This document shows positions 1 to 59,597 of a DNA stretch of 59,597 nucleotides, piece by piece (the first letter of the stretch is position 1; each line of letters starts with the position of its first letter). Where the stretch lies: the IMG/VR virus record IMGVR_UViG_3300030329_004507, positions 1 to 59,597 of that record; one strand, given 5' to 3'. The notes beneath the pieces are model-generated. The model ran no database searches. It was not told the DNA's origin and worked only from the letters and a program-made list of their open reading frames with translations. The translations under genes and the position numbers were made by a program. Source of the stretch: a virus.

Positions 1-4
1 AGTA

Positions 5-215
5 CGGTAAGCCTTGGTAGAGATTGGTAATGGTCCGGAAGCGTACCACCGGCCACGCTGTCACACGGTAAGGAATGGTAAGGCCTGGTAATGATACGAG
101 TATGGTTCGAACGGCATATTGTTCCAGATGTTCATGTCCAGAACCGACCCCCACCATGGCGTACGATTCAAACGGCCTAATAACTGCGAGCAAAGGTCGG
201 TAACGGTAAGAAAAA
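5..215. repeat. Helically phased GGTAA repeats at the left end
   Basis: GGTA/GGTAA starts at 6, 16 and 26 and again at 67, 77 and 87, exactly 10 bp apart in each triplet, with two more GGTAA at 199 and 205. The two triplets align as an imperfect 29-bp direct repeat. A separate 15-bp repeat ending in AACGGC occurs at 101-115 and 162-176 (12 of 15 identical). One-turn spacing suggests a protein-binding array or origin-like element (inference). No plus-strand ORF covers this stretch; a gene entering from the left on the minus strand cannot be excluded. Confidence 0.6.
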
Positions 216-224
216 ATCCTTAGG

Positions 225-512
225 ATGGAAGGCTATGCTAAAATGCTCCATCGCTTTTATACACCGCTAGACCCACATTGGATATATACTCATATGCCTA
301 CCGAAAGAGAACACGATAAACACAACCCAGAAATCAAATCAGATCCCACATACTTTCGTCCACCATGGTTGGACCGCCTATACCTTCGTAAGGAATCAGT
401 ATGGGATTACATGATGCTATGGTTTCTACCCACTGGCTGTGTACGATGTTCCATCGTACGATATGTCATACTAGCATTAGCCATTATAGGCATAGCCAGT
501 CTATTAACTTAA
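225..512 (+). CDS. Small hypothetical membrane protein
   Basis: A 95-residue ORF of no recognised family. The first two thirds are polar and rich in Trp, Tyr, His and Pro; the last 20 or so residues (about 75-94) form one hydrophobic segment, so it may be a C-terminally anchored protein. An in-frame ATG at 243 is an alternative start. It is the only plus-strand ORF left of the minus-strand block and has no clear ribosome binding site, which lowers confidence. Confidence 0.4.
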   Translation: MEGYAKMLHRFYTPLDPHWIYTHMPTEREHDKHNPEIKSDPTYFRPPWLDRLYLRKESVWDYMMLWFLPTGCVRCSIVRYVILALAIIGIASLLT

Positions 513-718
513 CCTCCTATATAATCACATATCAATAAGAGTACAATAAGAACTCTAACAAGTATTAGGCCTAATCAATAAGGACGATATAATAAGATAC
601 AGAAAGGTGTCAAAAAATCTTAACGCGAATCTTCTAAAGAAGATTATGGGTCATATGCTCGATTACCAATAAATTTTTGCTGACGCATTCGTTCTTCGAA
701 CGCGGGTCGTATCCGCTA
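513..718. other. Intergenic region with small hairpins
   Basis: No convincing gene. It holds AATAAGA-type repeats at 530-600, a perfect 7-bp hairpin at 628-645 (AATCTTC, loop TAAA, GAAGATT) and a 5-bp hairpin near 686-698 (CGTTC, ttc, GAACG). The second lies just past the stop of the minus-strand gene at 719-1282 and could help end its transcript, though no T-run follows. Confidence 0.35.
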
Positions 719-1282
719 TTACCGAATCCGTTCGCCTGTGATTTTGATGTTGATACGAGTGGAATCGCTTCTGTTATATGTGCCGTGTCGTGACCACCAG
801 GGCCATTCTATCACTGTGCCTGCAGACCATTCTGTGAGTAGTTTATCTTCAAATCGCCATGCTTGTCCTTCTCGCCAATCTGTGACAAATACTACTCGTC
901 TAACCACATCATGAGTGTCTGGATTATGGTCGTTGGGTACACATCTATTCAACCAACCTGTGTCGCAATCCCAATGATCCACCACTTCTTTGCCAGGTCT
1001 TTGTATCAGCCATAATATGTGTGGATAACGAATATCAGGCATGGTGTCTTGAATCCATTGCTTTACAACCGGATCTCCATCCAGTATTACTCTCTCTAGA
1101 GTATAGTCTACATCTCGTTCTGGTGATTCAAATATGCCTGGACTCTCTCCTGCTTCGTGCCAGATATCTGGTAGTTTAACTGAGTCTAATACACGCCATA
1201 TATCGCCTTGATTTCTCTTCGCAACTTGCCGACTGATCTGCTCCCATTTGTCCTTGTCTGCTATCGCTTTTCTGTGGTCCAT
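719..1282 (-). CDS. 2OG-Fe(II) oxygenase-like protein
   Basis: 187 residues. The middle holds an HxD metal motif (DHWDCDT), and the C-terminal third holds the strand-turn-strand pattern around the distal His (EWPWWSRHGTYN) followed by RINIKITG. This closely parallels two proteins encoded at 51874-52512 and 53596-54303 (pattern WQDxPHxTxN, ending in xITG), so it is a paralogue. The family uses Fe(II) and 2-oxoglutarate to hydroxylate small molecules or peptides; the substrate here is unknown. It lies downstream of a strong terminator, so it probably has its own promoter. Confidence 0.65.
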   Translation of the reverse strand: MDHRKAIADKDKWEQISRQVAKRNQGDIWRVLDSVKLPDIWHEAGESPGIFESPERDVDYTLERVILDGDPVVKQWIQDTMPDIRYPHILWLIQRPGKEVVDHWDCDTGWLNRCVPNDHNPDTHDVVRRVVFVTDWREGQAWRFEDKLLTEWSAGTVIEWPWWSRHGTYNRSDSTRINIKITGERIR

Positions 1283-1306
1283 ATACGATTAATTATTCAT
1301 AAAAAA

Positions 1307-1338
1307 ACCCCACCAAACTATTTCTAATCTGATGGGGT
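1307..1338 (-). terminator. Rho-independent terminator (minus strand)
   Basis: ACCCCA.CA at 1307-1315 pairs with TG.TGGGGT at 1330-1338; on the minus strand the stem is followed by seven T (A-run at 1301-1307). It ends transcripts of the AAA+ ATPase/methyltransferase-like operon. Confidence 0.85.
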
Positions 1339-1366
1339 ATTCATCAAGGGAGGTCGATGAATTCTG

Positions 1367-1447
1367 TTATAGAGTATTACCTGGGCCTCCTGTCAGTAAT
1401 ACAATGAGAGTGAATATGGTTGCGAACACAATGAGTTCTATGCCCAT
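1367..1447 (-). CDS. Putative 26-residue membrane peptide
   Basis: Starts MGIELIVFATIF and is almost wholly hydrophobic before a Gly/Pro-rich tail. It sits between the preceding peptide ORF and the terminator at 1307-1338. No family recognised; coding is inferred only from packing and the single membrane-segment composition. Confidence 0.3.
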   Translation of the reverse strand: MGIELIVFATIFTLIVLLTGGPGNTL

Positions 1448-1448
1448 G

Positions 1449-1523
1449 TTATGACGCCCACCAAAGCATTATGATGATCATCAGGGTGATGCCCACCAGG
1501 TCCATTATCCATTCATTCCTCAT
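1449..1523 (-). CDS. Putative 24-residue membrane peptide
   Basis: Starts MRNEWIMDLVG two bases after the stop of the upstream 1525-2121 gene and has one hydrophobic segment. Small single-pass peptides recur in this minus-strand block, which supports but does not prove it. Confidence 0.3.
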   Translation of the reverse strand: MRNEWIMDLVGITLMIIIMLWWAS

Positions 1524-1524
1524 A

Positions 1525-2121
1525 TTATTTCACAATCTCCACACAGGCCTTGCCTAGGAACTGTGCTGGTCGATGATTATATCCTGTGCCTGCAGAGCAA
1601 TCTATAGTGGCAGATGAAAATACTGCCATCCTTTTGCCCACAGCCAACAGTGGTCTATGCCTGCTGATTTTCAGTATCTGTTCTGCCAGGAGCAACTTGC
1701 CACCATGCGACATGATAATATGCTCTGGCCAATCTTCTATGGTATCATAACTGAACGGCACTTCTTGTGAATCAATCCACAATAGATCCGGCCTGTCGCC
1801 TATCTCTGAATACTTCAGTATCGTTTTGGGTAGCCAGTTATATACGCCTTTAAAATTGAATATCTGTTTGTAATGATCAAACATCTTAGACCAAATATGA
1901 CTGCCCATGTCCACTTCACCCGGATCATAATTGGTGACTTCCACACCGTTTAGATCCTGTACTGCATAGAACAGATTGATGTTGGTGAAGCCACCTATGA
2001 CTTTGATTGTTTTAGGTTTGGCCTGTGTCAAAAAGTACCTACAAAACTCATACTCATTGAGAGTATAATCGATATAGTGTCTGCCTTCGTTGAATAGATC
2101 GTTTAACTGTTTTAGGTTCAT
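1525..2121 (-). CDS. Possible Rossmann-fold methyltransferase-like protein
   Basis: 198 residues when begun at the ATG at 2121, which overlaps the upstream ATPase stop by 4 bp (ATGA); the longer in-frame ORF would lie deep inside that gene. A hydrophobic strand with IKVIGGFTN, a later acidic end VTNYDPGE and a DLLWIDSQ strand resemble motifs I, II and IV of class I SAM-dependent methyltransferases. No catalytic motif for a specific substrate is seen. Translational coupling to the AAA+ ATPase suggests they act together. Confidence 0.4.
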   Translation of the reverse strand: MNLKQLNDLFNEGRHYIDYTLNEYEFCRYFLTQAKPKTIKVIGGFTNINLFYAVQDLNGVEVTNYDPGEVDMGSHIWSKMFDHYKQIFNFKGVYNWLPKTILKYSEIGDRPDLLWIDSQEVPFSYDTIEDWPEHIIMSHGGKLLLAEQILKISRHRPLLAVGKRMAVFSSATIDCSAGTGYNHRPAQFLGKACVEIVK

Positions 2122-3182
2122 GCTTTCAATTCTCTGTCTGGCTTCATGCAAGTGTTCTCCGCCAGTGCCTTGTATTTCTCTGGCGCCATCTTCCATAAGT
2201 CAGCAATCTTCAATACCATTCTTAGTGATATCTCTCTCAATTTATGCTTATTCAGGAAGATGAATTGTATTAGGTCTTCTTCCACATCCTTAGGCATGGC
2301 ATACTTCTCCAGCATACCTGCACCACATATCTGTCGGATTCTAAGCATACGATCTCGCATGGAATCTATTGTTAAATCCAAATAATGACATCTGCTCTGT
2401 AGAGCCTGTAGATGGTCTTGTAATTTTTTGGATTTGACATTGTCAAACTTGATGTTCGTGATAAAGATAACACCACCATTGAACTCAAATGAGTTAGGCA
2501 TACCTTCTGCCATTAGTGTTCTAGATTCTGTGTTCCAATGCAGAGTTCTTCGCGGAGTAGTGTCCAAGGCCGCCTTAAGCAAGTTCAAAGCCAAGTCATC
2601 ATACAATATTGCATCACAGTCATCAAAGCATACGACATGACCTTTGCCTGAATGCTCATATAATTTCTTATACAATCCTATGGCACTCATTGCACCTTTA
2701 ACCATTTCAAATTTTCGCTTGTCGCCAGCGATGTCTTGAAACATATTTTGTTTCTCCAGTGCTTTTTCAACACCATAAGACTTACCTATACCTGGAGGGC
2801 CGGATACAATCATTGCTCTAACTTTACTCGTCGCAACTGCATCTGCCATCTCATCTAGTATAGAAAATCTAGCCGCGATTCTGTCTATCGCTTGTTCGTC
2901 TGTTTCGTTCTGTTCTGGTGATGGAGCCACTTTAGACTTTAGTTCATCACGATGTGTCACATACTGTCCTTCTGGGACTATGGTCAATGATGCTATGTCT
3001 GGAACATTTACTCGAGCCTTATCCAACCCTTCAAAGCCATCAAACTCTGAGCAATCAACAGTCACAAAACCGCCTTCTTTATCGCCTGAGAATTTTTGGT
3101 AATCTTTGAGAATAGGAAATACACGACCAGACATATCATTGCCTCGATATGATCCTGTTTCTATTTTAATGTATTTTTTCAA
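2118..3182 (-). CDS. AAA+ family ATPase
   Basis: 354 residues. Walker A GPPGIGKS lies at about 128-135, Walker B VVCFDD at 183-188, and a sensor-1-like strand VIFITN at about 238-243. This architecture resembles phage AAA+ ATPases annotated near replication genes in marine T4-like phages. The N-terminal 100 residues are not recognised. It has its own promoter (3208-3235) and is followed by the coupled 1525-2121 gene, then a terminator. Confidence 0.8.
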   Translation of the reverse strand: MKKYIKIETGSYRGNDMSGRVFPILKDYQKFSGDKEGGFVTVDCSEFDGFEGLDKARVNVPDIASLTIVPEGQYVTHRDELKSKVAPSPEQNETDEQAIDRIAARFSILDEMADAVATSKVRAMIVSGPPGIGKSYGVEKALEKQNMFQDIAGDKRKFEMVKGAMSAIGLYKKLYEHSGKGHVVCFDDCDAILYDDLALNLLKAALDTTPRRTLHWNTESRTLMAEGMPNSFEFNGGVIFITNIKFDNVKSKKLQDHLQALQSRCHYLDLTIDSMRDRMLRIRQICGAGMLEKYAMPKDVEEDLIQFIFLNKHKLREISLRMVLKIADLWKMAPEKYKALAENTCMKPDRELKA

Positions 3183-3207
3183 GATTTCCTCCCCTTGTTT
3201 TTCTTAT

Positions 3208-3235
3208 ATTATAGCACGGTTTCTGCATAAGTCTA
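3208..3235 (-). promoter_or_regulatory. Sigma70-like promoter for the ATPase operon
   Basis: On the minus strand: TAGACT (-35), 16 bp, TATAAT (-10), with the transcript start about 20 bp before the ATPase ATG and a purine-rich AGGGGAGGAA-type site between. Confidence 0.65.
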
Positions 3236-3270
3236 CCATATCTGGTAATTTCATTTGGTAAATTAGTTGA

Positions 3271-3312
3271 ACAGGCGAGCGAGTTGAAATGAAATGAAAG
3301 GTACTCGCCTGT
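3271..3312 (-). terminator. Perfect 9-bp hairpin after the minus-strand operon
   Basis: ACAGGCGAG (3271-3279) pairs perfectly with CTCGCCTGT (3304-3312) across a 24-nt loop, just past the stop of the 3326-3565 gene. There is no strong T-run, so it may be a processing or stability element rather than a true intrinsic terminator. Confidence 0.5.
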
Positions 3313-3325
3313 CCAGATTCTCCAC

Positions 3326-3565
3326 TTATTGTTTTTTAGAGAATTTCGAAATCAGATTAGAAAATTGTGCCTTCATAACCAACCAATTTTTCTTCTGAAA
3401 TTCTTTCGTGCTTTCTATCTCCAATGAGATATGATTACCTATCTTAGTTGGAATCTGTCCAACTGTGTTCAAGGTATCTTGAATTGAATTAGTTTTATCA
3501 TCTGCTGATGCAACTCCGCTTATCAGTCCCCAACTCAATACAATTACTCCTAATAGTTTTTTCAT
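3326..3565 (-). CDS. Small exported protein
   Basis: 79 residues from the ATG at 3565, which follows the upstream stop at once; the longer ORF adds 11 residues without a start signal. MKKLLGVIVLSWGLISGVASA is a typical Sec signal peptide with an AxA cleavage site, leaving a 58-residue Lys-rich amphipathic mature part. Function unknown; a periplasmic role late in infection is one possibility. Confidence 0.55.
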   Translation of the reverse strand: MKKLLGVIVLSWGLISGVASADDKTNSIQDTLNTVGQIPTKIGNHISLEIESTKEFQKKNWLVMKAQFSNLISKFSKKQ

Positions 3566-3566
3566 A

Positions 3567-3866
3567 CTATCCTTCCGAAGCCAATTGATCTTCAGCAACC
3601 GTTAGCCTGGCTTCATTTAAGGCTCTTGCGATTGCTACCTGTTTTCCAGATTCGTTGTTTTCGCAAGTGTATCTATAACTCCAATCAATGCCGTCATCAC
3701 CATAATTGTCTCTTGGATACTTCTTGCCATTTATTCTTATCAACCATCCTGCTACATTTACACATTCCATTTCGTCTGAATCGTCATACTTTCTATTCCA
3801 ATAGTCGTCATCAGTCCATTGTGCCTGTATCTTTAATGGTAATCCGTTGTCTGCTATTATTTTCAT
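3567..3866 (-). CDS. Hypothetical protein, Asp/Trp/Tyr-rich
   Basis: 99 residues, soluble, acidic in the middle, with two Cys (about 35 and 69). No family recognised. It overlaps the upstream lipoprotein gene by 4 bp, so the two are translationally coupled. Confidence 0.5.
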   Translation of the reverse strand: MKIIADNGLPLKIQAQWTDDDYWNRKYDDSDEMECVNVAGWLIRINGKKYPRDNYGDDGIDWSYRYTCENNESGKQVAIARALNEARLTVAEDQLASEG

Positions 3867-4093
3867 TCTTTATTTTCTATTTCTTCCCAAACATCTTCTG
3901 GGTCTTTATCTTTCTTATATTTTTTTAAGGCAGATGTGTCTCCACTACCAATTGCCTTAAAGAATTCACTCATTGCTGAAGTCTTCTCCTTCACCGTCTG
4001 ACATCCAGACAGCATTATCACAGCAACCAATATTGACAATGATAACAATGACCATTTGAATAATCTAAACAGATATCTATTCACTTCAGTCAT
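3863..4093 (-). CDS. Small lipoprotein
   Basis: 76 residues. A hydrophobic stretch at about 13-29 ends in LSGC, a lipobox with Cys31 as the likely lipidated residue; the mature part is Lys-rich and acidic at the end. Small phage lipoproteins may act as outer-membrane spanin subunits or as superinfection-exclusion proteins; with the membrane protein just upstream (4086-4346) a lysis role is possible but unproven. Confidence 0.6.
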   Translation of the reverse strand: MTEVNRYLFRLFKWSLLSLSILVAVIMLSGCQTVKEKTSAMSEFFKAIGSGDTSALKKYKKDKDPEDVWEEIENKE

Positions 4094-4346
4094 CTAACTT
4101 CTCCTTCAACTTCTCGATCAACTTCCTTTGTTCATCATCATAACTCATTGAATACCAATAATATAGCATTCCAATTGGTAGTAGAATACCTATCAAAGGT
4201 AAAAACAAGTCTCTGACATCAAAATAAATCAACACCTTGATCAACAATATCATTGCCAACACAAGACCTGCTCCTTTTAACAGCCATTTCAAATTTTTCT
4301 TGCCGTCTTTATAAATTTCTTTCATTATCCAATTCAATCTATTCAT
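4086..4346 (-). CDS. Two-segment membrane protein
   Basis: 86 residues with a charged N-terminus, two hydrophobic segments at about 24-44 and 49-66, and a charged Lys/Glu-rich tail. No family recognised; the size and two segments would fit a holin-like topology, but nothing specific shows it. It overlaps both neighbours by 1-8 bp. Confidence 0.5.
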   Translation of the reverse strand: MNRLNWIMKEIYKDGKKNLKWLLKGAGLVLAMILLIKVLIYFDVRDLFLPLIGILLPIGMLYYWYSMSYDDEQRKLIEKLKEKLDD

Positions 4347-4681
4347 TATACCTTCTCCTTTAATGTATGAATTGGGTCATCTTCATATGGTTCCCAATGA
4401 AGTTCATTAGTCTCTTCTAAATCATACCATTGATCTTCTATTGCTTTATATTCTTCTATCAATTCTGATGGCTCCATATTTTTAAAGCCTTTGAATCCAC
4501 CTTCTAAGATATAGGTTAAAGTATCATAATCACCACACTTGTAATCAGAATAGATGCCATGAATCTCAACCTGTAGACATCTTTCAGCCATTACATAATG
4601 AGTCAATTTCATTGCTCTTTCATCTTCATATAAAAGATCATCGTGCTTATCAAATATAATTTCTTTTAATCTAGTTCCCAT
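4346..4681 (-). CDS. Hypothetical acidic protein
   Basis: 111 residues, soluble, rich in Glu, Asp and Tyr, no motif recognised. Its start touches the stop of the 4681-5145 gene (TAATG-type overlap). Confidence 0.5.
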   Translation of the reverse strand: MGTRLKEIIFDKHDDLLYEDERAMKLTHYVMAERCLQVEIHGIYSDYKCGDYDTLTYILEGGFKGFKNMEPSELIEEYKAIEDQWYDLEETNELHWEPYEDDPIHTLKEKV

Positions 4682-5145
4682 TAGAACGGTATCTCCATAT
4701 CTGTTTCAACCTTTTTATCAGAAGTTTCTTTTTCTTCTTTCTTCCATCTGTATGAGTCACCTGTCCATTCAGGATCTTCATAGTTTTCAAAATGTTGATC
4801 TGTGTCTGAATCCCAATCTTCGTATGGAACACATTCTTCAACCTTTTGAACTCTAGGTTCTCTGCCATACTTTTCATAATCATAATCAGTTTCAATATCA
4901 CTATTGTAATCGTTGGCATAAACTTCTACTGGCTCATCACCGTAGTATCCATCTTGCCATTCAATCTTTTCAATTCCACCGTGTTCTGAAACTGCATCTT
5001 CGGCCTCTTCTTTTGAATTGGCAACCACATCGTATTCAACCCAAGCGGTATAATGTTTTCTAACTCTAAATTTTTGCTTACCGATGTCCTTATGTGGATC
5101 ATCTTTTTTGTAAGTTCCGTCTATTATTTTTATTTCTTCTGTCAT
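4681..5145 (-). CDS. Hypothetical acidic protein, first gene after a promoter
   Basis: 154 residues. Residues about 25-60 (FRVRKHYTAWVEYDVV, then KEEAEDAV) resemble short phage proteins with a beta-strand followed by a helix starting at an EEA motif, also seen in the protein at 10788-10955. The rest is strongly acidic. A strong AAGGAGTTGAAATG ribosome site and the promoter at 5165-5192 precede it. Confidence 0.55.
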   Translation of the reverse strand: MTEEIKIIDGTYKKDDPHKDIGKQKFRVRKHYTAWVEYDVVANSKEEAEDAVSEHGGIEKIEWQDGYYGDEPVEVYANDYNSDIETDYDYEKYGREPRVQKVEECVPYEDWDSDTDQHFENYEDPEWTGDSYRWKKEEKETSDKKVETDMEIPF

Positions 5146-5164
5146 TTCAACTCCTTATTTTTTA

Positions 5165-5192
5165 ATTTTAACATGGATTTATTCTCTGTCAA
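5165..5192 (-). promoter_or_regulatory. Sigma70-like promoter of the repeated early type
   Basis: Minus strand: TTGACA, 16 bp ending ATCCATGT, then TAAAAT. The spacer end and the following AAGGAGTTGAAA site are shared with promoters at 9602, 12208, 13546 and 14977. The -35 overlaps the end of the 5179-5346 gene. Confidence 0.75.
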
Positions 5193-5346
5193 CCAACCCA
5201 AAGGTATAAACTGTATCAAGTATGATTCCGATAGCAAAGAATAATCCTACACATTGTAGAATCAAATCATCTGTTTTCCATAAACCATAACAACCACCTG
5301 CAAAGAATATTCTTGAAAAAACTAAGAACCAATATCTATTTTCCAT
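5179..5346 (-). CDS. 55-residue membrane protein
   Basis: Starts MENRYWFLVFSRIF at an ATG overlapping the upstream stop (TAATG) and has two hydrophobic segments (about 5-20 and 31-49). No family recognised. Too short for many gene finders, but it fills a gap exactly between two genes and its overlap fits the block's pattern. Confidence 0.55.
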   Translation of the reverse strand: MENRYWFLVFSRIFFAGGCYGLWKTDDLILQCVGLFFAIGIILDTVYTFGLVDRE

Positions 5347-5654
5347 TATCCACATTCTCCTTCTTTGGCAACTCTATCCATCGCTTCTTGCCAATTAATT
5401 TTGATACCATATGCTGATGGTTCATCACAACCTTCTACAGGATAGAATTCATAAAATACTCTCCATGGGTCAATGTCTTCAGCATAAGCATCTTCAACCA
5501 TTGCTCTGATTCTTTTTTGTTCTGATATTCCGTTGCTCCAATATCCGTGATCATCTGAATATTGGAATGTCCAATCATGCTCTTTTAATTCTTTTTCAAG
5601 AGCCATCAAAATGAATTGTGGTTTTAGTTTTCTTTCTTTAACTGTTTCAACCAT
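5346..5654 (-). CDS. Hypothetical protein
   Basis: 102 residues when started at MVETVKER, whose ATG overlaps the upstream stop (TAATG); three extra residues upstream are less likely. Acidic, Trp- and Tyr-rich, with no recognised motif. Confidence 0.5.
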   Translation of the reverse strand: MVETVKERKLKPQFILMALEKELKEHDWTFQYSDDHGYWSNGISEQKRIRAMVEDAYAEDIDPWRVFYEFYPVEGCDEPSAYGIKINWQEAMDRVAKEGECG

Positions 5655-5953
5655 TAATAACACCTTACCTTCAATATCTTACCTTTTGGTCCATTAAGTC
5701 TTTGCCAATATGTTAGAGTGTAAGTTCCAAGATGAATTGTTGAACTACAAATCTGATTGCCAACATATTTCATTTCTGCTTCAGACCATCCTGGATTTTC
5801 TATCCATAATGAGATGTTCTGTGGCCAGTAAGATTTGATTCCTAAACCATCTAAGACACTTTTAATCTGTGCCTGTCCCGAAGAACTAACATCTGCTCTA
5901 GCAATACCTGTTAGGCCTATTATAATTAATGTCGTCAATATAAGTTTTTTCAT
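5654..5953 (-). CDS. Small exported protein
   Basis: 99 residues. MKKLILTTLIIIGLTGIARA is a Sec signal peptide with ARA before the cut; the mature protein of about 79 residues has two Cys (about 68 and 98) that could form a disulfide in the periplasm. No family recognised. Confidence 0.6.
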   Translation of the reverse strand: MKKLILTTLIIIGLTGIARADVSSSGQAQIKSVLDGLGIKSYWPQNISLWIENPGWSEAEMKYVGNQICSSTIHLGTYTLTYWQRLNGPKGKILKVRCY

Positions 5954-6276
5954 TACTTTCCCCTTCTCATTTCGTTTTCTAATTCTAACAATATATCCAC
6001 ATCAGAATCTTCTTTGTCTTCGTCTGTGAATACAGGTGTTTCTGCATCTGCTGGAACGAAATCAAAAGCGAATTCGTCACCTACGAAATACATATTAACG
6101 CCACCTTCTGGATTAATAAACTCTTTATAGAAAGTTCTTAATTCTTTGTGAATAAAATCACAATCTCTATCTTCTTCTAATTTAAGATATAAAGTACCAT
6201 GAACAAATTCTTGTCTTTTGATACTACCAATTCCATCTATGAAAATTTGGATTTGTTTTTCAATGTTTTTTTGCAT
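5953..6276 (-). CDS. Hypothetical acidic protein
   Basis: 107 residues from the ATG at 6276; an upstream TTG in frame is less likely because AAGGAG lies 9 nt before this ATG. The C-terminal 30 residues are rich in Asp and Glu. First gene after the promoter at 6300-6327 and coupled to the exported-protein gene. Confidence 0.5.
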   Translation of the reverse strand: MQKNIEKQIQIFIDGIGSIKRQEFVHGTLYLKLEEDRDCDFIHKELRTFYKEFINPEGGVNMYFVGDEFAFDFVPADAETPVFTDEDKEDSDVDILLELENEMRRGK

Positions 6277-6299
6277 AATTTTCAACTCCTTATATATTC

Positions 6300-6327
6300 A
6301 GTATAACACCTTTTACCATACGGTCAA
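6300..6327 (-). promoter_or_regulatory. Sigma70-like extended -10 promoter
   Basis: Minus strand: TTGACC, 16 bp, TATACT preceded by TGT (extended -10), followed by a short leader and AAGGAGTTG. Confidence 0.75.
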
Positions 6328-6346
6328 CCACCAAAAAACCTATATT

Positions 6347-6505
6347 TTATGCGGTTAATTTGCCAATAGTATCTTCAATTTCAAAGATTTCTTGCTCAAT
6401 TTGGTGCATTTTAACCAAGTTATTACCAACATATTCTAATCGATCTTCCAAAACAATTTTCTGTCGTTCTAGATCAGCAATTCTATCTTTGGTATCCTGT
6501 GTCAT
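6347..6505 (-). CDS. 52-residue coiled-coil protein
   Basis: Starts MTQDTKDRIADLERQK. Leu/Ile/Val recur at heptad spacing through residues 9-50, predicting one long coiled coil, like small phage oligomeric accessory proteins. It starts five bases after the stop of the zinc-ribbon gene and ends just upstream of the promoter at 6300. Confidence 0.55.
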   Translation of the reverse strand: MTQDTKDRIADLERQKIVLEDRLEYVGNNLVKMHQIEQEIFEIEDTIGKLTA

Positions 6506-6510
6506 TGTCT

Positions 6511-6723
6511 TTACCATATCTCTTCTACCTCGGCTTCAACATCTTCGTCTTCCCAACCATCAGAATCATTGTCATACACTTTGCCACTCTTGGCTCCGCA
6601 TCTTGAACACTTATGTTCTTTTTCAGTCATTGGTCCGTGTTCACAATCTGAGCACCACCAATCAAGTTCATGATTGTCTTCTTCAAGTGCCACATCACTC
6701 AAAATTTGATCTAGATCATCCAT
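6511..6723 (-). CDS. Small zinc-ribbon protein
   Basis: 70 residues. CSDC (about 24-27) and CSRC (about 39-42) form a CxxC-x11-CxxC zinc ribbon, with acidic flanks. Such small ribbons bind nucleic acid or protein, for example as transcription or repair adaptors; no specific role can be read from the sequence. Confidence 0.6.
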   Translation of the reverse strand: MDDLDQILSDVALEEDNHELDWWCSDCEHGPMTEKEHKCSRCGAKSGKVYDNDSDGWEDEDVEAEVEEIW

Positions 6724-6724
6724 A

Positions 6725-6940
6725 TTATTGTTCTCCTAGTTTTCGAATTAATAAGTCTTTAATCAATCTTTCTAAGTATTCATTATCAGTCATACCTTGA
6801 CCATTATACTCTTGAATCAAAGGTATCATTACATTTGGATCTGGAAATACTTTGTCTTGAAGTTCTTTCACAGCCACTGATAGATAAATTAATAAACCTA
6901 GTATCGCCAAATTGATTGCCATGTTTATCTTATTTGTCAT
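6725..6940 (-). CDS. Small single-pass membrane protein
   Basis: 71 residues with one hydrophobic segment (about 7-24) and an acidic, charged C-terminal domain. Its ATG overlaps the stop of the Lys-rich gene at 6937 by 4 bp (ATGA). Confidence 0.5.
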   Translation of the reverse strand: MTNKINMAINLAILGLLIYLSVAVKELQDKVFPDPNVMIPLIQEYNGQGMTDNEYLERLIKDLLIRKLGEQ

Positions 6941-7074
6941 ATCGACAGTCCTCCATCTTTCTTTTTGTATAAGACCTTGATAGTACCATCTCCTGGAAGA
7001 TAATATCCATCTACGATCTTTTTGGTTGTTTTTCTTTTCTTTGTCTTCTTTGTTTTTTTCTTTTTTGGTTTCAT
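6937..7074 (-). CDS. 45-residue lysine-rich protein
   Basis: The first 19 residues are nearly all Lys, Thr, Arg and Pro (MKPKKKKTKKTKKRK), followed by a short Tyr/Gly-containing tail. It resembles a nucleic-acid-binding tail. The ATG overlaps the DNA ligase stop (TAATG), and its stop overlaps the next start (ATGA). Confidence 0.5.
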   Translation of the reverse strand: MKPKKKKTKKTKKRKTTKKIVDGYYLPGDGTIKVLYKKKDGGLSI

Positions 7075-8363
7075 TACATTTTCTCCCCTACATCAAAGCC
7101 TCGGAATCTAAGGAACCTAGGAAATCTAAGACTCCATTCATCTTTAGCATCTTGATTCTGTGTTATTGCATCCGCCCTAACTTCTACAACTTGTCCAACT
7201 AATTTGTCTCTGGCATTCCAATAAGTTTCTCTATCTGTATCAGATAGACCAGACCCAACATTAGTTCTAATAAACTTGTCGTCGTCTTTACCTTCAACAA
7301 TTAATGCTCCTAATTTATCTGCATTACGACCTGTGCCTTGCTCAACACCAATAACCGTTAAAGATACTTCTATGAAAGGTTTAACCTTTAACCATAATGA
7401 TGATCTTTTACATTCATAAACACCACTAATTGGTTTAACCATTATACCTTCAAATCCTTTGTCTATACATAATTTGTTATAGTCTGCGAATTGCTTCTGT
7501 CCATCATCATCACTCAAATTCATTTTAACAACTTCAACCTTTGAAATGTTTGGTCCAAAATTATAGTCGTCAAGTAATTGTTTTCTTTTTGTTATTGATA
7601 ATCCACATTCACCTTCTTTAAAATCTTCTAATGGTAGGCAATCAAAAACATTTAGAATCGCATCATCTGTCTTTGCTCCACCTTTTCTGTGTATCTCTCT
7701 CATAAGAGTTTGGAAGTCATCACTCATTACTTCACCATCAAATACCATACTCTCTGACATTTGATCTAGCATTTCATCAAATTGTTGAAGTATCTTAGGA
7801 AAGTTTGACAACTCTTTACCGTTCCTTGAGAACATCTTAACTTCGTCTTTGTCTACATCACAAATCGTTATGACTCTAACTCCATCTAATTTAGGCTCAA
7901 CAATAACTTCACCCACCATTTTCTTTTCGTGTTTCTTGCTATCGTCTGCCAACATACATTCAAACACAGGAACCTTCATTGTTGAATGCTTATTAATGGT
8001 CTTATGAGTCACTCCACATCTCAAATCTTTAATCAATATTCTACGATACCAATCGTTCCACTCTTCCATTTTAGATCTATCACATAAATCCTGCACCATT
8101 CCTCGCATTGAATCACCTGTCAATTCTCTTTCTTCCATCTGTTTCAATACAGATAAAAATTCCGCTTCAGGTATGCCAGGGCCATCTTTTTTAGCAACTG
8201 GAACCTTTTGAATTCCCCAAGTTCTAAATCCATCTAAGGCCATACAAGCACCATCAAAGAATCTAATATTATCTGCATCGGATTCTCTTCTAATAATTGC
8301 TTCTTTCTTCAATCGGCTGTTATCCGATTCTAGTTCTTGAATAATTTTCCAAGGTTTCATCAT
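7074..8363 (-). CDS. ATP-dependent DNA ligase
   Basis: 429 residues, usual for phage ATP ligases. Motif I EPKLDGVR places the adenylated Lys at about 158; FSRNG, FDGEVM, GFEGIMVKP and SLWLKVKP match later nucleotidyltransferase motifs (III, IV and V). The N-terminal 130 residues match the helical N-domain of phage and archaeal ligases. It seals nicks, probably during phage replication and repair. A second ATG one codon in (8360) is also possible. Coupled to small genes on both sides. Confidence 0.9.
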   Translation of the reverse strand: MMKPWKIIQELESDNSRLKKEAIIRRESDADNIRFFDGACMALDGFRTWGIQKVPVAKKDGPGIPEAEFLSVLKQMEERELTGDSMRGMVQDLCDRSKMEEWNDWYRRILIKDLRCGVTHKTINKHSTMKVPVFECMLADDSKKHEKKMVGEVIVEPKLDGVRVITICDVDKDEVKMFSRNGKELSNFPKILQQFDEMLDQMSESMVFDGEVMSDDFQTLMREIHRKGGAKTDDAILNVFDCLPLEDFKEGECGLSITKRKQLLDDYNFGPNISKVEVVKMNLSDDDGQKQFADYNKLCIDKGFEGIMVKPISGVYECKRSSLWLKVKPFIEVSLTVIGVEQGTGRNADKLGALIVEGKDDDKFIRTNVGSGLSDTDRETYWNARDKLVGQVVEVRADAITQNQDAKDEWSLRFPRFLRFRGFDVGEKM

Positions 8364-8488
8364 AATATTTTAATCAATATAATAAGTTGAAGTCCTAACA
8401 CAACTATCGGAACAATAGTTCTAATCAATTCCATAGTGTGATTATATTCGTCCAACTTTCTTTCTAATTTGTTTCTTTTATTTTTCAT
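8360..8488 (-). CDS. 42-residue single-pass membrane protein
   Basis: Charged N-terminus (MKNKRNKLERK), then one hydrophobic segment to the end. Its start overlaps the stop of the 8485-8604 gene (ATGA) and its stop overlaps the ligase start. Placed two genes from a SleB-type lysin, so it is a holin or antiholin candidate (inference from context). Confidence 0.5.
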   Translation of the reverse strand: MKNKRNKLERKLDEYNHTMELIRTIVPIVVLGLQLIILIKIL

Positions 8489-8604
8489 TTCCATCCTTCT
8501 TCTTCTGTGTTTTTATTTGTAATTCTCCACATCACATAAACTCCTATCATGATTACAACTATACCTACCAAAAGCATTCCTAACCCGTGTTCTATTGTCA
8601 TCAT
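8485..8604 (-). CDS. 39-residue single-pass membrane protein, holin candidate
   Basis: Starts MMTIEHGLGMLLVG; one hydrophobic segment at about 7-25 and a short charged tail. The ATG overlaps the lysin stop (TAATG), so the two are co-translated. A tiny membrane protein directly after an endolysin is a typical holin position, though sequence alone does not prove it. Confidence 0.5.
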   Translation of the reverse strand: MMTIEHGLGMLLVGIVVIMIGVYVMWRITNKNTEEEGWK

Positions 8605-9188
8605 TAATCTTTCATAAATCTGTGGTTGCCTATCATCGCTGTCTCATTATAAATCGCTCCCCAACTTGGATTGGCAATATGTGGATTATAATAAAAGACA
8701 GCACCGTCTGTTGGATCCATTGAATAGTCGCCAGTCATTAAAAATAAAGCGACATGAATTGAATCTCTCCATGCTGTCATATTCTCATCAATCACTTCAC
8801 CATTCATATAGGTTGCCCATATAATATCTTTCTTGCCATCACACCACCAACTGAATTGGCATCTGTTTCTAATAGGATAATACTTCCTATCTTCTTTTGC
8901 AAGTGTTTCATCTTTTTTTGTTTTCCAACTTTCCCTAACTGGTCCTTGATGTACCACTCCACATATATCATTTGGAAATCTGTCATCTTTAATTCTATTC
9001 AATACCACATGGCCTATCGCAATCTTGCCTACCATGGGTTCTGCTCTACCTTCAAAGTAGATGTTCTCGGCCATACATTTTAATTCTGTTTCATTTACAG
9101 CCACGCCTGTTTCAACTTCGTATGAAAGAGCAAGGCTCGCCATTACCGCACGAGCCGTTGCCATTACGAATTCTAATGTCCCTTGCAT
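8604..9188 (-). CDS. Cell wall hydrolase, SleB/CwlJ-type (Hydrolase_2) endolysin
   Basis: 194 residues. The signature AENIYFEGRAEP (about 37-48, with the catalytic Glu), followed by GHVVLNRIKDDRFPNDICGVV and later CQFSWWCDG, matches the SleB/Hydrolase_2 family, which cleaves peptidoglycan glycan strands. An N-terminal stretch of about 25 residues is moderately hydrophobic. Marine phages often use this family as endolysin. Followed by two tiny membrane genes, making a probable lysis cassette. Confidence 0.85.
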   Translation of the reverse strand: MQGTLEFVMATARAVMASLALSYEVETGVAVNETELKCMAENIYFEGRAEPMVGKIAIGHVVLNRIKDDRFPNDICGVVHQGPVRESWKTKKDETLAKEDRKYYPIRNRCQFSWWCDGKKDIIWATYMNGEVIDENMTAWRDSIHVALFLMTGDYSMDPTDGAVFYYNPHIANPSWGAIYNETAMIGNHRFMKD

Positions 9189-9577
9189 TAGTCTGCTCTA
9201 CTCTCCATATATGCTTCAATACCATATTTCTTCAAAGCATCTGCGAAAGCCGAACATCCTTCTTCTTTGATGTCCATTGATTGAGTTCCACGATACTCAT
9301 GATCTTTTGGCATAATATCATAATAAGATATTCTCCAACCGCCTTTGTATCCGTTGTCTCCAATACCCATTTCTTTTAAAAATTTAATGAACTTTCCCCT
9401 TGCCGGATAAACCTTAACATTGGCGAAGCCACAGTACATTGGCTCACCGTGTTTGGCAGTAAATTCATTCACTGTATCCAAACAAGCCTTTTTGGCATTA
9501 GTCCACATTTCATATGGGTCAACGCCTTCTGCATTAAATTTAAGTAGGTCTTTGTTTTCTTCTATTGTTTTATACAT
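9188..9577 (-). CDS. Hypothetical protein
   Basis: 129 residues, soluble, no recognised motif; Cys at about 32, 49 and 108. First gene after the promoter at 9602-9629, with AAGGAG 14 nt before the ATG; stop and lysin start overlap (TAATG), so it is co-expressed with the lysis genes. Confidence 0.55.
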   Translation of the reverse strand: MYKTIEENKDLLKFNAEGVDPYEMWTNAKKACLDTVNEFTAKHGEPMYCGFANVKVYPARGKFIKFLKEMGIGDNGYKGGWRISYYDIMPKDHEYRGTQSMDIKEEGCSAFADALKKYGIEAYMESRAD

Positions 9578-9601
9578 ATATTTTCAACTCCTTATATATT
9601 C

Positions 9602-9629
9602 ATAATAACATGGATATGAATACGGTCAA
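9602..9629 (-). promoter_or_regulatory. Sigma70-like promoter of the lysis operon
   Basis: Minus strand: TTGACC, 16 bp ending ATCCATGT, then TATTAT with an extended -10 TGT. Near-copy of the promoters at 12208, 13546 and 14977. Confidence 0.8.
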
Positions 9630-9630
9630 C

Positions 9631-9699
9631 CTAGGAAAACCTCAAAATGGCACTATATCTAGTATCGACCAATTTTTCTGGCACAATATCTAGTGCCAT
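9631..9699 (-). CDS. Putative 22-residue peptide over an operator-like repeat
   Basis: Starts MALDIVPEKLVDTRYSAIL right after the stop of the 9700-9867 gene, with AAGGAG about 9 nt upstream. A similar peptide (ALDIV, then TRxSAI) is encoded at 15001-15132. The DNA is the same palindrome pair described at 9649-9697, so selection could act on the DNA, the peptide or both. Confidence 0.35.
   Translation of the reverse strand: MALDIVPEKLVDTRYSAILRFS
9649..9697. promoter_or_regulatory. Pair of NrdR-box-like palindromes, 31 bp apart
   Basis: GGCACTATATCTAGTATC (from 9649) and GGCACAATATCTAGTGCC (from 9680) are spaced exactly 31 bp. The core CACwATATCTAGTr resembles NrdR boxes, which occur as pairs about three helical turns apart. 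It lies about 20 bp upstream of the -35 of the promoter at 9602-9629. Confidence 0.6.
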
Positions 9700-9867
9700 T
9701 CAAATTTTCTCCTTAATTCTTACGATTTTTTTAGGCTTTTTTGGTGCCAAAATATTGCGAATATGTTCTTCATCAAATCCGCTCATCTTTTTCCATTTAC
9801 CATCTACGAAAACCTTCCAAGTGTATGGCGGGCCATCGTAGGGTCTTAAGTTTATTTTCATTTCCAT
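9700..9867 (-). CDS. 55-residue basic protein
   Basis: Starts MEMKINLRPYDGPPYTWKVF; a short beta-rich N-terminal part is followed by a Lys-rich tail ending KKPKKIVRIKEKI. No family recognised. The gene sits one base after the stop of the 9869-9988 gene, with the packing of its neighbours. Confidence 0.45.
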   Translation of the reverse strand: MEMKINLRPYDGPPYTWKVFVDGKWKKMSGFDEEHIRNILAPKKPKKIVRIKEKI

Positions 9868-9868
9868 A

Positions 9869-9988
9869 TTAGAAATTAAATGATATGAAACCTATTGCCC
9901 ATAAAAAGACCATCACAGGTCCTACGGTATAGGTCGCGAACCACATTCCATCTAAAAATGATATTCCTATTGCTCTTATCTTTGTCAT
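9869..9988 (-). CDS. 39-residue membrane protein
   Basis: Starts MTKIRAIGISFLDGMW with a hydrophobic segment over its second half. ATG overlaps the upstream stop by one base (TGATG). No family recognised. Confidence 0.45.
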   Translation of the reverse strand: MTKIRAIGISFLDGMWFATYTVGPVMVFLWAIGFISFNF

Positions 9989-10221
9989 CAATCTAATAAC
10001 ACCATATATTCTTTTGGATAATGTTTTCTAAACCAATCCAAACCTTTTCTTACAGTATCAAATTCTTCCAACATCTCCGCTCCTTTAATACAATCATAAA
10101 CCGCGATTGCCGTTGGATGTAATTTAACCTTCTCACCTGAGAAAGGATTAGATACTTCTACAGGTTTCACATCCACTATCTCAACTGGAAATGGTGGGTT
10201 AGGTTCTTTTAATAAATTCAT
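9988..10221 (-). CDS. Hypothetical protein
   Basis: 77 residues, soluble, no recognised motif. Overlaps the upstream gene stop by 4 bp and the downstream start by 1 bp. Confidence 0.5.
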   Translation of the reverse strand: MNLLKEPNPPFPVEIVDVKPVEVSNPFSGEKVKLHPTAIAVYDCIKGAEMLEEFDTVRKGLDWFRKHYPKEYMVLLD

Positions 10222-10433
10222 TTAACTATTCCTTTCTTCATGATTAAATGTTTGTCTATTGCATCTGCGAATAGAGTTCCGTTTTGGTTATGCCTTGGGT
10301 CGGTCTGCTGTCTAATTAATTCGTCTTTCACTTCAGACTCTGCCCAAGTATTTCCATTCGCGATGCTTGGTGTACCAGGTCCACCTGTTAGTGAATATAC
10401 AACTCCTGGTTTTGGTTTTCCTTTGTTCTTCAT
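10218..10433 (-). CDS. Hypothetical protein
   Basis: 71 residues from the ATG at 10433 (MKNKGKPKPG), which overlaps the stop of a small membrane gene (TAATG); the longer in-frame ORF would run through that gene. Gly/Pro-rich start, charged middle; no family recognised. Confidence 0.5.
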   Translation of the reverse strand: MKNKGKPKPGVVYSLTGGPGTPSIANGNTWAESEVKDELIRQQTDPRHNQNGTLFADAIDKHLIMKKGIVK

Positions 10434-10549
10434 TACTTTTTCTTTCTTATCGCCGAATATATTAAGTGTAAAGGTATTGATACAACTAAACCTATCAATC
10501 CAAATAATATACAAGCGATATGGATTATTGTGAATAAAAAATGTCCCAT
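10433..10549 (-). CDS. 38-residue membrane protein
   Basis: Starts MGHFLFTIIHIAC; one long hydrophobic segment and a basic IRKKK tail. Both ends overlap neighbours by one base (TAATG at each), which strongly supports coding. Confidence 0.55.
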   Translation of the reverse strand: MGHFLFTIIHIACILFGLIGLVVSIPLHLIYSAIRKKK

Positions 10550-10788
10550 TATTCGCTCATCCTCCTTTCTTCCTCTTCTATTCTATAATTGGCTTCTCCT
10601 GCCGGTGTTCTCCAGATGTTTAATATCTGAACACCTTTACCTTTAAAGTCTTTATAGAATTCTTTTAAAACTCGGTGGAATGGATGTACGGTATTCGCTT
10701 CAACAACCGTATAACCCCTAGACAGATGTTCATCCTTGAGATAGTCACCCTTCTCCTTAAGGAATCTGTATCTGATATGAACCGACAT
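10549..10788 (-). CDS. Hypothetical protein
   Basis: 79 residues, basic then acidic, no recognised motif. Starts within the overlap with the 10788-10955 stop. Confidence 0.5.
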   Translation of the reverse strand: MSVHIRYRFLKEKGDYLKDEHLSRGYTVVEANTVHPFHRVLKEFYKDFKGKGVQILNIWRTPAGEANYRIEEEERRMSE

Positions 10789-10955
10789 TATACTTCTTCC
10801 GTTTCTATATGATCTCTATATTCCCAATCTTCGTTCATAACTGAGCCTTCACCGTCGTATGCCTTGTCATATGCTTCTTCTTCATTTTTAGCATCTACGA
10901 TAAAAGTCTTTTGAACATCATAACTCAAAACGATCTTGAATTGTTTTTCTGACAC
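10788..10955 (-). CDS. Small acidic protein, GTG start
   Basis: 55 residues beginning with GTG at 10955, overlapping the upstream TAG (TAGTG). FKIVLSYDVQKTFIVDA followed by NEEEAYDKAYDG matches a strand-helix pattern like the 4681-5145 protein. Too short for the usual ORF cutoffs, but it exactly fills a gap. Confidence 0.5.
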   Translation of the reverse strand: MSEKQFKIVLSYDVQKTFIVDAKNEEEAYDKAYDGEGSVMNEDWEYRDHIETEEV

Positions 10956-11494
10956 TAGGCCGCCTTCCTTTTCTTCATTTGATCTAAAGTTCTTGTCATG
11001 ATGTCTATGTGATCTTTGATAGCATCTTCTTCTAATGGTTTGAAAGCATCGTCTATCACTTCCTTGCCATCTTCTGTGTATCTGCTTTCAACATAGAACC
11101 AACTGAACTTTGGTTTGCCCAAGTAGTTCTCCTCGCCAGCATCTTTCATCAGATATACATATTGTTCACCTGAGTGAAAACCGTTTTTGATATAATCTGC
11201 TTCGTCCTTGTAGACTCTGTATCCACAGCCTTTCTCACCTCGGTCTCTGCCATAGTAGACATTTTGAACTTCATACATAGGATTATCTCTATCATCAAAG
11301 TCTACCTTGTCTCCTATAATGTAATGCCATTTAGATGAGTCACCTAATTTAATCGCTTCAGTGACTTTCTTTTTGTCCTCCCAATTTTCACATAGGTTGA
11401 ATCCAAGACCTCCTGGATAACCGTCCCAATGTTGATATGATGCTATGATCCTACCACTCTTTTGTTTTATTCCTATTCTTGCTCTAGTCGCCAT
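10955..11494 (-). CDS. Conserved phage protein with HWDGYPGG motif
   Basis: 179 residues. The N-terminal ARIGI, then SYQHWDGYPGGLG matches a widespread phage family of unknown function that starts with R[ARS]RIGI and carries a C/QHWDGYP motif. Central region is rich in Asp, Tyr and Gly. No catalytic residues can be named. Confidence 0.6.
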   Translation of the reverse strand: MATRARIGIKQKSGRIIASYQHWDGYPGGLGFNLCENWEDKKKVTEAIKLGDSSKWHYIIGDKVDFDDRDNPMYEVQNVYYGRDRGEKGCGYRVYKDEADYIKNGFHSGEQYVYLMKDAGEENYLGKPKFSWFYVESRYTEDGKEVIDDAFKPLEEDAIKDHIDIMTRTLDQMKKRKAA

Positions 11495-11802
11495 TATACT
11501 TTACTCTCCCTTCTTGTTATGCCTTGTTCTAGTTTGTAAGGTTTTTTTCCTTCTTCTCTTTCTGATTTACTTGGTTCTACCCAAATGCCTTTGTCTGGGT
11601 CATACTCACTGACCTCATAATTGTGGATCTCTAATACCTTCTTCATATTCTCCACAGCCTCTAATCTGTTAGTCCTTGTCGGAAAACTATCATCGGACAG
11701 GTCCAACTTTATCTTGTTGAACAAGTCCAATAATTTATTAACTTCTCTTTCAGTAAGGTAATCCTTGATATTGTATCTTATCTTATCGCCTGTTCTTGAC
11801 AT
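11494..11802 (-). CDS. Hypothetical protein
   Basis: 102 residues, charged and mostly helical by composition; no family recognised. Overlaps both neighbours by one base. Confidence 0.5.
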   Translation of the reverse strand: MSRTGDKIRYNIKDYLTEREVNKLLDLFNKIKLDLSDDSFPTRTNRLEAVENMKKVLEIHNYEVSEYDPDKGIWVEPSKSEREEGKKPYKLEQGITRRESKV

Positions 11803-12179
11803 TATGCTACCTCCCCAAATTCTTCAACAGCCGGCCACCAGTCAATACCATTGTCTGAATATTGCCAAGTACCTTTCATGAACAAAAATAAATGACCAAC
11901 ATTTTTTCTCATCTCTTCCTTGTTCCAACTTAAATTAGATTCAATAACATCACCAAATCCATCAACATACCAATAGTCTTCTTTTTTGAAAGTTGGCATT
12001 AATGTAGGTGAATCAACAAGTTCCTGAGCCATTTCTTTTGAATTATATTGACCCATTAAAACTTCCGTCAATGCCTTTGGCGTAGTTTTCCAACCTGTTT
12101 CAACGGCAACCACATTGTCACTTCTGTCAATGTATCCTACCATGATATCGTGTTTATTTGTATAATCTATTTTTTGCAT
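11802..12179 (-). CDS. Hypothetical protein, first gene after a promoter
   Basis: 125 residues from MQKIDYTN; AGGAG lies 6 nt upstream of this ATG, whereas the longer start has no such site. Trp-rich C-terminal half, no family recognised. Served by the promoter at 12208-12235. Confidence 0.5.
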   Translation of the reverse strand: MQKIDYTNKHDIMVGYIDRSDNVVAVETGWKTTPKALTEVLMGQYNSKEMAQELVDSPTLMPTFKKEDYWYVDGFGDVIESNLSWNKEEMRKNVGHLFLFMKGTWQYSDNGIDWWPAVEEFGEVA

Positions 12180-12207
12180 TTCAACTCCTGTTTTCATTTA
12201 TAGTTTC

Positions 12208-12235
12208 AGTATAACATGGATGGTAATACCGTCAA
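12208..12235 (-). promoter_or_regulatory. Sigma70-like promoter of the repeated early type
   Basis: Minus strand: TTGACG, 16 bp containing ATCCATGT, TATACT. Same spacer end as 13546 and 14977. Confidence 0.8.
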
Positions 12236-12279
12236 CCACCTATAAACCCCCATATTCATTGAACTTTTTAACCTATACA

Positions 12280-12561
12280 TCAGTCTCCGATATGCTGATT
12301 TAACCATTTTCCAAAATGATCAGGCTCTCTTCCTTTTGCAGGTGTGTGGCCTAGATAATTGTATCCTTCGTTCACAACCCTTGCATGACCATCACATTTT
12401 AGAACCCAACCTGCAGGTCCAAACATTATAGCCTTTCCTTTATGAGTTTGGCCTTGTTTATTTTCATACCAAACCGTATCGCCTTTCTGTATCTCATCAA
12501 ACAATTCGTCTTCCCAAGGTACAGATAGATAATGTTCTTCCTCTTCCTGTGTCCAGACCAT
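12280..12561 (-). CDS. Hypothetical protein
   Basis: 93 residues; residues about 27-60 (GDTVWYEN, then GKAIMFGPAGWVL) look like a small SH3-like or KOW-like beta barrel. No family assigned. One-base overlap with the Api92-like gene. Confidence 0.45.
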   Translation of the reverse strand: MVWTQEEEEHYLSVPWEDELFDEIQKGDTVWYENKQGQTHKGKAIMFGPAGWVLKCDGHARVVNEGYNYLGHTPAKGREPDHFGKWLNQHIGD

Positions 12562-13229
12562 TATATTTCCTCTCCAATGTTTATTGCCTTGCCTTTTGTA
12601 TATTCATGGACATCTTCTTTTTCTGCTTCTTGTTCTGCTTCATATTCTGCCATATGTTCTGTGATGCCAAAATAATCATCTAGAGTAGAACCAACGCCGT
12701 CCTGCCAAAAGTCATCTGTTGATTTGTAATCACTTGGAGCGAAACAATCATCTATTCCGTTGTCCCATTCTCCCATAAAATCACAGCCACCTTCGTAGTA
12801 CCAAGCCTTCAAAGAACAATCTGAATTGTCTTCTATGAACTTCTCATAAGCACCAATTGGTGGTGCCCAAGCAGAATCAAATCCAAATGTAATTGTGGAT
12901 TCACCTTCGTTCTGTTCTGAATGATATTGCCTATCAACACCGTAGAACTCACAGACTTCCCATTTCGTTGACCAATTATGACATCTCCAATCGTACCAAC
13001 AATCAAAGCCTTCTATCATTGGCTGTGGTTTCTTTGTTGATGAACTAGGACTTGTCGTTCCTTCTAGTTCTTTAGGCATTGGATGGAAGAATTGTAAAAG
13101 ACCCGGAGTTTCACCTTTTTCTTTTGATGATAAATCCGTGTTCTCTTCTTCCTTTACAATCTTCTCAATTTTATCTATCACGGAATTTGGACCCGTGATA
13201 GAGATATTATTATTACACCAATTAGGCAT
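12561..13229 (-). CDS. Api92-like ferredoxin-like-domain phage protein
   Basis: 222 residues. It opens MPNWCNNNISITG, the hallmark of phage proteins with the ferredoxin-like domain of Api92-like proteins (DUF1281 group), and continues with the family's aromatic-rich region (WYDWRCHNWSTKW, then FDSAWAPP). Function of the family is unknown. C-terminal tail is acidic. Confidence 0.7.
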   Translation of the reverse strand: MPNWCNNNISITGPNSVIDKIEKIVKEEENTDLSSKEKGETPGLLQFFHPMPKELEGTTSPSSSTKKPQPMIEGFDCWYDWRCHNWSTKWEVCEFYGVDRQYHSEQNEGESTITFGFDSAWAPPIGAYEKFIEDNSDCSLKAWYYEGGCDFMGEWDNGIDDCFAPSDYKSTDDFWQDGVGSTLDDYFGITEHMAEYEAEQEAEKEDVHEYTKGKAINIGEEI

Positions 13230-13512
13230 TCGCTTTCTCCTTTATTGGTGTTAAGTGTGAACCAGGTACATTCCATCTAGTACCACTATCAGTTCTAACC
13301 AAAACATATTTGATTTTGATTTTTTCAACCACACCTTTTAGAGTGCTACCGTGTCTACCTTGAAACGATACTCTTTCGCCAATTTTTAATGAATGGGCGT
13401 CTGTCGTGTGTAATTGATTTCTTCTTAACTTAACGGCATCTACCACAGCCGATAAGTCTGTACCATTCATCTTGTAGATGTCTGATATTGTTTTTTGTAA
13501 TGTTTTATTCAC
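13222..13512 (-). CDS. Hypothetical protein with small beta-barrel domain, GTG start
   Basis: 96 residues from GTG at 13512, chosen because AAGGAG lies 6 nt upstream; the track start two codons earlier is a TTG inside that site. Residues about 45-85 (KIGERVSFQGRHG, then GVVEKIKIKYVLVR) look KOW/SH3-like and could bind nucleic acid. Overlaps the next gene by 8 bp. Confidence 0.5.
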   Translation of the reverse strand: MNKTLQKTISDIYKMNGTDLSAVVDAVKLRRNQLHTTDAHSLKIGERVSFQGRHGSTLKGVVEKIKIKYVLVRTDSGTRWNVPGSHLTPIKEKANA

Positions 13513-13545
13513 TTTCAACTCCTTTTTTTAACATTTAATATATTC

Positions 13546-13573
13546 AGTATAACATGGATGGTAATACCGTCAA
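13546..13573 (-). promoter_or_regulatory. Sigma70-like promoter of the repeated early type
   Basis: Minus strand: TTGACG, 16 bp, TATACT. The spacer is identical to that at 12208-12235 over its full length. Confidence 0.8.
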
Positions 13574-13578
13574 CCTCA

Positions 13579-13812
13579 CTATTCTACCCATATTTCATTA
13601 CTTTTTAGAGCATCTTCAATCGTTGCTCTATTAGATCTGGTATAAACATAGAAGACCGAAGCATTAAATTCTTCGCCATCTACTACGGCTTCTATACCCG
13701 AATATTTCAAAGCATTTTGAATAGACGGTACGATACTTCTATCTTCGTCTAAATCCCAAGCACCTAGATCGGCAACTTGAAATGTATGTTTATGATTTTC
13801 TACTATTGTCAT
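13579..13812 (-). CDS. Hypothetical protein
   Basis: 77 residues, no recognised motif. Ends just upstream of the 13546-13573 promoter; starts with a 4-bp overlap with the preceding gene. Confidence 0.5.
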   Translation of the reverse strand: MTIVENHKHTFQVADLGAWDLDEDRSIVPSIQNALKYSGIEAVVDGEEFNASVFYVYTRSNRATIEDALKSNEIWVE

Positions 13813-14018
13813 TTCAATTCTCCTATTTTTAAAATTCCATCTTTTAGAATTTGATGTGTTTCTTCATGGATGCTGTCATCCATTTCTTTTTTCTTTTCTT
13901 TTTGAATAATTTTATTTCCTGTGACGATTCCTTTAAGAACCATTCCTGCTGGATCTGGTGCTGGCGACCCTTCACCACTGCCTGCGATTGCTAAAATTAT
14001 TCCAATTAAAAATTCCAT
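13809..14018 (-). CDS. Small protein with N-terminal hydrophobic segment
   Basis: 69 residues; MEFLIGIILAIAGSGEG gives a short membrane segment followed by a Gly/Pro linker and a charged helical tail. Could be an inner-membrane spanin-like or anchor protein; no family recognised. Confidence 0.45.
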   Translation of the reverse strand: MEFLIGIILAIAGSGEGSPAPDPAGMVLKGIVTGNKIIQKEKKKEMDDSIHEETHQILKDGILKIGELK

Positions 14019-14278
14019 TATCTAAATTTACTTTCTAAACGGTCCAATTCCATTTGGCACCATTCTTCTAAATCATCTGCATAAGGTTTATATTCTTTAA
14101 AAGTATATCCTAATTCTTCTGCTCTCTTTTTAAATGTATGAGCAAAGGATCTTGGTCCCATTAAAGCATCATCACCATTCCATTCACATAAACCTTCTGT
14201 GAAATTACCTAGTTCATAATTCTTTATGAAATCATCATAAAGTTCGTCTAATGTATTAATTGAAGTTTCTAATATCAT
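14018..14278 (-). CDS. Hypothetical acidic protein
   Basis: 86 residues from MILETSIN, whose ATG overlaps the upstream stop by 4 bp (ATGA); two further residues upstream are less likely. No family recognised. Confidence 0.5.
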   Translation of the reverse strand: MILETSINTLDELYDDFIKNYELGNFTEGLCEWNGDDALMGPRSFAHTFKKRAEELGYTFKEYKPYADDLEEWCQMELDRLESKFR

Positions 14279-14577
14279 TCCCATTCTCTCTTATTATTTG
14301 AATCTGCTATGTGGTCTGCCTTTCCTTGTAGGTATTCATCCCAAAATTCATCTGTCTCTTTTTCTCTTAATAGATTTGAATGTAATTGGTTCTCTTCATT
14401 TATTAAATCTAATGCTCTAAAATCATGAAGCATATCTTCAAAAGGTATATTGTTATTGCTATTCCATCTAACAACTCCTTCTGCATCAATATGGGCACCT
14501 GTGTGACCATTAGTACCATTAAAATTATCTCTGATTTGGTCTTCGTTGTATCTTGAATCGTTTTTTAAAATTACCAT
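14275..14577 (-). CDS. Hypothetical protein
   Basis: 100 residues from MVILKNDSRYNE, whose ATG overlaps the end of the small membrane gene at 14571-14702; the longer ORF would run through that gene in another frame. Asn/Asp/His-rich, no family recognised. Confidence 0.5.
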   Translation of the reverse strand: MVILKNDSRYNEDQIRDNFNGTNGHTGAHIDAEGVVRWNSNNNIPFEDMLHDFRALDLINEENQLHSNLLREKETDEFWDEYLQGKADHIADSNNKREWE

Positions 14578-14702
14578 CCTAAAAATGCTCCCATCATGAT
14601 TAATATTAATAAGGCCGGTGTCACAATAGACAAAGGCCAAAATTCAAAAAACTCTTTTATCAATATCTGTTTTTCTTTTTTTGTAAGTTTCGAATTCTTC
14701 AT
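14571..14702 (-). CDS. 43-residue membrane protein
   Basis: Starts MKNSKLTKKEKQI with a basic N-terminus and a hydrophobic C-terminal half. ATG overlaps the upstream stop (TAATG), and its end overlaps the next start by 7 bp. Confidence 0.5.
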   Translation of the reverse strand: MKNSKLTKKEKQILIKEFFEFWPLSIVTPALLILIMMGAFLGW

Positions 14703-14953
14703 TAGTTTATCTCCCTTGCCCATTCACCTGGTGCATAAAATTCTGTTGGATTTCCATTTTCATTAGTATGTCTAGGACCTCTAATGGAATAATTGTAAGG
14801 ATTAATAAATGCTCCTGGATATTTGAACATTCTTTCTAAAACTTTTCTTGCCTTGTTTAAAGTAAATGGTCCGGCATAATCCGTAGTAGATTCTAAACCA
14901 TCATCACCTAAATGTAATTCTGTGATATAGAACTGTTTTTTATTTTTTATCAT
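14702..14953 (-). CDS. Hypothetical protein, first gene after a promoter
   Basis: 83 residues from MIKNKKQFYITEL; AAGGAG lies 6 nt upstream, so the longer in-frame start is rejected. YITELHLGDDGLES, then AGPFTLNKARKVLERM resembles small phage proteins with a helix-strand layout; function unknown. Confidence 0.5.
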   Translation of the reverse strand: MIKNKKQFYITELHLGDDGLESTTDYAGPFTLNKARKVLERMFKYPGAFINPYNYSIRGPRHTNENGNPTEFYAPGEWAREIN

Positions 14954-14976
14954 TTCAACTCCTTGTTTCATACTTC

Positions 14977-15004
14977 ATAATAACATGGATTGGATACCCG
15001 TCAA
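14977..15004 (-). promoter_or_regulatory. Sigma70-like promoter of the repeated early type
   Basis: Minus strand: TTGACG, 16 bp ending ATCCATGT, TATTAT with extended -10 TGT. Confidence 0.8.
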
Positions 15005-15132
15005 CCTAGGGTCAAAAAATTGGTATATATAATGTAGGCTAAAAAACCTAGTAAAATAGCGACTAATTCGCCAGACCGAATGGCACTACATCTTGTGCCG
15101 ATCTTTTTTTTTGACACAATATCTAGTGCCAC
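15001..15132 (-). CDS. Putative 43-residue membrane peptide over operator-like repeats
   Basis: Opens with GTG (VALDIVSKKKIGTRCSAI) and continues into one hydrophobic segment (about 25-37). A second in-frame GTG at 15117 would give 38 residues. No clear ribosome site. The first part parallels the peptide at 9631-9699 and lies on the same kind of palindrome pair. Coding status uncertain. Confidence 0.3.
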   Translation of the reverse strand: MALDIVSKKKIGTRCSAIRSGELVAILLGFLAYIIYTNFLTLG

Positions 15133-15143
15133 AATATCTAGTA
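15082..15143. promoter_or_regulatory. Three NrdR-box-like palindromes
   Basis: Cores CACTACATCTTGTG (15084), CACAATATCTAGTG (15115) and CACAATATCTAGTA (15130) are spaced 31 and 15 bp, that is three and one and a half helical turns. Same motif family as 9649-9697 and 15800-15875. Confidence 0.55.
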
Positions 15144-15170
15144 GTTGGTCTTATGTGATGATACTATATG

Positions 15171-15365
15171 TTAGAATATCGGCCAGACTGTTGGTTTGCC
15201 GTTTTTCTTTTTGTCAAACTGTTCTGAGTTTGGTGTGTTATTGGCCAAATCATCCAAAAATTTCTCTTCTTCAATTTGGTTTAATCTTTTCTCACTTGGA
15301 AATCTAATAACATTTTTAAATTGAGTGAACTTGATTTGTCTCTTCAACCAATCTATGTATTTCAT
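15171..15365 (-). CDS. Hypothetical basic protein
   Basis: 64 residues, rich in Lys, Asn, Gln and Phe; no family recognised. Its ATG overlaps the end of the basic gene at 15362-15916 by 4 bp, so it is probably co-expressed with it from the late promoter at 15922-15929. Confidence 0.5.
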   Translation of the reverse strand: MKYIDWLKRQIKFTQFKNVIRFPSEKRLNQIEEEKFLDDLANNTPNSEQFDKKKNGKPTVWPIF

Positions 15366-15916
15366 TTTCGTCTTTTTGGTTTGATAGTTTTAGATTTTAT
15401 TAATGGTCTTCTTCCTGATCTAACAGTCTTACCCATTCTTGGCTGTGAACCTTTCATCTTCTTAGGCTGAATAGATTTTAATCTTTGAGCACCGGCTCCT
15501 GTTCTTTTTGTTCGAGCAAGTTTCTTACCTGCCAACTTCGCTTTGATCTGTCTTTTCTTTCTTATCTTTGCTCCTTTAGCCGGATCTAATTTTTGAAAAC
15601 AGGTTGAAGGTTTGGCAACTATTCTGCCTTTCCTTGGACCGCTCGTACATCTAAATCCTTTGGTTGGAGTTCCACCTTTTTTTCTTCTAAAAATTTGGCT
15701 CACACCTTCTGTGATTGCAGAGTGGTCGGCCTGCTCTAAAACTTTACCGTCAATCATCTCCGGAATGATGTCAACCTCTTGTACCTTTTTTCTTTGTGGC
15801 ACATGATCTTGTGGCACTATATCTTGTGTCTCCGGTTCCGACTCGATACTATATATTGTGCCACTAGATGTAGTATCTTCAGATTTTTTTGGTACTATGA
15901 ATTCTTTGATCTTCAT
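15362..15916 (-). CDS. Highly basic conserved marine-phage protein
   Basis: 184 residues. The first 70 are acidic to neutral; the rest is very rich in Lys and Arg. GFRCTSGPRKGRIV, then PSTCF at about 87-106 resembles a motif in hypothetical proteins of marine T4-like phages. The composition suggests DNA or RNA binding, perhaps in the virion. A T4-type late promoter places transcription start at the ATG. The 5' part of the gene contains four palindromic boxes (15800-15875). Confidence 0.55.
   Translation of the reverse strand: MKIKEFIVPKKSEDTTSSGTIYSIESEPETQDIVPQDHVPQRKKVQEVDIIPEMIDGKVLEQADHSAITEGVSQIFRRKKGGTPTKGFRCTSGPRKGRIVAKPSTCFQKLDPAKGAKIRKKRQIKAKLAGKKLARTKRTGAGAQRLKSIQPKKMKGSQPRMGKTVRSGRRPLIKSKTIKPKRRK
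15800..15875. promoter_or_regulatory. Four NrdR-box-like palindromes inside a gene
   Basis: Cores begin at 15800 (CACATGATCTTGTG), 15815 (CACTATATCTTGTG), 15847 (TACTATATATTGTG) and 15862 (CACTAGATGTAGTA), spaced 15, 32 and 15 bp. They lie 40-115 bp downstream of the late promoter of the same gene, where a bound protein could block transcription. Confidence 0.5.
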
Positions 15917-15921
15917 ATCAG

Positions 15922-15929
15922 TATTTATT
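15922..15929 (-). promoter_or_regulatory. T4-type late promoter
   Basis: AATAAATA on the minus strand, 5 nt before the ATG at 15916; the predicted start site is the A of ATG. Confidence 0.7.
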
Positions 15930-15938
15930 GCAGGATTA

Positions 15939-16012
15939 GACCTTACAAGACCTTACAAGACCTTACAAGACCTTAACTAAACCTTACCTTAAACTACCTT
16001 AAGAGACCTTAA
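15939..16012. repeat. Phased CCTTA repeats between divergent genes
   Basis: CCTTA occurs at 15941, 15951, 15961, 15971, 15982, 15987, 15997 and 16007. The first four are in perfect 10-bp repeats AGACCTTACA, and the rest keep 10-11 or 5 bp phase. It lies between the divergent late genes at 15916 and 16088. Possible origin iterons or binding site for a cooperative protein (inference). Confidence 0.75.
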
Positions 16013-16071
16013 AGTAACAATATATTACAGGGTGCTACATTTTAACAAGATCAACTCAGTATGTTATATAG

Positions 16072-16079
16072 GTTAAATA
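16072..16079 (+). promoter_or_regulatory. T4-type late promoter
   Basis: GTTAAATA, 8 nt before the ATG at 16088. Confidence 0.5.
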
Positions 16080-16087
16080 CAAGCACA

Positions 16088-16324
16088 ATGAAGATATACG
16101 AGATTTATAACACTGATGAAAACATAGGTCCAGCACCAGCAGGTGTGTGTTCTAAACCAGCATCATCATTACCAGCATCGTGGATATCTTCTTGTAAGTC
16201 ACAGGGCAAAAGAAAACGTACAGGTAACCGTAGTGAAAAGATACGTGGCAAGACACAAAAGGTTGCAGGAAAAAGAGTCAAAGGTAAAAAGTACGGCGGT
16301 CCTCTACCAGATTATTCAGCATAA
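16088..16324 (+). CDS. Small basic hypothetical protein
   Basis: 78 residues from MKIYEIYNTDEN; an upstream ATG at 16061 lies before the predicted transcription start and is rejected. The N-terminus is acidic and Pro/Ala-rich; the C-terminal half is Lys/Arg/Gly-rich, similar in composition to the divergent 15362-15916 product. Two Cys (about 22 and 35). Function unknown, perhaps nucleic-acid binding. Confidence 0.5.
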   Translation: MKIYEIYNTDENIGPAPAGVCSKPASSLPASWISSCKSQGKRKRTGNRSEKIRGKTQKVAGKRVKGKKYGGPLPDYSA

Positions 16325-16377
16325 CCAATAAAACCAAAGACCTAATAGCGAGCCAATAGCGAGCCATAATTAAGCAT

Positions 16378-17514
16378 ATGCAAATAGGCTTTATAGGATT
16401 AGGCAAACTGGGTATGCCATGTGCAGAAGCAGTCTCCGACAAAGGATTTAATGTACTTGGTTATGACATACTACCTAAGACCAGCACAAAGATAGATATA
16501 AAAGATTCAATACAAGAAGTTATAGAACAATCAGATATTGTATTTGTTGCAACTCCTACTCCACACGAAGAAGGATACGATGGAAGAAACCCTACAAGTC
16601 ATCTGCCACCTAAAGACTTTAACTATGATTCAGTAAAAGAAGTTTTAAAAGAATGCAACAAGTATGTTAAGAATGAACAAACACTTGCATTAATATCAAC
16701 TGTACTGCCAGGAACAACAAGAAGAGAACTTGCTCCACTGATCACAAATACAAGACTGATTTATAATCCTTATCTAATTGCTATGGGTAGTGTAGGTTGG
16801 GATATGATTAATCCTGAAATGATTATTATAGGAACAATGAAAGGCAATCTAGTTACAGCCAATAGAGCAAAACATCTCTTGCATTTCTACGGAAGGATAT
16901 GTGATAACAATCCTAGAATAGAATTTGGCACTTGGGAAGAAGCAGAAGCAATTAAAATATTTTACAATACTTTTATTAGTACTAAAATCTCATTAGTTAA
17001 TATGGTGCAAGAAGTTGCACAAAAACTGGGCAACATGGATGTTGATGTTGTGACCAAAGCACTGGCAAAAAGCACACAAAGAATAAACAGTCCTGCATAT
17101 ATGAAAGCAGGTATGGGAGACGGTGGTGCTTGTCATCCTAGAGATAATATTGCATTACGTTGGTTAGCAAAAGATATAGGATTAGGATATGATTTGTTTG
17201 AAAGCATAATGACTGCACGTGAAAAACAAGCAGAAAATATGGCACTTGAAATATTAAAACACGGCAACAACATATACTTTACTTCAGACACATACAAACC
17301 AGGCACACAATTAATAGATGGATCATACTCATTGCTCGTGCAATATTATGTTAAAAAACACGGTGGACACCTTGTAAATGGCTTTGATAACCCTGTACAA
17401 GTAATCGTACGAGTACATGAAACAGACCAAATAACAGCAGATAATAACACTATAATATTTGACCCATGGAGGACATATCCTAAGGGAGATAATGTAGTAT
17501 ATTATGGTAAATAA
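16378..17514 (+). CDS. UDP-glucose/GDP-mannose dehydrogenase family protein
   Basis: 378 residues. GFIGLGKLG at 4-12 is the Rossmann NAD-binding loop; VFVATPTP at about 55-62 and the catalytic block GDGGACHPRD (Cys252) match nucleotide-sugar 6-dehydrogenases (usual GGxCFPKD). The family oxidises UDP-glucose or a relative to the uronic acid with two NAD. The C-terminal third has the family's nucleotide-sugar domain. Similar genes are known in marine T4-like phages and may feed glycan modification with the transferases in this window. Confidence 0.8.
   Translation: MQIGFIGLGKLGMPCAEAVSDKGFNVLGYDILPKTSTKIDIKDSIQEVIEQSDIVFVATPTPHEEGYDGRNPTSHLPPKDFNYDSVKEVLKECNKYVKNEQTLALISTVLPGTTRRELAPLITNTRLIYNPYLIAMGSVGWDMINPEMIIIGTMKGNLVTANRAKHLLHFYGRICDNNPRIEFGTWEEAEAIKIFYNTFISTKISLVNMVQEVAQKLGNMDVDVVTKALAKSTQRINSPAYMKAGMGDGGACHPRDNIALRWLAKDIGLGYDLFESIMTAREKQAENMALEILKHGNNIYFTSDTYKPGTQLIDGSYSLLVQYYVKKHGGHLVNGFDNPVQVIVRVHETDQITADNNTIIFDPWRTYPKGDNVVYYGK
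17506..17513 (+). promoter_or_regulatory. T4-type late promoter
   Basis: GGTAAATA at the end of the dehydrogenase gene; predicted start near 17519, followed by an AGGAG site and the ATG at 17536. Confidence 0.5.
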
Positions 17515-17535
17515 GTACATATAGGAGAAACAACA

Positions 17536-17958
17536 ATGGCAAACTCGGATAATACATACGGAGTACACAACAAACAGACGAAGATAATGGTCCAAAAACA
17601 GCATCAGGCTGATTCATCTTGGGACGTTGTTTCGCAAAGTTTTAGTGGAAACCTAACAACAGCCAAAAACTTTTTCCTAACTGCTGAAGCACAGGCTTGT
17701 ATCAACGACAATGGAACGCAGGTACAATTTGCTATTACAGGCGACGGCAATGGACTAAAATGGACAGTTGCATTTGGAACTGTTACAAATCCTGCTACAA
17801 AATCTTGGGCAACAAAATTTACAGAAGCCAAAGATGCATTAGTTTCAGGAGATGGATGGGCACCTTCCGCTCTTACTACAGACTGGGTTCAAGCAGACGA
17901 AGGTGGAACTGGTGCAAAACAATGGTTCATTGAAGACGACTCAGATCATTTATTTTAA
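17536..17958 (+). CDS. Hypothetical protein, possible virion component
   Basis: 140 residues, Ala/Thr/Asn-rich with many Trp, no signal peptide, good AGGAGA ribosome site. The composition resembles the small virion-like proteins at 24333-26244, but no sequence family is recognised. Convergent with the radical SAM gene; the stops are adjacent. Confidence 0.5.
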   Translation: MANSDNTYGVHNKQTKIMVQKQHQADSSWDVVSQSFSGNLTTAKNFFLTAEAQACINDNGTQVQFAITGDGNGLKWTVAFGTVTNPATKSWATKFTEAKDALVSGDGWAPSALTTDWVQADEGGTGAKQWFIEDDSDHLF

Positions 17959-18837
17959 TCATTTACCACAGGACATAGCACAAACAAAATTACATTTATT
18001 TGTTTGCCACGACTCTTTTATTTGAGGGAAATCTTTTATTTCAACAAAAGGCAAAGAAGGCAAATCAAATCCTTGATAACAACACGGACCTATTCTTCCT
18101 CGAGCATCAATATAAACTGTTGATCGTGTTTCGTGTTCACAGTCTATTTCATACACTTTCTCTTCAGGAAAAAAGTTTTCATGAGTCTTTTTATACCTAT
18201 CAATCCCTGCAGGCACATCATATGGAGTTGGTTGTCTAGAACCATCTGCAGGTAATATCCAGTGTGTTATCTTGCCTTCTTTACTCAATGCTGGTCCATA
18301 ATTCCTGCTATGATCTTCTACAAGAAACTCTTTGAATCCTAATTGTTTTGATAATTGTTTTGCTTGTTCTTGCTGATGGACATTATGTTTAAATGTTATA
18401 AACTTCCATGTTGCTTTACCTCCAGCATCAATAAACCATTTTACTCTATCCATAAGTTTATTCCATTCAACATCTTGTCTATATAAATGGTTTGTATCTT
18501 CAAGTCCGTCTATACTAAAAACTACTTCTACATTGTTTTTGGCTAAAGATTGCCAAGTGTTCTGTGTTCCTATACTACCGTTTGTTGTTATTGAAGTACG
18601 ACAGTCGGTCATATTTGCTAGTTCAAGTATATTAGGATTCATCATAGGGTCACCTAAGTTGCCATTGAAATATACAAAAGTTCTGTTTGGAAATTGTAAT
18701 AAACACTCTTGGAATTTGTCTATGCTTAAATGTAATTCAGGATAAACTCCTTCTACTTTGTATCCATAGAGACTTCTAGGACACAATGGACATCTTGCAT
18801 TACAATAGGTGCTGGCCTCTACATGAATAGTTTTCAT
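17959..18837 (-). CDS. Radical SAM protein with SPASM-like C-terminus
   Basis: 292 residues from MKTIHVEAS. YCNARCPLC gives the CX3CX2C cluster motif that binds the radical SAM [4Fe-4S]. The C-terminus has CEHE, GPCCYQG and NKCNFVCAMSC, a set of Cys fitting an auxiliary cluster. It shares FSIDGLEDTNHLYR with the proteins at 29996 and 56973, so these are paralogues. Peptide or protein modification is typical of SPASM enzymes. The longer ORF start is rejected because a late promoter lies just upstream of this ATG. Confidence 0.8.
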   Translation of the reverse strand: MKTIHVEASTYCNARCPLCPRSLYGYKVEGVYPELHLSIDKFQECLLQFPNRTFVYFNGNLGDPMMNPNILELANMTDCRTSITTNGSIGTQNTWQSLAKNNVEVVFSIDGLEDTNHLYRQDVEWNKLMDRVKWFIDAGGKATWKFITFKHNVHQQEQAKQLSKQLGFKEFLVEDHSRNYGPALSKEGKITHWILPADGSRQPTPYDVPAGIDRYKKTHENFFPEEKVYEIDCEHETRSTVYIDARGRIGPCCYQGFDLPSLPFVEIKDFPQIKESWQTNKCNFVCAMSCGK

Positions 18838-18842
18838 ACTAC

Positions 18843-18850
18843 TATTTAAC
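18843..18850 (-). promoter_or_regulatory. T4-type late promoter
   Basis: GTTAAATA on the minus strand, exactly 5 nt before the ATG at 18837; predicted leaderless transcript. Confidence 0.65.
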
Positions 18851-18856
18851 GGCCAC

Positions 18857-18888
18857 AAAAAAAGGGCGATAGTTGCCTACCGCCCCTT
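18857..18888 (-). terminator. Rho-independent terminator (minus strand)
   Basis: On the minus strand, AAGGGGCG pairs with CGCCCTT and is followed by a run of seven T. It ends the 18902-19216 transcript just before the next gene's late promoter. Confidence 0.8.
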
Positions 18889-18901
18889 AGATCTAATTTA
18901 A

Positions 18902-19216
18902 TTACGCAGAGTAATTAATTACTTTTCTGCCTGATTTTTTTAGTAATGAAATTATGTTTGACTTCATTTCTAAAGCAGATGACTTAGGTGCTGTACCTAA
19001 GATGTTTACTGTAAAATCTAAACCTTTAGATAACAACTTGTTAGTTGCAGTCTTTCTTGCAGTTGACTTAACTGCTAGGTTTTTAAACTTGATTTTACCA
19101 CCGTGAACTTCACCGTTTACTTTATAAGCAGACGCCGGCTCCGCAAATACACCGATTTGCTTTGCTCTAGATTTGAAGTTTCTAGTGTACACAACGTATT
19201 GAGTTGAGTTTGCCAT
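18902..19216 (-). CDS. Basic hypothetical protein from a strong single-gene unit
   Basis: 104 residues from MANSTQYVVYTRN (AAGGA about 10 nt upstream); a start at 19273 with its own AAGGA would add 19 residues. It is basic (many Lys and Arg), Ser/Thr/Ala-rich, with no recognised family. A consensus sigma70 promoter (19348-19376) and a strong terminator frame it alone, which suggests high expression early or throughout infection. A DNA- or RNA-binding role is a guess from charge. Confidence 0.6.
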   Translation of the reverse strand: MANSTQYVVYTRNFKSRAKQIGVFAEPASAYKVNGEVHGGKIKFKNLAVKSTARKTATNKLLSKGLDFTVNILGTAPKSSALEMKSNIISLLKKSGRKVINYSA

Positions 19217-19347
19217 GGTTTTATTTTCCTTTTTAATAGAAGGAAAAAAAGTCTTAATCATGTTTTCTAACATTTTTGTCCTTTTGTTCCTTGGTTAATA
19301 AACGTTGCCGGAGTTTCAATCTCTGTTATCCTAACAACCATGCCACT

Positions 19348-19376
19348 ATTATAATACAGGTTGTACTGAAAGTCAA
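19348..19376 (-). promoter_or_regulatory. Consensus sigma70 promoter
   Basis: Minus strand: TTGACT, 17 bp, TATAAT, about 70-130 nt upstream of the possible starts of the single-gene unit. Confidence 0.85.
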
Positions 19377-19400
19377 CCGTATGATGCTGGTAAAGGTAAA

Positions 19401-19850
19401 CTAATTGTCTTTGATGCTTGGTACGTGGAATAGATCTATACCTTCGTCGAGTAATTTCTTTGCTTCTTTCTTTGAAGCAGTGCCATAGAACTCTTGATTT
19501 CTTTCACCTTTGTGTGCTTTACGTGCCTCTTTAGGAAACTCGTTACCAACATTTTCAAAGTTTTCTTTGACGTGTTTCTCTAATGACTTTAATAAAGATC
19601 TTGCTCTGCCTCCCATTACCATTTGATCTCCTGCCATGTTTAAAACATTTTCCCTGCCACGTTCTCTAGGAGATTTTTGATTAGATTTTTTACCAATGTT
19701 TGGCATTTGAATATCTTTACGCACTTTGGTGCTGTCGCACATAGGACATACTAATTGTCCTTTTGCTAATTGATTTTCATAGTCTTCACTTGTTGGAAAC
19801 CAACCTTCAAAACTTGCATCACATTCACATATTAGTTGGTACTTGATCAT
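19401..19850 (-). CDS. DUF1178 family protein
   Basis: 149 residues. MIKYQLICECDASFEGWFP, a CPMC pair and the C-terminal block GTASKKEAKKLLDEGIDLF match DUF1178, a family found mainly in Alphaproteobacteria (start xIxYxLxC, then FEGWF; end ATxEEAxxLxEEGI). The N-terminal Cys pairs probably bind zinc. Function unknown. Its presence suggests acquisition from an alphaproteobacterial host. Preceded by a late promoter with 5-nt spacing. Confidence 0.75.
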   Translation of the reverse strand: MIKYQLICECDASFEGWFPTSEDYENQLAKGQLVCPMCDSTKVRKDIQMPNIGKKSNQKSPRERGRENVLNMAGDQMVMGGRARSLLKSLEKHVKENFENVGNEFPKEARKAHKGERNQEFYGTASKKEAKKLLDEGIDLFHVPSIKDN

Positions 19851-19855
19851 AATAT

Positions 19856-19863
19856 TATTTACT
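19856..19863 (-). promoter_or_regulatory. T4-type late promoter
   Basis: AGTAAATA on the minus strand about 5 nt before the DUF1178 ATG; it abuts the plus-strand sigma70 promoter at 19873. Confidence 0.65.
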
Positions 19864-19872
19864 ATTATACGG

Positions 19873-19901
19873 TTGACAGAAATATTTGTCTAGTATATTA
19901 T
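19873..19901 (+). promoter_or_regulatory. Sigma70 promoter giving a probably leaderless mRNA
   Basis: TTGACA, 17 bp, TATTAT; the expected start falls on or next to the ATG at 19907. Confidence 0.75.
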
Positions 19902-19906
19902 TTAGA

Positions 19907-20044
19907 ATGCGTATAGGATCAGCAAAATATGAAAGAGGCCCGGGTAAAAGAACATCTCAAGGCAATAGGAAGAAGTCAAAACGTAGCAGTATGAACAAAT
20001 CAAGAAAAAGATCATTCAAGGCTTACAATGGACAAGGAAGATAA
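19907..20044 (+). CDS. 45-residue very basic protein
   Basis: Starts MRIGSAKYERGPGKR and is rich in Lys, Arg, Ser and Gly with no hydrophobic core, like an RNA- or DNA-binding peptide. The ATG lies at the predicted start site of the promoter at 19873-19901. It overlaps the next gene by 17 bp in another frame. Confidence 0.5.
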   Translation: MRIGSAKYERGPGKRTSQGNRKKSKRSSMNKSRKRSFKAYNGQGR

Positions 20045-20288
20045 AGATTTTTTAAACAATTCTCAAAGAGAACAAAAAGATTTAGAACAATCTATGAAAG
20101 AATCGTTTAGACAAAGAGATGAAAGAGTACAAGCAGAAAAAATTAGGAAACTCGAAGCAGAAGTTGGTAATTTAAGAGTACAAAACGCAGACTATTCTCA
20201 AATAGTACAAGAACTATCAGACAAACTAGAAAAATATAATACAAAATATGGTAGTGTGTTTACGAAAGGTTCTTCAAAGAAAACATAA
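20028..20288 (+). CDS. Coiled-coil hypothetical protein
   Basis: 86 residues, almost entirely charged and helical. Residues about 30-72 show heptad-spaced Leu/Ile/Val (IRKLEAEVGNLRVQ), predicting a coiled coil. No family recognised. Its end overlaps the convergent membrane gene by 29 bp. Confidence 0.5.
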   Translation: MDKEDKDFLNNSQREQKDLEQSMKESFRQRDERVQAEKIRKLEAEVGNLRVQNADYSQIVQELSDKLEKYNTKYGSVFTKGSSKKT

Positions 20289-20748
20289 CTGCGTCTTTTT
20301 TAGTTCTAAATTTTAGTGTAGTATAATCTTCCATATAAACTCTACTAGGACCATACTCCTTTAATAACATTTCCAGTTGTTCATCATATGCCCTAAACGG
20401 TTCTCTTTCAGGAATACCAACCTTCGTCCCCCAACAGAGAGGCCACCAATACAAAGGATTATTTCCGTATACTTCTACTATCATAGCAGTTGGCACCACA
20501 ACAAGCAATACAGGAATAATAGTTAATGGCTCTTGCCACCAAACAAGTTTATTAAAAAACATATCAACTAGATGCACTATGCCCCACCATATACCTACAA
20601 CAAATCCTAATATGCCTAATACTATACCTAAGTCTTCGTCTTCATCCGGACCATGACCCATGTGAATTTCATGGTGAGTTCTGTATTGTATAAATTTGTT
20701 TGGATTTTTACGTTGTTTTTTAGGTTGTTTTTTACGTTTTGCTTTCAT
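20260..20748 (-). CDS. Two-segment membrane protein
   Basis: 162 residues from MKAKRKKQPKK, chosen because GTTAAATA (a late-promoter match) lies 11 nt upstream; seven extra residues are possible. Very basic N-terminus, then two hydrophobic segments (about 43-63 and 75-95), then a soluble tail with FRAYDEQLEMLL. No family recognised. Confidence 0.5.
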   Translation of the reverse strand: MKAKRKKQPKKQRKNPNKFIQYRTHHEIHMGHGPDEDEDLGIVLGILGFVVGIWWGIVHLVDMFFNKLVWWQEPLTIIPVLLVVVPTAMIVEVYGNNPLYWWPLCWGTKVGIPEREPFRAYDEQLEMLLKEYGPSRVYMEDYTTLKFRTKKDAVMFSLKNLS

Positions 20749-20816
20749 ATACACTGTAATATTTAACATTTACCATTATCCACGTTGATTTATATTACAA
20801 ATATGTTATAATATCG

Positions 20817-20824
20817 AGTAAATA
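20817..20824 (+). promoter_or_regulatory. T4-type late promoter
   Basis: AGTAAATA, 6 nt before the ATG at 20831. Confidence 0.6.
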
Positions 20825-20830
20825 CTGAAA

Positions 20831-21130
20831 ATGCAGAAACAAACAAAAAGTATCCTGGAAGAATTAAGCAACATTTCCTTTACTAAAGACAAGGAAAACG
20901 TGGTTGAAAGCCGTGCATCTCACATACTAGAGTCAGCAATTAGACTAATAGGTTATATCAGAGAAAACTTTGACCAAGATACAGCATTTAAATTAGAAAA
21001 AAAGTTTCATTCTGCAATAAAAAATATGGACGCATCTAAGTTTTCTAAAGGTGTTAATAGAATTAAAGAAAACAAAGACATCAAAGACAACGTACTTAAA
21101 ATCAAAGACGGCGAATACAAAGAGGATTAA
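20831..21130 (+). CDS. Conserved marine T4-like phage protein
   Basis: 99 residues. The core VVESRASHILESAIRLI, then FDQDTAFKLEKKFHSAI resembles a short helical protein often seen in marine T4-like phages just before the ligase-fold gene, as here. Function unknown. Confidence 0.55.
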   Translation: MQKQTKSILEELSNISFTKDKENVVESRASHILESAIRLIGYIRENFDQDTAFKLEKKFHSAIKNMDASKFSKGVNRIKENKDIKDNVLKIKDGEYKED

Positions 21131-21132
21131 CA

Positions 21133-22353
21133 ATGTTAATAGAAGATGTCCTAACAGAATTTAAAAGGACACACCTAGAACATATAGAAGATATAATTTT
21201 ATATGACGGATTTGATGGCGGTAAAAGAGTTGTAGATTATTTCCGTGCTTTACTGGTTACACTACAAGGTACTTCAGCAGAATCAATGTCAGTGTCAGTT
21301 AAATGGGATGGTGCTCCAGCAGTTGTTTGTGGTATACACCCTGAAACAGGAAAGTTCTTTGTTGCAACTAAATCAGCATTTGCTCAAAATGCCAAAGTGA
21401 ATTATACTAAAAACGATATTGCAAAAAATCATGGCACAGATGATTTAGGACAAAAACTTTTAAAATGTCTTGTACACTTAAAAAAAATAAACATACAAGG
21501 AGTAGTACAGGGCGACTTATTATTCACCGATGATGATATAACAAGAAAAAACTTTAACAATGTTCCACACATAACATTTACACCCAACACTATTACATAC
21601 GCAGTTCCAGAAGATTCAGACTTGGGTAAACAAATTGACAGAGCAAAAGTAGGAATAATATTTCATACAACTTACTCAGGTGAAACACTTGCAGACATGA
21701 CAGCATCAGCAGGTGCAGATGTAGAATCATTTGGTGCGTCAGCAGATGTATTTTTTGACAATGCAACTTACAAAGATGTATCTGGCTCTGCTAAATTTAC
21801 AGCAGACGAAACAAAAAAATTCATGAATGGCATTGAGAAATTAGAAGCATTACTACAAAATGTTCCTAGGGATTTACAAAGCCAACTAGGACAGAACAAA
21901 GACTTTGTGCCTATGTTTCAAATGTATATCAATGCAATGGTTAAACAAGGACAGTTACCATCTAATGTAAATCAGTTCTTGCAAGGATTTAAAAAGTTTT
22001 ATGCAGATAAAATGCAACAACAAATTGCAGGACTAAAAGCACAAAAGGCATTGGCATTAAGACAAGACAAAATGAAACAGATGCCTGCATTCCTAAACAG
22101 AGCAAAGAAACCTTTACAAGCGATGTTGACTTTTTATAAAGCAGTACAACAACTAAAAGGTTTTGTTCTTAAGAAGATGAACCAAGCAATGGCAATTGGA
22201 TCATTCCAACAGACAGATAAAGGATTAGAAGTTACAGATCCAGAAGGATTTGTTGCTGTTGATAAATCAGGTAATGCTGTTAAACTTGTAGATAGATTAG
22301 GATTCTCAAGAAGAAACTTGACTGCTGTCAGCAAATTCCAAAAAACTAATTAA
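21133..22353 (+). CDS. Ligase-fold nucleotidyltransferase-like protein (DUF6267-like)
   Basis: 406 residues. VKWDGAPAVV (about 55-64) looks like motif I (KxDG) of DNA/RNA ligases, VVQGDLLF like motif III, VGIIFHTTY like a core strand, and EGFVAV with VKLVDR near 366-387 like motifs IV and V. Other ligase domains are not obvious. A similar protein is widespread in marine T4-like phages under a DUF name. RNA or DNA end joining is possible but unproven. It follows the 20831 gene by 2 bp. Confidence 0.55.
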   Translation: MLIEDVLTEFKRTHLEHIEDIILYDGFDGGKRVVDYFRALLVTLQGTSAESMSVSVKWDGAPAVVCGIHPETGKFFVATKSAFAQNAKVNYTKNDIAKNHGTDDLGQKLLKCLVHLKKINIQGVVQGDLLFTDDDITRKNFNNVPHITFTPNTITYAVPEDSDLGKQIDRAKVGIIFHTTYSGETLADMTASAGADVESFGASADVFFDNATYKDVSGSAKFTADETKKFMNGIEKLEALLQNVPRDLQSQLGQNKDFVPMFQMYINAMVKQGQLPSNVNQFLQGFKKFYADKMQQQIAGLKAQKALALRQDKMKQMPAFLNRAKKPLQAMLTFYKAVQQLKGFVLKKMNQAMAIGSFQQTDKGLEVTDPEGFVAVDKSGNAVKLVDRLGFSRRNLTAVSKFQKTN

Positions 22354-23340
22354 AGTTTTATTAATCTGTTCCTGTAATTTTTCTTTATTAAAAAATGTAT
22401 CGTAATTGTGTTGTCTAAGTGCAATGGTTTGCAAATACAAATCTTGCCAATCTTTAGAAAGTAGATCTTTACAAAGTTTACAAATTGCATCTACTCTCTT
22501 ATTGCCATCTTGTTCTAAATCATAACTCTCATCAAAATAATAACCAAAAGTTTTAAAACCCATTTCTCTTAACTTTTGCAAATACAGATAGTTTCCATGC
22601 ACTACAAATATTTGTTGAGCAATTATAGGTTTCCATATTTTTTCTGTCATAAAAACATCAGTGTTATTATCGTTTGTTTCAGATATTAAATTATACTTTG
22701 TATCATTATAAGGCTTCTCAAACATATCTTGGTCTTTACCCATTTTAGGATAGTCTTGTGCCCATGGCAACTCGTATTCAGCAGGTAACTTTATTTCTTT
22801 ATCCCAAAATGTATGCAAACTGTTTGACATTATATCTTGTACTTTTTCGTATAAAGCAAATCTATGTGGCCTAGATTGTTTATTCAAATATAAAAAATCA
22901 TATTTTTTGTTTTTATGATTAAAGTTGTAATTGTTATTCAGATGTTTTCTATACATATAAAACCAAAACCAACTTACATCACCTGTCCATAGTATATGTT
23001 CTATATCTATTTCTGGATATGATGGAGTTTTTTCTAAGTTGTCTATGCTTTCCCATGGGTTCGCTTTAATAAAAACAAAGCCTTGACTGTGTAATAAATC
23101 ACAACGTCTTTGCAATTCCTCATGGAATTCCTTATTATCTTTAATTCTTATATTTGCTATTCTAGTATCAATTATAGCAAATCTTCTATCATATGAGTCT
23201 ATATTAAAATTATGTAAAGTATAGTATTCTCCAGTACATTCAAAAGACTGACCTTTTAAAGTGTGCATATCTATAAATTCTTCAAAATCCTGATGATAAC
23301 CAGTTTTCATTACATCGGTTAATATAAAATTACGTTGCAT
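22306..23340 (-). CDS. Glycosyltransferase-like protein (fucosyltransferase/GT10-like)
   Basis: 344 residues. NLISETNDNNTDVFMTEKIWKP followed by a short segment, FVVHG, and LREMGFKTF matches the acceptor-end pattern E-x-n-TEK-x-x-KP seen in GT10-like fucosyltransferases and related viral proteins. The N-terminal half is not recognised. It would add a sugar to a glycan or to DNA-linked or surface structures. Its 3' end overlaps the ligase-fold gene by 48 bp in convergent orientation. Confidence 0.55.
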   Translation of the reverse strand: MQRNFILTDVMKTGYHQDFEEFIDMHTLKGQSFECTGEYYTLHNFNIDSYDRRFAIIDTRIANIRIKDNKEFHEELQRRCDLLHSQGFVFIKANPWESIDNLEKTPSYPEIDIEHILWTGDVSWFWFYMYRKHLNNNYNFNHKNKKYDFLYLNKQSRPHRFALYEKVQDIMSNSLHTFWDKEIKLPAEYELPWAQDYPKMGKDQDMFEKPYNDTKYNLISETNDNNTDVFMTEKIWKPIIAQQIFVVHGNYLYLQKLREMGFKTFGYYFDESYDLEQDGNKRVDAICKLCKDLLSKDWQDLYLQTIALRQHNYDTFFNKEKLQEQINKTLISFLEFADSSQVSS

Positions 23341-23346
23341 AGGTTC

Positions 23347-23354
23347 TATAAATA
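23347..23354 (+). promoter_or_regulatory. T4-type late promoter (perfect TATAAATA)
   Basis: TATAAATA, 5 nt before the ATG at 23360. Confidence 0.75.
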
Positions 23355-23359
23355 TGTGT

Positions 23360-24205
23360 ATGTTAACACCCTTTTTACAGTATGTATCTGAAGCAAGAGT
23401 TGTAAGACGACAAAGCGACCTACAAAGATATACGTTTCAGGAAATTACCGAACGTATATACTTGTCATTTTTAACACTAACTTTGTTAAGAAACTTTAGT
23501 CAGACAGCAGGATTTGTTAAATCTTATGCAAATCAAACACTGGCATATGGATCATTTGATAGAGTGCGATCAACTTCTAATGATTTACATAACATGATGG
23601 CAGTAGTGGTAGGAGACCCAGCGATTACCAATAAGTTAGCAAATAAAAATCAAGCAATGGCATTGAGACAAAGAAGATCTGTACCTGAACTTGCCATGAG
23701 AAGATACCTAAGAGATTTTAAAAACAGTTATTCATTCCTAACCAAACTAGAACGAGCATTAGGAATTAGTAATATGGATTACAGTAACTTGAGAAGAGCA
23801 ATAAGTGACTACGCAAAACTAGATTCAAAAAGAAAACAAGTAACAACAACAAGATTGTTACAGGCATTAAAAGCAAAACTGCCTGGAACAGACTTACAAA
23901 GAAAAGCACAAGAGTTTGCTGACAAACAAAAATTAGAACTAGACGACGTAATTGATGCAGAGAGAACTCAACCAGGTGTTAAATTAACTCCAGATGAGAT
24001 GTCTGCATATAGAATATTAGTTGGAGCATCTAATGTAAGACGTGCCAAAATAGCCGCAGATATGATTAAACAAGGCAAGGCAGTTCCAGCACCTATCATG
24101 TCTGCTTATGCACCTATTGTAAAAATGATAGACGACATAGCAACAGGTGGATATACTTTTGTAAAACTACTTCAATCGATACATGACAGAGCAAGAAAAA
24201 AGTAA
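23360..24205 (+). CDS. Hypothetical late protein
   Basis: 281 residues from MLTPFLQYVSEARVV; an ATG two codons upstream lies before the predicted transcription start. Mostly helical, basic, with many Arg and Gln; no family recognised. Expressed from a consensus late promoter, so a virion or assembly role is likely (inference). Confidence 0.5.
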   Translation: MLTPFLQYVSEARVVRRQSDLQRYTFQEITERIYLSFLTLTLLRNFSQTAGFVKSYANQTLAYGSFDRVRSTSNDLHNMMAVVVGDPAITNKLANKNQAMALRQRRSVPELAMRRYLRDFKNSYSFLTKLERALGISNMDYSNLRRAISDYAKLDSKRKQVTTTRLLQALKAKLPGTDLQRKAQEFADKQKLELDDVIDAERTQPGVKLTPDEMSAYRILVGASNVRRAKIAADMIKQGKAVPAPIMSAYAPIVKMIDDIATGGYTFVKLLQSIHDRARKK

Positions 24206-24317
24206 ATGTTATAGATGTTCGTGCAGACCGCACTGCGATGGCAGTTGCAAGAACTGTGAAAACTGTGATACTTGCGATTGTCCAAAATGTTTGCAGAGAT
24301 TTCACGTAGACGGGTAG
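24183..24317 (+). CDS. Cysteine-rich 44-residue protein
   Basis: Starts MTEQEKSKCYRCSC and carries 10 Cys (residues 9, 12, 14, 18, 22, 25, 28, 31, 33, 36) plus two His in 44 residues, with repeated CxxC and CxC. This composition suggests a metal-binding mini-protein, metallothionein-like or a multi-zinc knot. It overlaps the previous gene's end by 23 bp and ends one base before a late-promoter box. No known family assigned. Confidence 0.6.
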   Translation: MTEQEKSKCYRCSCRPHCDGSCKNCENCDTCDCPKCLQRFHVDG

Positions 24318-24325
24318 AATAAATA
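24318..24325 (+). promoter_or_regulatory. T4-type late promoter
   Basis: AATAAATA, 7 nt before the ATG at 24333. Confidence 0.6.
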
Positions 24326-24332
24326 TTGGTGT

Positions 24333-24707
24333 ATGGCAACACCAAATAATTTTAAAGTAACTGACGCTATCGGTAGCACTGACAACTTTGCAGGTGCTGA
24401 AGTAAAGTTCTTTCATATAACTTTAATTCAATCTGACAGTTCAGTGTTAGATATTAGAACAGAATTAGATTATGATGAAACAATGCATAATTTAATTAGA
24501 ACAATTTTGCAAAGAGGTACAATATTATATCAACGTATTGACAATGCCGCATCAGGCAGAGTAGACATCACAATGGAAAGACCTGGCTGGACAGCGGCCA
24601 CACTGCAAACAGCAATAAGAGACATGGGTGATAGTGTTGGAGTTAATAATAAGTCAGTTTCGCTGTCTGTAGTGGCAGAAACCGAACTAAAATTGGATAA
24701 TTCGTAA
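24333..24707 (+). CDS. Virion-like protein, tandem paralogue 1
   Basis: 124 residues. VKFFHITLIQ near the N-terminus, a central ILQRGTILY stretch, and AATLQTAIRDMG near the end are echoed in the three following genes (FITVDY / FFTIDY, then AAIQAAVRAL / LATLQTALRAV). The four form a tandem family, probably small structural or decoration proteins of the late module (inference). Confidence 0.5.
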   Translation: MATPNNFKVTDAIGSTDNFAGAEVKFFHITLIQSDSSVLDIRTELDYDETMHNLIRTILQRGTILYQRIDNAASGRVDITMERPGWTAATLQTAIRDMGDSVGVNNKSVSLSVVAETELKLDNS

Positions 24708-24735
24708 TATTATCGCTTAATTTACCAATCTTTAC

Positions 24736-24769
24736 CATAAATAGATACAAATGTCTCCGGAGCGGAGAC
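24736..24769 (+). promoter_or_regulatory. Late promoter and 5' leader hairpin
   Basis: CATAAATA (24736-24743) is a late-promoter match. The leader then forms a perfect hairpin GTCTCC-ggagc-GGAGAC (24753-24769), about 35 nt before the ATG at 24806; a strong AGGAGG site follows. The hairpin may protect the 5' end of a highly made mRNA. Confidence 0.6.
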
Positions 24770-24805
24770 ATAGTCATTAAAATCAGAGAAATAGGAGGAT
24801 TAAAA

Positions 24806-25225
24806 ATGGCATACGACAACACACTACCAGCGGGCGGTCCAGGAAACTTTAAAACACCAAACCTTGCACATGAAGGCGAAGGATGTAGAGTTGACTTCAT
24901 CACCGTTGACTATATCAGTGACGTGTCAGGAGAGGTAACACACTCTTTGGCATCGGCGAACACTGCGGCTCTTAAATTATCTATTGAAGCAATCCAGAAC
25001 CAAGGAGTTAATATCCTAGGTATGGGTGCATTAGGTAACTCAGACACAGAGCAAACTTACATGGTTAGAGCAGACGCTTTAGACACTATAAGTTCAACAA
25101 CAACAGTAGCGGCAATCCAAGCGGCAGTAAGAGCATTGGACGCCCTAACACCTGACAAAGTAACAGCAACAATATCATCTGCAACAGCGGCTGATAGAGA
25201 TATGTCTGATACACAGGTAGCATAA
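24806..25225 (+). CDS. Virion-like protein, tandem paralogue 2
   Basis: 139 residues, Ala/Thr/Ser-rich, Asp-rich, few Lys. FITVDYISD and TVAAIQAAVRALDAL align with the neighbouring paralogues. Strong AGGAGG ribosome site and a stabilised leader suggest high expression, as for a capsid or tail decoration protein. Confidence 0.55.
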   Translation: MAYDNTLPAGGPGNFKTPNLAHEGEGCRVDFITVDYISDVSGEVTHSLASANTAALKLSIEAIQNQGVNILGMGALGNSDTEQTYMVRADALDTISSTTTVAAIQAAVRALDALTPDKVTATISSATAADRDMSDTQVA

Positions 25226-25250
25226 TAGTATAAACTAGAGGAGAAATAGA

Positions 25251-25682
25251 ATGGCTTATACAGGATCAAGTGTTGCAGGTGGAGAAGGTAATACAACTTT
25301 TCATGCAACATCAAAATATGACGGCATGGGTAAAGAATTAGAATTCTTTACAATCGACTACGTCGATGCCATGAACGCTCAAACGGCAAAAGGTGCTGAC
25401 CAAAATACAGGTGAAAACTGTGTTAGAATATACGGTAACATTGTAGCGGCAGGCCCTTTAGCAGACAGTAACACGCAAAAAACTTATATGACTGAAGGAA
25501 CTGACAACTTTGTTGGTTCTCAAGCAACTACAGGTACAGGTGCGTTTACTTTAACAGAAACAACAAGCGGTGGATCATTAGCAACTTTGCAAACGGCTCT
25601 TAGAGCAGTTTCAGGTCAAAATGGTTCTACTACTGCAACTCACACGCAATTAGCGGTTCTAACTGCGGCAGTTGTAGCATAA
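25251..25682 (+). CDS. Virion-like protein, tandem paralogue 3
   Basis: 143 residues, Ala/Thr/Gly-rich. FFTIDYVDAM near the start and SLATLQTALRAVSG near the end align with the flanking paralogues. GGAGAAATAGAATG ribosome site. Confidence 0.55.
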   Translation: MAYTGSSVAGGEGNTTFHATSKYDGMGKELEFFTIDYVDAMNAQTAKGADQNTGENCVRIYGNIVAAGPLADSNTQKTYMTEGTDNFVGSQATTGTGAFTLTETTSGGSLATLQTALRAVSGQNGSTTATHTQLAVLTAAVVA

Positions 25683-25701
25683 GGATAAGGAGAAATAAAT
25701 T

Positions 25702-26244
25702 ATGCCAGCAACAAGTAATGCAACAGCAAATATGTCTAGAAGACAATCTTTCAATGGTAAAGGTTTAACTTTCATTGAAATGATCTTTGACGACGAAGTA
25801 GCAACAACGGCAACAACTCCGGACACTAAAGACAGTGCTTTTGAAATTTGCAGTGAAATCATCCAAGAAAAAGGAACTTTACTAGCAAAATCTTATTCAT
25901 TAGGAAACAAATGTACTGAGAAAGATGCGGCGGCGGCAGGTTCAATGACTGAAGACGAACTTATTGACGTTTACACTTTCATAGTTGAAGGAACGCCAGG
26001 TCAATACAACACAGCAGACTCGGCTGGAGACATTAACATGGATCCAGGTCAAGCAGACTCAAGTGACCCAGGTGTTATTGCAGATGCAGAAGCGGATTTA
26101 GAAACAGAAATTCTAGCAAGACTTTCTGAGAACGATTCAGCGGCATCAGTACACGTTGACGTAAGATACATACCAGCAGATGGAGTTACATCAGCAGGTG
26201 AAGAAATCGTTTACGGTGTAAACAGTGCTAGAGTTAACGGTTAA
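25702..26244 (+). CDS. Virion-like protein, divergent paralogue 4
   Basis: 180 residues, acidic, Ala/Asp-rich. FIEMIFDDEV near residue 23 and a core IIQEKGTLL stretch resemble paralogue 1, with a longer acidic C-terminal half. Followed by a terminator, so it closes the 24806-26244 transcript. Confidence 0.5.
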   Translation: MPATSNATANMSRRQSFNGKGLTFIEMIFDDEVATTATTPDTKDSAFEICSEIIQEKGTLLAKSYSLGNKCTEKDAAAAGSMTEDELIDVYTFIVEGTPGQYNTADSAGDINMDPGQADSSDPGVIADAEADLETEILARLSENDSAASVHVDVRYIPADGVTSAGEEIVYGVNSARVNG

Positions 26245-26272
26245 TAGTTAATTCATAGAAACTAAATTACCA

Positions 26273-26306
26273 AAAGGGCGGATCTTTTATTAGGTTCGCC
26301 CTTTTT
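26273..26306 (+). terminator. Rho-independent terminator
   Basis: AAAGGGCG (26273-26280) pairs with CGCCCTTT (26297-26304), followed by TTC-TTT. Placed after the virion-like gene array. Confidence 0.8.
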
Positions 26307-26312
26307 CTTTTG

Positions 26313-26320
26313 AGTAAATA
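26313..26320 (+). promoter_or_regulatory. T4-type late promoter
   Basis: AGTAAATA right after the terminator; predicted start near 26326, then AAGGAG and the ATG at 26338. Confidence 0.6.
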
Positions 26321-26337
26321 TCCAAAAGGAGAATTCA

Positions 26338-26577
26338 ATGGAAGAGAAAAAAATTGAAAAATTCGCAGTAGAGATCTGTGTTGGAGATAAGATAGAGATA
26401 GGACGTTTTCATCTTGCCAATCAAACAATTAAAGCAATAACTTTAGACAAATGGGGACACCCTATTATTGAAACAAGTGGTGGCAGAAAAACAGGTATCT
26501 TTGCAAAGAGATTAAAAAAACTTATACCAGAAGACGTTAAGAGAAACGTTGACGAAAAAGAATATAAGGAAGAGTAA
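26338..26577 (+). CDS. Small conserved protein, paralogue of 46922-47140
   Basis: 79 residues. VGDKIEIGRF, then KAITLDKWGHPIIETSGG matches VGDLVEVGRF, then SIEIDEHGQPVIQTSKG in the 46922 product. It looks like a small beta-barrel with a basic tail. Function unknown. Overlaps the next gene by one base. Confidence 0.55.
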   Translation: MEEKKIEKFAVEICVGDKIEIGRFHLANQTIKAITLDKWGHPIIETSGGRKTGIFAKRLKKLIPEDVKRNVDEKEYKEE

Positions 26578-27212
26578 TGCCCACACCAATAGAAAATACG
26601 TTAGCAATTATCTATTCTCCAGAAAATAAAATGAGGGAGAAAGATCCTTACATATATGATATACCAGAATCAAATTTGTGTTGGTTACATAATTGTGGAT
26701 CAGCGGCAAAGTCCACACTACAATGGCTTAAAAGAGACTATGGCGGATTAAGAAAAATGGATGAAACTGAATTAAAAGCAAACGAAAAACCTGCTTTTGT
26801 TTTATTACATGAACCAGAATATAGATGGTGGACAGGTGTTATTGAATGGGGAACTTGCTTTGATGACTACGCATGGTTTAAAAATGATAGAATTATGGAA
26901 TGGTGGCCACACTTTGATAGATTCACACTAGCACCGTGGGAACTTATTGAACAGGTTAAAGTAGATCATTATATAAAAGTTGGTCCAGATCTAAATGAAA
27001 GAATGCAAGATTTTGCCAGAGAACATAATCTAAAAATGTATGGAGAGTTTCCATATGTTAAACCTAGATGGAGAAATGTAAATTATATTAATAGAATGGC
27101 AAAAGCATTGAAGCCTGCATTAGAAAACTTAATGAGAAGAAGACCAGAATTAAGAAAAAAGTTAGATGAGTATTTAGAAAAAGATTACCAATATTACAAT
27201 AAGGCAAAATAA
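26577..27212 (+). CDS. Sulfotransferase-like P-loop protein
   Basis: 211 residues. LHNCGSAAKSTLQW near residue 37 resembles the PAPS-binding loop of sulfotransferases, and FVLLHEPEYRWWTGVIEW resembles the second motif (VRDPxERxxSxxx). Sulfo transfer to a sugar or peptide is therefore possible. Match is partial, so other P-loop transferases remain possible. Confidence 0.4.
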   Translation: MPTPIENTLAIIYSPENKMREKDPYIYDIPESNLCWLHNCGSAAKSTLQWLKRDYGGLRKMDETELKANEKPAFVLLHEPEYRWWTGVIEWGTCFDDYAWFKNDRIMEWWPHFDRFTLAPWELIEQVKVDHYIKVGPDLNERMQDFAREHNLKMYGEFPYVKPRWRNVNYINRMAKALKPALENLMRRRPELRKKLDEYLEKDYQYYNKAK

Positions 27213-27214
27213 TA

Positions 27215-27685
27215 ATGTATGAATTTAGAGTCCACACTCTTGTGGACATAACTGAGAATGGTGTTTTATCCAAACCGTTTCCTTTTAAAACACCTAGTGG
27301 AGAAGTAGTGCATGATAAACAAACACTTGCCATAGCAAGAAACCAAAATAATAATTTTAACACAATGCTACAACTCCTTCAGATAAGAGGTAACATCACT
27401 TGGGAAGTTCCACCAATGAGGACAAACGAAGTGCTAGGCAATACAGCATTTGGAACAGCATACGAAGGTAAACAAACCAGTTGGCACTTTATATTTTTTG
27501 CTGAACAAAACGAAGTATATGGTGATGTACAAAATCCTACAGGACAATTAGTAGATGACTTCCATTTAGTACCTATAATTAATTTTTGCAAAGAAACTGC
27601 TACATTTCCTACAAACACTTTCATTACACAAGATAGACGTCTAATAAACACGTACTTTTCATACGCAGGAGAAACAAATAAATAA
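27215..27685 (+). CDS. Hypothetical late protein
   Basis: 156 residues, soluble, Thr/Asn/Phe-rich, no recognised motif. Its layout (FRVHTLVDITENG, then DKQTLAIARNQNNNFNTMLQ) resembles proteins of marine T4-like phages of unknown function. Confidence 0.5.
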   Translation: MYEFRVHTLVDITENGVLSKPFPFKTPSGEVVHDKQTLAIARNQNNNFNTMLQLLQIRGNITWEVPPMRTNEVLGNTAFGTAYEGKQTSWHFIFFAEQNEVYGDVQNPTGQLVDDFHLVPIINFCKETATFPTNTFITQDRRLINTYFSYAGETNK

Positions 27686-27687
27686 CA

Positions 27688-27786
27688 ATGATTAAGGCAA
27701 ACACACAGGCAGTAAAGGCTCATATAGGCAATGACACAGGCACAATTACAGGCTATAATTACGGAGGTACAACTCCTAAAAAGTGA
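27688..27786 (+). CDS. Putative 32-residue peptide
   Basis: Starts MIKANTQAVKAHIG, 3 nt after AATAAATA (27677-27684), a late-promoter match. It overlaps the next gene in another frame for 56 bp. Coding is uncertain; the box may serve the 27731 gene instead. Confidence 0.25.
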   Translation: MIKANTQAVKAHIGNDTGTITGYNYGGTTPKK

Positions 27787-28036
27787 GATAAGAAACTATA
27801 TGAGTACAACTGAATTAGAAAAAACAAACTTAGAAGCACACGTAGATTTGTGTTCAGAGAGATATAAAGGTCTACACGATAGACTTTCAGCAATCGAAGT
27901 ACGACTAGGTAAAATGAATGAAGAAATGACAGCAGGTCATAAGTCTCAAACAAAAACTATTATAGCAACAGCAGGTACAGTAGTTGCAGGTTTACTATCA
28001 ACGGTAGTAGTAATCCTAATGAAAATGCCGGGTTAA
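27731..28036 (+). CDS. Coiled coil plus membrane segment, XhlA-like holin candidate
   Basis: 101 residues. A helical, heptad-rich segment (about 2-70) is followed by one membrane span (about 77-95). This layout matches haemolysin XhlA-type phage proteins that help lysis. Other membrane-anchored coiled coils (inner spanins) share it. Confidence 0.45.
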   Translation: MTQAQLQAIITEVQLLKSEIRNYMSTTELEKTNLEAHVDLCSERYKGLHDRLSAIEVRLGKMNEEMTAGHKSQTKTIIATAGTVVAGLLSTVVVILMKMPG

Positions 28037-28051
28037 TATTTTTCACAATAA

Positions 28052-28285
28052 ATGTTTATACAAATAGCACCGCGGGTACGTGTCTTTGTGTCTAGTAAAC
28101 AGGTAGAGTTTATAGAGGCACACAGAGAAGGTACATTTCGCGACAAAGATTTGACACCAGAAGAAGTTGAAACAATAAAAGTACTTGCCGACAAGGCAAT
28201 ATTTGTTCGTAAAAAACTTGACAACGGTATGCAATATGCTTTAAATAGAAGTATAAGGTTTGTGAAGAATGCCACTAAAAAATAA
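28052..28285 (+). CDS. Hypothetical protein
   Basis: 77 residues, basic, helical with a beta N-terminus. No recognised family. Overlaps the next gene by 17 bp. Confidence 0.5.
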   Translation: MFIQIAPRVRVFVSSKQVEFIEAHREGTFRDKDLTPEEVETIKVLADKAIFVRKKLDNGMQYALNRSIRFVKNATKK

Positions 28286-28772
28286 ACAGGAACTGGTAAG
28301 ACAGATTGAGGCCTATGGCTTAAAGCATAAGTTGGCCGAACTTGCACGTAAAGAAGAAGCAAAACGACCATTCCGTCATTTACCAAAACAATTTTCAAAA
28401 GGTATCTTAATTGGTAATATTGCTATTGTTCCTAAAAAGCACACAGGTACAAGATATGTGTATGTGATTGCAGATATGATAGAAGCAAAAGTTTTATACG
28501 AAGATATAAACTTAAAACAAACAGCAATTCTTGTAGCACATCATCTAGCAGATAACAAAGTACCACCTAATCATATATTAGACCATGACACGCATTTTGC
28601 ATCTAAACTGTTTGAAATACAACTTGCAAAAACAAGGGTAAAACAAGCAAGAAAAGAACGAGACGAATCACAAGCAGAGATATATCTACAGCGATTAGAC
28701 GATGCTAACCACTATGCAGACGAATATAAGGCTAAAATACAAGAGATTTTCACACAGACGTTTGGAGGATAA
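28269..28772 (+). CDS. Hypothetical late protein
   Basis: 167 residues, basic, with a central VYVIADM and a long C-terminal helix (about 115-160). Resembles marine T4-like phage proteins of unknown role. A late promoter follows it at once. Confidence 0.45.
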   Translation: MPLKNKQELVRQIEAYGLKHKLAELARKEEAKRPFRHLPKQFSKGILIGNIAIVPKKHTGTRYVYVIADMIEAKVLYEDINLKQTAILVAHHLADNKVPPNHILDHDTHFASKLFEIQLAKTRVKQARKERDESQAEIYLQRLDDANHYADEYKAKIQEIFTQTFGG

Positions 28773-28774
28773 GT

Positions 28775-28782
28775 AATAAATA
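28775..28782 (+). promoter_or_regulatory. T4-type late promoter
   Basis: AATAAATA, 5 nt before the ATG at 28788. Confidence 0.65.
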
Positions 28783-28787
28783 ACGTT

Positions 28788-29621
28788 ATGCAAAGCACAG
28801 AACTAACAAAACCTATAACAACTGAATCTTTACTAAAAGAGTTTGAAACTAGATTTAATCAAACTATGGAATTAAGCAAGTTTACAAAGGAAGAACTGGA
28901 AGACTATGCAAACAAAATTAGAACTAAAATCCACGACATAACACAAAACACACATTTTGGCAGAGAACTAAAAGATGACAGTTATCAAAAAAGTCAAATG
29001 ATGTTAGACGTGGTTAATCAAGCAATTAAAGAATACAGCGACAAAGAAAAAATGGCGGCAACATCGGCTATTAGTGCTAAAGACAAATTAGATAAAGGAA
29101 TGGCCCTGAATCCAGTTGAAAAGAAAGTAGTTAGCAAACTAATGACAAAAGAAGGTGTTGAAGAACAATCAGAATTAATATTAGCGGCCAAGGACATGAT
29201 GGATAAAGTTACAGGGTACTTGGAAGATCTAGCAACAATGAAGACAGAAGGTATGCTAGAACTAGCAGACAGAATCAGAGACGAAATGGGAGCAGACAAG
29301 GCAGATGCTTTCATGCAAAAAATCCAACCAGCGATTGAACAGGCGGAGGCAACACTCACAACAACTCGACAAGAGTTAGATAACGGTGTAAGAATATTGA
29401 CCGGAGAGGAAATGGCTTCAGAACCTATGGGCGCCGATGACACGATGAATATGGATACAGATCTAGACTCACTTGACTCAGAAACAGATGCAGAGACAGA
29501 TGAGTTTGGAGCCTCTGATGCCGAAGCAGGTGGCACAGAACCTGAAGGCAGAGAGCAAAGAGAATCCAAAGAAGTATTTGAACAATCAAATAGAATCTAT
29601 GGCAAACTAGCGGGGAAGTAA
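28788..29621 (+). CDS. Acidic helical protein, possible scaffold or core protein
   Basis: 277 residues. Long charged helices cover about 1-210; the C-terminal 65 residues are highly acidic and Gly/Ala/Thr-rich (DSLDSETDAETDEFG). Such a layout resembles phage scaffold or prohead core proteins, but no family is recognised. Confidence 0.45.
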   Translation: MQSTELTKPITTESLLKEFETRFNQTMELSKFTKEELEDYANKIRTKIHDITQNTHFGRELKDDSYQKSQMMLDVVNQAIKEYSDKEKMAATSAISAKDKLDKGMALNPVEKKVVSKLMTKEGVEEQSELILAAKDMMDKVTGYLEDLATMKTEGMLELADRIRDEMGADKADAFMQKIQPAIEQAEATLTTTRQELDNGVRILTGEEMASEPMGADDTMNMDTDLDSLDSETDAETDEFGASDAEAGGTEPEGREQRESKEVFEQSNRIYGKLAGK

Positions 29622-29626
29622 ATCCC

Positions 29627-29980
29627 GTGAGATTTTTTGAATTTAAACCTAATAAAGATTTAGAATCAGCATTGGTTAACACCTTAATGAATATGAAAGG
29701 TGATGCTGACGAAAAAGATCAATCAAGTGAAATAAGTTTTGATGCTGTAAAAAGCATAATGTCTAACACAGGATATCCTGCGTTCAATTACGATCTGTTT
29801 AAACAAATGTATGACAACGGTGAAACATTAAAAAATGTTGTAGCAGATTTCGATCAAGAAAAAATAGTAATCAAAACAGACAAAGAATCAGAAGCAGATC
29901 CAGAAATGGATTTTGATAACCAAGGTTCTACAGATAAAGTTAAGCAGATGGCCAAGTCTGCAATGAAACGTAGACAGTAA
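29627..29980 (+). CDS. Hypothetical acidic protein, GTG start
   Basis: 117 residues from GTG at 29627. Acidic, ending with a basic KSAMKRRQ tail. No family recognised. Follows the scaffold-like gene by 5 bp. Confidence 0.45.
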   Translation: MRFFEFKPNKDLESALVNTLMNMKGDADEKDQSSEISFDAVKSIMSNTGYPAFNYDLFKQMYDNGETLKNVVADFDQEKIVIKTDKESEADPEMDFDNQGSTDKVKQMAKSAMKRRQ

Positions 29981-29995
29981 TCAATAATTACTAAT

Positions 29996-31039
29996 ATGCC
30001 TAGCAACTATATAACGGTTGATACCATCAACCATATCAATGCCGAACTATCTAATTACTGCAACGCGGCTTGTCCAATGTGTGCAAGGTTTGATGCAGAA
30101 CAAAATTTGGTAAAAGAAATTACCAATAACAAGCATACTACACTAGATGATATCAAAAATAAAATTGGTAATAGAGTTATAAAAAATCTTATAACTTTTA
30201 GGTCTTGTGGCAACGTTGGTGATGGCACTATGAATCCAGAATGTGAACAGATATATGATTATGTAAAATCTGTTAATCCTACAACCAATTTATCTATTAA
30301 TACAAACGGTGGGGCAAGGAACACAGACTTCTATAAGGAACTGGCCAAAATTGGAGTAAAGGTAATTTTTTCAATTGACGGATTAGAGGACACTAATCAT
30401 CTGTATAGAAGAAATGTTAAATGGAACAAACTAATTGAAAATGTTAGTAGTTTCATCAGTATGGGTGGCAAAGCATATTGGGACTTTCTAGTATTCAAAC
30501 ATAATCAACATCAAATTGAAACTGCTGAAAAGTTAAGCAAACAATTAGGTTTTACATTGTTTAATAAAAAGACCACAACCAGATGGAACGACTTTGACAA
30601 GGATGGCAACTGGTTACAGAGAGATAAAATAGAAATAGATGATTACACATTAGAAAAACCACTAGAGAAAACTATTAAACACGTAACTAGGCAAAGAGTC
30701 GTTAAGAGTTTTCCTATAAAAGATATTGATAACAAAAGAGATGTCAAAGTACAAAAGGTAACCACTAATAAAATTCGTTGTCATTCATTTGCAAACAATA
30801 ATATAGAAATATTTTTACACGCAAATGGTAATGTAAGTCCTTGCTGTTGGTTGGGAGATTTAAAAATACACGAATCAAAAAACATTATCAAAGACTATGC
30901 AAGTGTTAATATACGTCATACACCATTACAACAAATACTAGACGGATATTATTTCAACGAGATATGGAAGGGCGTACAAGGACAAGTTCAAAATTATAAA
31001 TTAACTACTTGTCAAAATGTATGTAGATACAATGGGTAA
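29996..31039 (+). CDS. Radical SAM protein with SPASM-like C-terminus
   Basis: 347 residues. NYCNAACPMC carries the CX3CX2C motif at about 23-30. FSIDGLEDTNHLYRRNVKW is shared with the 17959 and 56973 products. The C-terminus has GNVSPCCWLGD and a final CQNVC, fitting an auxiliary cluster. A 60-residue insert with many Lys separates the halves. Likely an enzyme that modifies a peptide or protein, coupled (8-bp overlap) to the next radical SAM gene. Confidence 0.8.
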   Translation: MPSNYITVDTINHINAELSNYCNAACPMCARFDAEQNLVKEITNNKHTTLDDIKNKIGNRVIKNLITFRSCGNVGDGTMNPECEQIYDYVKSVNPTTNLSINTNGGARNTDFYKELAKIGVKVIFSIDGLEDTNHLYRRNVKWNKLIENVSSFISMGGKAYWDFLVFKHNQHQIETAEKLSKQLGFTLFNKKTTTRWNDFDKDGNWLQRDKIEIDDYTLEKPLEKTIKHVTRQRVVKSFPIKDIDNKRDVKVQKVTTNKIRCHSFANNNIEIFLHANGNVSPCCWLGDLKIHESKNIIKDYASVNIRHTPLQQILDGYYFNEIWKGVQGQVQNYKLTTCQNVCRYNG

Positions 31040-32312
31040 AAGTTATTGTGCTAAACTGTGGAATCATCAGTACATTCACATGAGCGGAAGTTTTAGATTG
31101 TGTTGTGCTACAATGGATAACATAGAAGATGGTAATGGCAATCGTCTACATATCAACAATAATTCTCTTGAAAATACTTGGAACTCTAATCAAATAAAAG
31201 ATATTAGATTAAAAATGATTAAGGGTGAAGATATTTCTTCTTGTTCTAAATGTGTTGAACAAGAATCTAGAGGTTATAAGTCTATGCGTGAATCACAAGA
31301 CATGGAGAAAAATTTTGCCTTAACCAAAGAAGATGGTGCAGTAGATGTTATGCCCACAACAATGGAATTACACTTTGGTAATCTTTGTAATTTAAAATGC
31401 AAAATGTGTGGACAACAATATTCAAATCAAATAGGAAAAGAACTGCTTGAAATAGGAAAAGATGATAATGATTTTCTAAATTGGATTTACAAAGAAAGTG
31501 GTAATGTTAATATATGGACTAACAATTTATCTGTAGAATATAAATGGTTTCAAAATAAAAAAATTAAAAGTAAATTGTTTGAATACATTTCTCAACATAT
31601 TAATAGTTTAACAGTTATAGGAGGAGAACCTACTGTGATTCCAGAATTCTGGGAACTGTTTGAATACTTAGAACAAAAGGATACTTTAAAAAACTTATCT
31701 ATTACCCTTACAACAAACCTTACTAATGTAAACCCTAAACTAACAAACTGGCTACCCAAACTAAAAAGTTGGAAGGTGTGGGCGAGTGTTGATGGTATTG
31801 ATAAACGAACAGAGTACATAAGATATCCTAGTAACTTTAAAAAAGTTTGTGAGAATCTAGAGTTTTACAAAAACCTATTAGGAACAAACGGTAACATTAC
31901 ATTAAGTCCAGCAATACAATTATTAAACATAGATCAGTTAGATGAAATTCTAATATGGTGGCTTAAATTTTGTGATGGAAAACTTGGAAAACAATTAGAT
32001 GTTTCTTGGATGGCTCAAGTTTGGTATCCTACAATATGCAATTATGATATAGCACCAAAATCTTATAAGATAAAAGTTGCTAATAAATTAAAACAATCAT
32101 TAACTTTGTTTAACCAGTATGATCAAATAAAGACCTTTTATAAAAACCAAATTGATAACTTATCTCAAGATGTTTGTAACTTCACAGATAGAAAACACTT
32201 TCAAAAAGCATTTATTAGATATAACGATACGCAAGATAAACACAGAAATAATACTACTTGGAGAGAGTTATTGCCTGAACTAGAATTAGCATTGACAGAT
32301 AGTATATCATAA
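31032..32312 (+). CDS. Radical SAM protein, twitch-type with N-terminal Cys domain
   Basis: 426 residues from MGKSYCAKLWNHQYIH, five codons into the longer ORF and overlapping the previous stop. An N-terminal domain with FRLCCATMDN and CSKCVEQE is followed by NLCNLKCKMCG (CX3CX2C) near residue 117. VIGGEPTVIPEFWEL matches the radical SAM GGEP motif. This N-terminal SPASM/twitch-first order is known in some viral and marine radical SAM proteins. Substrate unknown. Confidence 0.75.
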   Translation: MGKSYCAKLWNHQYIHMSGSFRLCCATMDNIEDGNGNRLHINNNSLENTWNSNQIKDIRLKMIKGEDISSCSKCVEQESRGYKSMRESQDMEKNFALTKEDGAVDVMPTTMELHFGNLCNLKCKMCGQQYSNQIGKELLEIGKDDNDFLNWIYKESGNVNIWTNNLSVEYKWFQNKKIKSKLFEYISQHINSLTVIGGEPTVIPEFWELFEYLEQKDTLKNLSITLTTNLTNVNPKLTNWLPKLKSWKVWASVDGIDKRTEYIRYPSNFKKVCENLEFYKNLLGTNGNITLSPAIQLLNIDQLDEILIWWLKFCDGKLGKQLDVSWMAQVWYPTICNYDIAPKSYKIKVANKLKQSLTLFNQYDQIKTFYKNQIDNLSQDVCNFTDRKHFQKAFIRYNDTQDKHRNNTTWRELLPELELALTDSIS

Positions 32313-32326
32313 ACTATAATATATAA

Positions 32327-33031
32327 ATGAAAATTACCGAAGATGTGTTAAAAAGTAAAGGCATTGCCTACATACAGAGATATCCTTACGAGGAACTAGA
32401 AAAAGTTACCAAAAATCGAAAAAGGCATTATGAAACCCCAGATGGTAGACAAGTGCCCAGTGTAACCACAGTGCTATCTGCTACAAAAGATATGACACAT
32501 TTAAACGCCTGGAAGAAAAGAATAGGCGAACAAAAAGCACAACAAATTGCAACTGAGTCTGCAAACATAGGAACAGTTATGCACGGCTCATTAGAAAAAC
32601 ACGTAAAAGGTATTGAAAGAAAACCTGGTTCTAATCTTATACATCAAAAAGCACACGCAATGGCTAATGTTATTATTGATAACGGATTAAAAGATGTAAG
32701 TGAAGTATGGGGTTCTGAAGTTTCATTACACTATCCTGAACTGTATGCAGGTACAACAGATTTAGTTGGTGTGTACAAAGGTGCTCCAGCAATAATGGAT
32801 TTTAAACAAGCACGTAAATTAAAAAAGAAAGAGTGGATTGAAGACTATTATCTTCAATTAGTTGCATATTCTGAAGCACATAATAAACTTTATGACACGC
32901 AAATAAGTGCAGGTAGGATTTTTATATGCACACAAAATAACGAATTTCAAACGTTTGAAATAGACAATTACGACCATTGGGTTGGACAATGGTATGCTAA
33001 ATTAGAACAATACTACAAGTCTATCCTTTAA
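32327..33031 (+). CDS. PD-(D/E)XK family exonuclease-like protein
   Basis: 234 residues. SVTTVLSATKD near residue 45, LYAGTTDLVGV with Asp near 147, and AIMDFKQARK (D-x-K) at about 157-166, followed by YYLQLVAYSEAH, match the PD-(D/E)XK exonucleases of marine phages (RecB/Cas4-like core). It may degrade host or process phage DNA. No Cys cluster is present. Confidence 0.75.
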   Translation: MKITEDVLKSKGIAYIQRYPYEELEKVTKNRKRHYETPDGRQVPSVTTVLSATKDMTHLNAWKKRIGEQKAQQIATESANIGTVMHGSLEKHVKGIERKPGSNLIHQKAHAMANVIIDNGLKDVSEVWGSEVSLHYPELYAGTTDLVGVYKGAPAIMDFKQARKLKKKEWIEDYYLQLVAYSEAHNKLYDTQISAGRIFICTQNNEFQTFEIDNYDHWVGQWYAKLEQYYKSIL

Positions 33032-33037
33032 TAAATA
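33030..33037 (+). promoter_or_regulatory. T4-type late promoter
   Basis: AATAAATA overlapping the exonuclease stop, 8 nt before the ATG at 33046. Confidence 0.55.
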
Positions 33038-33045
33038 ACTGTATT

Positions 33046-34668
33046 ATGCCGATAGTACAGATATCAAGAATACAACACAGACGTGGAAAAAAGACTGATT
33101 TGCCACAATTAGCCGCTGGAGAATTAGGCTGGGTAGTTGACGATCAAAGACTTTATATTGGAAACGGTACTGTGGCAGACGGTGCTCCAGCAGTAGGCAA
33201 CACAGAAATAATGACTTCTGGCTCAGCAGGTTTTACAACATCACTATCATACACATACAAAGGATACTTGGGAGATTCAACACCAGTAGGAACAGGTGCA
33301 TCAGGCGATGTTTCAAGAACTTTACAAGCAACATTAGATGATTATGTTTCAGTAAAAGCCTTTGGTGCAGTAGGTGATGATTCAACAGCAGATGCAACTG
33401 CAATACAAAGAGCATTAGACGAATTATATTCAGACACAGATCAAGATGATACAAGAGCAAGAAGAATATTATTTTTTCCTGCAGGCATATACAGAATTAG
33501 TACAGCATTAACTATACCACCTTACGCACATTTAGTAGGTGAAGGTCCAGACAAAACAATTATAAGAAACTCAGGTAACAATGCAGTTATAGTTACTGAA
33601 GATGATGACGGACAAACTTATGGTAGCATTGGTGGAAGTAGTGCAACAACTCCAACACAAATTCAAATAGAAAACATGACTTTTAGAAACACAGTTGCAT
33701 ATGGTGGAGCATCAATTGATAATGCAACTCATGTGTATTTTAATAAGTGTAAGTTTCAAGGTTCATATGCATCAGGTGGTGCAGATGCATCAAATTCAAA
33801 AGGTATAACAGTTAGATCAACAACTGCTCTACCTTGTTCAAATATAGTTTTTGATCAATGTCAATTTACAAAATTTGCTAGACTGGTTGATCTATCATAT
33901 GATGTAACAAATATGAGATTTTCTCATTGTGATTTTGCAACTTCTTATTACGGTGCAATGGTTGGTGAATCCATGGACGGATCAACAAACGGATTAACTA
34001 AAGGTCCTAGAGGTGTACACTTTGCAGGATCAAGTTGGAGTGATATAGGACAACAAGCAATTTATGTTAAACCGGCATCAGGTGCTGACTCAGGAGTAGG
34101 TCCAAGAAATATTGTTTCATATGGTAACTGGTATGCAGAGACAGTTGGAAATAATTTTGAAGGTGTTCAATCAATAAATGAAGTTCCTGTAATACAATTT
34201 GACAATGACGAATGTACATCTATACTAGACTTTTTTGAAAGAACTTCACAAAGAGATACTAACTTTGGAGATTCAACAGATCCTTCAAACACACCACCAG
34301 AAGTACAAGGAATAGGATTACATACAAAAGCAGTTAAACAAATTACTTTATCAGACAACACATCGTCGGCCACCGATACAGGAATATACCTTCCTGGACT
34401 AAATGATAAGGGTGTAAAAATTACTTACAAAATAAACAGAGGTACAAATTATAGAACAGGAATATTAACTATAAGTGCCGCAGGTGAATATGCATCTTAC
34501 AATGATGATTATGAAGAATCCAATGGTGATGCTGGTGTAACACTGACAGCAAAAACTTCAGATGGTGATTCAACTGCTGGTAACGACACTATAAGAGTAC
34601 AATACACAACCACATCTTCGTCAAGCACAGACGCAACGATGGAATACCAAGTTCAAATCCTAGTATAA
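33046..34668 (+). CDS. Tail fibre/spike with pectate-lyase-type beta-helix
   Basis: 540 residues. The N-terminus (ISRIQHRRGKKTDLPQLAAGELG, cut into RIQHRRG and LAAGELGWVVD) is the short motif seen at the base of many marine phage tail fibres. VSVKAFGAVGDDSTADATAI at about 102-121 is the entry motif of Pectate_lyase_3 beta-helix domains; the rest is Thr/Ser/Gly/Asn-rich with repeating short strands. It probably binds or trims host surface polysaccharide. Confidence 0.75.
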   Translation: MPIVQISRIQHRRGKKTDLPQLAAGELGWVVDDQRLYIGNGTVADGAPAVGNTEIMTSGSAGFTTSLSYTYKGYLGDSTPVGTGASGDVSRTLQATLDDYVSVKAFGAVGDDSTADATAIQRALDELYSDTDQDDTRARRILFFPAGIYRISTALTIPPYAHLVGEGPDKTIIRNSGNNAVIVTEDDDGQTYGSIGGSSATTPTQIQIENMTFRNTVAYGGASIDNATHVYFNKCKFQGSYASGGADASNSKGITVRSTTALPCSNIVFDQCQFTKFARLVDLSYDVTNMRFSHCDFATSYYGAMVGESMDGSTNGLTKGPRGVHFAGSSWSDIGQQAIYVKPASGADSGVGPRNIVSYGNWYAETVGNNFEGVQSINEVPVIQFDNDECTSILDFFERTSQRDTNFGDSTDPSNTPPEVQGIGLHTKAVKQITLSDNTSSATDTGIYLPGLNDKGVKITYKINRGTNYRTGILTISAAGEYASYNDDYEESNGDAGVTLTAKTSDGDSTAGNDTIRVQYTTTSSSSTDATMEYQVQILV

Positions 34669-34670
34669 AA

Positions 34671-34831
34671 TCACAAGTTGTGATAATTAATCCGTAGACA
34701 AAAACTTTTTTTTATCATATTATTAGCATATAATAAAAAAGTCAAACGATAACCGAGTTTGATGATTACGAACCATGATAAAAATTTTAAAATACGCACA
34801 AAAAACTTATAAACCGGAAAACAGATAAATA
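34671..34831 (+). promoter_or_regulatory. Intergenic leader with hairpins and late promoter before nrdA
   Basis: A perfect 7-bp palindrome ATCACAA-g-TTGTGAT lies just past the fibre stop, a second hairpin TCAAAC/GTTTGA lies near 34733-34754, and GATAAATA (34824-34831) is a late-promoter match. No gene is seen on either strand. Confidence 0.5.
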
Positions 34832-34878
34832 TGGATACAATAAAAACTAAAATCAAAACGAGGCTAACGAAAACTCAC

Positions 34879-37260
34879 ATGACGACCACCAACTCTTCTA
34901 GAATCAAAGTACAAAAAAGAGATGGTAGGCTTGAACCGTTAGACATTAATAAAATTCATTTCGTAGTTGAAGAGGCTTGTGAAAACTTGCCTGGTGTTTC
35001 AGCATCACAGATTGAAATGAATGCCAACATACAATTTTATGATGGCATGACTACAAAAGATATTCAAAACGTTTTAGTACGTTCAGCAAATGATTTAATA
35101 ACTTTAGAAAATCCTAACTATCAATACGCCGCGGCAAGACTTTTATCCTATGACGTAAGAAAAGAAGCACACGGACAATACGAATACATTCCATTATTAA
35201 AATTAGTTTTAAGAAATATTAGATTAGGTGTCTACGATAAAGGCATTGTAGAAAAATATACTAAAACAGATATTAAAAAACTAAACACATGGATACGAAG
35301 AGACAGAGATTTAAACTTTACATACTCAGGATTAAGACAAGTTGTTGACAAGTATCTTGTACAAGACAGAAGTTCAGGACAACTTTATGAAACACCGCAA
35401 GATATGTACATGATGATTGCGGCAACATTGTTTGCAGATTATCCTGCAAAGAATAGAATGAGTTATGTTAAAAAATATTATGATGCAATTTCATTACACA
35501 AAATTAATATTCCAACTCCGGTTATGGCAGGAGTAAGAACACCTATTAGACAATTTGCTTCTTGTGTTCTTGTTGACAGTGATGATACACTTCCTTCTAT
35601 CTTTTCAAGTGATATGGCAATTGGATTATATGTTGCCAGAAGAGCAGGTATAGGAATTAATGCAGGACGTATTAGAGGAATTAATTCTAGAATAAGAGGT
35701 GGTGAAGTACAACACACAGGAGTGATTCCATTCCTTAAAAAGTTTGAATCAACTGTGAGATGTTGCACACAAAATGGAGTACGTGGTGGAAACGCAACTG
35801 TACACTTTCCAATATGGCATCCTGAAATAGAAGACATTCTAGTTTTAAAAAATAACAAAGGTACAGAAGACAACAGAGTAAGACGAATGGATTACTCAAT
35901 ACAAATTTCTAAATTGTTTTATGAAAGATTTATTAGCGACGAAGATATTAGTTTAATATCACCGCACCTTGCTCCAGGATTATATGATGCATTTGGTACA
36001 GAAGACTTTGATGACTTGTATGAAAAATATGAAGCAGACAAAAAGATTCCTAAAAAAACAGTAAAAGCACAAGATTTATTTTTTGAACTATTAAAAGAAA
36101 GAGCAGAAACTGGTCGTATCTATATAATGAATATTGATCACTGTAACTCACACTCGTCTTTTAAAGACAAAGTTTCAATGTCAAACTTATGTCAAGAAAT
36201 TACATTACCTACTGTTCCAATACAACACATAGATGACGACCAAGGAGAAATTGCACTTTGTATTCTTTCCGCTGTTAATGTTGGATCATTAAAAGATGTA
36301 AGTGAACTAGAGAACTTATGTGATCTTAGTGTAAGAGCATTAGATCAAATTATTGATTATCAAGACTATCCAGTTAAAGCGGCAGAAGTTTCTACAAAAG
36401 CAAGAAGAAGTTTAGGTATTGGTTACATTGGACTTGCACATTATCTAGCAAAAAACGGTGTTAAGTATTCTGATCCAAAGGCTTGGGAACTAGTTGATAG
36501 ACTATCTGAAGCATTCCAATATCATTTATTGAGAGCAAGTTGTGATCTTGCAGAAGAAAAAGGAAAATGCACAGGATTTGATAGAACAAAATATGCAGAT
36601 GGTCAACTACCAATTGATCACTATAAAAAAGAAGTTGATAAAATTGTACCACACAAACAAAGAATGGCTTGGGAAAGTTTAAGAAAAGATATTGCCAAAT
36701 ATGGATTAAGACATTCAACACTATCAGCACAAATGCCAAGTGAAAGTTCTTCCGTAGTTAGTAACGAAACAAACGGAATTGAACCACCAAGAGCATTACT
36801 ATCAATTAAGAAATCTAAAAAAGGTCCACTGAAACAAATTGCACCAGGTTATCCTAAACTTAAAAATGATTATACTTTGTTATGGGATATGCCTAGCAAC
36901 GAAGGTTATATTAATGTTGTTGCAATGATGCAAAAATATTTTGATCAAGCAATATCGGGTAACTGGAGTTACAATCCATTACACTATGAAAACAACGAAG
37001 TACCGCTATCTGCAATGGCTCAAGATATGTTAACAGCATATAAACTTGGTTGGAAAACATCATACTATCAAAATACATATGACTTTAAAGGTGAAGAAGA
37101 GGAAGTACAACCAGCAGGATTAAGTGCAGTTGTTGAAGAAGACGAGGGAGAAGACGTTATACTAGAGCCAGAACAACCTGTTAATGGCACTGTAAACGGA
37201 CACAGCAAGGTAAGTACTACCGCAGAAGAAGACGGTGAGTGTGAAGCCTGCACAATTTAA
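34879..37260 (+). CDS. nrdA: Ribonucleoside-diphosphate reductase alpha subunit, class Ia
   Basis: 793 residues from MTTTNSSRIKVQKRDG; an in-frame ATG at 34831 lies before the predicted transcription start and is less likely. An ATP-cone covers the first 90 residues or so. ASCVLVDSDD holds the first active-site Cys, NLCQEITLPT the N-x-C-x-E radical site, and ALCILSAVN the third Cys; the C-terminal CEACTI is the redox-shuttle pair. It reduces ribonucleotides to deoxyribonucleotides with NrdB, feeding phage DNA synthesis. Confidence 0.95.
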   Translation: MTTTNSSRIKVQKRDGRLEPLDINKIHFVVEEACENLPGVSASQIEMNANIQFYDGMTTKDIQNVLVRSANDLITLENPNYQYAAARLLSYDVRKEAHGQYEYIPLLKLVLRNIRLGVYDKGIVEKYTKTDIKKLNTWIRRDRDLNFTYSGLRQVVDKYLVQDRSSGQLYETPQDMYMMIAATLFADYPAKNRMSYVKKYYDAISLHKINIPTPVMAGVRTPIRQFASCVLVDSDDTLPSIFSSDMAIGLYVARRAGIGINAGRIRGINSRIRGGEVQHTGVIPFLKKFESTVRCCTQNGVRGGNATVHFPIWHPEIEDILVLKNNKGTEDNRVRRMDYSIQISKLFYERFISDEDISLISPHLAPGLYDAFGTEDFDDLYEKYEADKKIPKKTVKAQDLFFELLKERAETGRIYIMNIDHCNSHSSFKDKVSMSNLCQEITLPTVPIQHIDDDQGEIALCILSAVNVGSLKDVSELENLCDLSVRALDQIIDYQDYPVKAAEVSTKARRSLGIGYIGLAHYLAKNGVKYSDPKAWELVDRLSEAFQYHLLRASCDLAEEKGKCTGFDRTKYADGQLPIDHYKKEVDKIVPHKQRMAWESLRKDIAKYGLRHSTLSAQMPSESSSVVSNETNGIEPPRALLSIKKSKKGPLKQIAPGYPKLKNDYTLLWDMPSNEGYINVVAMMQKYFDQAISGNWSYNPLHYENNEVPLSAMAQDMLTAYKLGWKTSYYQNTYDFKGEEEEVQPAGLSAVVEEDEGEDVILEPEQPVNGTVNGHSKVSTTAEEDGECEACTI

Positions 37261-37272
37261 CAAAATTATATT

Positions 37273-38373
37273 ATGACAAAGACAGTTTTTAATCAGAAGG
37301 TCGTTGACTTCACAAAACAACCAATGTTTTTTGGAGAAGATGGAGGAGTACAAAGATACGACAATATGAGATATCCACAGTTTGATAAGTTAAATCAAAC
37401 TATGTTAGGATACTTTTGGAGACCAGAAGAAGTATCACTACAAAAAGACAGAGGTGATTATCAAACATTTAGACCAGAACAAAAACATATATTCACATCA
37501 AACTTAAAATACCAAACACTGTTAGATTCTGTACAAGGCAGAGGACCAAGTCTTATGTTCTTACCTTATGTTTCTAATCCAGAACTTGAAGGTTGTATTG
37601 TTACTTGGGATTTTTTTGAAGCACTACACTCTAGAAGTTACACACACATTATTAAAAATGTTTATTCTAATCCAAGTGAAGTGTTTGATACAATATTAAA
37701 TGATGAAGAAATATTAAAAAGAGCAAAATCAGTTACAGACAACTATAACAAATTTGGACAAATGGCTCAAGACTATGCAATAGGAAAGAAAGTTGATATG
37801 ATTGAACTTAAAAAACAATTATATCTTGCAATGATGACTGTAAACTTGTTAGAAGGTTTACGTTTTTATGTTTCGTTTGCTAGTACTTTTGCATTTGGAG
37901 AACTTAAACTTATGGAAGGTTCTGCTAAAATACTTTCGTTAATTGCTAGAGATGAAGCAACACACTTAAACTTATCCACACACGTAATTAAAAATTGGTA
38001 CAAAGGTGATGATACTGAAATGACCAAAGCAATTAAAGGCACAGATAAAATGGTAATTCAAATGTTTAAAGATTGTGTTGATGAAGAAAAAGCATGGGCA
38101 AAACACTTGTTCAAAGATGGATCTATCATAGGACTAAACGAAAGACTGTTAGGAACATATGTAGAATGGATAGCAAACAAAAGATTGAGAGCATTAGGCT
38201 TTGATCCATTGTATGACATTCCAGCAACACAAAATCCACTACCATGGACACAACATTGGCTATCATCTAAAGGTATGCAAGTAGCACCACAAGAAACAGA
38301 AGTAGAATCATACATTGTTGGTGGTATAAAACAAGACGTTAAAAAAGGTCAATTCTCTAAATTTAAGTTATAA
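37273..38373 (+). CDS. nrdB: Ribonucleoside-diphosphate reductase beta subunit, class Ia
   Basis: 366 residues. WDFFEALHSRSYTHII holds iron ligands (Asp/Glu/His) and the radical Tyr in SRSYTHI; EGLRFYVSFAS and IARDEATHLNLS give the second set of ligands. It carries the di-iron tyrosyl radical for NrdA. Follows nrdA by 12 bp, as in many T4-like phages. No thioredoxin or glutaredoxin gene was seen nearby. Confidence 0.95.
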   Translation: MTKTVFNQKVVDFTKQPMFFGEDGGVQRYDNMRYPQFDKLNQTMLGYFWRPEEVSLQKDRGDYQTFRPEQKHIFTSNLKYQTLLDSVQGRGPSLMFLPYVSNPELEGCIVTWDFFEALHSRSYTHIIKNVYSNPSEVFDTILNDEEILKRAKSVTDNYNKFGQMAQDYAIGKKVDMIELKKQLYLAMMTVNLLEGLRFYVSFASTFAFGELKLMEGSAKILSLIARDEATHLNLSTHVIKNWYKGDDTEMTKAIKGTDKMVIQMFKDCVDEEKAWAKHLFKDGSIIGLNERLLGTYVEWIANKRLRALGFDPLYDIPATQNPLPWTQHWLSSKGMQVAPQETEVESYIVGGIKQDVKKGQFSKFKL

Positions 38374-38393
38374 TAACAGCCGTTTTCTACTAC

Positions 38394-38401
38394 TATAAAT
38401 A
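38394..38401 (+). promoter_or_regulatory. T4-type late promoter (perfect TATAAATA)
   Basis: TATAAATA, exactly 5 nt before the PAAR ATG at 38407. Confidence 0.8.
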
Positions 38402-38406
38402 CTGTT

Positions 38407-38721
38407 ATGCCAGCACGAGGAATATGTAGACACAGAGATATAGGAAGAACAGGTCACAAGTGTGACAGTAAGGCTCCGGTTATAGCCAGCCAGAGAAGAG
38501 TGTTTGCTAATGGTAAGCCAATTGCCAGAAGAGGCGATAGAGCAGGTCGACATACCATATTAAGAATGTGTGGCAAGAGGCCTTGTTGTAAACCTCACAG
38601 TGCAAAACTTAATAAAGGTTCTCGAACAGTTTTCATTTACGGAATAGGAGTTGGCAGAGTTCGTGATTCTTTTGATATGAAACATATGGTACAAGGATCA
38701 CGTAATGTGTTTGCAGGATAA
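38407..38721 (+). CDS. PAAR-type tail-spike tip protein
   Basis: 104 residues. Regular His/Cys and Gly positions (GHKCDSKAP, FANGKPIARRGD, then CCKPHSAKL and FIYGIGVGRVRDS) match PAAR-like proteins, which cap the membrane-piercing spike of contractile tails with a metal-bound tip (as T4 gp5.4). This supports a contractile, myovirus-type tail. Confidence 0.85.
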   Translation: MPARGICRHRDIGRTGHKCDSKAPVIASQRRVFANGKPIARRGDRAGRHTILRMCGKRPCCKPHSAKLNKGSRTVFIYGIGVGRVRDSFDMKHMVQGSRNVFAG

Positions 38722-38724
38722 GTC

Positions 38725-40032
38725 ATGACAGTTAATAAAGGTCTTAAATCAGTTGTTGAATCCAGTCCAAACTTTTCTAATCAGGCTTTAGAGAATGCAA
38801 TTAATGAAATTAAAAATGTTGATAAGGACGATGGCTATTTGTGGATCAAATCTGCATTTGATATGGACACAGCAATACACGATAATACCGTATTAACTAC
38901 AACACAAAAAAACGATGCACTAGAAACTTTATATAACGCACAGCCTCATCTACAAATTGGACGTTATCTTAACGATGTAATTAGACATACAGATACTATA
39001 CTAGATGGTTCTATCATTCCGGGTGATTCTACAATCACAGGTACACCTGAAGACCAAGGACAAGGTACTTTCCTTGAATTATTACAATCAGTACAAACTA
39101 TTCAAAATACAATACCAGATTTATACGGAGTACCTGCATCAGAAAAAAATAGAGATGTTAATGACCATTTTGGTAGTATTAATAATAAATTTTTAGAAAC
39201 CGAAGACAGTTCAGCACCTGTGTTCACAAGATTAAAACAAACATTAGAACTAATAGACACAAATTCGAGAAGAATCAGTGCTCTAGCCACTGCCACAGCG
39301 GCGGTGAGATTTTCAAATAATGCGTTGGTCACTTTTTTGAATTCTCTAGTTGCAGACTCCACAGACTTCCAGACCTCTCTCGACAATGCGGTAAACACAG
39401 CCGCGGGTAACATGGCCAACTTACACAATCGAGTAGCCGCTCTTCCAGGAGATCGAACTATATCGTCAGGATCAAACCAAGCCACTATCTTGACCGCCAT
39501 TAGAGAAGAAATTGAAAACCAAAGACTTTTAGAAATCTCTAACCTATCTGGCATAAGAACGTATCTTGACTCATTAACAGACAATACTGCATATGCAACG
39601 TTGGCTGAAGATACTGAATTAAGAAAACTAATGTCAAGAGTAGCACAGAATACAAGTTGGCAAACTTATTTTAACGACTATGAAAAAAATCTAGATTTTT
39701 TAAATCCTAAATACGATACAACCACTGATTCAGACAAAGCATCTATAATAGAACAAATTTTAAGAGAAAAAGGATTACCAGATGTATTAGATCATATAGA
39801 CATTGTAGCAGTGTCTAACAAAGCAATAAAAAATAATAGAATTAATACGGCAGGGTTTGCCAAATTAACAGAAGAACAAATCATTAAAAAGTGTTGTGAA
39901 CAATTGAGTATCAGAACTGACGGTACAGTATACAATCAAAGCGAAAGATTACTTAATAACCTTAATGCACATGATAGACAAGTAATTGCTGATGCTATTG
40001 ATTTTAATGAAGACTCTAATACTTTAAGTTAA
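38725..40032 (+). CDS. Hypothetical structural protein
   Basis: 435 residues, Asn/Thr/Ser/Leu-rich, mostly helical, no signal or membrane segment. It follows the PAAR gene by 3 bp with no other start signal, so it may be a tail or baseplate component (inference). Convergent overlap of 9 bp with rplL. Confidence 0.5.
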   Translation: MTVNKGLKSVVESSPNFSNQALENAINEIKNVDKDDGYLWIKSAFDMDTAIHDNTVLTTTQKNDALETLYNAQPHLQIGRYLNDVIRHTDTILDGSIIPGDSTITGTPEDQGQGTFLELLQSVQTIQNTIPDLYGVPASEKNRDVNDHFGSINNKFLETEDSSAPVFTRLKQTLELIDTNSRRISALATATAAVRFSNNALVTFLNSLVADSTDFQTSLDNAVNTAAGNMANLHNRVAALPGDRTISSGSNQATILTAIREEIENQRLLEISNLSGIRTYLDSLTDNTAYATLAEDTELRKLMSRVAQNTSWQTYFNDYEKNLDFLNPKYDTTTDSDKASIIEQILREKGLPDVLDHIDIVAVSNKAIKNNRINTAGFAKLTEEQIIKKCCEQLSIRTDGTVYNQSERLLNNLNAHDRQVIADAIDFNEDSNTLS

Positions 40033-40386
40033 AGTTACAGTTCCGCCTGCTTCTTCCAAATCTTTTTTAACTTTTTCTGCTTGTTCTTTTTCAACTTCTT
40101 CTACAACTGCTTTTGGTAATGCTTCGACAAATTGTTTTGCCTCCATTAAACCTAGTCCCATTATTTCTTTGACTTTTTTAAGAACATTTATTTTTTTATC
40201 GCCAAAACCTGTAAGTGTAACAGTAGCAGTTGACTTTTCAACTACAGGTGCAGATGCTTGAGCAGGAGCGGCCTGTAGGCTATCCAAGTCTATGTTCCAT
40301 TCCTTAGATAATTTTTTAGACAACTCTAGTGCTTCTAGCACAGTTAATTGTCCTAATTCTTTAACCAGTGTGTTTATATCGGCCAT
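40024..40386 (-). CDS. rplL: Ribosomal protein bL12 (L7/L12)
   Basis: 120 residues, the usual full length. The N-terminal dimerisation helices (LVKELGQLTVLEALELSKKL), an Ala/Pro hinge at about 39-48, and the C-terminal factor-binding domain with KKINVLKKVKEIMGLGL, EAKQFVEALP and GGTVTL are all present. bL12 forms the ribosomal stalk that recruits elongation and other GTPase factors. Viral bL12 genes are known from metagenomic surveys. It may replace host bL12 to keep or bias translation during infection. Last gene of a three-gene operon. Confidence 0.95.
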   Translation of the reverse strand: MADINTLVKELGQLTVLEALELSKKLSKEWNIDLDSLQAAPAQASAPVVEKSTATVTLTGFGDKKINVLKKVKEIMGLGLMEAKQFVEALPKAVVEEVEKEQAEKVKKDLEEAGGTVTLT

Positions 40387-40535
40387 TATTTGCCTTTATT
40401 TTTTTTACTAGGTCCGCCCATGTAGTGTTCAGATGGCTCATAGTTCCATTTTTTACCATGATGTCCTCTGATATCTGCATAAAGCATTCTTAATCTAGCA
40501 AGTAATCTGACTAACGGGTTTTGACTTACTCTCAC
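40386..40535 (-). CDS. 49-residue basic protein, GTG start
   Basis: Starts with GTG (VRVSQNPLVRLLARLR), ends KKNKGK, and its TAA overlaps the rplL ATG (TAATG). AGGAAAG lies upstream. Arg/Lys-rich with three His; no family recognised. Co-expressed with rplL, so a ribosome- or RNA-linked role is possible (inference). Confidence 0.5.
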   Translation of the reverse strand: MRVSQNPLVRLLARLRMLYADIRGHHGKKWNYEPSEHYMGGPSKKNKGK

Positions 40536-40536
40536 T

Positions 40537-40740
40537 CTACTTTCCTATCTTCTTTGATCTACCTAAAGGTAATTTTTGTTCTTTGACGAATACCTCCCCG
40601 TTCTTCGTCATCCACTCCATACTTACCATCTTGGCTTTAGAAGACCCCTGAAATGACTTTACTGCCTTTTTCCAGGAGAGTGCTTCGATCTCTTTTACTT
40701 CTGTCCCATCATCAAATTTAAATTTTCTCATTTTTGGCAT
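40537..40740 (-). CDS. Small basic protein, first gene of the rplL operon
   Basis: 67 residues from MPKMRKFKFDDG. The longer ORF starts upstream of the -10 region and is rejected; with -10 at 40748-40753 the mRNA start lies on or beside this ATG. A short beta-strand N-terminus and Lys-rich C-terminus; no family recognised. Confidence 0.5.
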   Translation of the reverse strand: MPKMRKFKFDDGTEVKEIEALSWKKAVKSFQGSSKAKMVSMEWMTKNGEVFVKEQKLPLGRSKKIGK

Positions 40741-40747
40741 ATATTCT

Positions 40748-40791
40748 AATTTAGCATAAGATTGACAAAAGGTCAACTATATGCTTAAATA
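40748..40791. promoter_or_regulatory. Overlapping divergent promoters for rplL operon and tmRNA
   Basis: Minus strand: TTGACC (40771-40776), 17 bp, TAAATT. Plus strand: TTGACA (40762-40767), 18 bp, TAAATA (40786-40791), which is also the end of a late-promoter box CTTAAATA (40784-40791). The two -35 hexamers are only 3 bp apart and face through each other, so polymerase can hold only one at a time. Confidence 0.7.
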
Positions 40792-40796
40792 TATTT

Positions 40797-41099
40797 GCAT
40801 ACGTTGAAGCATTTGAAATAAACGTTGCGGACGTCGGGGCAGTACCGACCACCTCCACCAATTTATTACTTGGTGGCTTATGTAATCCCTTCCGGGGGTG
40901 AACTAGGATCGACGGACGTGTAAAGAAATGTGGAGTTTGCCCAGTTGGTACGAGGTAACGGCCAGTTTTTAAATGCAAACACAAGAGCATTAGGATTTGC
41001 TGACTTAACAGTTGGTATGTCTGAATTGAGATTAGCGGCGTAATAACTGACTAATTTCTGGGGTTTGGCCCACCTCGCAACAGAACGGGCCACCTCATA
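40797..41099 (+). ncRNA. ssrA: Circularly permuted two-piece tmRNA
   Basis: Acceptor piece first: T-arm GTCGG-7nt-CCGAC (40833-40849), then CACCTCC, A and CCA (40850-40860). After a 33-nt spacer the coding piece starts GGGGGTG (40894), which pairs over all 7 bp with CACCTCC, followed by AACTAGGATCGACGG. Long-range helix: CATTT (40810) and ACGT (40822) pair with AAATG (40926) and ACGT (40916). The tag frame starts with Ala codon GCA at 40975, encodes 22 residues beginning ANTRALGFAD and ending SELRLAA, and stops TAATAA at 41041. A pseudoknot stem GGCCC/GGGCC follows. tmRNA rescues stalled ribosomes; the permuted form is typical of Alphaproteobacteria. Confidence 0.93.
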
Positions 41100-41179
41100 A
41101 AAAAGTAGCACAAAACTTATAGTAGCAGAAAAATTCTTTCAAAAAGGTTTTAAATAATTAGTGGTTAAGGGGAGAGTCG

Positions 41180-41458
41180 ATGTTTTCATGGGCACAGAAA
41201 CGAACTAATTATTGGTCTAAGATCAGAAAAAAAGCACCAAAAGTGCCGGACATTACTTGTCCTGCGATTGATGATGTATTAAATCAATTAGAAAAACAAG
41301 TTGGCAGAGAATTTAAACAAAGTAAATTCAAAGCAATAGAAAAAAAATTAGATAAACTACGTACTGCAAATGAACTATTAAGAGATAGTGGAAAATTTTG
41401 GCATGACGAATGCAAAGAAGCAGTTAGAGATCTATTAGGAAAGAAAAAGGCTAGATAA
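41180..41458 (+). CDS. Hypothetical helical protein
   Basis: 92 residues, basic, mostly helical with two Cys (about 27 and 77). AAGGGGAGAG ribosome site. No family recognised. First gene after the tmRNA, possibly on a readthrough transcript. Confidence 0.5.
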   Translation: MFSWAQKRTNYWSKIRKKAPKVPDITCPAIDDVLNQLEKQVGREFKQSKFKAIEKKLDKLRTANELLRDSGKFWHDECKEAVRDLLGKKKAR

Positions 41459-41459
41459 T

Positions 41460-41657
41460 ATGTGGAAAGTAGTAATAATAATGTGTGCTTTAGGAAATCC
41501 TTGTGTTGTTATGGAAGAAAGTCCTATGAGACATTATCATGATAGAAACGAATGTATGGCAAATTCATCATCAAAACACAGTGAATTATTCGTTGCTTTT
41601 CAAGATTACGGATATCACGTATACAAATCTGAATTTACTTGCGAAGAAGTTAAGTAA
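41460..41657 (+). CDS. Small protein, possibly exported
   Basis: 65 residues. A short hydrophobic start (MWKVVIIMCALGNPC) and four Cys (9, 15, 32, 60) suggest export and disulfides, but the signal is weak. Two bases after the previous stop. Confidence 0.4.
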   Translation: MWKVVIIMCALGNPCVVMEESPMRHYHDRNECMANSSSKHSELFVAFQDYGYHVYKSEFTCEEVK

Positions 41658-42591
41658 AAAATCTCTTATTAGTAAAATCACTTATACCATAAGCAAGTAA
41701 CACACCACGTGGTTCATCACCTGTGTATACCAAACTATGCACAAACTTATGATTGTTTATAAAAATAGGTTTAGTAACATCTATAAGGCCTACATTTTTA
41801 AATTTAAACTTAATATCTTCTGTACTACCAAACAATACACAATATAACTGTGTAGGTCCATTTATAATATGCTTACCGTCCTCGTAAGTAAAATCATCTC
41901 TATGCACAGGTATTACTGAATTTGGTTGCAGTTCAACATATTGCATTTGAAGTAACTTATCAAAACCAAACTGTTTCATTGTTTCTTTTAATTTACTATT
42001 TTTAATATTGTTAACATCTGTTAAAGGCATCACAGGTAATCTTTGTAACGACTTGCATTGTCCTTCTCCATAAAACTTATTGTCAACAAACTTTAAGTCA
42101 GCATCTAAATATAAATCTGTATCTACTGCTGGACCGTTGTATTCAACATATGGTAAATTATGAAAATCTGTTTTTGCATACCAATACGGTCCTTCTCCTT
42201 TAGCAAAAAACTGTTTAACATGACGAGGAATAAAACTGCCTTCTACTTTTTCATTCCAACTTTCTGTCAGCAAGTATTTTTTACTTAAATCTTTAAAACG
42301 CAACAAGTCATCATGTGCTATGCACTCTGATATTCTAGCAAAGTATTCTGCTAAATTACCATGCAACCATATTTCATAACCGTTTTCTGTATTAAGTCCT
42401 GCATTTAATCCGTGTTTGATACTCTCATTACCCACTGTTATATCTACAATATTATTCCTATCACAAGGAATAGTAATCTTATACCACTCTTCGTCTATGT
42501 CTATAGGCCATAAAGATTCAGACGACACTTTATCTAAACTGGTAGTTTTTCTAATTTTAACTTCTGTTTTGGTTTTTATCTCTACACGCAT
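41650..42591 (-). CDS. 2OG-Fe(II) oxygenase, aspartyl/asparaginyl hydroxylase-like
   Basis: 313 residues. VIPVHRDDF carries the HxD pair near residue 230 and HKFVHSLVYTGDEPRGVLL the distal His and Arg, as in aspartyl/asparaginyl beta-hydroxylase-like dioxygenases. The N-terminal 200 residues are not recognised. Read from a late promoter; convergent with the 41460 gene by 8 bp. Confidence 0.65.
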   Translation of the reverse strand: MRVEIKTKTEVKIRKTTSLDKVSSESLWPIDIDEEWYKITIPCDRNNIVDITVGNESIKHGLNAGLNTENGYEIWLHGNLAEYFARISECIAHDDLLRFKDLSKKYLLTESWNEKVEGSFIPRHVKQFFAKGEGPYWYAKTDFHNLPYVEYNGPAVDTDLYLDADLKFVDNKFYGEGQCKSLQRLPVMPLTDVNNIKNSKLKETMKQFGFDKLLQMQYVELQPNSVIPVHRDDFTYEDGKHIINGPTQLYCVLFGSTEDIKFKFKNVGLIDVTKPIFINNHKFVHSLVYTGDEPRGVLLAYGISDFTNKRFFT

Positions 42592-42597
42592 TAGAAA

Positions 42598-42605
42598 TAT
42601 TTAAG
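42598..42605 (-). promoter_or_regulatory. T4-type late promoter
   Basis: CTTAAATA on the minus strand, 6 nt before the ATG at 42591. Confidence 0.6.
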
Positions 42606-42637
42606 AGTTAGATCTATTAACTAAAAAATTTATCCGT

Positions 42638-42745
42638 CACATATATCAGAGATATATAGTTGTGATCATAACTTTCCGTCCTGGAAAGAGTGACCCGGAC
42701 AAACACCAGTTATTCCGGTGAGATTAACTATTCGATCCTGGCAAA
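42638..42745 (+). other. Structured leader or small RNA candidate
   Basis: Three hairpins in a row: ATATATC-aga-GATATAT (42641-42657), TTTCC-gtcct-GGAAA (42673-42687) and CCGGA/TCCGG (42695-42718). No ORF on either strand. It precedes the 42792 gene by about 50 nt, so it may be a 5' leader that controls that gene. Confidence 0.45.
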
Positions 42746-42791
42746 TTCACTTTAAATTTTTAAGTTATAAAAATAATAAAAGGAGAATAAT

Positions 42792-43277
42792 ATGTCATAT
42801 CTATATGATGGCGGGAATTGTCAAGATGATTATGTCCCAGATTTAATAAAACCAAAACTTATAGCAAAGATTCCTTATCAATTTGGAGAAAACGGATTTG
42901 GCCCACTTGAAAAGTTTATTGCATACAGTCCAGGGTTGGAATTTTTTGTAAAACAAGGCTGTTTAATAACTGTTGTAAGAGACCACAGTACACAATTTTT
43001 TACGGATTGTAGAAAGTGTTTTGAAAAATATCAAAAAACGTTTACTGAAAACGTTGCTTTAGTAAATTTAAAAGAATTTGCAAGAATGATGGATGAACAA
43101 AATGAATCAGCGGCACCTGTTACAAAAAAACTAAAAACTCAAGAAGAAATTTTAAATGACCTGCAGAAACGAAACAATAGTAATTGCTGTGACAACGAAG
43201 AGGCAGGCTCAATTAAAAGAGCATCAGATATTTTAAAATTAATTAGATCAAGAAAAAGAAAGAGAGATTCAGAATAA
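42792..43277 (+). CDS. Hypothetical protein, paralogue of 43696-43971
   Basis: 161 residues. PGLEFFVKQGCLITVVRDHSTQFFT resembles PFLQFLNNRGHLSVDIRENSIQFST of the 43696 product. The C-terminal half is Lys/Arg-rich with Cys pairs (CC at about 131-132). AAGGAGAATAAT ribosome site. Function unknown. Confidence 0.5.
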   Translation: MSYLYDGGNCQDDYVPDLIKPKLIAKIPYQFGENGFGPLEKFIAYSPGLEFFVKQGCLITVVRDHSTQFFTDCRKCFEKYQKTFTENVALVNLKEFARMMDEQNESAAPVTKKLKTQEEILNDLQKRNNSNCCDNEEAGSIKRASDILKLIRSRKRKRDSE

Positions 43278-43439
43278 TGGTTTGCTGGGTTAGTGGCGTT
43301 CGCTCATTGACGCCGTGGAAGGGTGGGATGGTAAACTAATTTTGGGCATCTATTTGTATTTATTTTTTTTGGTATCATACGACAAGGTAAAACAAAACCG
43401 AGATTGGAACCGGTCAAGAAAGATGACGATATAATATTA

Positions 43440-43703
43440 ATGTCTTATAAAAGAGCACGTATAAGGAGTATGGCACAGTTAGAAGTAAGTCTATTAATGA
43501 CTTCTAATTTGAAACTTGCAAGTAGACTGCTGGCCAAGGACTCACCAGAATTAAATGTGGTCCACTTATACAATAGGAGAAAGCATATGCTTTTTTATAA
43601 TAAAACACTTACAATCTGTAGATGGATTCTGTTACAAATCTACAGAAAGAAACAAATCAATAAACTCAAACAGATGAGAGAAGAGAGGTTAACCAATGTT
43701 TAA
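43440..43703 (+). CDS. Hypothetical basic protein
   Basis: 87 residues from MSYKRARIRSM; an upstream TTG and a downstream ATG at 43470 with AAGGAG only one base away are alternatives. Very basic, helical, with one moderately hydrophobic segment (LTICRWILLQIYR). Overlaps the next gene by 8 bp. Confidence 0.4.
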   Translation: MSYKRARIRSMAQLEVSLLMTSNLKLASRLLAKDSPELNVVHLYNRRKHMLFYNKTLTICRWILLQIYRKKQINKLKQMREERLTNV

Positions 43704-43971
43704 TTTCTTTTCGTACAATATCTTTCTCGAGGGGACTACTCTCGAGAAAGAGGTAGCCAATGACCAGACCCTGTATCTGTCAGTACTAGACAGGGTCGAA
43801 AACCAAATAATAAAAACAAATCCTTTCTTGCAATTTCTTAACAACAGAGGCCATCTGTCAGTTGATATCAGAGAAAATTCTATACAGTTTTCAACGAATC
43901 CTCTAGCATATGTGTTGGCGGCTAAGAAAATGCCTGATTATGAATTTAAAATAACGAAAGGAGACAAATGA
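43696..43971 (+). CDS. Hypothetical protein, paralogue of 42792-43277
   Basis: 91 residues. Shares the G-x-L-x-V-x-x-R-x-x-S-x-QF core with the 42792 product. The first third of the gene also forms two strong RNA hairpins (43722-43796), so its translation may be regulated. Ends 4 bp into the homing endonuclease gene. Confidence 0.45.
   Translation: MFNFFSYNIFLEGTTLEKEVANDQTLYLSVLDRVENQIIKTNPFLQFLNNRGHLSVDIRENSIQFSTNPLAYVLAAKKMPDYEFKITKGDK
43722..43796 (+). promoter_or_regulatory. Two strong hairpins inside a coding start
   Basis: CTTTCTCGAG (43722-43731) pairs perfectly over 10 bp with CTCGAGAAAG (43741-43750); ACCCTGT (43768-43774) pairs with ACAGGGT (43790-43796). They begin about 26 nt past the ATG of the 43696 gene and precede the GIY-YIG gene. 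Confidence 0.55.
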
Positions 43972-44855
43972 TAAAATTTTTTAATTATTTAAAAAACAAC
44001 TTGCCCAACGCCTACAAAGGATATATGCAAGACGTCCATATATTATATAGGACTGTGAATTTAATTAATGGTAAGGAATACACAGGTAGGCTATCTACCT
44101 CAAAATCAAAGACAAATAGACTTTACTTGGGTTCTGGAGTATTAATTCTTAAGGCTATAAAAAAATACGGCAAGGAAAACTTCAAACGTATTGATCTTGT
44201 AACAATCTACAGAAAGGACGATCCTTTAGCACGAACAAAAATTAGACGTTTGGAAAGATTAATAGTAACCAAAGATTACTGTAAAAATACAATGACGTAC
44301 AATTTAAAGCCACCTATAGGAGAAGGTGGCACACCGCCTAAGTTCGATGAATACTCAAAAGAGGAACAGGAAGAACTGAGGAAAAAATACAGAGCAAGAA
44401 GACATACACAGGAAAGTAAAGCAAGGAGATCTCTTACTACTCACTTTAGACATTGGACTCTTGAACAGAAACTAGCCGCTAGGAAAAAAAGCATAGCCAC
44501 TAGGAGAGCAAAGGACAACTACAAACACACACCTGAATCAAAAGAGAAGAACAGACAAACCAAATTACAACAGTACAGGTTAGGTATAGTGTCAAACGAT
44601 AACGTCAAGATACCTTGTGCAGTTAAAGTTAATAACAGTGAATGGCGATATTTCAAAGGATTCAGCGATGCGGCCAAATATTATAATTACCCTAATATTA
44701 GTAATTGCCCTCGTATTGTTTTTCCTTTGGATGGCACTATTTTTACTGTTAAGAGAAGAGGCATTTATAAAGGAAACATATATCAATTTAAAAGAATACT
44801 TACAAAAGGAGAAACATATGAAAGCAACGAACGAAAACTACAAGAGATACTGTAA
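43968..44855 (+). CDS. GIY-YIG homing endonuclease (freestanding, SegA-like)
   Basis: 295 residues. ILYRTVNLINGKEYTGR (about 26-42) is a diverged GIY-x10-YIG module, followed by YLGSGVLILKAIKKYGKENF, as in Seg and I-TevI-type enzymes. The middle is basic with repeated TPESK- and RRxTQESK-like stretches (NUMOD3-like), and the C-terminus has KGFSDAAKYY-type DNA-binding signs. It probably cuts related phage genomes and spreads with its flanking genes. Confidence 0.8.
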   Translation: MIKFFNYLKNNLPNAYKGYMQDVHILYRTVNLINGKEYTGRLSTSKSKTNRLYLGSGVLILKAIKKYGKENFKRIDLVTIYRKDDPLARTKIRRLERLIVTKDYCKNTMTYNLKPPIGEGGTPPKFDEYSKEEQEELRKKYRARRHTQESKARRSLTTHFRHWTLEQKLAARKKSIATRRAKDNYKHTPESKEKNRQTKLQQYRLGIVSNDNVKIPCAVKVNNSEWRYFKGFSDAAKYYNYPNISNCPRIVFPLDGTIFTVKRRGIYKGNIYQFKRILTKGETYESNERKLQEIL

Positions 44856-45069
44856 ATTAAAAGAAGATCTAATTTCTTTTCTTAATAGACAATCAAAATT
44901 TATGAAGAAAGACAAAGATTGGACACTTTTAGATCATGTATTTTTGGTAATGGAAACCTGCATCACTCAACTGAGAATGAATGATTACAACGATGATCAA
45001 ATTCAGGCGGAGATTGATGCAATAATGATGTACACAGAGAAGAAACAACAACCACCTTCTCTACATTAG
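44818..45069 (+). CDS. Hypothetical helical protein
   Basis: 83 residues from MKATNENYKRYC; AAAGGAG lies 6 nt upstream. The longer ORF would run inside the endonuclease gene. Charged and helical, no family recognised. Overlaps the endonuclease end by 38 bp. Confidence 0.5.
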   Translation: MKATNENYKRYCKLKEDLISFLNRQSKFMKKDKDWTLLDHVFLVMETCITQLRMNDYNDDQIQAEIDAIMMYTEKKQQPPSLH

Positions 45070-45070
45070 A

Positions 45071-45098
45071 TTGACATTTTTTAAAAATCTGTTATACT
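45071..45098 (+). promoter_or_regulatory. Sigma70-like extended -10 promoter
   Basis: TTGACA, 16 bp, TATACT with TGT upstream; drives the ParB-like gene after a leader of about 70 nt. Confidence 0.8.
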
Positions 45099-45172
45099 AG
45101 CAGTGTAATTTAAGGTTTATCCTATTGTAGGAATTTTGCTTTGAGTTGCACTCATTAACCATAGGAGATTAT

Positions 45173-46258
45173 ATGAGCAAAGTAAAAATGCTTCTAGACG
45201 TCGTTGACGAAGTAAAAAAAGAAGCACCACAAGACGTTCCAAACTGGAACAGCAAATTCGCAGAAGCCAAAGTAAATTTACAAAATCAAATCACAAAGGG
45301 CAGACTACTACCAAAAGGTGTTGAAGATCATCCACTAGAACACTTTGCATTTAACTATTCTGTACAACGTGATGTACGACCCAGCCATGTGATGAACATA
45401 ATGAAAAAGTTTGATCCACGTGTTTGTTGTCCAGTATCAGCAGTTAAAAGATCAGACGGAGAAACACTATACATTTTTGATGGGCAACACAGAGCAGTTG
45501 CTCTTGCATTGTTAGGTTGGAAGTCAATTCCTGTAACAATAGTAGAAACAGATGAACCAGCCTTTGATGCTGAAGCATTTGAAATAGTAAATGACTCAGG
45601 TATATTAAGAGCAGGTACAGAAGAAATACACAGATGTTTATTGCACAGATACAAAATGGGAGAAACAGAAACAGAAAGAGTTGTTACTGCTCATGTAGTA
45701 CAAGAAATATTTGATGAATGCAAAATAGATTTAGAACCTAAACGTGTTAGAAAGAGTCCAGGCAAGTGTGGACCTAACAAACATTACTTCTCACATTTTG
45801 ATTACGCATACAAAGGAATGAAGATGGCAGGTGGACCTGGTTTACGAGATGCACTAATGGCAATTAAAACTGTGTATGGTGATGAAGAAGGTGGCGAGAT
45901 TAATCAAGGATTGTTTATTGGATTGATGAAACAATATCAAATGGGCAGTGAAGCAAAACGTTTAAACAGATTGCCAGATGATTGGATGTCTAAGATGCTT
46001 GAAGCAATGAAAAAAGTTTGTCCAAACGGAATACTAGTTCATTCAGCGGCCAAAAAACAATGGCAACACGCAAACGGTGTTGGTTGGGACGCACCAGTGG
46101 CAATGGCACATCTATTAAGAGAAGTATATCTTTTAGAAGACGGAACCTTTGAACCAAGTTATATGCCCAATGTTTCTCTTAAACTTGAAGAAGGTGACAT
46201 AGCATCAGAGTCAGAAGCACAAACGGCATTTAACAAATACATTAATGAATCTAAGTAA
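45173..46258 (+). CDS. ParB/DGQHR-type nuclease-domain protein
   Basis: 361 residues from MSKVKMLLDVV (ATAGGAG upstream). YIFDGQHRAVALALLGWKSIPVTIV at about 100-123, with its DGxHR box, matches the ParB N-terminal domain used by ParB-like CTPases/nucleases and DGQHR proteins. FFSHFDYAYKGMK and other helical parts are not recognised. Could bind or nick DNA, or act in genome partition or host takeover. Confidence 0.65.
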   Translation: MSKVKMLLDVVDEVKKEAPQDVPNWNSKFAEAKVNLQNQITKGRLLPKGVEDHPLEHFAFNYSVQRDVRPSHVMNIMKKFDPRVCCPVSAVKRSDGETLYIFDGQHRAVALALLGWKSIPVTIVETDEPAFDAEAFEIVNDSGILRAGTEEIHRCLLHRYKMGETETERVVTAHVVQEIFDECKIDLEPKRVRKSPGKCGPNKHYFSHFDYAYKGMKMAGGPGLRDALMAIKTVYGDEEGGEINQGLFIGLMKQYQMGSEAKRLNRLPDDWMSKMLEAMKKVCPNGILVHSAAKKQWQHANGVGWDAPVAMAHLLREVYLLEDGTFEPSYMPNVSLKLEEGDIASESEAQTAFNKYINESK

Positions 46259-46427
46259 TTACAAATGCACAGTAACCAAAGACAACAAAGAAGAAGTGTG
46301 GCATTACAGTTTGCCATACAAAATGATTCTAAAAGAAGTAGATCAACATTACAAAGAAGGTGCTGATGCCGTTGAACTTGAAATGATAACACAGGAGGAA
46401 TTTAATGATCAACTTCCAAGACCTTAA
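46245..46427 (+). CDS. Hypothetical small protein
   Basis: 60 residues, no motif recognised. Overlaps the end of the ParB-like gene by 14 bp and the next start by 23 bp. Confidence 0.45.
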   Translation: MNLSNYKCTVTKDNKEEVWHYSLPYKMILKEVDQHYKEGADAVELEMITQEEFNDQLPRP

Positions 46428-46935
46428 TAACCTTGCAGAAATAAATTTTAAATCTAAAGACAGACCAGAATTAAAAGAACTTGCAGATTATATAGATCAT
46501 ATGAAACAAGATTTGTTCAATGAAAAATGGAGTCAAGCAACAAAGAAACATATAAAAACTTCATTAGTTCTTTATATTAGGTCTATGCAAAAACAATTAG
46601 CACCTATGGGTTATCATTACAAAGCACAAAACATGGAAGGCAAACAACATTTAGAACACGTAATACCACAGAACAAAATTATTACTGCATACTTGCATGA
46701 TAAGTTATCTGCTCAATTAGTTTTACAAATGCCCTTGTGTTTAATTGACGATGCTGATAAGCATATACTAGAAGGTGATTGGCAACTATCTGGTAATTGG
46801 GAATTTCCTTTCAGAAGATATGCACTAGCAGGGTATAACAAAATAATTAAAGATGTACGTGGTAATGTTATAGATTTAAATTGGCATACCATACAAGACC
46901 ATTTTAAAATGTTAGGATACAATGAAGGAATATAA
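46405..46935 (+). CDS. Hypothetical protein with HNH-like motif
   Basis: 176 residues; AGGAGGAATTT ribosome site. GKQHLEHVIPQNKI near residue 79 looks like the start of an HNH nuclease (H-x-HxIPQ), but the other catalytic residues are not clear. Function uncertain. Confidence 0.45.
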   Translation: MINFQDLNNLAEINFKSKDRPELKELADYIDHMKQDLFNEKWSQATKKHIKTSLVLYIRSMQKQLAPMGYHYKAQNMEGKQHLEHVIPQNKIITAYLHDKLSAQLVLQMPLCLIDDADKHILEGDWQLSGNWEFPFRRYALAGYNKIIKDVRGNVIDLNWHTIQDHFKMLGYNEGI

Positions 46936-47140
46936 ATTAAGCATTAAAGTAGGAGACCTAGTAGAAGTAGGACGATTTCGAAATGTTCAAACAAAAATCA
47001 AATCAATAGAAATAGATGAGCATGGGCAACCTGTAATACAAACCAGCAAAGGTAAAAAGAAATTGTTGAGTTGTAGGTTGGTAAAACTACATCCAGGATC
47101 AAAAACTCCCAAACAAATACTAATGGAAAAAAGAAAATAA
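46922..47140 (+). CDS. Small conserved protein, paralogue of 26338-26577
   Basis: 72 residues. VGDLVEVGRF, then IDEHGQPVIQTSKGKKK parallels the 26338 product. Overlaps both neighbours. Confidence 0.5.
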   Translation: MKEYKLSIKVGDLVEVGRFRNVQTKIKSIEIDEHGQPVIQTSKGKKKLLSCRLVKLHPGSKTPKQILMEKRK

Positions 47141-47292
47141 TGAGTTTGGCTTGGCTAGGAGTCATCGGTACTATTCTGACGGTTGTGGGATTTGGTTCTG
47201 CAATATTAATATACACAAAAGTAAAAGAAAATGAAGAAAAGAAAAAGAAAGCAGACGAAGAACTTAAAAAGGTCCGTGGCAACCTCTTCTAA
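47140..47292 (+). CDS. 50-residue membrane protein
   Basis: Starts MSLAWLGVIGTIL; a membrane segment at about 3-25 and a charged helical tail rich in Lys and Glu. ATG overlaps the previous stop (TAATG). Topology fits an inner spanin or small holin; no proof. Confidence 0.5.
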   Translation: MSLAWLGVIGTILTVVGFGSAILIYTKVKENEEKKKKADEELKKVRGNLF

Positions 47293-47449
47293 TACCGCTC
47301 ACATAATAGGAAGACATTGGGATGGCTATTCTATATACACAAGAGTTGACGGTTCTATGGAAAATTTTATTAAAAAAGCAAGAGAATTGCGAGAAGAACG
47401 CCATCAAGGTAAATTACCAACTAGTTTTACAGTAGATCTGGTTGACTAA
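47276..47449 (+). CDS. Hypothetical protein, probable GTG start
   Basis: 57 residues from GTG at 47276 (AAAAGG upstream); an ATG at 47231 in the same frame would lie deep inside the previous gene. GRHWDGYSIYTRVDG recalls the HWDGY motif of the 10955 protein. Ends next to a strong promoter. Confidence 0.4.
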   Translation: MATSSNTAHIIGRHWDGYSIYTRVDGSMENFIKKARELREERHQGKLPTSFTVDLVD

Positions 47450-47470
47450 TTTCCAAAATTCATATATAAT
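47442..47470 (+). promoter_or_regulatory. Consensus sigma70 promoter for a small RNA
   Basis: TTGACT, 17 bp, TATAAT; predicted start near 47477, at the base of the structured RNA below. Confidence 0.85.
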
Positions 47471-47476
47471 GGTAAA

Positions 47477-47630
47477 CAACAAAGGCGAGCACTAGGGTCA
47501 CAGGTGCGTAGATACTCATTTGTAATCTTCTAACCCAATGCCCTTTAGGCTTATGCATTTTATAGAGCCATTAGTCAGTGACAGACGATTGGCGAGACTG
47601 CGTAGACCCTGTTCCTAGTGTTAGGCCATA
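47477..47630 (+). ncRNA. Putative structured non-coding RNA
   Basis: About 150 nt without an ORF, closed by CACTAGG (47490-47496) with CCTAGTG (47614-47620) and an inner CAGG/CCTG. Inside, GGCTTAT/ATA-g-AGCC and GCCA/TGGC form further hairpins, and TGCGTAGA occurs twice. It starts at a consensus sigma70 promoter. It could be a free small RNA or a leader of the 47637 gene; 6S RNA-like layout is one option. Confidence 0.6.
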
Positions 47631-47636
47631 AGCAAT

Positions 47637-48182
47637 ATGAGAAAAAAATCAAAAGAATTACTAGACAATCTAAACAAAATTACAGAAAAGCCTAGAAATA
47701 GGTTTGAACCTAAACCTACAGTTCCAGACACTAACCGTATGTGGAAGACAGCACACGAGAGCGGTATCCAAAGTTTACCAAAAAGTTATGAACCTATTAA
47801 ATGGAATAAGGAAGTTGATGAAGACGGAGATGTGGACTACTGGACACCGTTTGATAGAGTGTATGGTGGTCTTGGAATAAACCAGCAAAAAGTAATAAAC
47901 AAAGACGGAACTACATATCAAGGTAAACTTTATCACAAATATAGATTATTAAAAGGCGTAGATGGCAAAAATTTTAAATCTCGTTGTACAATAACACAAG
48001 ATGGCAGATGGTTTGACAATGGCGGATTTCCTATTGATCCTCCTAGCAAAGATAAAATTGAAGAAGAAGAAAAAGATGAAGGGCCTACTTTTATGAAAAG
48101 AGAATTAACTGATGAAGAAAAAGCAGAAGAGGCCAAATGGAAAGCACAAGAAGAAGCAAAAATGTTAAGCAAATTAAAATGA
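47637..48182 (+). CDS. Hypothetical protein
   Basis: 181 residues; Asp/Tyr/Gly-rich middle with Trp, acidic Lys/Glu-rich C-terminal helix. Similar proteins occur in marine phages without known role. Coupled to the next gene by a 4-bp overlap (ATGA). Confidence 0.5.
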   Translation: MRKKSKELLDNLNKITEKPRNRFEPKPTVPDTNRMWKTAHESGIQSLPKSYEPIKWNKEVDEDGDVDYWTPFDRVYGGLGINQQKVINKDGTTYQGKLYHKYRLLKGVDGKNFKSRCTITQDGRWFDNGGFPIDPPSKDKIEEEEKDEGPTFMKRELTDEEKAEEAKWKAQEEAKMLSKLK

Positions 48183-48397
48183 AAAAAAGAATACACGTTA
48201 ACCAACACAAAATTAGAAGTAATAAAAAACATAACTTAAATGAACCTGTAATTACAGTAAAAACTTCTAAATCAAATGACTATGCTCACGAAGTAGAAAT
48301 AAAAGGACCTAGTAAAGTAATTTATAGTCCAGACAAACCATTAAGTTGTGGTGCAAAAGTGTGGATTGAAACAGAAGCAGAGGTTAATTTAAAATGA
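48179..48397 (+). CDS. Conserved small protein (MKKRIHVNQHKIR family)
   Basis: 72 residues. MKKRIHVNQHKIRSNKK, then PVITVKTSKSN and YSPDKPLSCGAKVWIET matches a short family found in phages and bacteria. Function unknown. Overlaps the next gene by 4 bp. Confidence 0.6.
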   Translation: MKKRIHVNQHKIRSNKKHNLNEPVITVKTSKSNDYAHEVEIKGPSKVIYSPDKPLSCGAKVWIETEAEVNLK

Positions 48398-48882
48398 AAC
48401 AAATTGACAACTTTCTAGATAAAAAAGATTTTGAAGACTTAAAAACTGTTCTACTTGATCCTACGTTTCCATGGGCACTGAATCATGGAGTAAGTTATCC
48501 ATATGATGGACACATTCAATTTACACATACCATATACAATGACAACGTATTTCAAAGCACTTGGACATTAGGGGGACTAGATATTTTTAAAGAAAAACTA
48601 AACATACAATCATTGGTAAGAGCAAAAGTTAATTTACTACCAAAGAATGAAAAAATAATTGAGCATGAAGCACATATTGATATACCTGATCCAAAGGACG
48701 GACTTATGACTGCAATTTTGTATATGAATACTAATAATGGATATACAAAATTTGAAAGTGGAGAAAAAGTTGATAGTGTGGAAAATAGGTTAGTAATCTT
48801 TGATGCTAAAACAAAACACAGTGGCAGTACAAATTCATGTGATGCTCCATATAGATTAGTGTTTAACTTGAATTATTTCTAA
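48394..48882 (+). CDS. 2OG-Fe(II) oxygenase (prolyl 4-hydroxylase-like)
   Basis: 162 residues. HEAHIDIPD gives an HxD motif near residue 90 and KHSGSTNSCDAPYRLVFNL the distal His and Arg. The size fits a minimal double-stranded beta-helix oxygenase. Hydroxylates an unknown substrate. Confidence 0.65.
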   Translation: MKQIDNFLDKKDFEDLKTVLLDPTFPWALNHGVSYPYDGHIQFTHTIYNDNVFQSTWTLGGLDIFKEKLNIQSLVRAKVNLLPKNEKIIEHEAHIDIPDPKDGLMTAILYMNTNNGYTKFESGEKVDSVENRLVIFDAKTKHSGSTNSCDAPYRLVFNLNYF

Positions 48883-49034
48883 TGACTCCACTAGCAAAAA
48901 TGTTTGAACCAAGTAAAGATAGGCTTTTGCATAATGCTAAAACTATGATGGACAATGCACAAGACCCGTGGTTTAAACAATATTGGACAAAAGTTTATAT
49001 TCATCTTTGTAAACAATATAAAAAACTTCACTAA
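48882..49034 (+). CDS. 50-residue helical protein
   Basis: Starts MTPLAKMFEPSKDR at a TAATG overlap with the oxygenase stop. Basic, helical, Trp/Tyr-rich end. Its stop overlaps a late-promoter box. Confidence 0.5.
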   Translation: MTPLAKMFEPSKDRLLHNAKTMMDNAQDPWFKQYWTKVYIHLCKQYKKLH

Positions 49035-49037
49035 ATA
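49030..49037 (+). promoter_or_regulatory. T4-type late promoter before a non-coding stretch
   Basis: ACTAAATA, then TATTTGCA; the 14-base string TAAATATATTTGCA is identical at the tmRNA promoter (from 40786). Confidence 0.6.
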
Positions 49038-49042
49038 TATTT

Positions 49043-49145
49043 GCAACGCCATTCGTGACGTCGGCAAAAAACTGACCCCCAAGTACTGAAAGGGAAAGGC
49101 AACATAGTTGAAGTGGGCCAAGCCGTGTGTGGATTTCACCACTAG
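49043..49145 (+). ncRNA. Putative small RNA with tmRNA-like T-arm
   Basis: A 5-bp stem with 7-nt loop, GTCGG (49060)-caaaaaa-CTGAC, sits in the same context (GACGTCGG) as the tmRNA T-arm. No CCA end follows; instead CCC-loop-GGG and GTGG/CCAC stems. It may be a tmRNA-derived RNA or the leader of the tctA operon. Confidence 0.4.
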
Positions 49146-49179
49146 CAATTAATATAAAATTGTAGTATAATAAGGAACT

Positions 49180-50457
49180 ATGGAAGTTACTTTATTTCTT
49201 AGTGGTATTTTGTTAGGTGTCTTTGCAGGATTGATGCCAGGAATTGGCGTCTTTACGACTCTTATTTTAATCTATCCATTACTATTAGATCTAACAATAA
49301 GTCAGTTATTAATTCTATACATACCTCTTTTAAGTATAAGTCAGTATCTCGGAAGTGTACCGGCTTTGTATTTTAAAATCCCAGGAGAGGCAACTAGTTT
49401 TATTGCAACAGAATACGGACACGATTTGTTCCGTAAAGGACATCATGACTTAATACCACTTACTGCAATAGGAAGTTTTGTTGCCACAATAGTTTCTGCT
49501 TTTATAATTGCTTGTTTACCTTTTATAATTGAAAACGTCTTTTACAGTTTTATAAGCACAAAATTTATATTTTTCTTAATTCTACTGACTGGAGCCTGTT
49601 TAGTAGCAACTTCTAAAAACAATTGGTTACTTACAGTTGGATTAATGATTTTTGGATTAGTACTAGGCAACGTAGGATTTAATGCATCAAATGGAAGATT
49701 CTTTGGAACATTTGGAAACGAATGGTTATCATATGGCATACCAATTTTTCCTTTGATAGTTGGAATGTATGTTATTCCTAATGTACTAAATTTAAATGCT
49801 AGTTCAATCACATTTAAACACATCGATTCTGCATACACAGGTTCAATACTAAAATTAAAAAAGTATTTCAGTAAGATGTTAAATGGATCATTTATAGGAG
49901 TGGTTACTGGTTTTGTTCCAATAATAGGAAAAATTGTAGGAGTATCTGTATCAAGAGCATTATATAAATCTTCAGACAAAGATAGTGTAGTTGTTGCAGA
50001 AAGTTCTAACAATTCAAGCATCTTTACTGCTATGATTCCTTTGTTTTTATTTGGTGTACCTATAACAATGGGAGAAATACTCATCTTTAATATTGCAGAA
50101 ACAAATTATTATGATCTAAACAGTGAATTTAAAAATTTATTACAGACACCGTTATTACCAATTGTTATATTAGTTTCAGGATTGTTTGGTTTGATATTAT
50201 CATGGCCGTTGGCAAGATATTGTAGTTTAGTTTTTAAAATGCCTACACCTTTATTAAAAACATTTTTACTAACAATAGTAATATTAAGTTTATTTTATCT
50301 TGGTCTTAAAAATAATATGCTATGGTACTATGTGTTAGTACTATTATGTTTTATACCAATTGGTTATGTATTAAGAAATCACGATGTTATACCATTGATT
50401 TTCTCATTTATCTTTGCTAAAATCAGTATGACAATCTTCGAAAGGATATTAATATGA
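49180..50457 (+). CDS. tctA: Tripartite tricarboxylate transporter permease, TctA family
   Basis: 425 residues, somewhat shorter than the usual 500. About 10 to 12 membrane segments. GVFAGLMPGIG near residue 13, GSVPALYFKIPGEATSF with a following YGHDLFRKG, and SSNNSSIFTAMIPLFLFGVPITMGE match the three TctA signature regions. It would move a carboxylate or similar solute across the inner membrane. AAGGA precedes the ATG and TATAAT lies at 49166-49171. It heads an operon with a binding protein; no TctB gene is present. Confidence 0.85.
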   Translation: MEVTLFLSGILLGVFAGLMPGIGVFTTLILIYPLLLDLTISQLLILYIPLLSISQYLGSVPALYFKIPGEATSFIATEYGHDLFRKGHHDLIPLTAIGSFVATIVSAFIIACLPFIIENVFYSFISTKFIFFLILLTGACLVATSKNNWLLTVGLMIFGLVLGNVGFNASNGRFFGTFGNEWLSYGIPIFPLIVGMYVIPNVLNLNASSITFKHIDSAYTGSILKLKKYFSKMLNGSFIGVVTGFVPIIGKIVGVSVSRALYKSSDKDSVVVAESSNNSSIFTAMIPLFLFGVPITMGEILIFNIAETNYYDLNSEFKNLLQTPLLPIVILVSGLFGLILSWPLARYCSLVFKMPTPLLKTFLLTIVILSLFYLGLKNNMLWYYVLVLLCFIPIGYVLRNHDVIPLIFSFIFAKISMTIFERILI

Positions 50458-51200
50458 AATTAATTAAACTGGCTTTGTTATTTGCAATTACTTTTATTTT
50501 ACCAGCAACTGCATTAGATATAATTGCACCTAGTAGTGTAGGAGGCACAACACATAAATTTGCTATGATCTTACAAAAAGATTTACAAGATAAAGGTTTT
50601 GACGTGAATCTAATTGTAGCAGGTAATTGTGTGTTAGGAAGAAAGGAATGGCAAGACTCCAAGTCAGCAATCTTTATTACAACAGAAGCATCAAACTCTG
50701 TTCCTGAATGCACTGTAGAAATTACAAAAGAAAACTATGCTTTAAATCTTTTTACTGCAGGATGGGTTATAGTATCGCACACTGATTCACTTGGAGAAAG
50801 AATGGGTGTAGTAAGTTATATGAAACAAACTGTGGAAGACTTGGATGTAAAACTTGTACCTTATAAAAATACAACAGAAATCAAAGCGGCATTTTTAGCA
50901 GGAGAAATAGACTCTGGGTTTTTAACAACAGGAAGAGCAAGTGAAATAAAAGAAAAATTTGTATTAATAAACACAATGTCATCTGATAAAGGTGCATTCG
51001 CAAATTGGAAGAACAACAATTTAACATTAAACTATTATGTGTTGGGTAAAAATATTGACACTAAAATTATTAATGCTATGAAAAACAATGCAAAAATAAT
51101 TGATATTGCTGACAAAAAACAAATGCATCCAGTAGAACTTAACACTAAAGAAGAACAAGTAGAATATCTATTAAGGAATCAAGATAAATGGACCAAATAA
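50454..51200 (+). CDS. TctC-like periplasmic binding protein
   Basis: 248 residues. MKLIKLALLFAITFILPATA is a Sec signal peptide. SSVGGTTHKFAMILQKDLQDKGFDV near the start of the mature part and VPYKNTTEIKAAFLAGEIDSGF later parallel TctC proteins (GGxxDxxAR.., VPYKGxxxAxxALxxGxVD). It is shorter than usual (about 300). Coupled to tctA by a 4-bp overlap, which supports the pair. It may capture the solute for the permease. Confidence 0.6.
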   Translation: MKLIKLALLFAITFILPATALDIIAPSSVGGTTHKFAMILQKDLQDKGFDVNLIVAGNCVLGRKEWQDSKSAIFITTEASNSVPECTVEITKENYALNLFTAGWVIVSHTDSLGERMGVVSYMKQTVEDLDVKLVPYKNTTEIKAAFLAGEIDSGFLTTGRASEIKEKFVLINTMSSDKGAFANWKNNNLTLNYYVLGKNIDTKIINAMKNNAKIIDIADKKQMHPVELNTKEEQVEYLLRNQDKWTK

Positions 51201-51874
51201 ACTCACATACTTTTAAAGACTTTTCTGGAGGATATAATCCAAAGACTGGATTTTTTATCAGCAGAACAGTGCTTGACGGAGATTATTATAAAGATGTTGA
51301 TAGAATTGTAGAAGGCTGGGTTAATATGTATGCTGATCCTAATCTTCAGCACACTGTTAAAGGTGCAGGAAAATTTAATGTTGTATCTCTTAAGAGTTAT
51401 GACGGCACCAATGAAAGAATGGATTCCCCACCTGAACCAGAAGTTCCTAATAATTTTAAATACACACCTGCATATTATTCTAGTCCAATTCTTAAAAAGG
51501 CTGTTGATTGGTTTCAATGTGAAAAAACAAGAGTAAGAGTTTTTAGACAACTACCTGGAAAAAATTTAGAACTTCATCATGACTTTGATAATGAAAGACA
51601 AAACTTTAGTGATGAGAATATAATGGTTAGAGTAATGATGCCTTTGACAGATAGAGATGCTTATCTTAACCTTGCAAACGAAAACAGTGATATAATGGTT
51701 AAACTTGTAAAAGGACAGTTTGCTATTATTAATGTAGATACTGTATGGCATGGTTCAATAACATTTGATAATGAACCTAGAGATATGCTGAATATGATCG
51801 TAAAATGGAACTCTTGGTTGCAGGAGTTGACTAGGTCCAAACCATTAGTCGATATTGAAAGGATAAAACTATAA
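51188..51874 (+). CDS. 2OG-Fe(II) oxygenase, Asp/Asn hydroxylase-like
   Basis: 228 residues. LELHHDFDNERQ (HxD) near residue 128 and VWHGSITFDNEPRDML near 192-207 (distal His and Arg) match aspartyl/asparaginyl hydroxylase-like dioxygenases. Overlaps the binding-protein gene by 13 bp. Fits a small-molecule or peptide hydroxylation step in the operon. Confidence 0.7.
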   Translation: MDQINSHTFKDFSGGYNPKTGFFISRTVLDGDYYKDVDRIVEGWVNMYADPNLQHTVKGAGKFNVVSLKSYDGTNERMDSPPEPEVPNNFKYTPAYYSSPILKKAVDWFQCEKTRVRVFRQLPGKNLELHHDFDNERQNFSDENIMVRVMMPLTDRDAYLNLANENSDIMVKLVKGQFAIINVDTVWHGSITFDNEPRDMLNMIVKWNSWLQELTRSKPLVDIERIKL

Positions 51875-52512
51875 TGCAATTTTTTGAAGAATGGAAACAA
51901 AAAAGTAATTGGCATTTTGATTGGTTCAAAAAAGAACACGATCCATATTTCTCACGAACAATTTGCACACTTAATGGTAATTGGGATCCAAATATTAAAA
52001 TAAAAGAAGTACTTACGAACGATGCATATAGAACAGATGGGCACAAAAAAGTATATAAAAATGCAAATATTGATTACGAAAATCTTTACGTAGAAGGAAT
52101 GTACGATAAAGATTTTAATAAAGATTATCAAAAAATTATTGATGCAATAGGAATAGGCAATCCTCGAACGTTAATACACATACAAATTCCAGGACAGATG
52201 CATCCAATTCATATGGATCTTGCTTATGGTGGAGGCAAGTGGGACTATCTAGGAGAGAACAAAGAAGACAAACTAGTTAGAGTTTTTATTATGTTGGCTG
52301 ATTGGTGCCCAGGCCAAATAATCCTAATGGGCAATGAACATATTGTAAAATGGAAAAAAGGTGATGTAATCTATTTTAGATGGCAAGATGTTCCACATGG
52401 CACTTGTAATTTTGGACACGATGATAGACCAATGATGTTTATCACAGGAGAACTAACAGATAAATTTCAAAAACTTTTAGACAGTAAGGAGAAACAAATA
52501 ATAAACATATGA
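51874..52512 (+). CDS. 2OG-Fe(II) oxygenase (paralogue group A)
   Basis: 212 residues. MHPIHMDLAYG carries HxD near residue 111-113 and GDVIYFRWQDVPHGTCNFGHDDRPMMFI, given here in parts, the distal His and Arg. It aligns with the 53596 and 719 products, so these are a paralogue group. ATG overlaps the previous stop. Confidence 0.7.
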   Translation: MQFFEEWKQKSNWHFDWFKKEHDPYFSRTICTLNGNWDPNIKIKEVLTNDAYRTDGHKKVYKNANIDYENLYVEGMYDKDFNKDYQKIIDAIGIGNPRTLIHIQIPGQMHPIHMDLAYGGGKWDYLGENKEDKLVRVFIMLADWCPGQIILMGNEHIVKWKKGDVIYFRWQDVPHGTCNFGHDDRPMMFITGELTDKFQKLLDSKEKQIINI

Positions 52513-53603
52513 TAAAATTTATACCAACAACTAGACTATACGACGATGTCGGAGAGCAGTACTTTGATCTTGTTAAAAAATTATACAAAACTGCTGACAA
52601 TCATTTTGAATCAGAATGGACAGAAAAAGTAGAAACACTTTTGGCAAAACTTTGTCAAAGAAAATATGCATTTCTAACTACAAGTGGTACAATGGGCATT
52701 CATATAATGTTATTGGCCGCTGGAGTACAACCAGGAGATAAAGTAATTTCAACAAGTTATTCTTGTCCAGCATCCGTGATGCCTGTTAATGCCATAGGAG
52801 CAAAATCTATTTTCTATGATGTTAATAAATTTGGATCCCAAGAAGTTACAAACATTAAAGACGAAGCAAAAGCAATAGTGGTTACAGGACTGTATGGTGA
52901 TGCAAGTGATATGGATAAGATTGATCATCCAATGGTGCTACACGATTCAGCACAAAACTTTTGTGGCACATACAATAATAAACCTTCGCCTTCATATGGT
53001 GCAATGAGTATATTAAGTTTCAATGAGAATAAAAACTGTCCAATCTTTGGAACCTACGGTGCTGTATTATGTGATGACGATAATCTTGCTGAAGCAATTA
53101 AATTAATGAGAAAGAATGGATACAAAAATAGAGAAGTAGGTATTACACATAGAGGTATTGGTGCACAACCACACGAAGACAAAGCATTACAAATATATTG
53201 TTCATTGCAACATTTAGATAGATGGCAGGCAAGAAGAAAACAAATTCATGACTATCTTACTGAAGAATTAACAAAACTAAATGTAACTGTTAGGCCAACA
53301 CCAGATTACAATAGTGTAACAAGTTATCATAAATTTGCTATTTTTGTAAACGATAAAAGAGAATTTAGAGATAAAATTAAAGAACACGGTGTTGAATGCC
53401 AAGTACACTACACAAACAACTTTGCAAAATCATCTTTAATATCAGATAACCCAAGAGATATGTACTACACTGACAAGTATGTACAACACGCACTTACTAT
53501 TCCAAGTAGTCCATGGTTAACTGACGCTGAATGTGAGACTGTAATTGAAAAAATAAAACTAGTAATAAACAAAAACGATCAAGGAGTAATGATAGATGGC
53601 TAA
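52509..53603 (+). CDS. DegT/DnrJ/EryC1/StrS-type PLP aminotransferase
   Basis: 364 residues. SGTMGIHIML (PLP phosphate region), GDKVISTSYSCPASVM, VLHDSAQNFCG (Asp holding the pyridine N) and SFNENKNCPIFGTYGA with the probable PLP Lys match the family, which makes amino sugars and amino-containing antibiotics. Length is normal. It probably aminates a keto-sugar or related product. 4-bp overlaps on both sides. Confidence 0.8.
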   Translation: MIKFIPTTRLYDDVGEQYFDLVKKLYKTADNHFESEWTEKVETLLAKLCQRKYAFLTTSGTMGIHIMLLAAGVQPGDKVISTSYSCPASVMPVNAIGAKSIFYDVNKFGSQEVTNIKDEAKAIVVTGLYGDASDMDKIDHPMVLHDSAQNFCGTYNNKPSPSYGAMSILSFNENKNCPIFGTYGAVLCDDDNLAEAIKLMRKNGYKNREVGITHRGIGAQPHEDKALQIYCSLQHLDRWQARRKQIHDYLTEELTKLNVTVRPTPDYNSVTSYHKFAIFVNDKREFRDKIKEHGVECQVHYTNNFAKSSLISDNPRDMYYTDKYVQHALTIPSSPWLTDAECETVIEKIKLVINKNDQGVMIDG

Positions 53604-54303
53604 AGATAACCTACATTGGTTTGATTACGGAGAAACATTATGGAACGAAAGACGTAAAGCAAGTGAATGGCATTTTGATCCAGAAGTTAAATCAGAACCA
53701 AAAGATAATGTTAATATAAACTTTATTAAATTTAGAGGAGACTGGAAACAAGAGTTAGAACAAACAAAGTTTGAAGAAGACGCACCAATGGACCTTTCTC
53801 AGTATTTGTTAAGAATTGGAATACAAGAACACGTCAACTTAGGTATTGATACAACAAAAATTTATGGTAAGAGAGCAACTGTTACTCCAGACATACATAA
53901 AAAAATAACAAAAATAATAGATACTTTTCAATTAGAAAAACCTTATGCTCAAATAATGTATCAAAAACCAGGCAATATGCATACCTTACACATTGATGCA
54001 ATATGTCACGACAACTTTGGCAGAAATAAAGTAACTTCAATAGACGAAGTTAACTTTGATGATACAAGGTCAAGAGTGTTTGTTGCTTTAGAAGACTGGC
54101 AATGGGGACAATTTATGATGATGGGTAATCATCAATGGGTACAATGGAAAGCAGGTGATGTTATGTGGTTTAAATGGCAAGACATACCTCACGCAACAGC
54201 CAACGCAGGACACCGTGCAAGACCTATGTTAAAAATAACAGGTAAAACTACACCTGAATTTGAAGCATTACTTAAAGAAGACGGAAAAGTTTTCAATGTA
54301 TGA
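53596..54303 (+). CDS. 2OG-Fe(II) oxygenase (paralogue group A)
   Basis: 235 residues. HTLHIDAI (HxD) near residue 130 and GDVMWFKWQDIPHATAN with RARPMLKITG near 193-220 match the 51874 product. It has a longer N-terminus. Substrate unknown. Confidence 0.7.
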   Translation: MAKDNLHWFDYGETLWNERRKASEWHFDPEVKSEPKDNVNINFIKFRGDWKQELEQTKFEEDAPMDLSQYLLRIGIQEHVNLGIDTTKIYGKRATVTPDIHKKITKIIDTFQLEKPYAQIMYQKPGNMHTLHIDAICHDNFGRNKVTSIDEVNFDDTRSRVFVALEDWQWGQFMMMGNHQWVQWKAGDVMWFKWQDIPHATANAGHRARPMLKITGKTTPEFEALLKEDGKVFNV

Positions 54304-55403
54304 TAACACCGTTAACAAAAAAACTATTTTTACACGAGTACCAAAGTCCTTATTACAAAGTTAAAGATACGTTTCTTTATAGTAAAGTAGGAGCAGTAAA
54401 ATACTGTAAAGAAATTGGTTGGGAGTGGCCAAGTTTTCATGTCTGGGATCAATCTCAGAAATTTCATAGACCAACAAAAACATTTGAAGAATCAATAAAA
54501 ACACAATGCGAAATTGTAACTGACTGTTATCGTAAAGTACGATTGTTCTACAGTGGCGGAAGAGACAGTAGTTTAATATTACACAGTTTATTAAAAAATA
54601 AAAGTCGTTTAGATGAAATTGCTATCTATAGAAGATTTCCTGGAGTAATTGATAATACTAGTAATGAGTTTGATAGATTTAATGTTTTAGAAGTTCTTAA
54701 AAATATTTTACAACAATACAATGCTAAAATACCAATTAAATTTTATGACCTTTTACCAGAACACTTTAACTATTATTCTAAAAATTTAGATAAGTTATAT
54801 TTTGATTACAGTGATCTTGATTTTTTTACTAACAATGTACATACACTTGCAGAATGTTTTCCTACAATTTTAGAAAATGACTTTATTAATATTTTAGGCC
54901 ATGCTATTCCTAATGTAAATGATAACAACGAATTTTACTGGGTAGATACAGATTTTAATTTATCTCAACCTGATCCATACACTATGAACTTTTTTATTGA
55001 TCATAGAAATACAGACCTTGCTGTCAATCTAGCATACGAAGTATATGATTATCAAAAACAATCTAAAAATCCTAGATCAATTAATCAATATGGCAGTGGT
55101 CCTGATAGTAGTTTCAAACCAATTAAAGAACGTTTAAACTTTCCAAAGAACGGTACTGCTTTAGATAATGATTGGGGAGCCTCTGGTGCTACCACAAATG
55201 TTTTTAGATGGGTATTGGAGAAAAAAATTATTGCACATATTGCCAATGCTCTACAATCTGATATTGGTACAGAATCATATGCCAACTTTATAGGATTCTA
55301 CGAAGAGTTTGAAAAAAAGTATTATTCTTATTTCCATGACAATAGCATTTACACCTACTGGATTGGCTCTATAAGTGAAAGTCACAAATTACTTGATACA
55401 TAA
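54300..55403 (+). CDS. PP-loop ATP pyrophosphatase-like protein
   Basis: 367 residues. RLFYSGGRDSSLILHSLLK at about 82-100 is the SGGxDSS loop of N-type ATP pyrophosphatases, used to activate a carbonyl or carboxylate with ATP (amide, thiol or amidine making). The rest is not recognised. Last gene of the operon; overlaps the oxygenase by 4 bp. Confidence 0.75.
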   Translation: MITPLTKKLFLHEYQSPYYKVKDTFLYSKVGAVKYCKEIGWEWPSFHVWDQSQKFHRPTKTFEESIKTQCEIVTDCYRKVRLFYSGGRDSSLILHSLLKNKSRLDEIAIYRRFPGVIDNTSNEFDRFNVLEVLKNILQQYNAKIPIKFYDLLPEHFNYYSKNLDKLYFDYSDLDFFTNNVHTLAECFPTILENDFINILGHAIPNVNDNNEFYWVDTDFNLSQPDPYTMNFFIDHRNTDLAVNLAYEVYDYQKQSKNPRSINQYGSGPDSSFKPIKERLNFPKNGTALDNDWGASGATTNVFRWVLEKKIIAHIANALQSDIGTESYANFIGFYEEFEKKYYSYFHDNSIYTYWIGSISESHKLLDT

Positions 55404-55432
55404 AACCTAATAAAACCAGTGGTTATACCAGG

Positions 55433-55460
55433 TTGACGATTTTCCAAAATATGTTATAAT
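55433..55460 (+). promoter_or_regulatory. Consensus sigma70 extended -10 promoter
   Basis: TTGACG, 16 bp, TATAAT with TGT; followed by TAGGAGGAAC before the ATG at 55484. Confidence 0.85.
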
Positions 55461-55483
55461 AGTGGTAATTAGGAGGAACTTTT

Positions 55484-55840
55484 ATGTATAAATGTTCAGT
55501 AAAAGCACAGTTGGTTATGGATCAGGTTAGAGCAAGATGTCAATCTGATACACAAACTAACAACAAGTGGACTGGAAGATCTGGAAACTATATGTATATC
55601 ATGGGAAGAGAGAACGCCGATGGTAAGGCAACAGGTGTTGTTCATAAGATTGCAGAAGATGGTTCACATAAACTATGTGGGTCTTTCAAGATTATGTCAG
55701 ATGGTATAATTACAAGATTTACAGGTTTATCAAAAGCAGACTGGAACTCGTTTATGAGTTCAGCAGAAACAGAATATAAAGCAAAATACTCTGATCCTGC
55801 ACCAGTTGAAGAAACTACAACACAGAAAGTTGCAGTTTAA
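55484..55840 (+). CDS. Hypothetical protein from a strong single-gene unit
   Basis: 118 residues, soluble, with Cys at 4, 19 and 65, Gly/Lys/Thr-rich. It has a near-perfect ribosome site and is framed by a consensus promoter and a hairpin terminator, which implies high expression, like the 18902 unit. No family recognised. Confidence 0.6.
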   Translation: MYKCSVKAQLVMDQVRARCQSDTQTNNKWTGRSGNYMYIMGRENADGKATGVVHKIAEDGSHKLCGSFKIMSDGIITRFTGLSKADWNSFMSSAETEYKAKYSDPAPVEETTTQKVAV

Positions 55841-55851
55841 TTGAATATAGA

Positions 55852-55916
55852 TTCCTGGGTTCGCTATATGACGCCAAATAGGCTTTATTTAAAAACTGCG
55901 GCCCAGGAACCTTTTT
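55852..55916 (+). terminator. Terminator with long structured loop
   Basis: TTCCTGGG (55852-55859) pairs with CCCAGGAA (55902-55909), extended by CGC/GCG, with an inner GCC-aaata-GGC hairpin; CTTTTT follows. The loop holds TTCGCTATATGACGCC, close to TTCGCTCATTGACGCC at 43297-43312. Confidence 0.7.
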
Positions 55917-55921
55917 AAATT

Positions 55922-56584
55922 ATGGTTCACAAGGATTCAAAAAAACCAAGTATAATTAAATGGGTAGTTGTAACTATCATATTGATTACAACCGTAATTG
56001 GTGGATCATTTATAGGTGGTACATTTTATCCTAATAGTTGGACAGTAGAAAAAATAGAGGACGAGTTCCATAAAAAAGAACTTAATGAAATATCTCTTTT
56101 ACAATTAGAAGAACCTGAATTTGATTATACAGATCAAAAAACTTTTATATCATCAACAAAAAAATGTGTTGATTATCTTAATTTCACAACAGATAGAATG
56201 AGTAGAGTACCCACAAGTATTATAATTGCAATGGCAGGTGTTGAATCAGGATGGGGTACAAGTAGATTTGCACAAGAAGGTAATGCACTATTTGGTGTAA
56301 GGACTTGGGATTTGGAAACTGTACCACATATGAAAGCAAAAGGTAATCCTGATGCTAGTTGGGGTGTTAAAAAATATCTAACTAAATGCAAATCAGTACA
56401 AGATATGATTGCTATAATAAACAGACATCCTGCATACAAAGAATTTAGAAATGAAAGAGAAAGACAAATAGACAAAGGCAAATGGAACTATCGTAAATTA
56501 ATGCCATTATTAAGTGCATGGAGCACCAATCCAGACTATGGTGAAATTATATTACAAGCGATAGTTGACAATAAACTACCTTAA
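55922..56584 (+). CDS. Membrane-anchored glucosaminidase (GH73/Bax-like)
   Basis: 220 residues. An N-terminal membrane segment (about 11-31) is followed by AMAGVESGWGTSRFAQEGNALFG near 98-120, with the catalytic Glu, and a central WGVKKY region, as in FlgJ/Bax-like beta-N-acetylglucosaminidases. It probably cuts peptidoglycan, as a second lysin or a membrane-tethered (signal-anchor) lysin. Confidence 0.8.
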   Translation: MVHKDSKKPSIIKWVVVTIILITTVIGGSFIGGTFYPNSWTVEKIEDEFHKKELNEISLLQLEEPEFDYTDQKTFISSTKKCVDYLNFTTDRMSRVPTSIIIAMAGVESGWGTSRFAQEGNALFGVRTWDLETVPHMKAKGNPDASWGVKKYLTKCKSVQDMIAIINRHPAYKEFRNERERQIDKGKWNYRKLMPLLSAWSTNPDYGEIILQAIVDNKLP

Positions 56585-56598
56585 TCATATAATATAGA

Positions 56599-56958
56599 AT
56601 GGGTTTTATACAGATTCCACAGAAAAAACGTATCAAGGTTAAACTTGCAAATACCAAAAGGTTAAGAAAAGCACGAGCAAAACACAAGGCTTGGTTGCTG
56701 TCTCAAGGATTAGACGACAAAAGTCTTAAGAAAAGACTGAAAGATTTCAAAGGATATGATATCCCCAAGTATGAACCAGACCCAAATGTACCAAAATGTT
56801 CAGACAAAATACCTGTAGGCACAGGTGGTAAGAAAGAACGTATGCAGTATTCTGGTAAAAGAAAACTAATTGGTATAGGACTAATGCACAAAAGTAATCT
56901 TGTACCTATTTGGGACAAAGAAGGTGCTGAAGAAATATCTAAGATGCGTAGAAATTAG
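56599..56958 (+). CDS. Hypothetical basic protein
   Basis: 119 residues, very basic in the first half, Gly/Lys-rich, with Pro-rich centre and one Cys. Similar proteins occur in marine T4-like phages. Function unknown. Confidence 0.5.
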   Translation: MGFIQIPQKKRIKVKLANTKRLRKARAKHKAWLLSQGLDDKSLKKRLKDFKGYDIPKYEPDPNVPKCSDKIPVGTGGKKERMQYSGKRKLIGIGLMHKSNLVPIWDKEGAEEISKMRRN

Positions 56959-56972
56959 CATTAAGTAATGTA

Positions 56973-57884
56973 ATGCTAGACAATGTTAAAGAAATCCATA
57001 TAGAACCAACGAGTTTATGTAATGCTGATTGCCCAATGTGTGCTAGAAACATCAACGGCAAAGGACTTAATCCTTACATAACATTAAAAAGTTTACCTGC
57101 TAAATGGTTTGAAGAGAACATTAAACCTGAACAAATTAAACAATTAAACAAAATATTCTTTTGTGGTAATGTAGGAGATCCTGCATCAGCACCTGAACTA
57201 ATACAAATTGCACAATATTTTAAAAAGCACAATCCAAACATTATTGTTGGTCTCAATAGTAATGGCGGATTAAAAACAAAAGATTGGTGGAAACGATTAG
57301 GCGAAGTACTACAAGGAGAGTTAGACTATTGTGTTTTTAGCATTGACGGATTAGAAGATACTAATCACATTTACAGAAGAAATGTTAAGTGGAATAAGAT
57401 TATGGAGAATGCTATGTCCTTTATATCTACTGGAGCAAGAGCACATTGGGATATGTTAGTCTTTGAACATAACAAGCATCAAGTAGAAGAATCAAAAGAA
57501 TTAGCAAAAGAAATAGGATTCAGTTGGTTTCGTGCTAAAGAAACAGATAGATGGGATACCTACACATCAAATTTAGGAATATTGCCTGCAAGTGATTATC
57601 AACCACCCTCTTATGGCCGAGCAATTGAATGCGAAAAAGACAGAGACTCAAGTGTATATTTAGATTACACAGGCAAATATTGGCCTTGCTGTCATATGGC
57701 AGAAGCATATCTTAATAAAATAGGACTTGAACTACACAGTGATATTAGAGATTACAACAATAAAGAATTGTTTAAAGAATACAAAGTTCGTTTAACAACA
57801 GAAACACCTTTTTATATTTGTCGTAGAGCCTGCGGAACACAAGGTAAACGATCACAATGGAAAACTGAGGAACAATTAAGATAA
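56973..57884 (+). CDS. Radical SAM protein with SPASM-like C-terminus
   Basis: 303 residues. LCNADCPMC is the CX3CX2C motif at about 16-23. FSIDGLEDTNHIYRRNVKW is shared with 17959 and 29996. The C-terminus has YWPCCHM and ICRRACG for an auxiliary cluster. Coupled to the SGNH-like gene (TAATG). Confidence 0.8.
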   Translation: MLDNVKEIHIEPTSLCNADCPMCARNINGKGLNPYITLKSLPAKWFEENIKPEQIKQLNKIFFCGNVGDPASAPELIQIAQYFKKHNPNIIVGLNSNGGLKTKDWWKRLGEVLQGELDYCVFSIDGLEDTNHIYRRNVKWNKIMENAMSFISTGARAHWDMLVFEHNKHQVEESKELAKEIGFSWFRAKETDRWDTYTSNLGILPASDYQPPSYGRAIECEKDRDSSVYLDYTGKYWPCCHMAEAYLNKIGLELHSDIRDYNNKELFKEYKVRLTTETPFYICRRACGTQGKRSQWKTEEQLR

Positions 57885-58717
57885 TGAAAACTATTTTAGT
57901 TACTGGGTGCAGTCATTCTGCTGGTGTTGAATGTTCAGATAAACTTATTTTTGACAATTATGAACAATATCTTAGTGATTGTAAAGTTCTAACTGAACAC
58001 GAAATTCATAAAATTAAACTAAAACACCAATTAAAATTTTTACTAGAAAAGTTTAATAACAAAAAACTTAAAACATATATGGCAACAGATATTTCAAAAG
58101 CAGGAGATATTGCAAGTAAGTTTTTTAAAATGTTAGATAAAACATATTCATGGCCAACAGAATTACAACAAAATCTCACAGATTATCAAATAATAAATTT
58201 AGCAGAAGGCGGAAATAGTTTTAAATTAAATGTTAAAAATACTTTAGACTTTATTAAAAAGCACAACTCTGAATTAATTGTAATTCACCAAGTGCCTAGT
58301 TCTGCAAGAACATATGTTAAACACAATCGTAAAATTCATAGTGTAGTTAATCTGCTTGACTTAGAATTTAAACAAGAATTATACAGTTACGATTCAACTA
58401 TGTCTAAAACTATAGACATTTTAAAACAAAAATATAAAAATCTTGTAAAACGTGATGTAAAACACAACTATTTTAAAAAAGCATTATCACAATATCTTAA
58501 ATGTTTGGTTAAAAATTCAAATGAATCAGTACAACATTTTTTTATATTAGAAGATAATGATCAAAATGATATTTTTCCAAAGCAAAATATTATTATGGAA
58601 AATTTTAAAGCATTTAGGAAAGACTACCAAATTGGCAAAAGTCATGTAATTGATCCAAAATTCCAAAAAGATATTATAAATCTAATAATTTCTAAAATAT
58701 TACCTAAAAAAGTCTAG
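57884..58717 (+). CDS. SGNH/GDSL-like hydrolase
   Basis: 277 residues. TGCSHSAG near residue 7 resembles block I (GxSxS with a nucleophile Ser) and NLAEGGNSF near residue 104 block II; a late D-x-x-F end may supply the last catalytic pair. Such enzymes remove acyl groups from sugars or lipids. Match is partial. Confidence 0.5.
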   Translation: MKTILVTGCSHSAGVECSDKLIFDNYEQYLSDCKVLTEHEIHKIKLKHQLKFLLEKFNNKKLKTYMATDISKAGDIASKFFKMLDKTYSWPTELQQNLTDYQIINLAEGGNSFKLNVKNTLDFIKKHNSELIVIHQVPSSARTYVKHNRKIHSVVNLLDLEFKQELYSYDSTMSKTIDILKQKYKNLVKRDVKHNYFKKALSQYLKCLVKNSNESVQHFFILEDNDQNDIFPKQNIIMENFKAFRKDYQIGKSHVIDPKFQKDIINLIISKILPKKV

Positions 58718-58750
58718 TAAAATCAACACTTCTAGCAAGACCAACTACGG

Positions 58751-58778
58751 TTGACGTATTTGGAAATTATGCTATAAT
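58751..58778 (+). promoter_or_regulatory. Consensus sigma70 promoter, probably leaderless
   Basis: TTGACG, 16 bp, TATAAT; only 6 nt separate it from the ATG at 58785. Confidence 0.8.
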
Positions 58779-58784
58779 TGTACT

Positions 58785-58949
58785 ATGATTAGACTAATAA
58801 TATTATTTGCAATCTTTCTTGCAGTGTATCCAATGATTGGAGAAGGTTATGCACAATTCACAGACGATGTTAATGTTGATGGTGTGTTTAATTTCATCTC
58901 TAATATATTTGCTTCACTATCAGAAATGGTTGACAAATTACAAGGATAA
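58785..58949 (+). CDS. 54-residue exported protein
   Basis: Starts MIRLIILFAIFLAVYP with a signal peptide ending near GYA, leaving about 31 residues, acidic and Phe-rich. The short exported tail could act in the periplasm. First gene after the promoter above. Confidence 0.5.
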   Translation: MIRLIILFAIFLAVYPMIGEGYAQFTDDVNVDGVFNFISNIFASLSEMVDKLQG

Positions 58950-58955
58950 GGAAAT

Positions 58956-59510
58956 ATGTATAAAAACGTAATGAAAATGATATTAGTTGTAGTTGCAGGT
59001 CTTATGTTGGCACAATGTTCAACTTACAAGATCAAATCCGACATGAACAAAGATGGTGCTCTTAACAAAACACCTAAATGGTATGTTAAGTTTGACCATG
59101 AAACTATGTTCAAGTATGTCGAGACAGGTACGGCTGTATCGCCAGATTTAGAATTAGCAGTTAAAAAAGCAATTCTATTGGCAAAGGCAAAACTTGTAGA
59201 TAGAATAAATGGTGAAGTTAATAACAGAACCACTATCAACAAGAACGAAGCAGGCACAAACGAAGATCTTAATGTTTCAGCAGGATCTCAAGATATAATT
59301 GTGAATGTGATTGAAGAAACTCTTGCAAGAGGTTATGAAGTTAAAAAGCAAGAAATCTATATGACTAAACACAAATCTTACAGAGCATATGTAATGGTTG
59401 AGTTAAGCAAGTCTGAAGTAGAAGCAATCATTGAAACAATTGATAAGAAAAGTCTTGCAACGATAGATGCTGGTGCTTTAAGTAAATCAGCAGAACAAAT
59501 AATAGACTAG
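58956..59510 (+). CDS. LPP20-like lipoprotein
   Basis: 184 residues. LMLAQCS near residue 16-22 is a lipobox (Cys21). PKWYVKFD, then LELAVKKAILLAKAKLVDRIN, then IVNVIEETLARGYEV match the LPP20 / FlgO-like lipoprotein fold seen in Gram-negative bacteria. It probably sits in the inner leaflet of the outer membrane. A host-derived surface role is likely. Confidence 0.6.
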   Translation: MYKNVMKMILVVVAGLMLAQCSTYKIKSDMNKDGALNKTPKWYVKFDHETMFKYVETGTAVSPDLELAVKKAILLAKAKLVDRINGEVNNRTTINKNEAGTNEDLNVSAGSQDIIVNVIEETLARGYEVKKQEIYMTKHKSYRAYVMVELSKSEVEAIIETIDKKSLATIDAGALSKSAEQIID

Positions 59511-59518
59511 GGCGAATA

Positions 59519-59597
59519 ATGAATTTTACAACGATATTAAAATTCGTTGCCCTAGTTGTAATAACTCTGGTAATACTTTTAACTTACATACAAAGAG
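59519..59597 (+). CDS. Start of a membrane protein, cut by window end
   Basis: 26 codons visible from MNFTTILKFVALVV, with a membrane segment at about 7-24; continues past the window. Confidence 0.5.
   Translation, partial: MNFTTILKFVALVVITLVILLTYIQR

Follow-up and report, generated by a model that had tools for sequence, protein, structure and literature searches.

The 59,597-nt stretch of viral DNA analysed here, henceforth the window, contains a compact gene cassette in which a solute transporter of TctA/TctC type is encoded directly alongside oxygenase, aminotransferase and ATP-dependent enzyme genes. The transporter lacks the usual TctB subunit.

The cassette and its transporter pair

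The seven genes had been read as a single operon in the initial annotation, and their coordinates, plus-strand orientation and overlapping junctions (spans of 1–13 nt) were all confirmed (Table 1). The cassette is flanked by small genes and an endolysin-like gene, and tail fibre genes are not adjacent. Promoter and terminator scans gave signals no higher than in shuffled sequences. In phage variable regions, gene neighbourhood can be incidental.

Table 1 Features of the seven-gene cassette, in window coordinates.
Feature	Position	Strand	Basis or remark
Seven-gene cassette	49180-55403	+	ORF coordinates as initially annotated
Viral-type TctA permease, 425 aa	49180..50457	+	PF01970; alignments; hydropathy
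Viral TctA signature, codons 277-299: NNSSIFTAMIPLFLFGVPITMGE	50008..50076	+	Glu at GxP+5
TctA/TctC-type junction	50454/50457	+	4 nt overlap, ATGA
TctC/Bug-type periplasmic binding protein, 248 aa	50454..51200	+	profile-profile comparison, AF2, Foldseek
TctC-type/oxygenase 1 junction	51188/51200	+	13 nt overlap
Putative Fe(II)/2OG oxygenase 1, 228 aa, HxD...H	51188..51874	+	triad aligned with 13 relatives
Oxygenase 1/oxygenase 2 junction	51874/51874	+	1 nt overlap
Putative Fe(II)/2OG oxygenase 2, 212 aa	51874..52512	+	38% identity to its paralogue, the 53596 product
Oxygenase 2/DegT junction	52509/52512	+	4 nt overlap
DegT/DnrJ/EryC1-type PLP aminotransferase, 364 aa, catalytic Lys175	52509..53603	+	PF01041
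DegT/oxygenase 3 junction	53596/53603	+	8 nt overlap
Putative Fe(II)/2OG oxygenase 3, 235 aa, H132/D134/H199	53596..54303	+	triad alignment
Oxygenase 3/PP-loop junction	54300/54303	+	4 nt overlap
PP-loop ATP-dependent enzyme, 367 aa; SGGRDSS at 54552-54572	54300..55403	+	motif, Foldseek core

The first gene product, in which TctA permease signatures had been noted, was placed in the TctA family by profile search (PF01970, E 6e-50, 170.5 bits against a cut-off of 28.9, profile positions 3–416 of 423). Its hydropathy profile displays about 11 peaks, and residues G9, G13, G17, P20 and G21 of TM1 and G240, G244, P247 and G250 of TM7 are invariant in a ten-sequence TctA alignment. The G...G...G..PG motifs are the TctA repeats in TM1 and TM7. 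No solved structure related to this permease was found by sequence search. Alignments demonstrated that viral TctA is missing the C-terminal 70–90 residues of cellular TctA and carries the signature GxPI..(S)E, whereas cellular TctA reads NNA...GxP[PGA] without the glutamate; Glu at GxP+5 is present in 57/62 viral and 0/37 cellular sequences.

The adjoining 50454 product had been described as a signal-peptide binding protein. Its hydrophobic N-terminus resembles a signal peptide, and it is of TctC type as judged by profile-profile comparison (99.2%) and by predicted fold: the 15 best PDB matches of its AF2 model (pLDDT 88.5) in Foldseek are all Bug/TctC proteins (best E 8e-12). Searched alone, the product is unmatched by Pfam TctC (PF03401), which matches 9 of 51 viral relatives at E<0.1, with the relative at locus L017 over the cut-off. 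The viral TctC profile also retrieves cellular TctC genes adjoining cellular tctA (e.g. G249:C92, G252:C1 and G353:C1). Matches to toxin-domain or phosphonate-binding models (Pfam) and to methylaspartate mutase (NCBIfam) were sub-threshold, and the Bug fold was preferred. The viral proteins contain extra Cys residues relative to cellular TctC, and the domain-1 pincer PFxAGGxxD is degraded, with Asp retained in 8/51 sequences and the second Gly (or Ser) in 51/51; this region reads PSSVGGTTH in the 50454 product. The domain-2 motif [VI]PYxGS...GxxD is kept (V in 38, Y in 40, S in 39 and the final D in 44 of the 51) and reads VPYKNT...GEID here. The ligand may be unusual because only the second Gly (or Ser) of the domain-1 pincer is kept.

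TctB (PF07331), which had not been visible initially, was absent from the whole 84,111-base record and from the 54 viral records searched. The PF07331 search gives weak signals in many control genomes, and absence was therefore also checked via recurring small membrane ORFs; no recurring small multi-TM protein was found beside viral TctA. TctB is essential where tested in cells, as for Comamonas TpiBA (PMC5812351).

Among the enzymes, the HxD...H motifs reported in three genes stood, the triad being invariant in 14 aligned sequences that include all three putative oxygenases, but no Pfam or NCBIfam oxygenase model matched any of them. The DegT-type assignment was upheld by PF01041 (E 8.7e-50, 170.4 bits, cut-off 19.8) and by the PLP-lysine motif SFNENK (K175) and HDSAQ (D146); solved relatives include WbpE and QdtB. 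The SGGRDSS loop occupies residues 85–91 of the 54300 product, and the second G and the D of SGGxDS are invariant in 28 aligned PP-loop rows. In agreement with the earlier reading of this loop, the core of the predicted structure resembles PP-loop ATP pyrophosphatases (LarE, NAD synthetase and MnmA in Foldseek), the model being partly reliable (pLDDT 66.9) with low confidence outside the core. No full-length match to this family was detected in 299 cellular genomes except in one virus-like contig, and the 54300 product belongs to a virus-specific PP-loop family beside viral TctA/TctC.

Occurrence and gene content of viral TctA loci

IMG/VR was searched with a motif distilled from the 49180 permease. 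The motif matched 112 stretches, TctA was encoded in nearly all retrieved loci, and about 105 viral TctA loci were counted; the earlier remark that TctA permeases are uncommon in phages is wrong for environmental virus data. The motif search retrieved viral loci that single-protein searches missed: TctC, PP-loop and oxygenase queries returned no matches from viral contigs because these families diverge too fast. A first genome scan with two query sequences returned no matches, and no TctA match was found in the isolate-phage collection. In a tree whose cellular side comprised 37 TctAs, with archaeal TctA (arCOG04469) outside the comparison, the viral proteins form one side of a branch with SH-aLRT 100. 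Across 299 sampled Pseudomonadota genomes, viral-type TctA was present only in one virus-like contig (447 bits, compared to 257 bits for the best cellular TctA), and the TctA-derived motif hardly occurs in 84,980 cellular species genomes. The viral TctAs form a virus-specific subfamily that is shorter than cellular TctA.

Gene content was counted in 30 non-redundant viral TctA loci with flanks on both sides. A TctC-type protein is encoded in 29/30, and an ATP-dependent enzyme in 28/30 (PP-loop in 17, ATP-grasp-like in 11 as assigned by motif and weak profile matches, both in 0). A 2OG-type oxygenase is present in 20/30 loci and DegT in only 4/30. In 14 loci, no more than 30 nt separate the PP-loop gene from TctA/TctC. 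TctA distances co-vary with TctC distances (Spearman 0.43; 0/2000 shuffles as high) and only weakly with PP-loop distances (0.22). Neither of the grounds for refutation named in the initial annotation applied: the 49180 and 50454 products fall in the families proposed, and relatives share the gene content, although the gene order is shuffled. At the same genomic position as the cassette, L021 reads TctA-TctC-PP-loop-2OG-DegT.

The ATP-grasp lineage is located among tail-fibre genes, with glycosyltransferase-like and radical-SAM genes. In a divergent lineage (L018), TctA and TctC are instead accompanied by a porin plus an AMP-forming carboxylate ligase, and L048 and L123 add an asparagine-synthetase-like protein. 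Profile comparison failed to link the PP-loop family to the latter proteins (Prob 0.2); we therefore infer from enzyme class that the PP-loop, ATP-grasp-like, AMP-forming and asparagine-synthetase-like partners all activate carboxylates with ATP.

Proposed function and alternatives

The preferred reading, to which a probability of roughly 0.5 is assigned, is that the two components form a viral TTT importer that takes up an organic carboxylate and is coupled to ATP-dependent conjugation. In the periplasm, the secreted TctC-type protein would capture an organic anion, most likely a carboxylate, and pass it to the TctA permease operating without TctB, with import powered by an ion gradient by analogy to cellular TTT systems. 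TctC ligands known so far are mostly carboxylates (PMC5812351). In the cytoplasm, the ATP-dependent enzyme, of PP-loop type in this cassette and ATP-grasp-like in the second large lineage, would activate the imported carboxylate and join it to a partner, while the oxygenases and DegT aminotransferase may tailor it. We infer the inward direction of transport, the carboxylate substrate and the pathway shared by transporter and enzymes; the earlier proposal of import followed by chemistry is supported by association, TctA occurring with TctC and with an ATP-dependent enzyme. The amino-sugar, amidine or surface-glycan products proposed alongside it were unsupported, the PP-loop or ATP-grasp enzyme rather than DegT being the constant partner. 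Many aquatic bacteriophages, the present one among them, carry an apparent stripped-down organic-acid uptake system beside an ATP-using enzyme that probably couples the imported molecule to another, a pairing that is almost virus-only. More tentatively, this TctB-less lineage may be dedicated to import and ligation, such that a particular carboxylate, taken from the environment or released by the host, enters the cell during infection and is conjugated by the virus-specific PP-loop or ATP-grasp-like enzyme, using ATP, into a compound that only infected cells make.

Plain auxiliary uptake, in which a common acid (citrate, 2-oxoglutarate or a dicarboxylate) enters the central metabolism of the host and the enzyme genes are simply located in the same hypervariable region, is unlikely. 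TTT systems do usually import central-metabolism acids (PMC5812351), and Kyanoviridae such as Mosig have clusters of oxygenase, aminotransferase and radical-SAM genes without TctA. However, the mutually exclusive PP-loop and ATP-grasp-like genes, often overlapping TctA or TctC, recur across deeply split TctA lineages. It is also quite unlikely that an imported or recycled molecule serves as a building block to modify virion proteins, phage DNA bases or cell-surface glycans: such pathways need no periplasmic binding protein, profile searches matched no hypermodification family, and the cassette lies away from tail fibres, although the setting of the ATP-grasp lineage would suit this use. In other phages, bases or glycans are modified by enzymes of the glycosyltransferase-like and radical-SAM classes.

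A pair that exports a product, blocks rival-phage entry or alters DNA passage would fit the missing TctB and the lost TctC pincer residues, and an archaeal TctA-like protein essential for transformation provides precedent for a different role (PMC10133366). This is nonetheless improbable, as a secreted TctC-type protein with an intact fold is nearly always kept; PADLOC gave no relevant defence-family match, and a defence-system reading of the cassette was rejected. Contamination by cellular genes in mislabelled contigs, as seen for a bacterial-type TctA (L019) in a 168 kb contig labelled viral, is scarcely credible here, given the RNR, ligase, virion-protein, endolysin and homing-endonuclease genes in the window, a window NrdA closest to that of Pelagibacter phage Mosig, tail genes in several relatives and the near absence of the motif from cellular genomes.

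Comparison with known systems

Where phages carry transport genes, these are usually lone parts of a host system. Here a virus-restricted binding protein and permease form a self-contained unit that, across dozens of divergent phage contigs, is tied to one fixed class of ATP-dependent enzyme, which implies that infected cells gain uptake and chemistry of their own. The system is also a natural test of whether TctA can function with TctC in the absence of TctB, and each virus-specific enzyme family is accompanied by a binding protein whose ligand can point to the enzyme substrate.

No prior description of the viral TctA clade, its TctC pairing or the enzyme rule was found in the literature searched, in which single phage tctA domain matches are known. 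SUP05 virus contigs include a tctA domain match and a 2OG oxygenase (eLife 2014, PMC4164917), and tricarboxylate-transport genes lie beside viral norB/nirK (PMC8115048). In the relevant passages of these papers the genes appear as domain matches or in passing mention, with no TctC partner, clade or enzyme association named; they possibly belong to the same viral clade.

At 60–71 kb in the genome of Pelagibacter phage Mosig EXVC030M (MT647606), a related T4-like marine phage, a tightly packed cluster encodes oxygenase, DegT-type and radical-SAM proteins among its tailoring enzymes but, unlike the cassette, has no annotated TctA or TctC. The cassette PP-loop enzyme shares the SGGxDS loop and Rossmann-like core of LarE, NAD synthetase, MnmA and carbapenam synthetase, but belongs to its own virus-associated family. 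Archaeal TctA (arCOG04469, e.g. HVO_0611) is likewise thought to work without TctB (PMC5898192) but is mostly stand-alone, without TctC. The viral pair also resembles the tripartite tricarboxylate transporters (TTT) TctCBA (TC 2.A.80; Salmonella TctCBA, Bordetella BctCBA and Comamonas TpiBA with TphC), where a TctA-family permease and a TctC/Bug-fold protein are also encoded side by side. The viral system differs in its lack of TctB, its shortened TctA with GxPI..(S)E, its degraded TctC pincer and added Cys residues, its same-operon enzymes and its virus-restricted clade.

Cassette, genomic site and source phage

The seven plus-strand open reading frames that the initial annotation had placed between 49180 and 55403 were recovered there, each junction overlapping by 1–13 nt. 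The 49180 product is a TctA permease of the tripartite tricarboxylate transporter (TTT) kind (PF01970, 170 bits against a cut-off of 28.9), and a DegT-type aminotransferase that has its PLP lysine is encoded at 52509. The HxD...H motif of Fe(II)/2-oxoglutarate (2OG) oxygenases was present in all three oxygenase candidates (51188, 51874 and 53596) and invariant across 14 sequences; the profile libraries searched gave no match naming any of the three. The 54300 product contains SGGRDSS, and its core is similar to LarE, NAD synthetase and MnmA.

The record is a virus contig of 84,111 bases with ribonucleotide reductase, DNA ligase, virion, tail-spike, endolysin and homing-endonuclease matches, and its NrdA is nearest to that of Pelagibacter phage Mosig (69%) and those of Synechococcus phages. 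These matches point to a T4-like marine phage as the most likely source. The permuted tmRNA gene in the window (see table) fits a SAR11-like host; tmRNA genes occur in marine phages and may persist in a phage after a change of host (PMC9004378). At least four radical-SAM genes were also observed in the window, three sharing a PHROG 21308 match. Translations read from the remainder of the record include a set of apparent chaperone-, SufB- and KdsA-like proteins that, by sequence, seems unusually host-like.

In two related contigs, L021 and L133, the cassette lies between the same flanking genes as in the window, with a different gene order and number of oxygenases, which shows that the window cassette is modular, at a fixed site, and not a fixed operon. 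The enzyme-rich region of Mosig lacks TctA. A gene upstream of the cassette, conserved at this place in L021, matches PHROG 274, whose label "DNA endonuclease V" is possibly a misannotation.

Coordinates of additional features in the window, the remainder of its record and other viral TctA loci
Feature	Locus	Position	Observation
tmRNA gene, permuted, alphaproteobacterial-type	window	40713-41094	Rfam RF01849, 107.8 bits
Radical-SAM genes	window	17959-18858, 29996-31039, 31017-32312, 56973-57884	
PHROG 274 match	window	48394-48882	weak PF13640 (2OG oxygenase) match, below cut-off
Apparent ClpX-, DnaK-, Hsp20-, ClpS-, SufB-, KdsA-like proteins	remainder of record	L003:8103-12447, L003:17086-18519, L004:2445-3251	
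Gram-negative porin, phage-encoded	L018	2783-3955	PF13609; same operon as viral TctA and TctC
Asparagine-synthetase-like protein	L048	5887-7137	GATase_7 and Asn_synthase matches; beside viral PP-loop enzyme
Asparagine-synthetase-like protein	L123	4427-5740	GATase_7 and Asn_synthase matches; beside viral PP-loop enzyme
DctP-type (TRAP) binding protein	L068	11574-12512	near viral TctA
DctP-type (TRAP) binding protein	L033	13149-14231	near viral TctA
DctP-type (TRAP) binding protein	L053	8356-9321	near viral TctA
DctP-type (TRAP) binding protein	L086	3904-4842	near viral TctA
Bmp/PnrA-type binding protein	L110	4299-5360	in place of DctP type

Viral TctA and its binding protein

Direct searching with TctA gave one match in viral contigs (L001, 70% identity) and none in isolate phages. 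A degenerate DNA pattern derived from the permease yielded five loci (L015, L017, L018, L020 and L021), and a second pattern (NN...P....GxPI), built on a feature common to those viral TctAs and missing from cellular TctA, yielded 112 stretches in viral contigs. A TctA open reading frame was verified by HMM search in nearly every retrieved locus, and removal of near-copies at 90% left 68 loci. With one extra constraint, the pattern matched 8 stretches in a cellular genome collection, of which 3 were TctA. Among these, L133 (NHCU01000021.1), a 12 kb contig from a metagenome bin, is virus-like, because its TctA sits between genes that belong to the window's own phage. Viral-type TctA was likewise observed on contigs L131/L135 in a reference bacterial bin (Rhodobacteraceae Water_Bin34); given the neighbours in L133, these bins probably contain phage contigs. 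L019, a 168 kb contig labelled viral, carries a TctA of bacterial length followed by a DctP-like gene.

Judged by sequence, viral TctA is a virus-specific group. Viral proteins span 419–469 residues and cellular ones are mostly at least 497. A single branch (SH-aLRT 100) separated 63 viral from 37 cellular TctAs in a quickly built tree with long branches and archaeal TctAs left out. Against 299 Pseudomonadota genomes, the viral profile scored cellular TctAs at no more than 257 bits, the sole higher score (447) being the virus-like contig; a few viral TctAs score no higher with this profile than cellular ones. The viral set was chosen by motif, so Ile after GxP was selected rather than discovered; Glu at GxP+5, outside the search pattern, occurs in 57/62 viral and 0/37 cellular TctAs.

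A homologous protein, predicted to be secreted, adjoins viral TctA. Searched singly, the 50454 product had no confident match in the profile libraries. As a family (51 aligned), the viral binding proteins matched cellular TctC over nearly their full length (hhalign, 99.2%), and their profile retrieved cellular TctC genes adjoining tctA. Modelled with AlphaFold2 (pLDDT 88.5), the window protein had only Bug/TctC proteins, including TphC, BugD, MatC and Bug27, as its 15 best PDB matches. The family retains the domain-2 motif and has a degraded domain-1 pincer. Together, the profile match, predicted fold, retrieved genes and motif pattern identify the window protein as a putative divergent TctC. 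Viral members carry added cysteines; those at 107 and 173 are jointly missing from the window protein, as would be expected if they pair.

No TctB was matched by PF07331 in 54 viral records, and no small multi-helix open reading frame recurring beside viral TctA was found. Annotated TctB was present in all but one of eight cellular systems inspected; in that one, an unnamed small gene occupies its place. The DctP-type proteins near viral TctA apparently have no signal peptide.

ATP-using enzyme partners and proposed function

Neighbours were counted in the 30 non-redundant loci that have 2.5 kb or more of sequence on each side. TctC was present in 29, a 2OG-type gene in 20 and DegT in 4. PP-loop genes occurred in 17 loci and ATP-grasp-like genes in 11, never together, so that 28/30 contained one or the other. 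In 14 loci the PP-loop gene is no more than 30 nt away from TctA or TctC, and the PP-loop type is scattered across many TctA lineages; in 299 cellular genomes, the virus-like contig alone matched the PP-loop family over its full length. Loci that carry ATP-grasp-like and Asp-hydroxylase-like genes form a single lineage of 16, in most of which TctC is encoded on the opposite strand. A third lineage (L018/L020) encodes, in a row, TctA, TctC, a porin (PF13609), a hexapeptide transferase and an AMP-forming ligase; in L018, porin, TctC and TctA possibly form a complete uptake route from outer to inner membrane. With shared phage ancestry still included in the signal, TctA distances co-varied with those of TctC (0.43, 0/2000 shuffles as high) and weakly with those of PP-loop enzymes (0.22, P 0.004).

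PP-loop, ATP-grasp and AMP-forming enzymes commonly activate carboxylates with ATP. By analogy with known TTT systems, whose ligands mostly bear two carboxylates or similar groups (PMC5812351), viral TctA/TctC would import an organic anion by ion coupling. Beside this carboxylate-type importer, one carboxylate-activating enzyme class repeatedly takes the place of another, a pattern that suggests import and then ATP-dependent conjugation. The products probably differ between lineages, since the tailoring enzymes vary by lineage.

Relation to known systems

A tctA domain match and a 2OG oxygenase were reported earlier in SUP05 virus contigs, with no role assigned (PMC4164917), and another paper reports tricarboxylate-transport genes near viral norB/nirK (PMC8115048). 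No account of a TctA clade in viruses, of the accompanying TctC or of an association with ATP-using enzymes was found in the open-licence papers searched.
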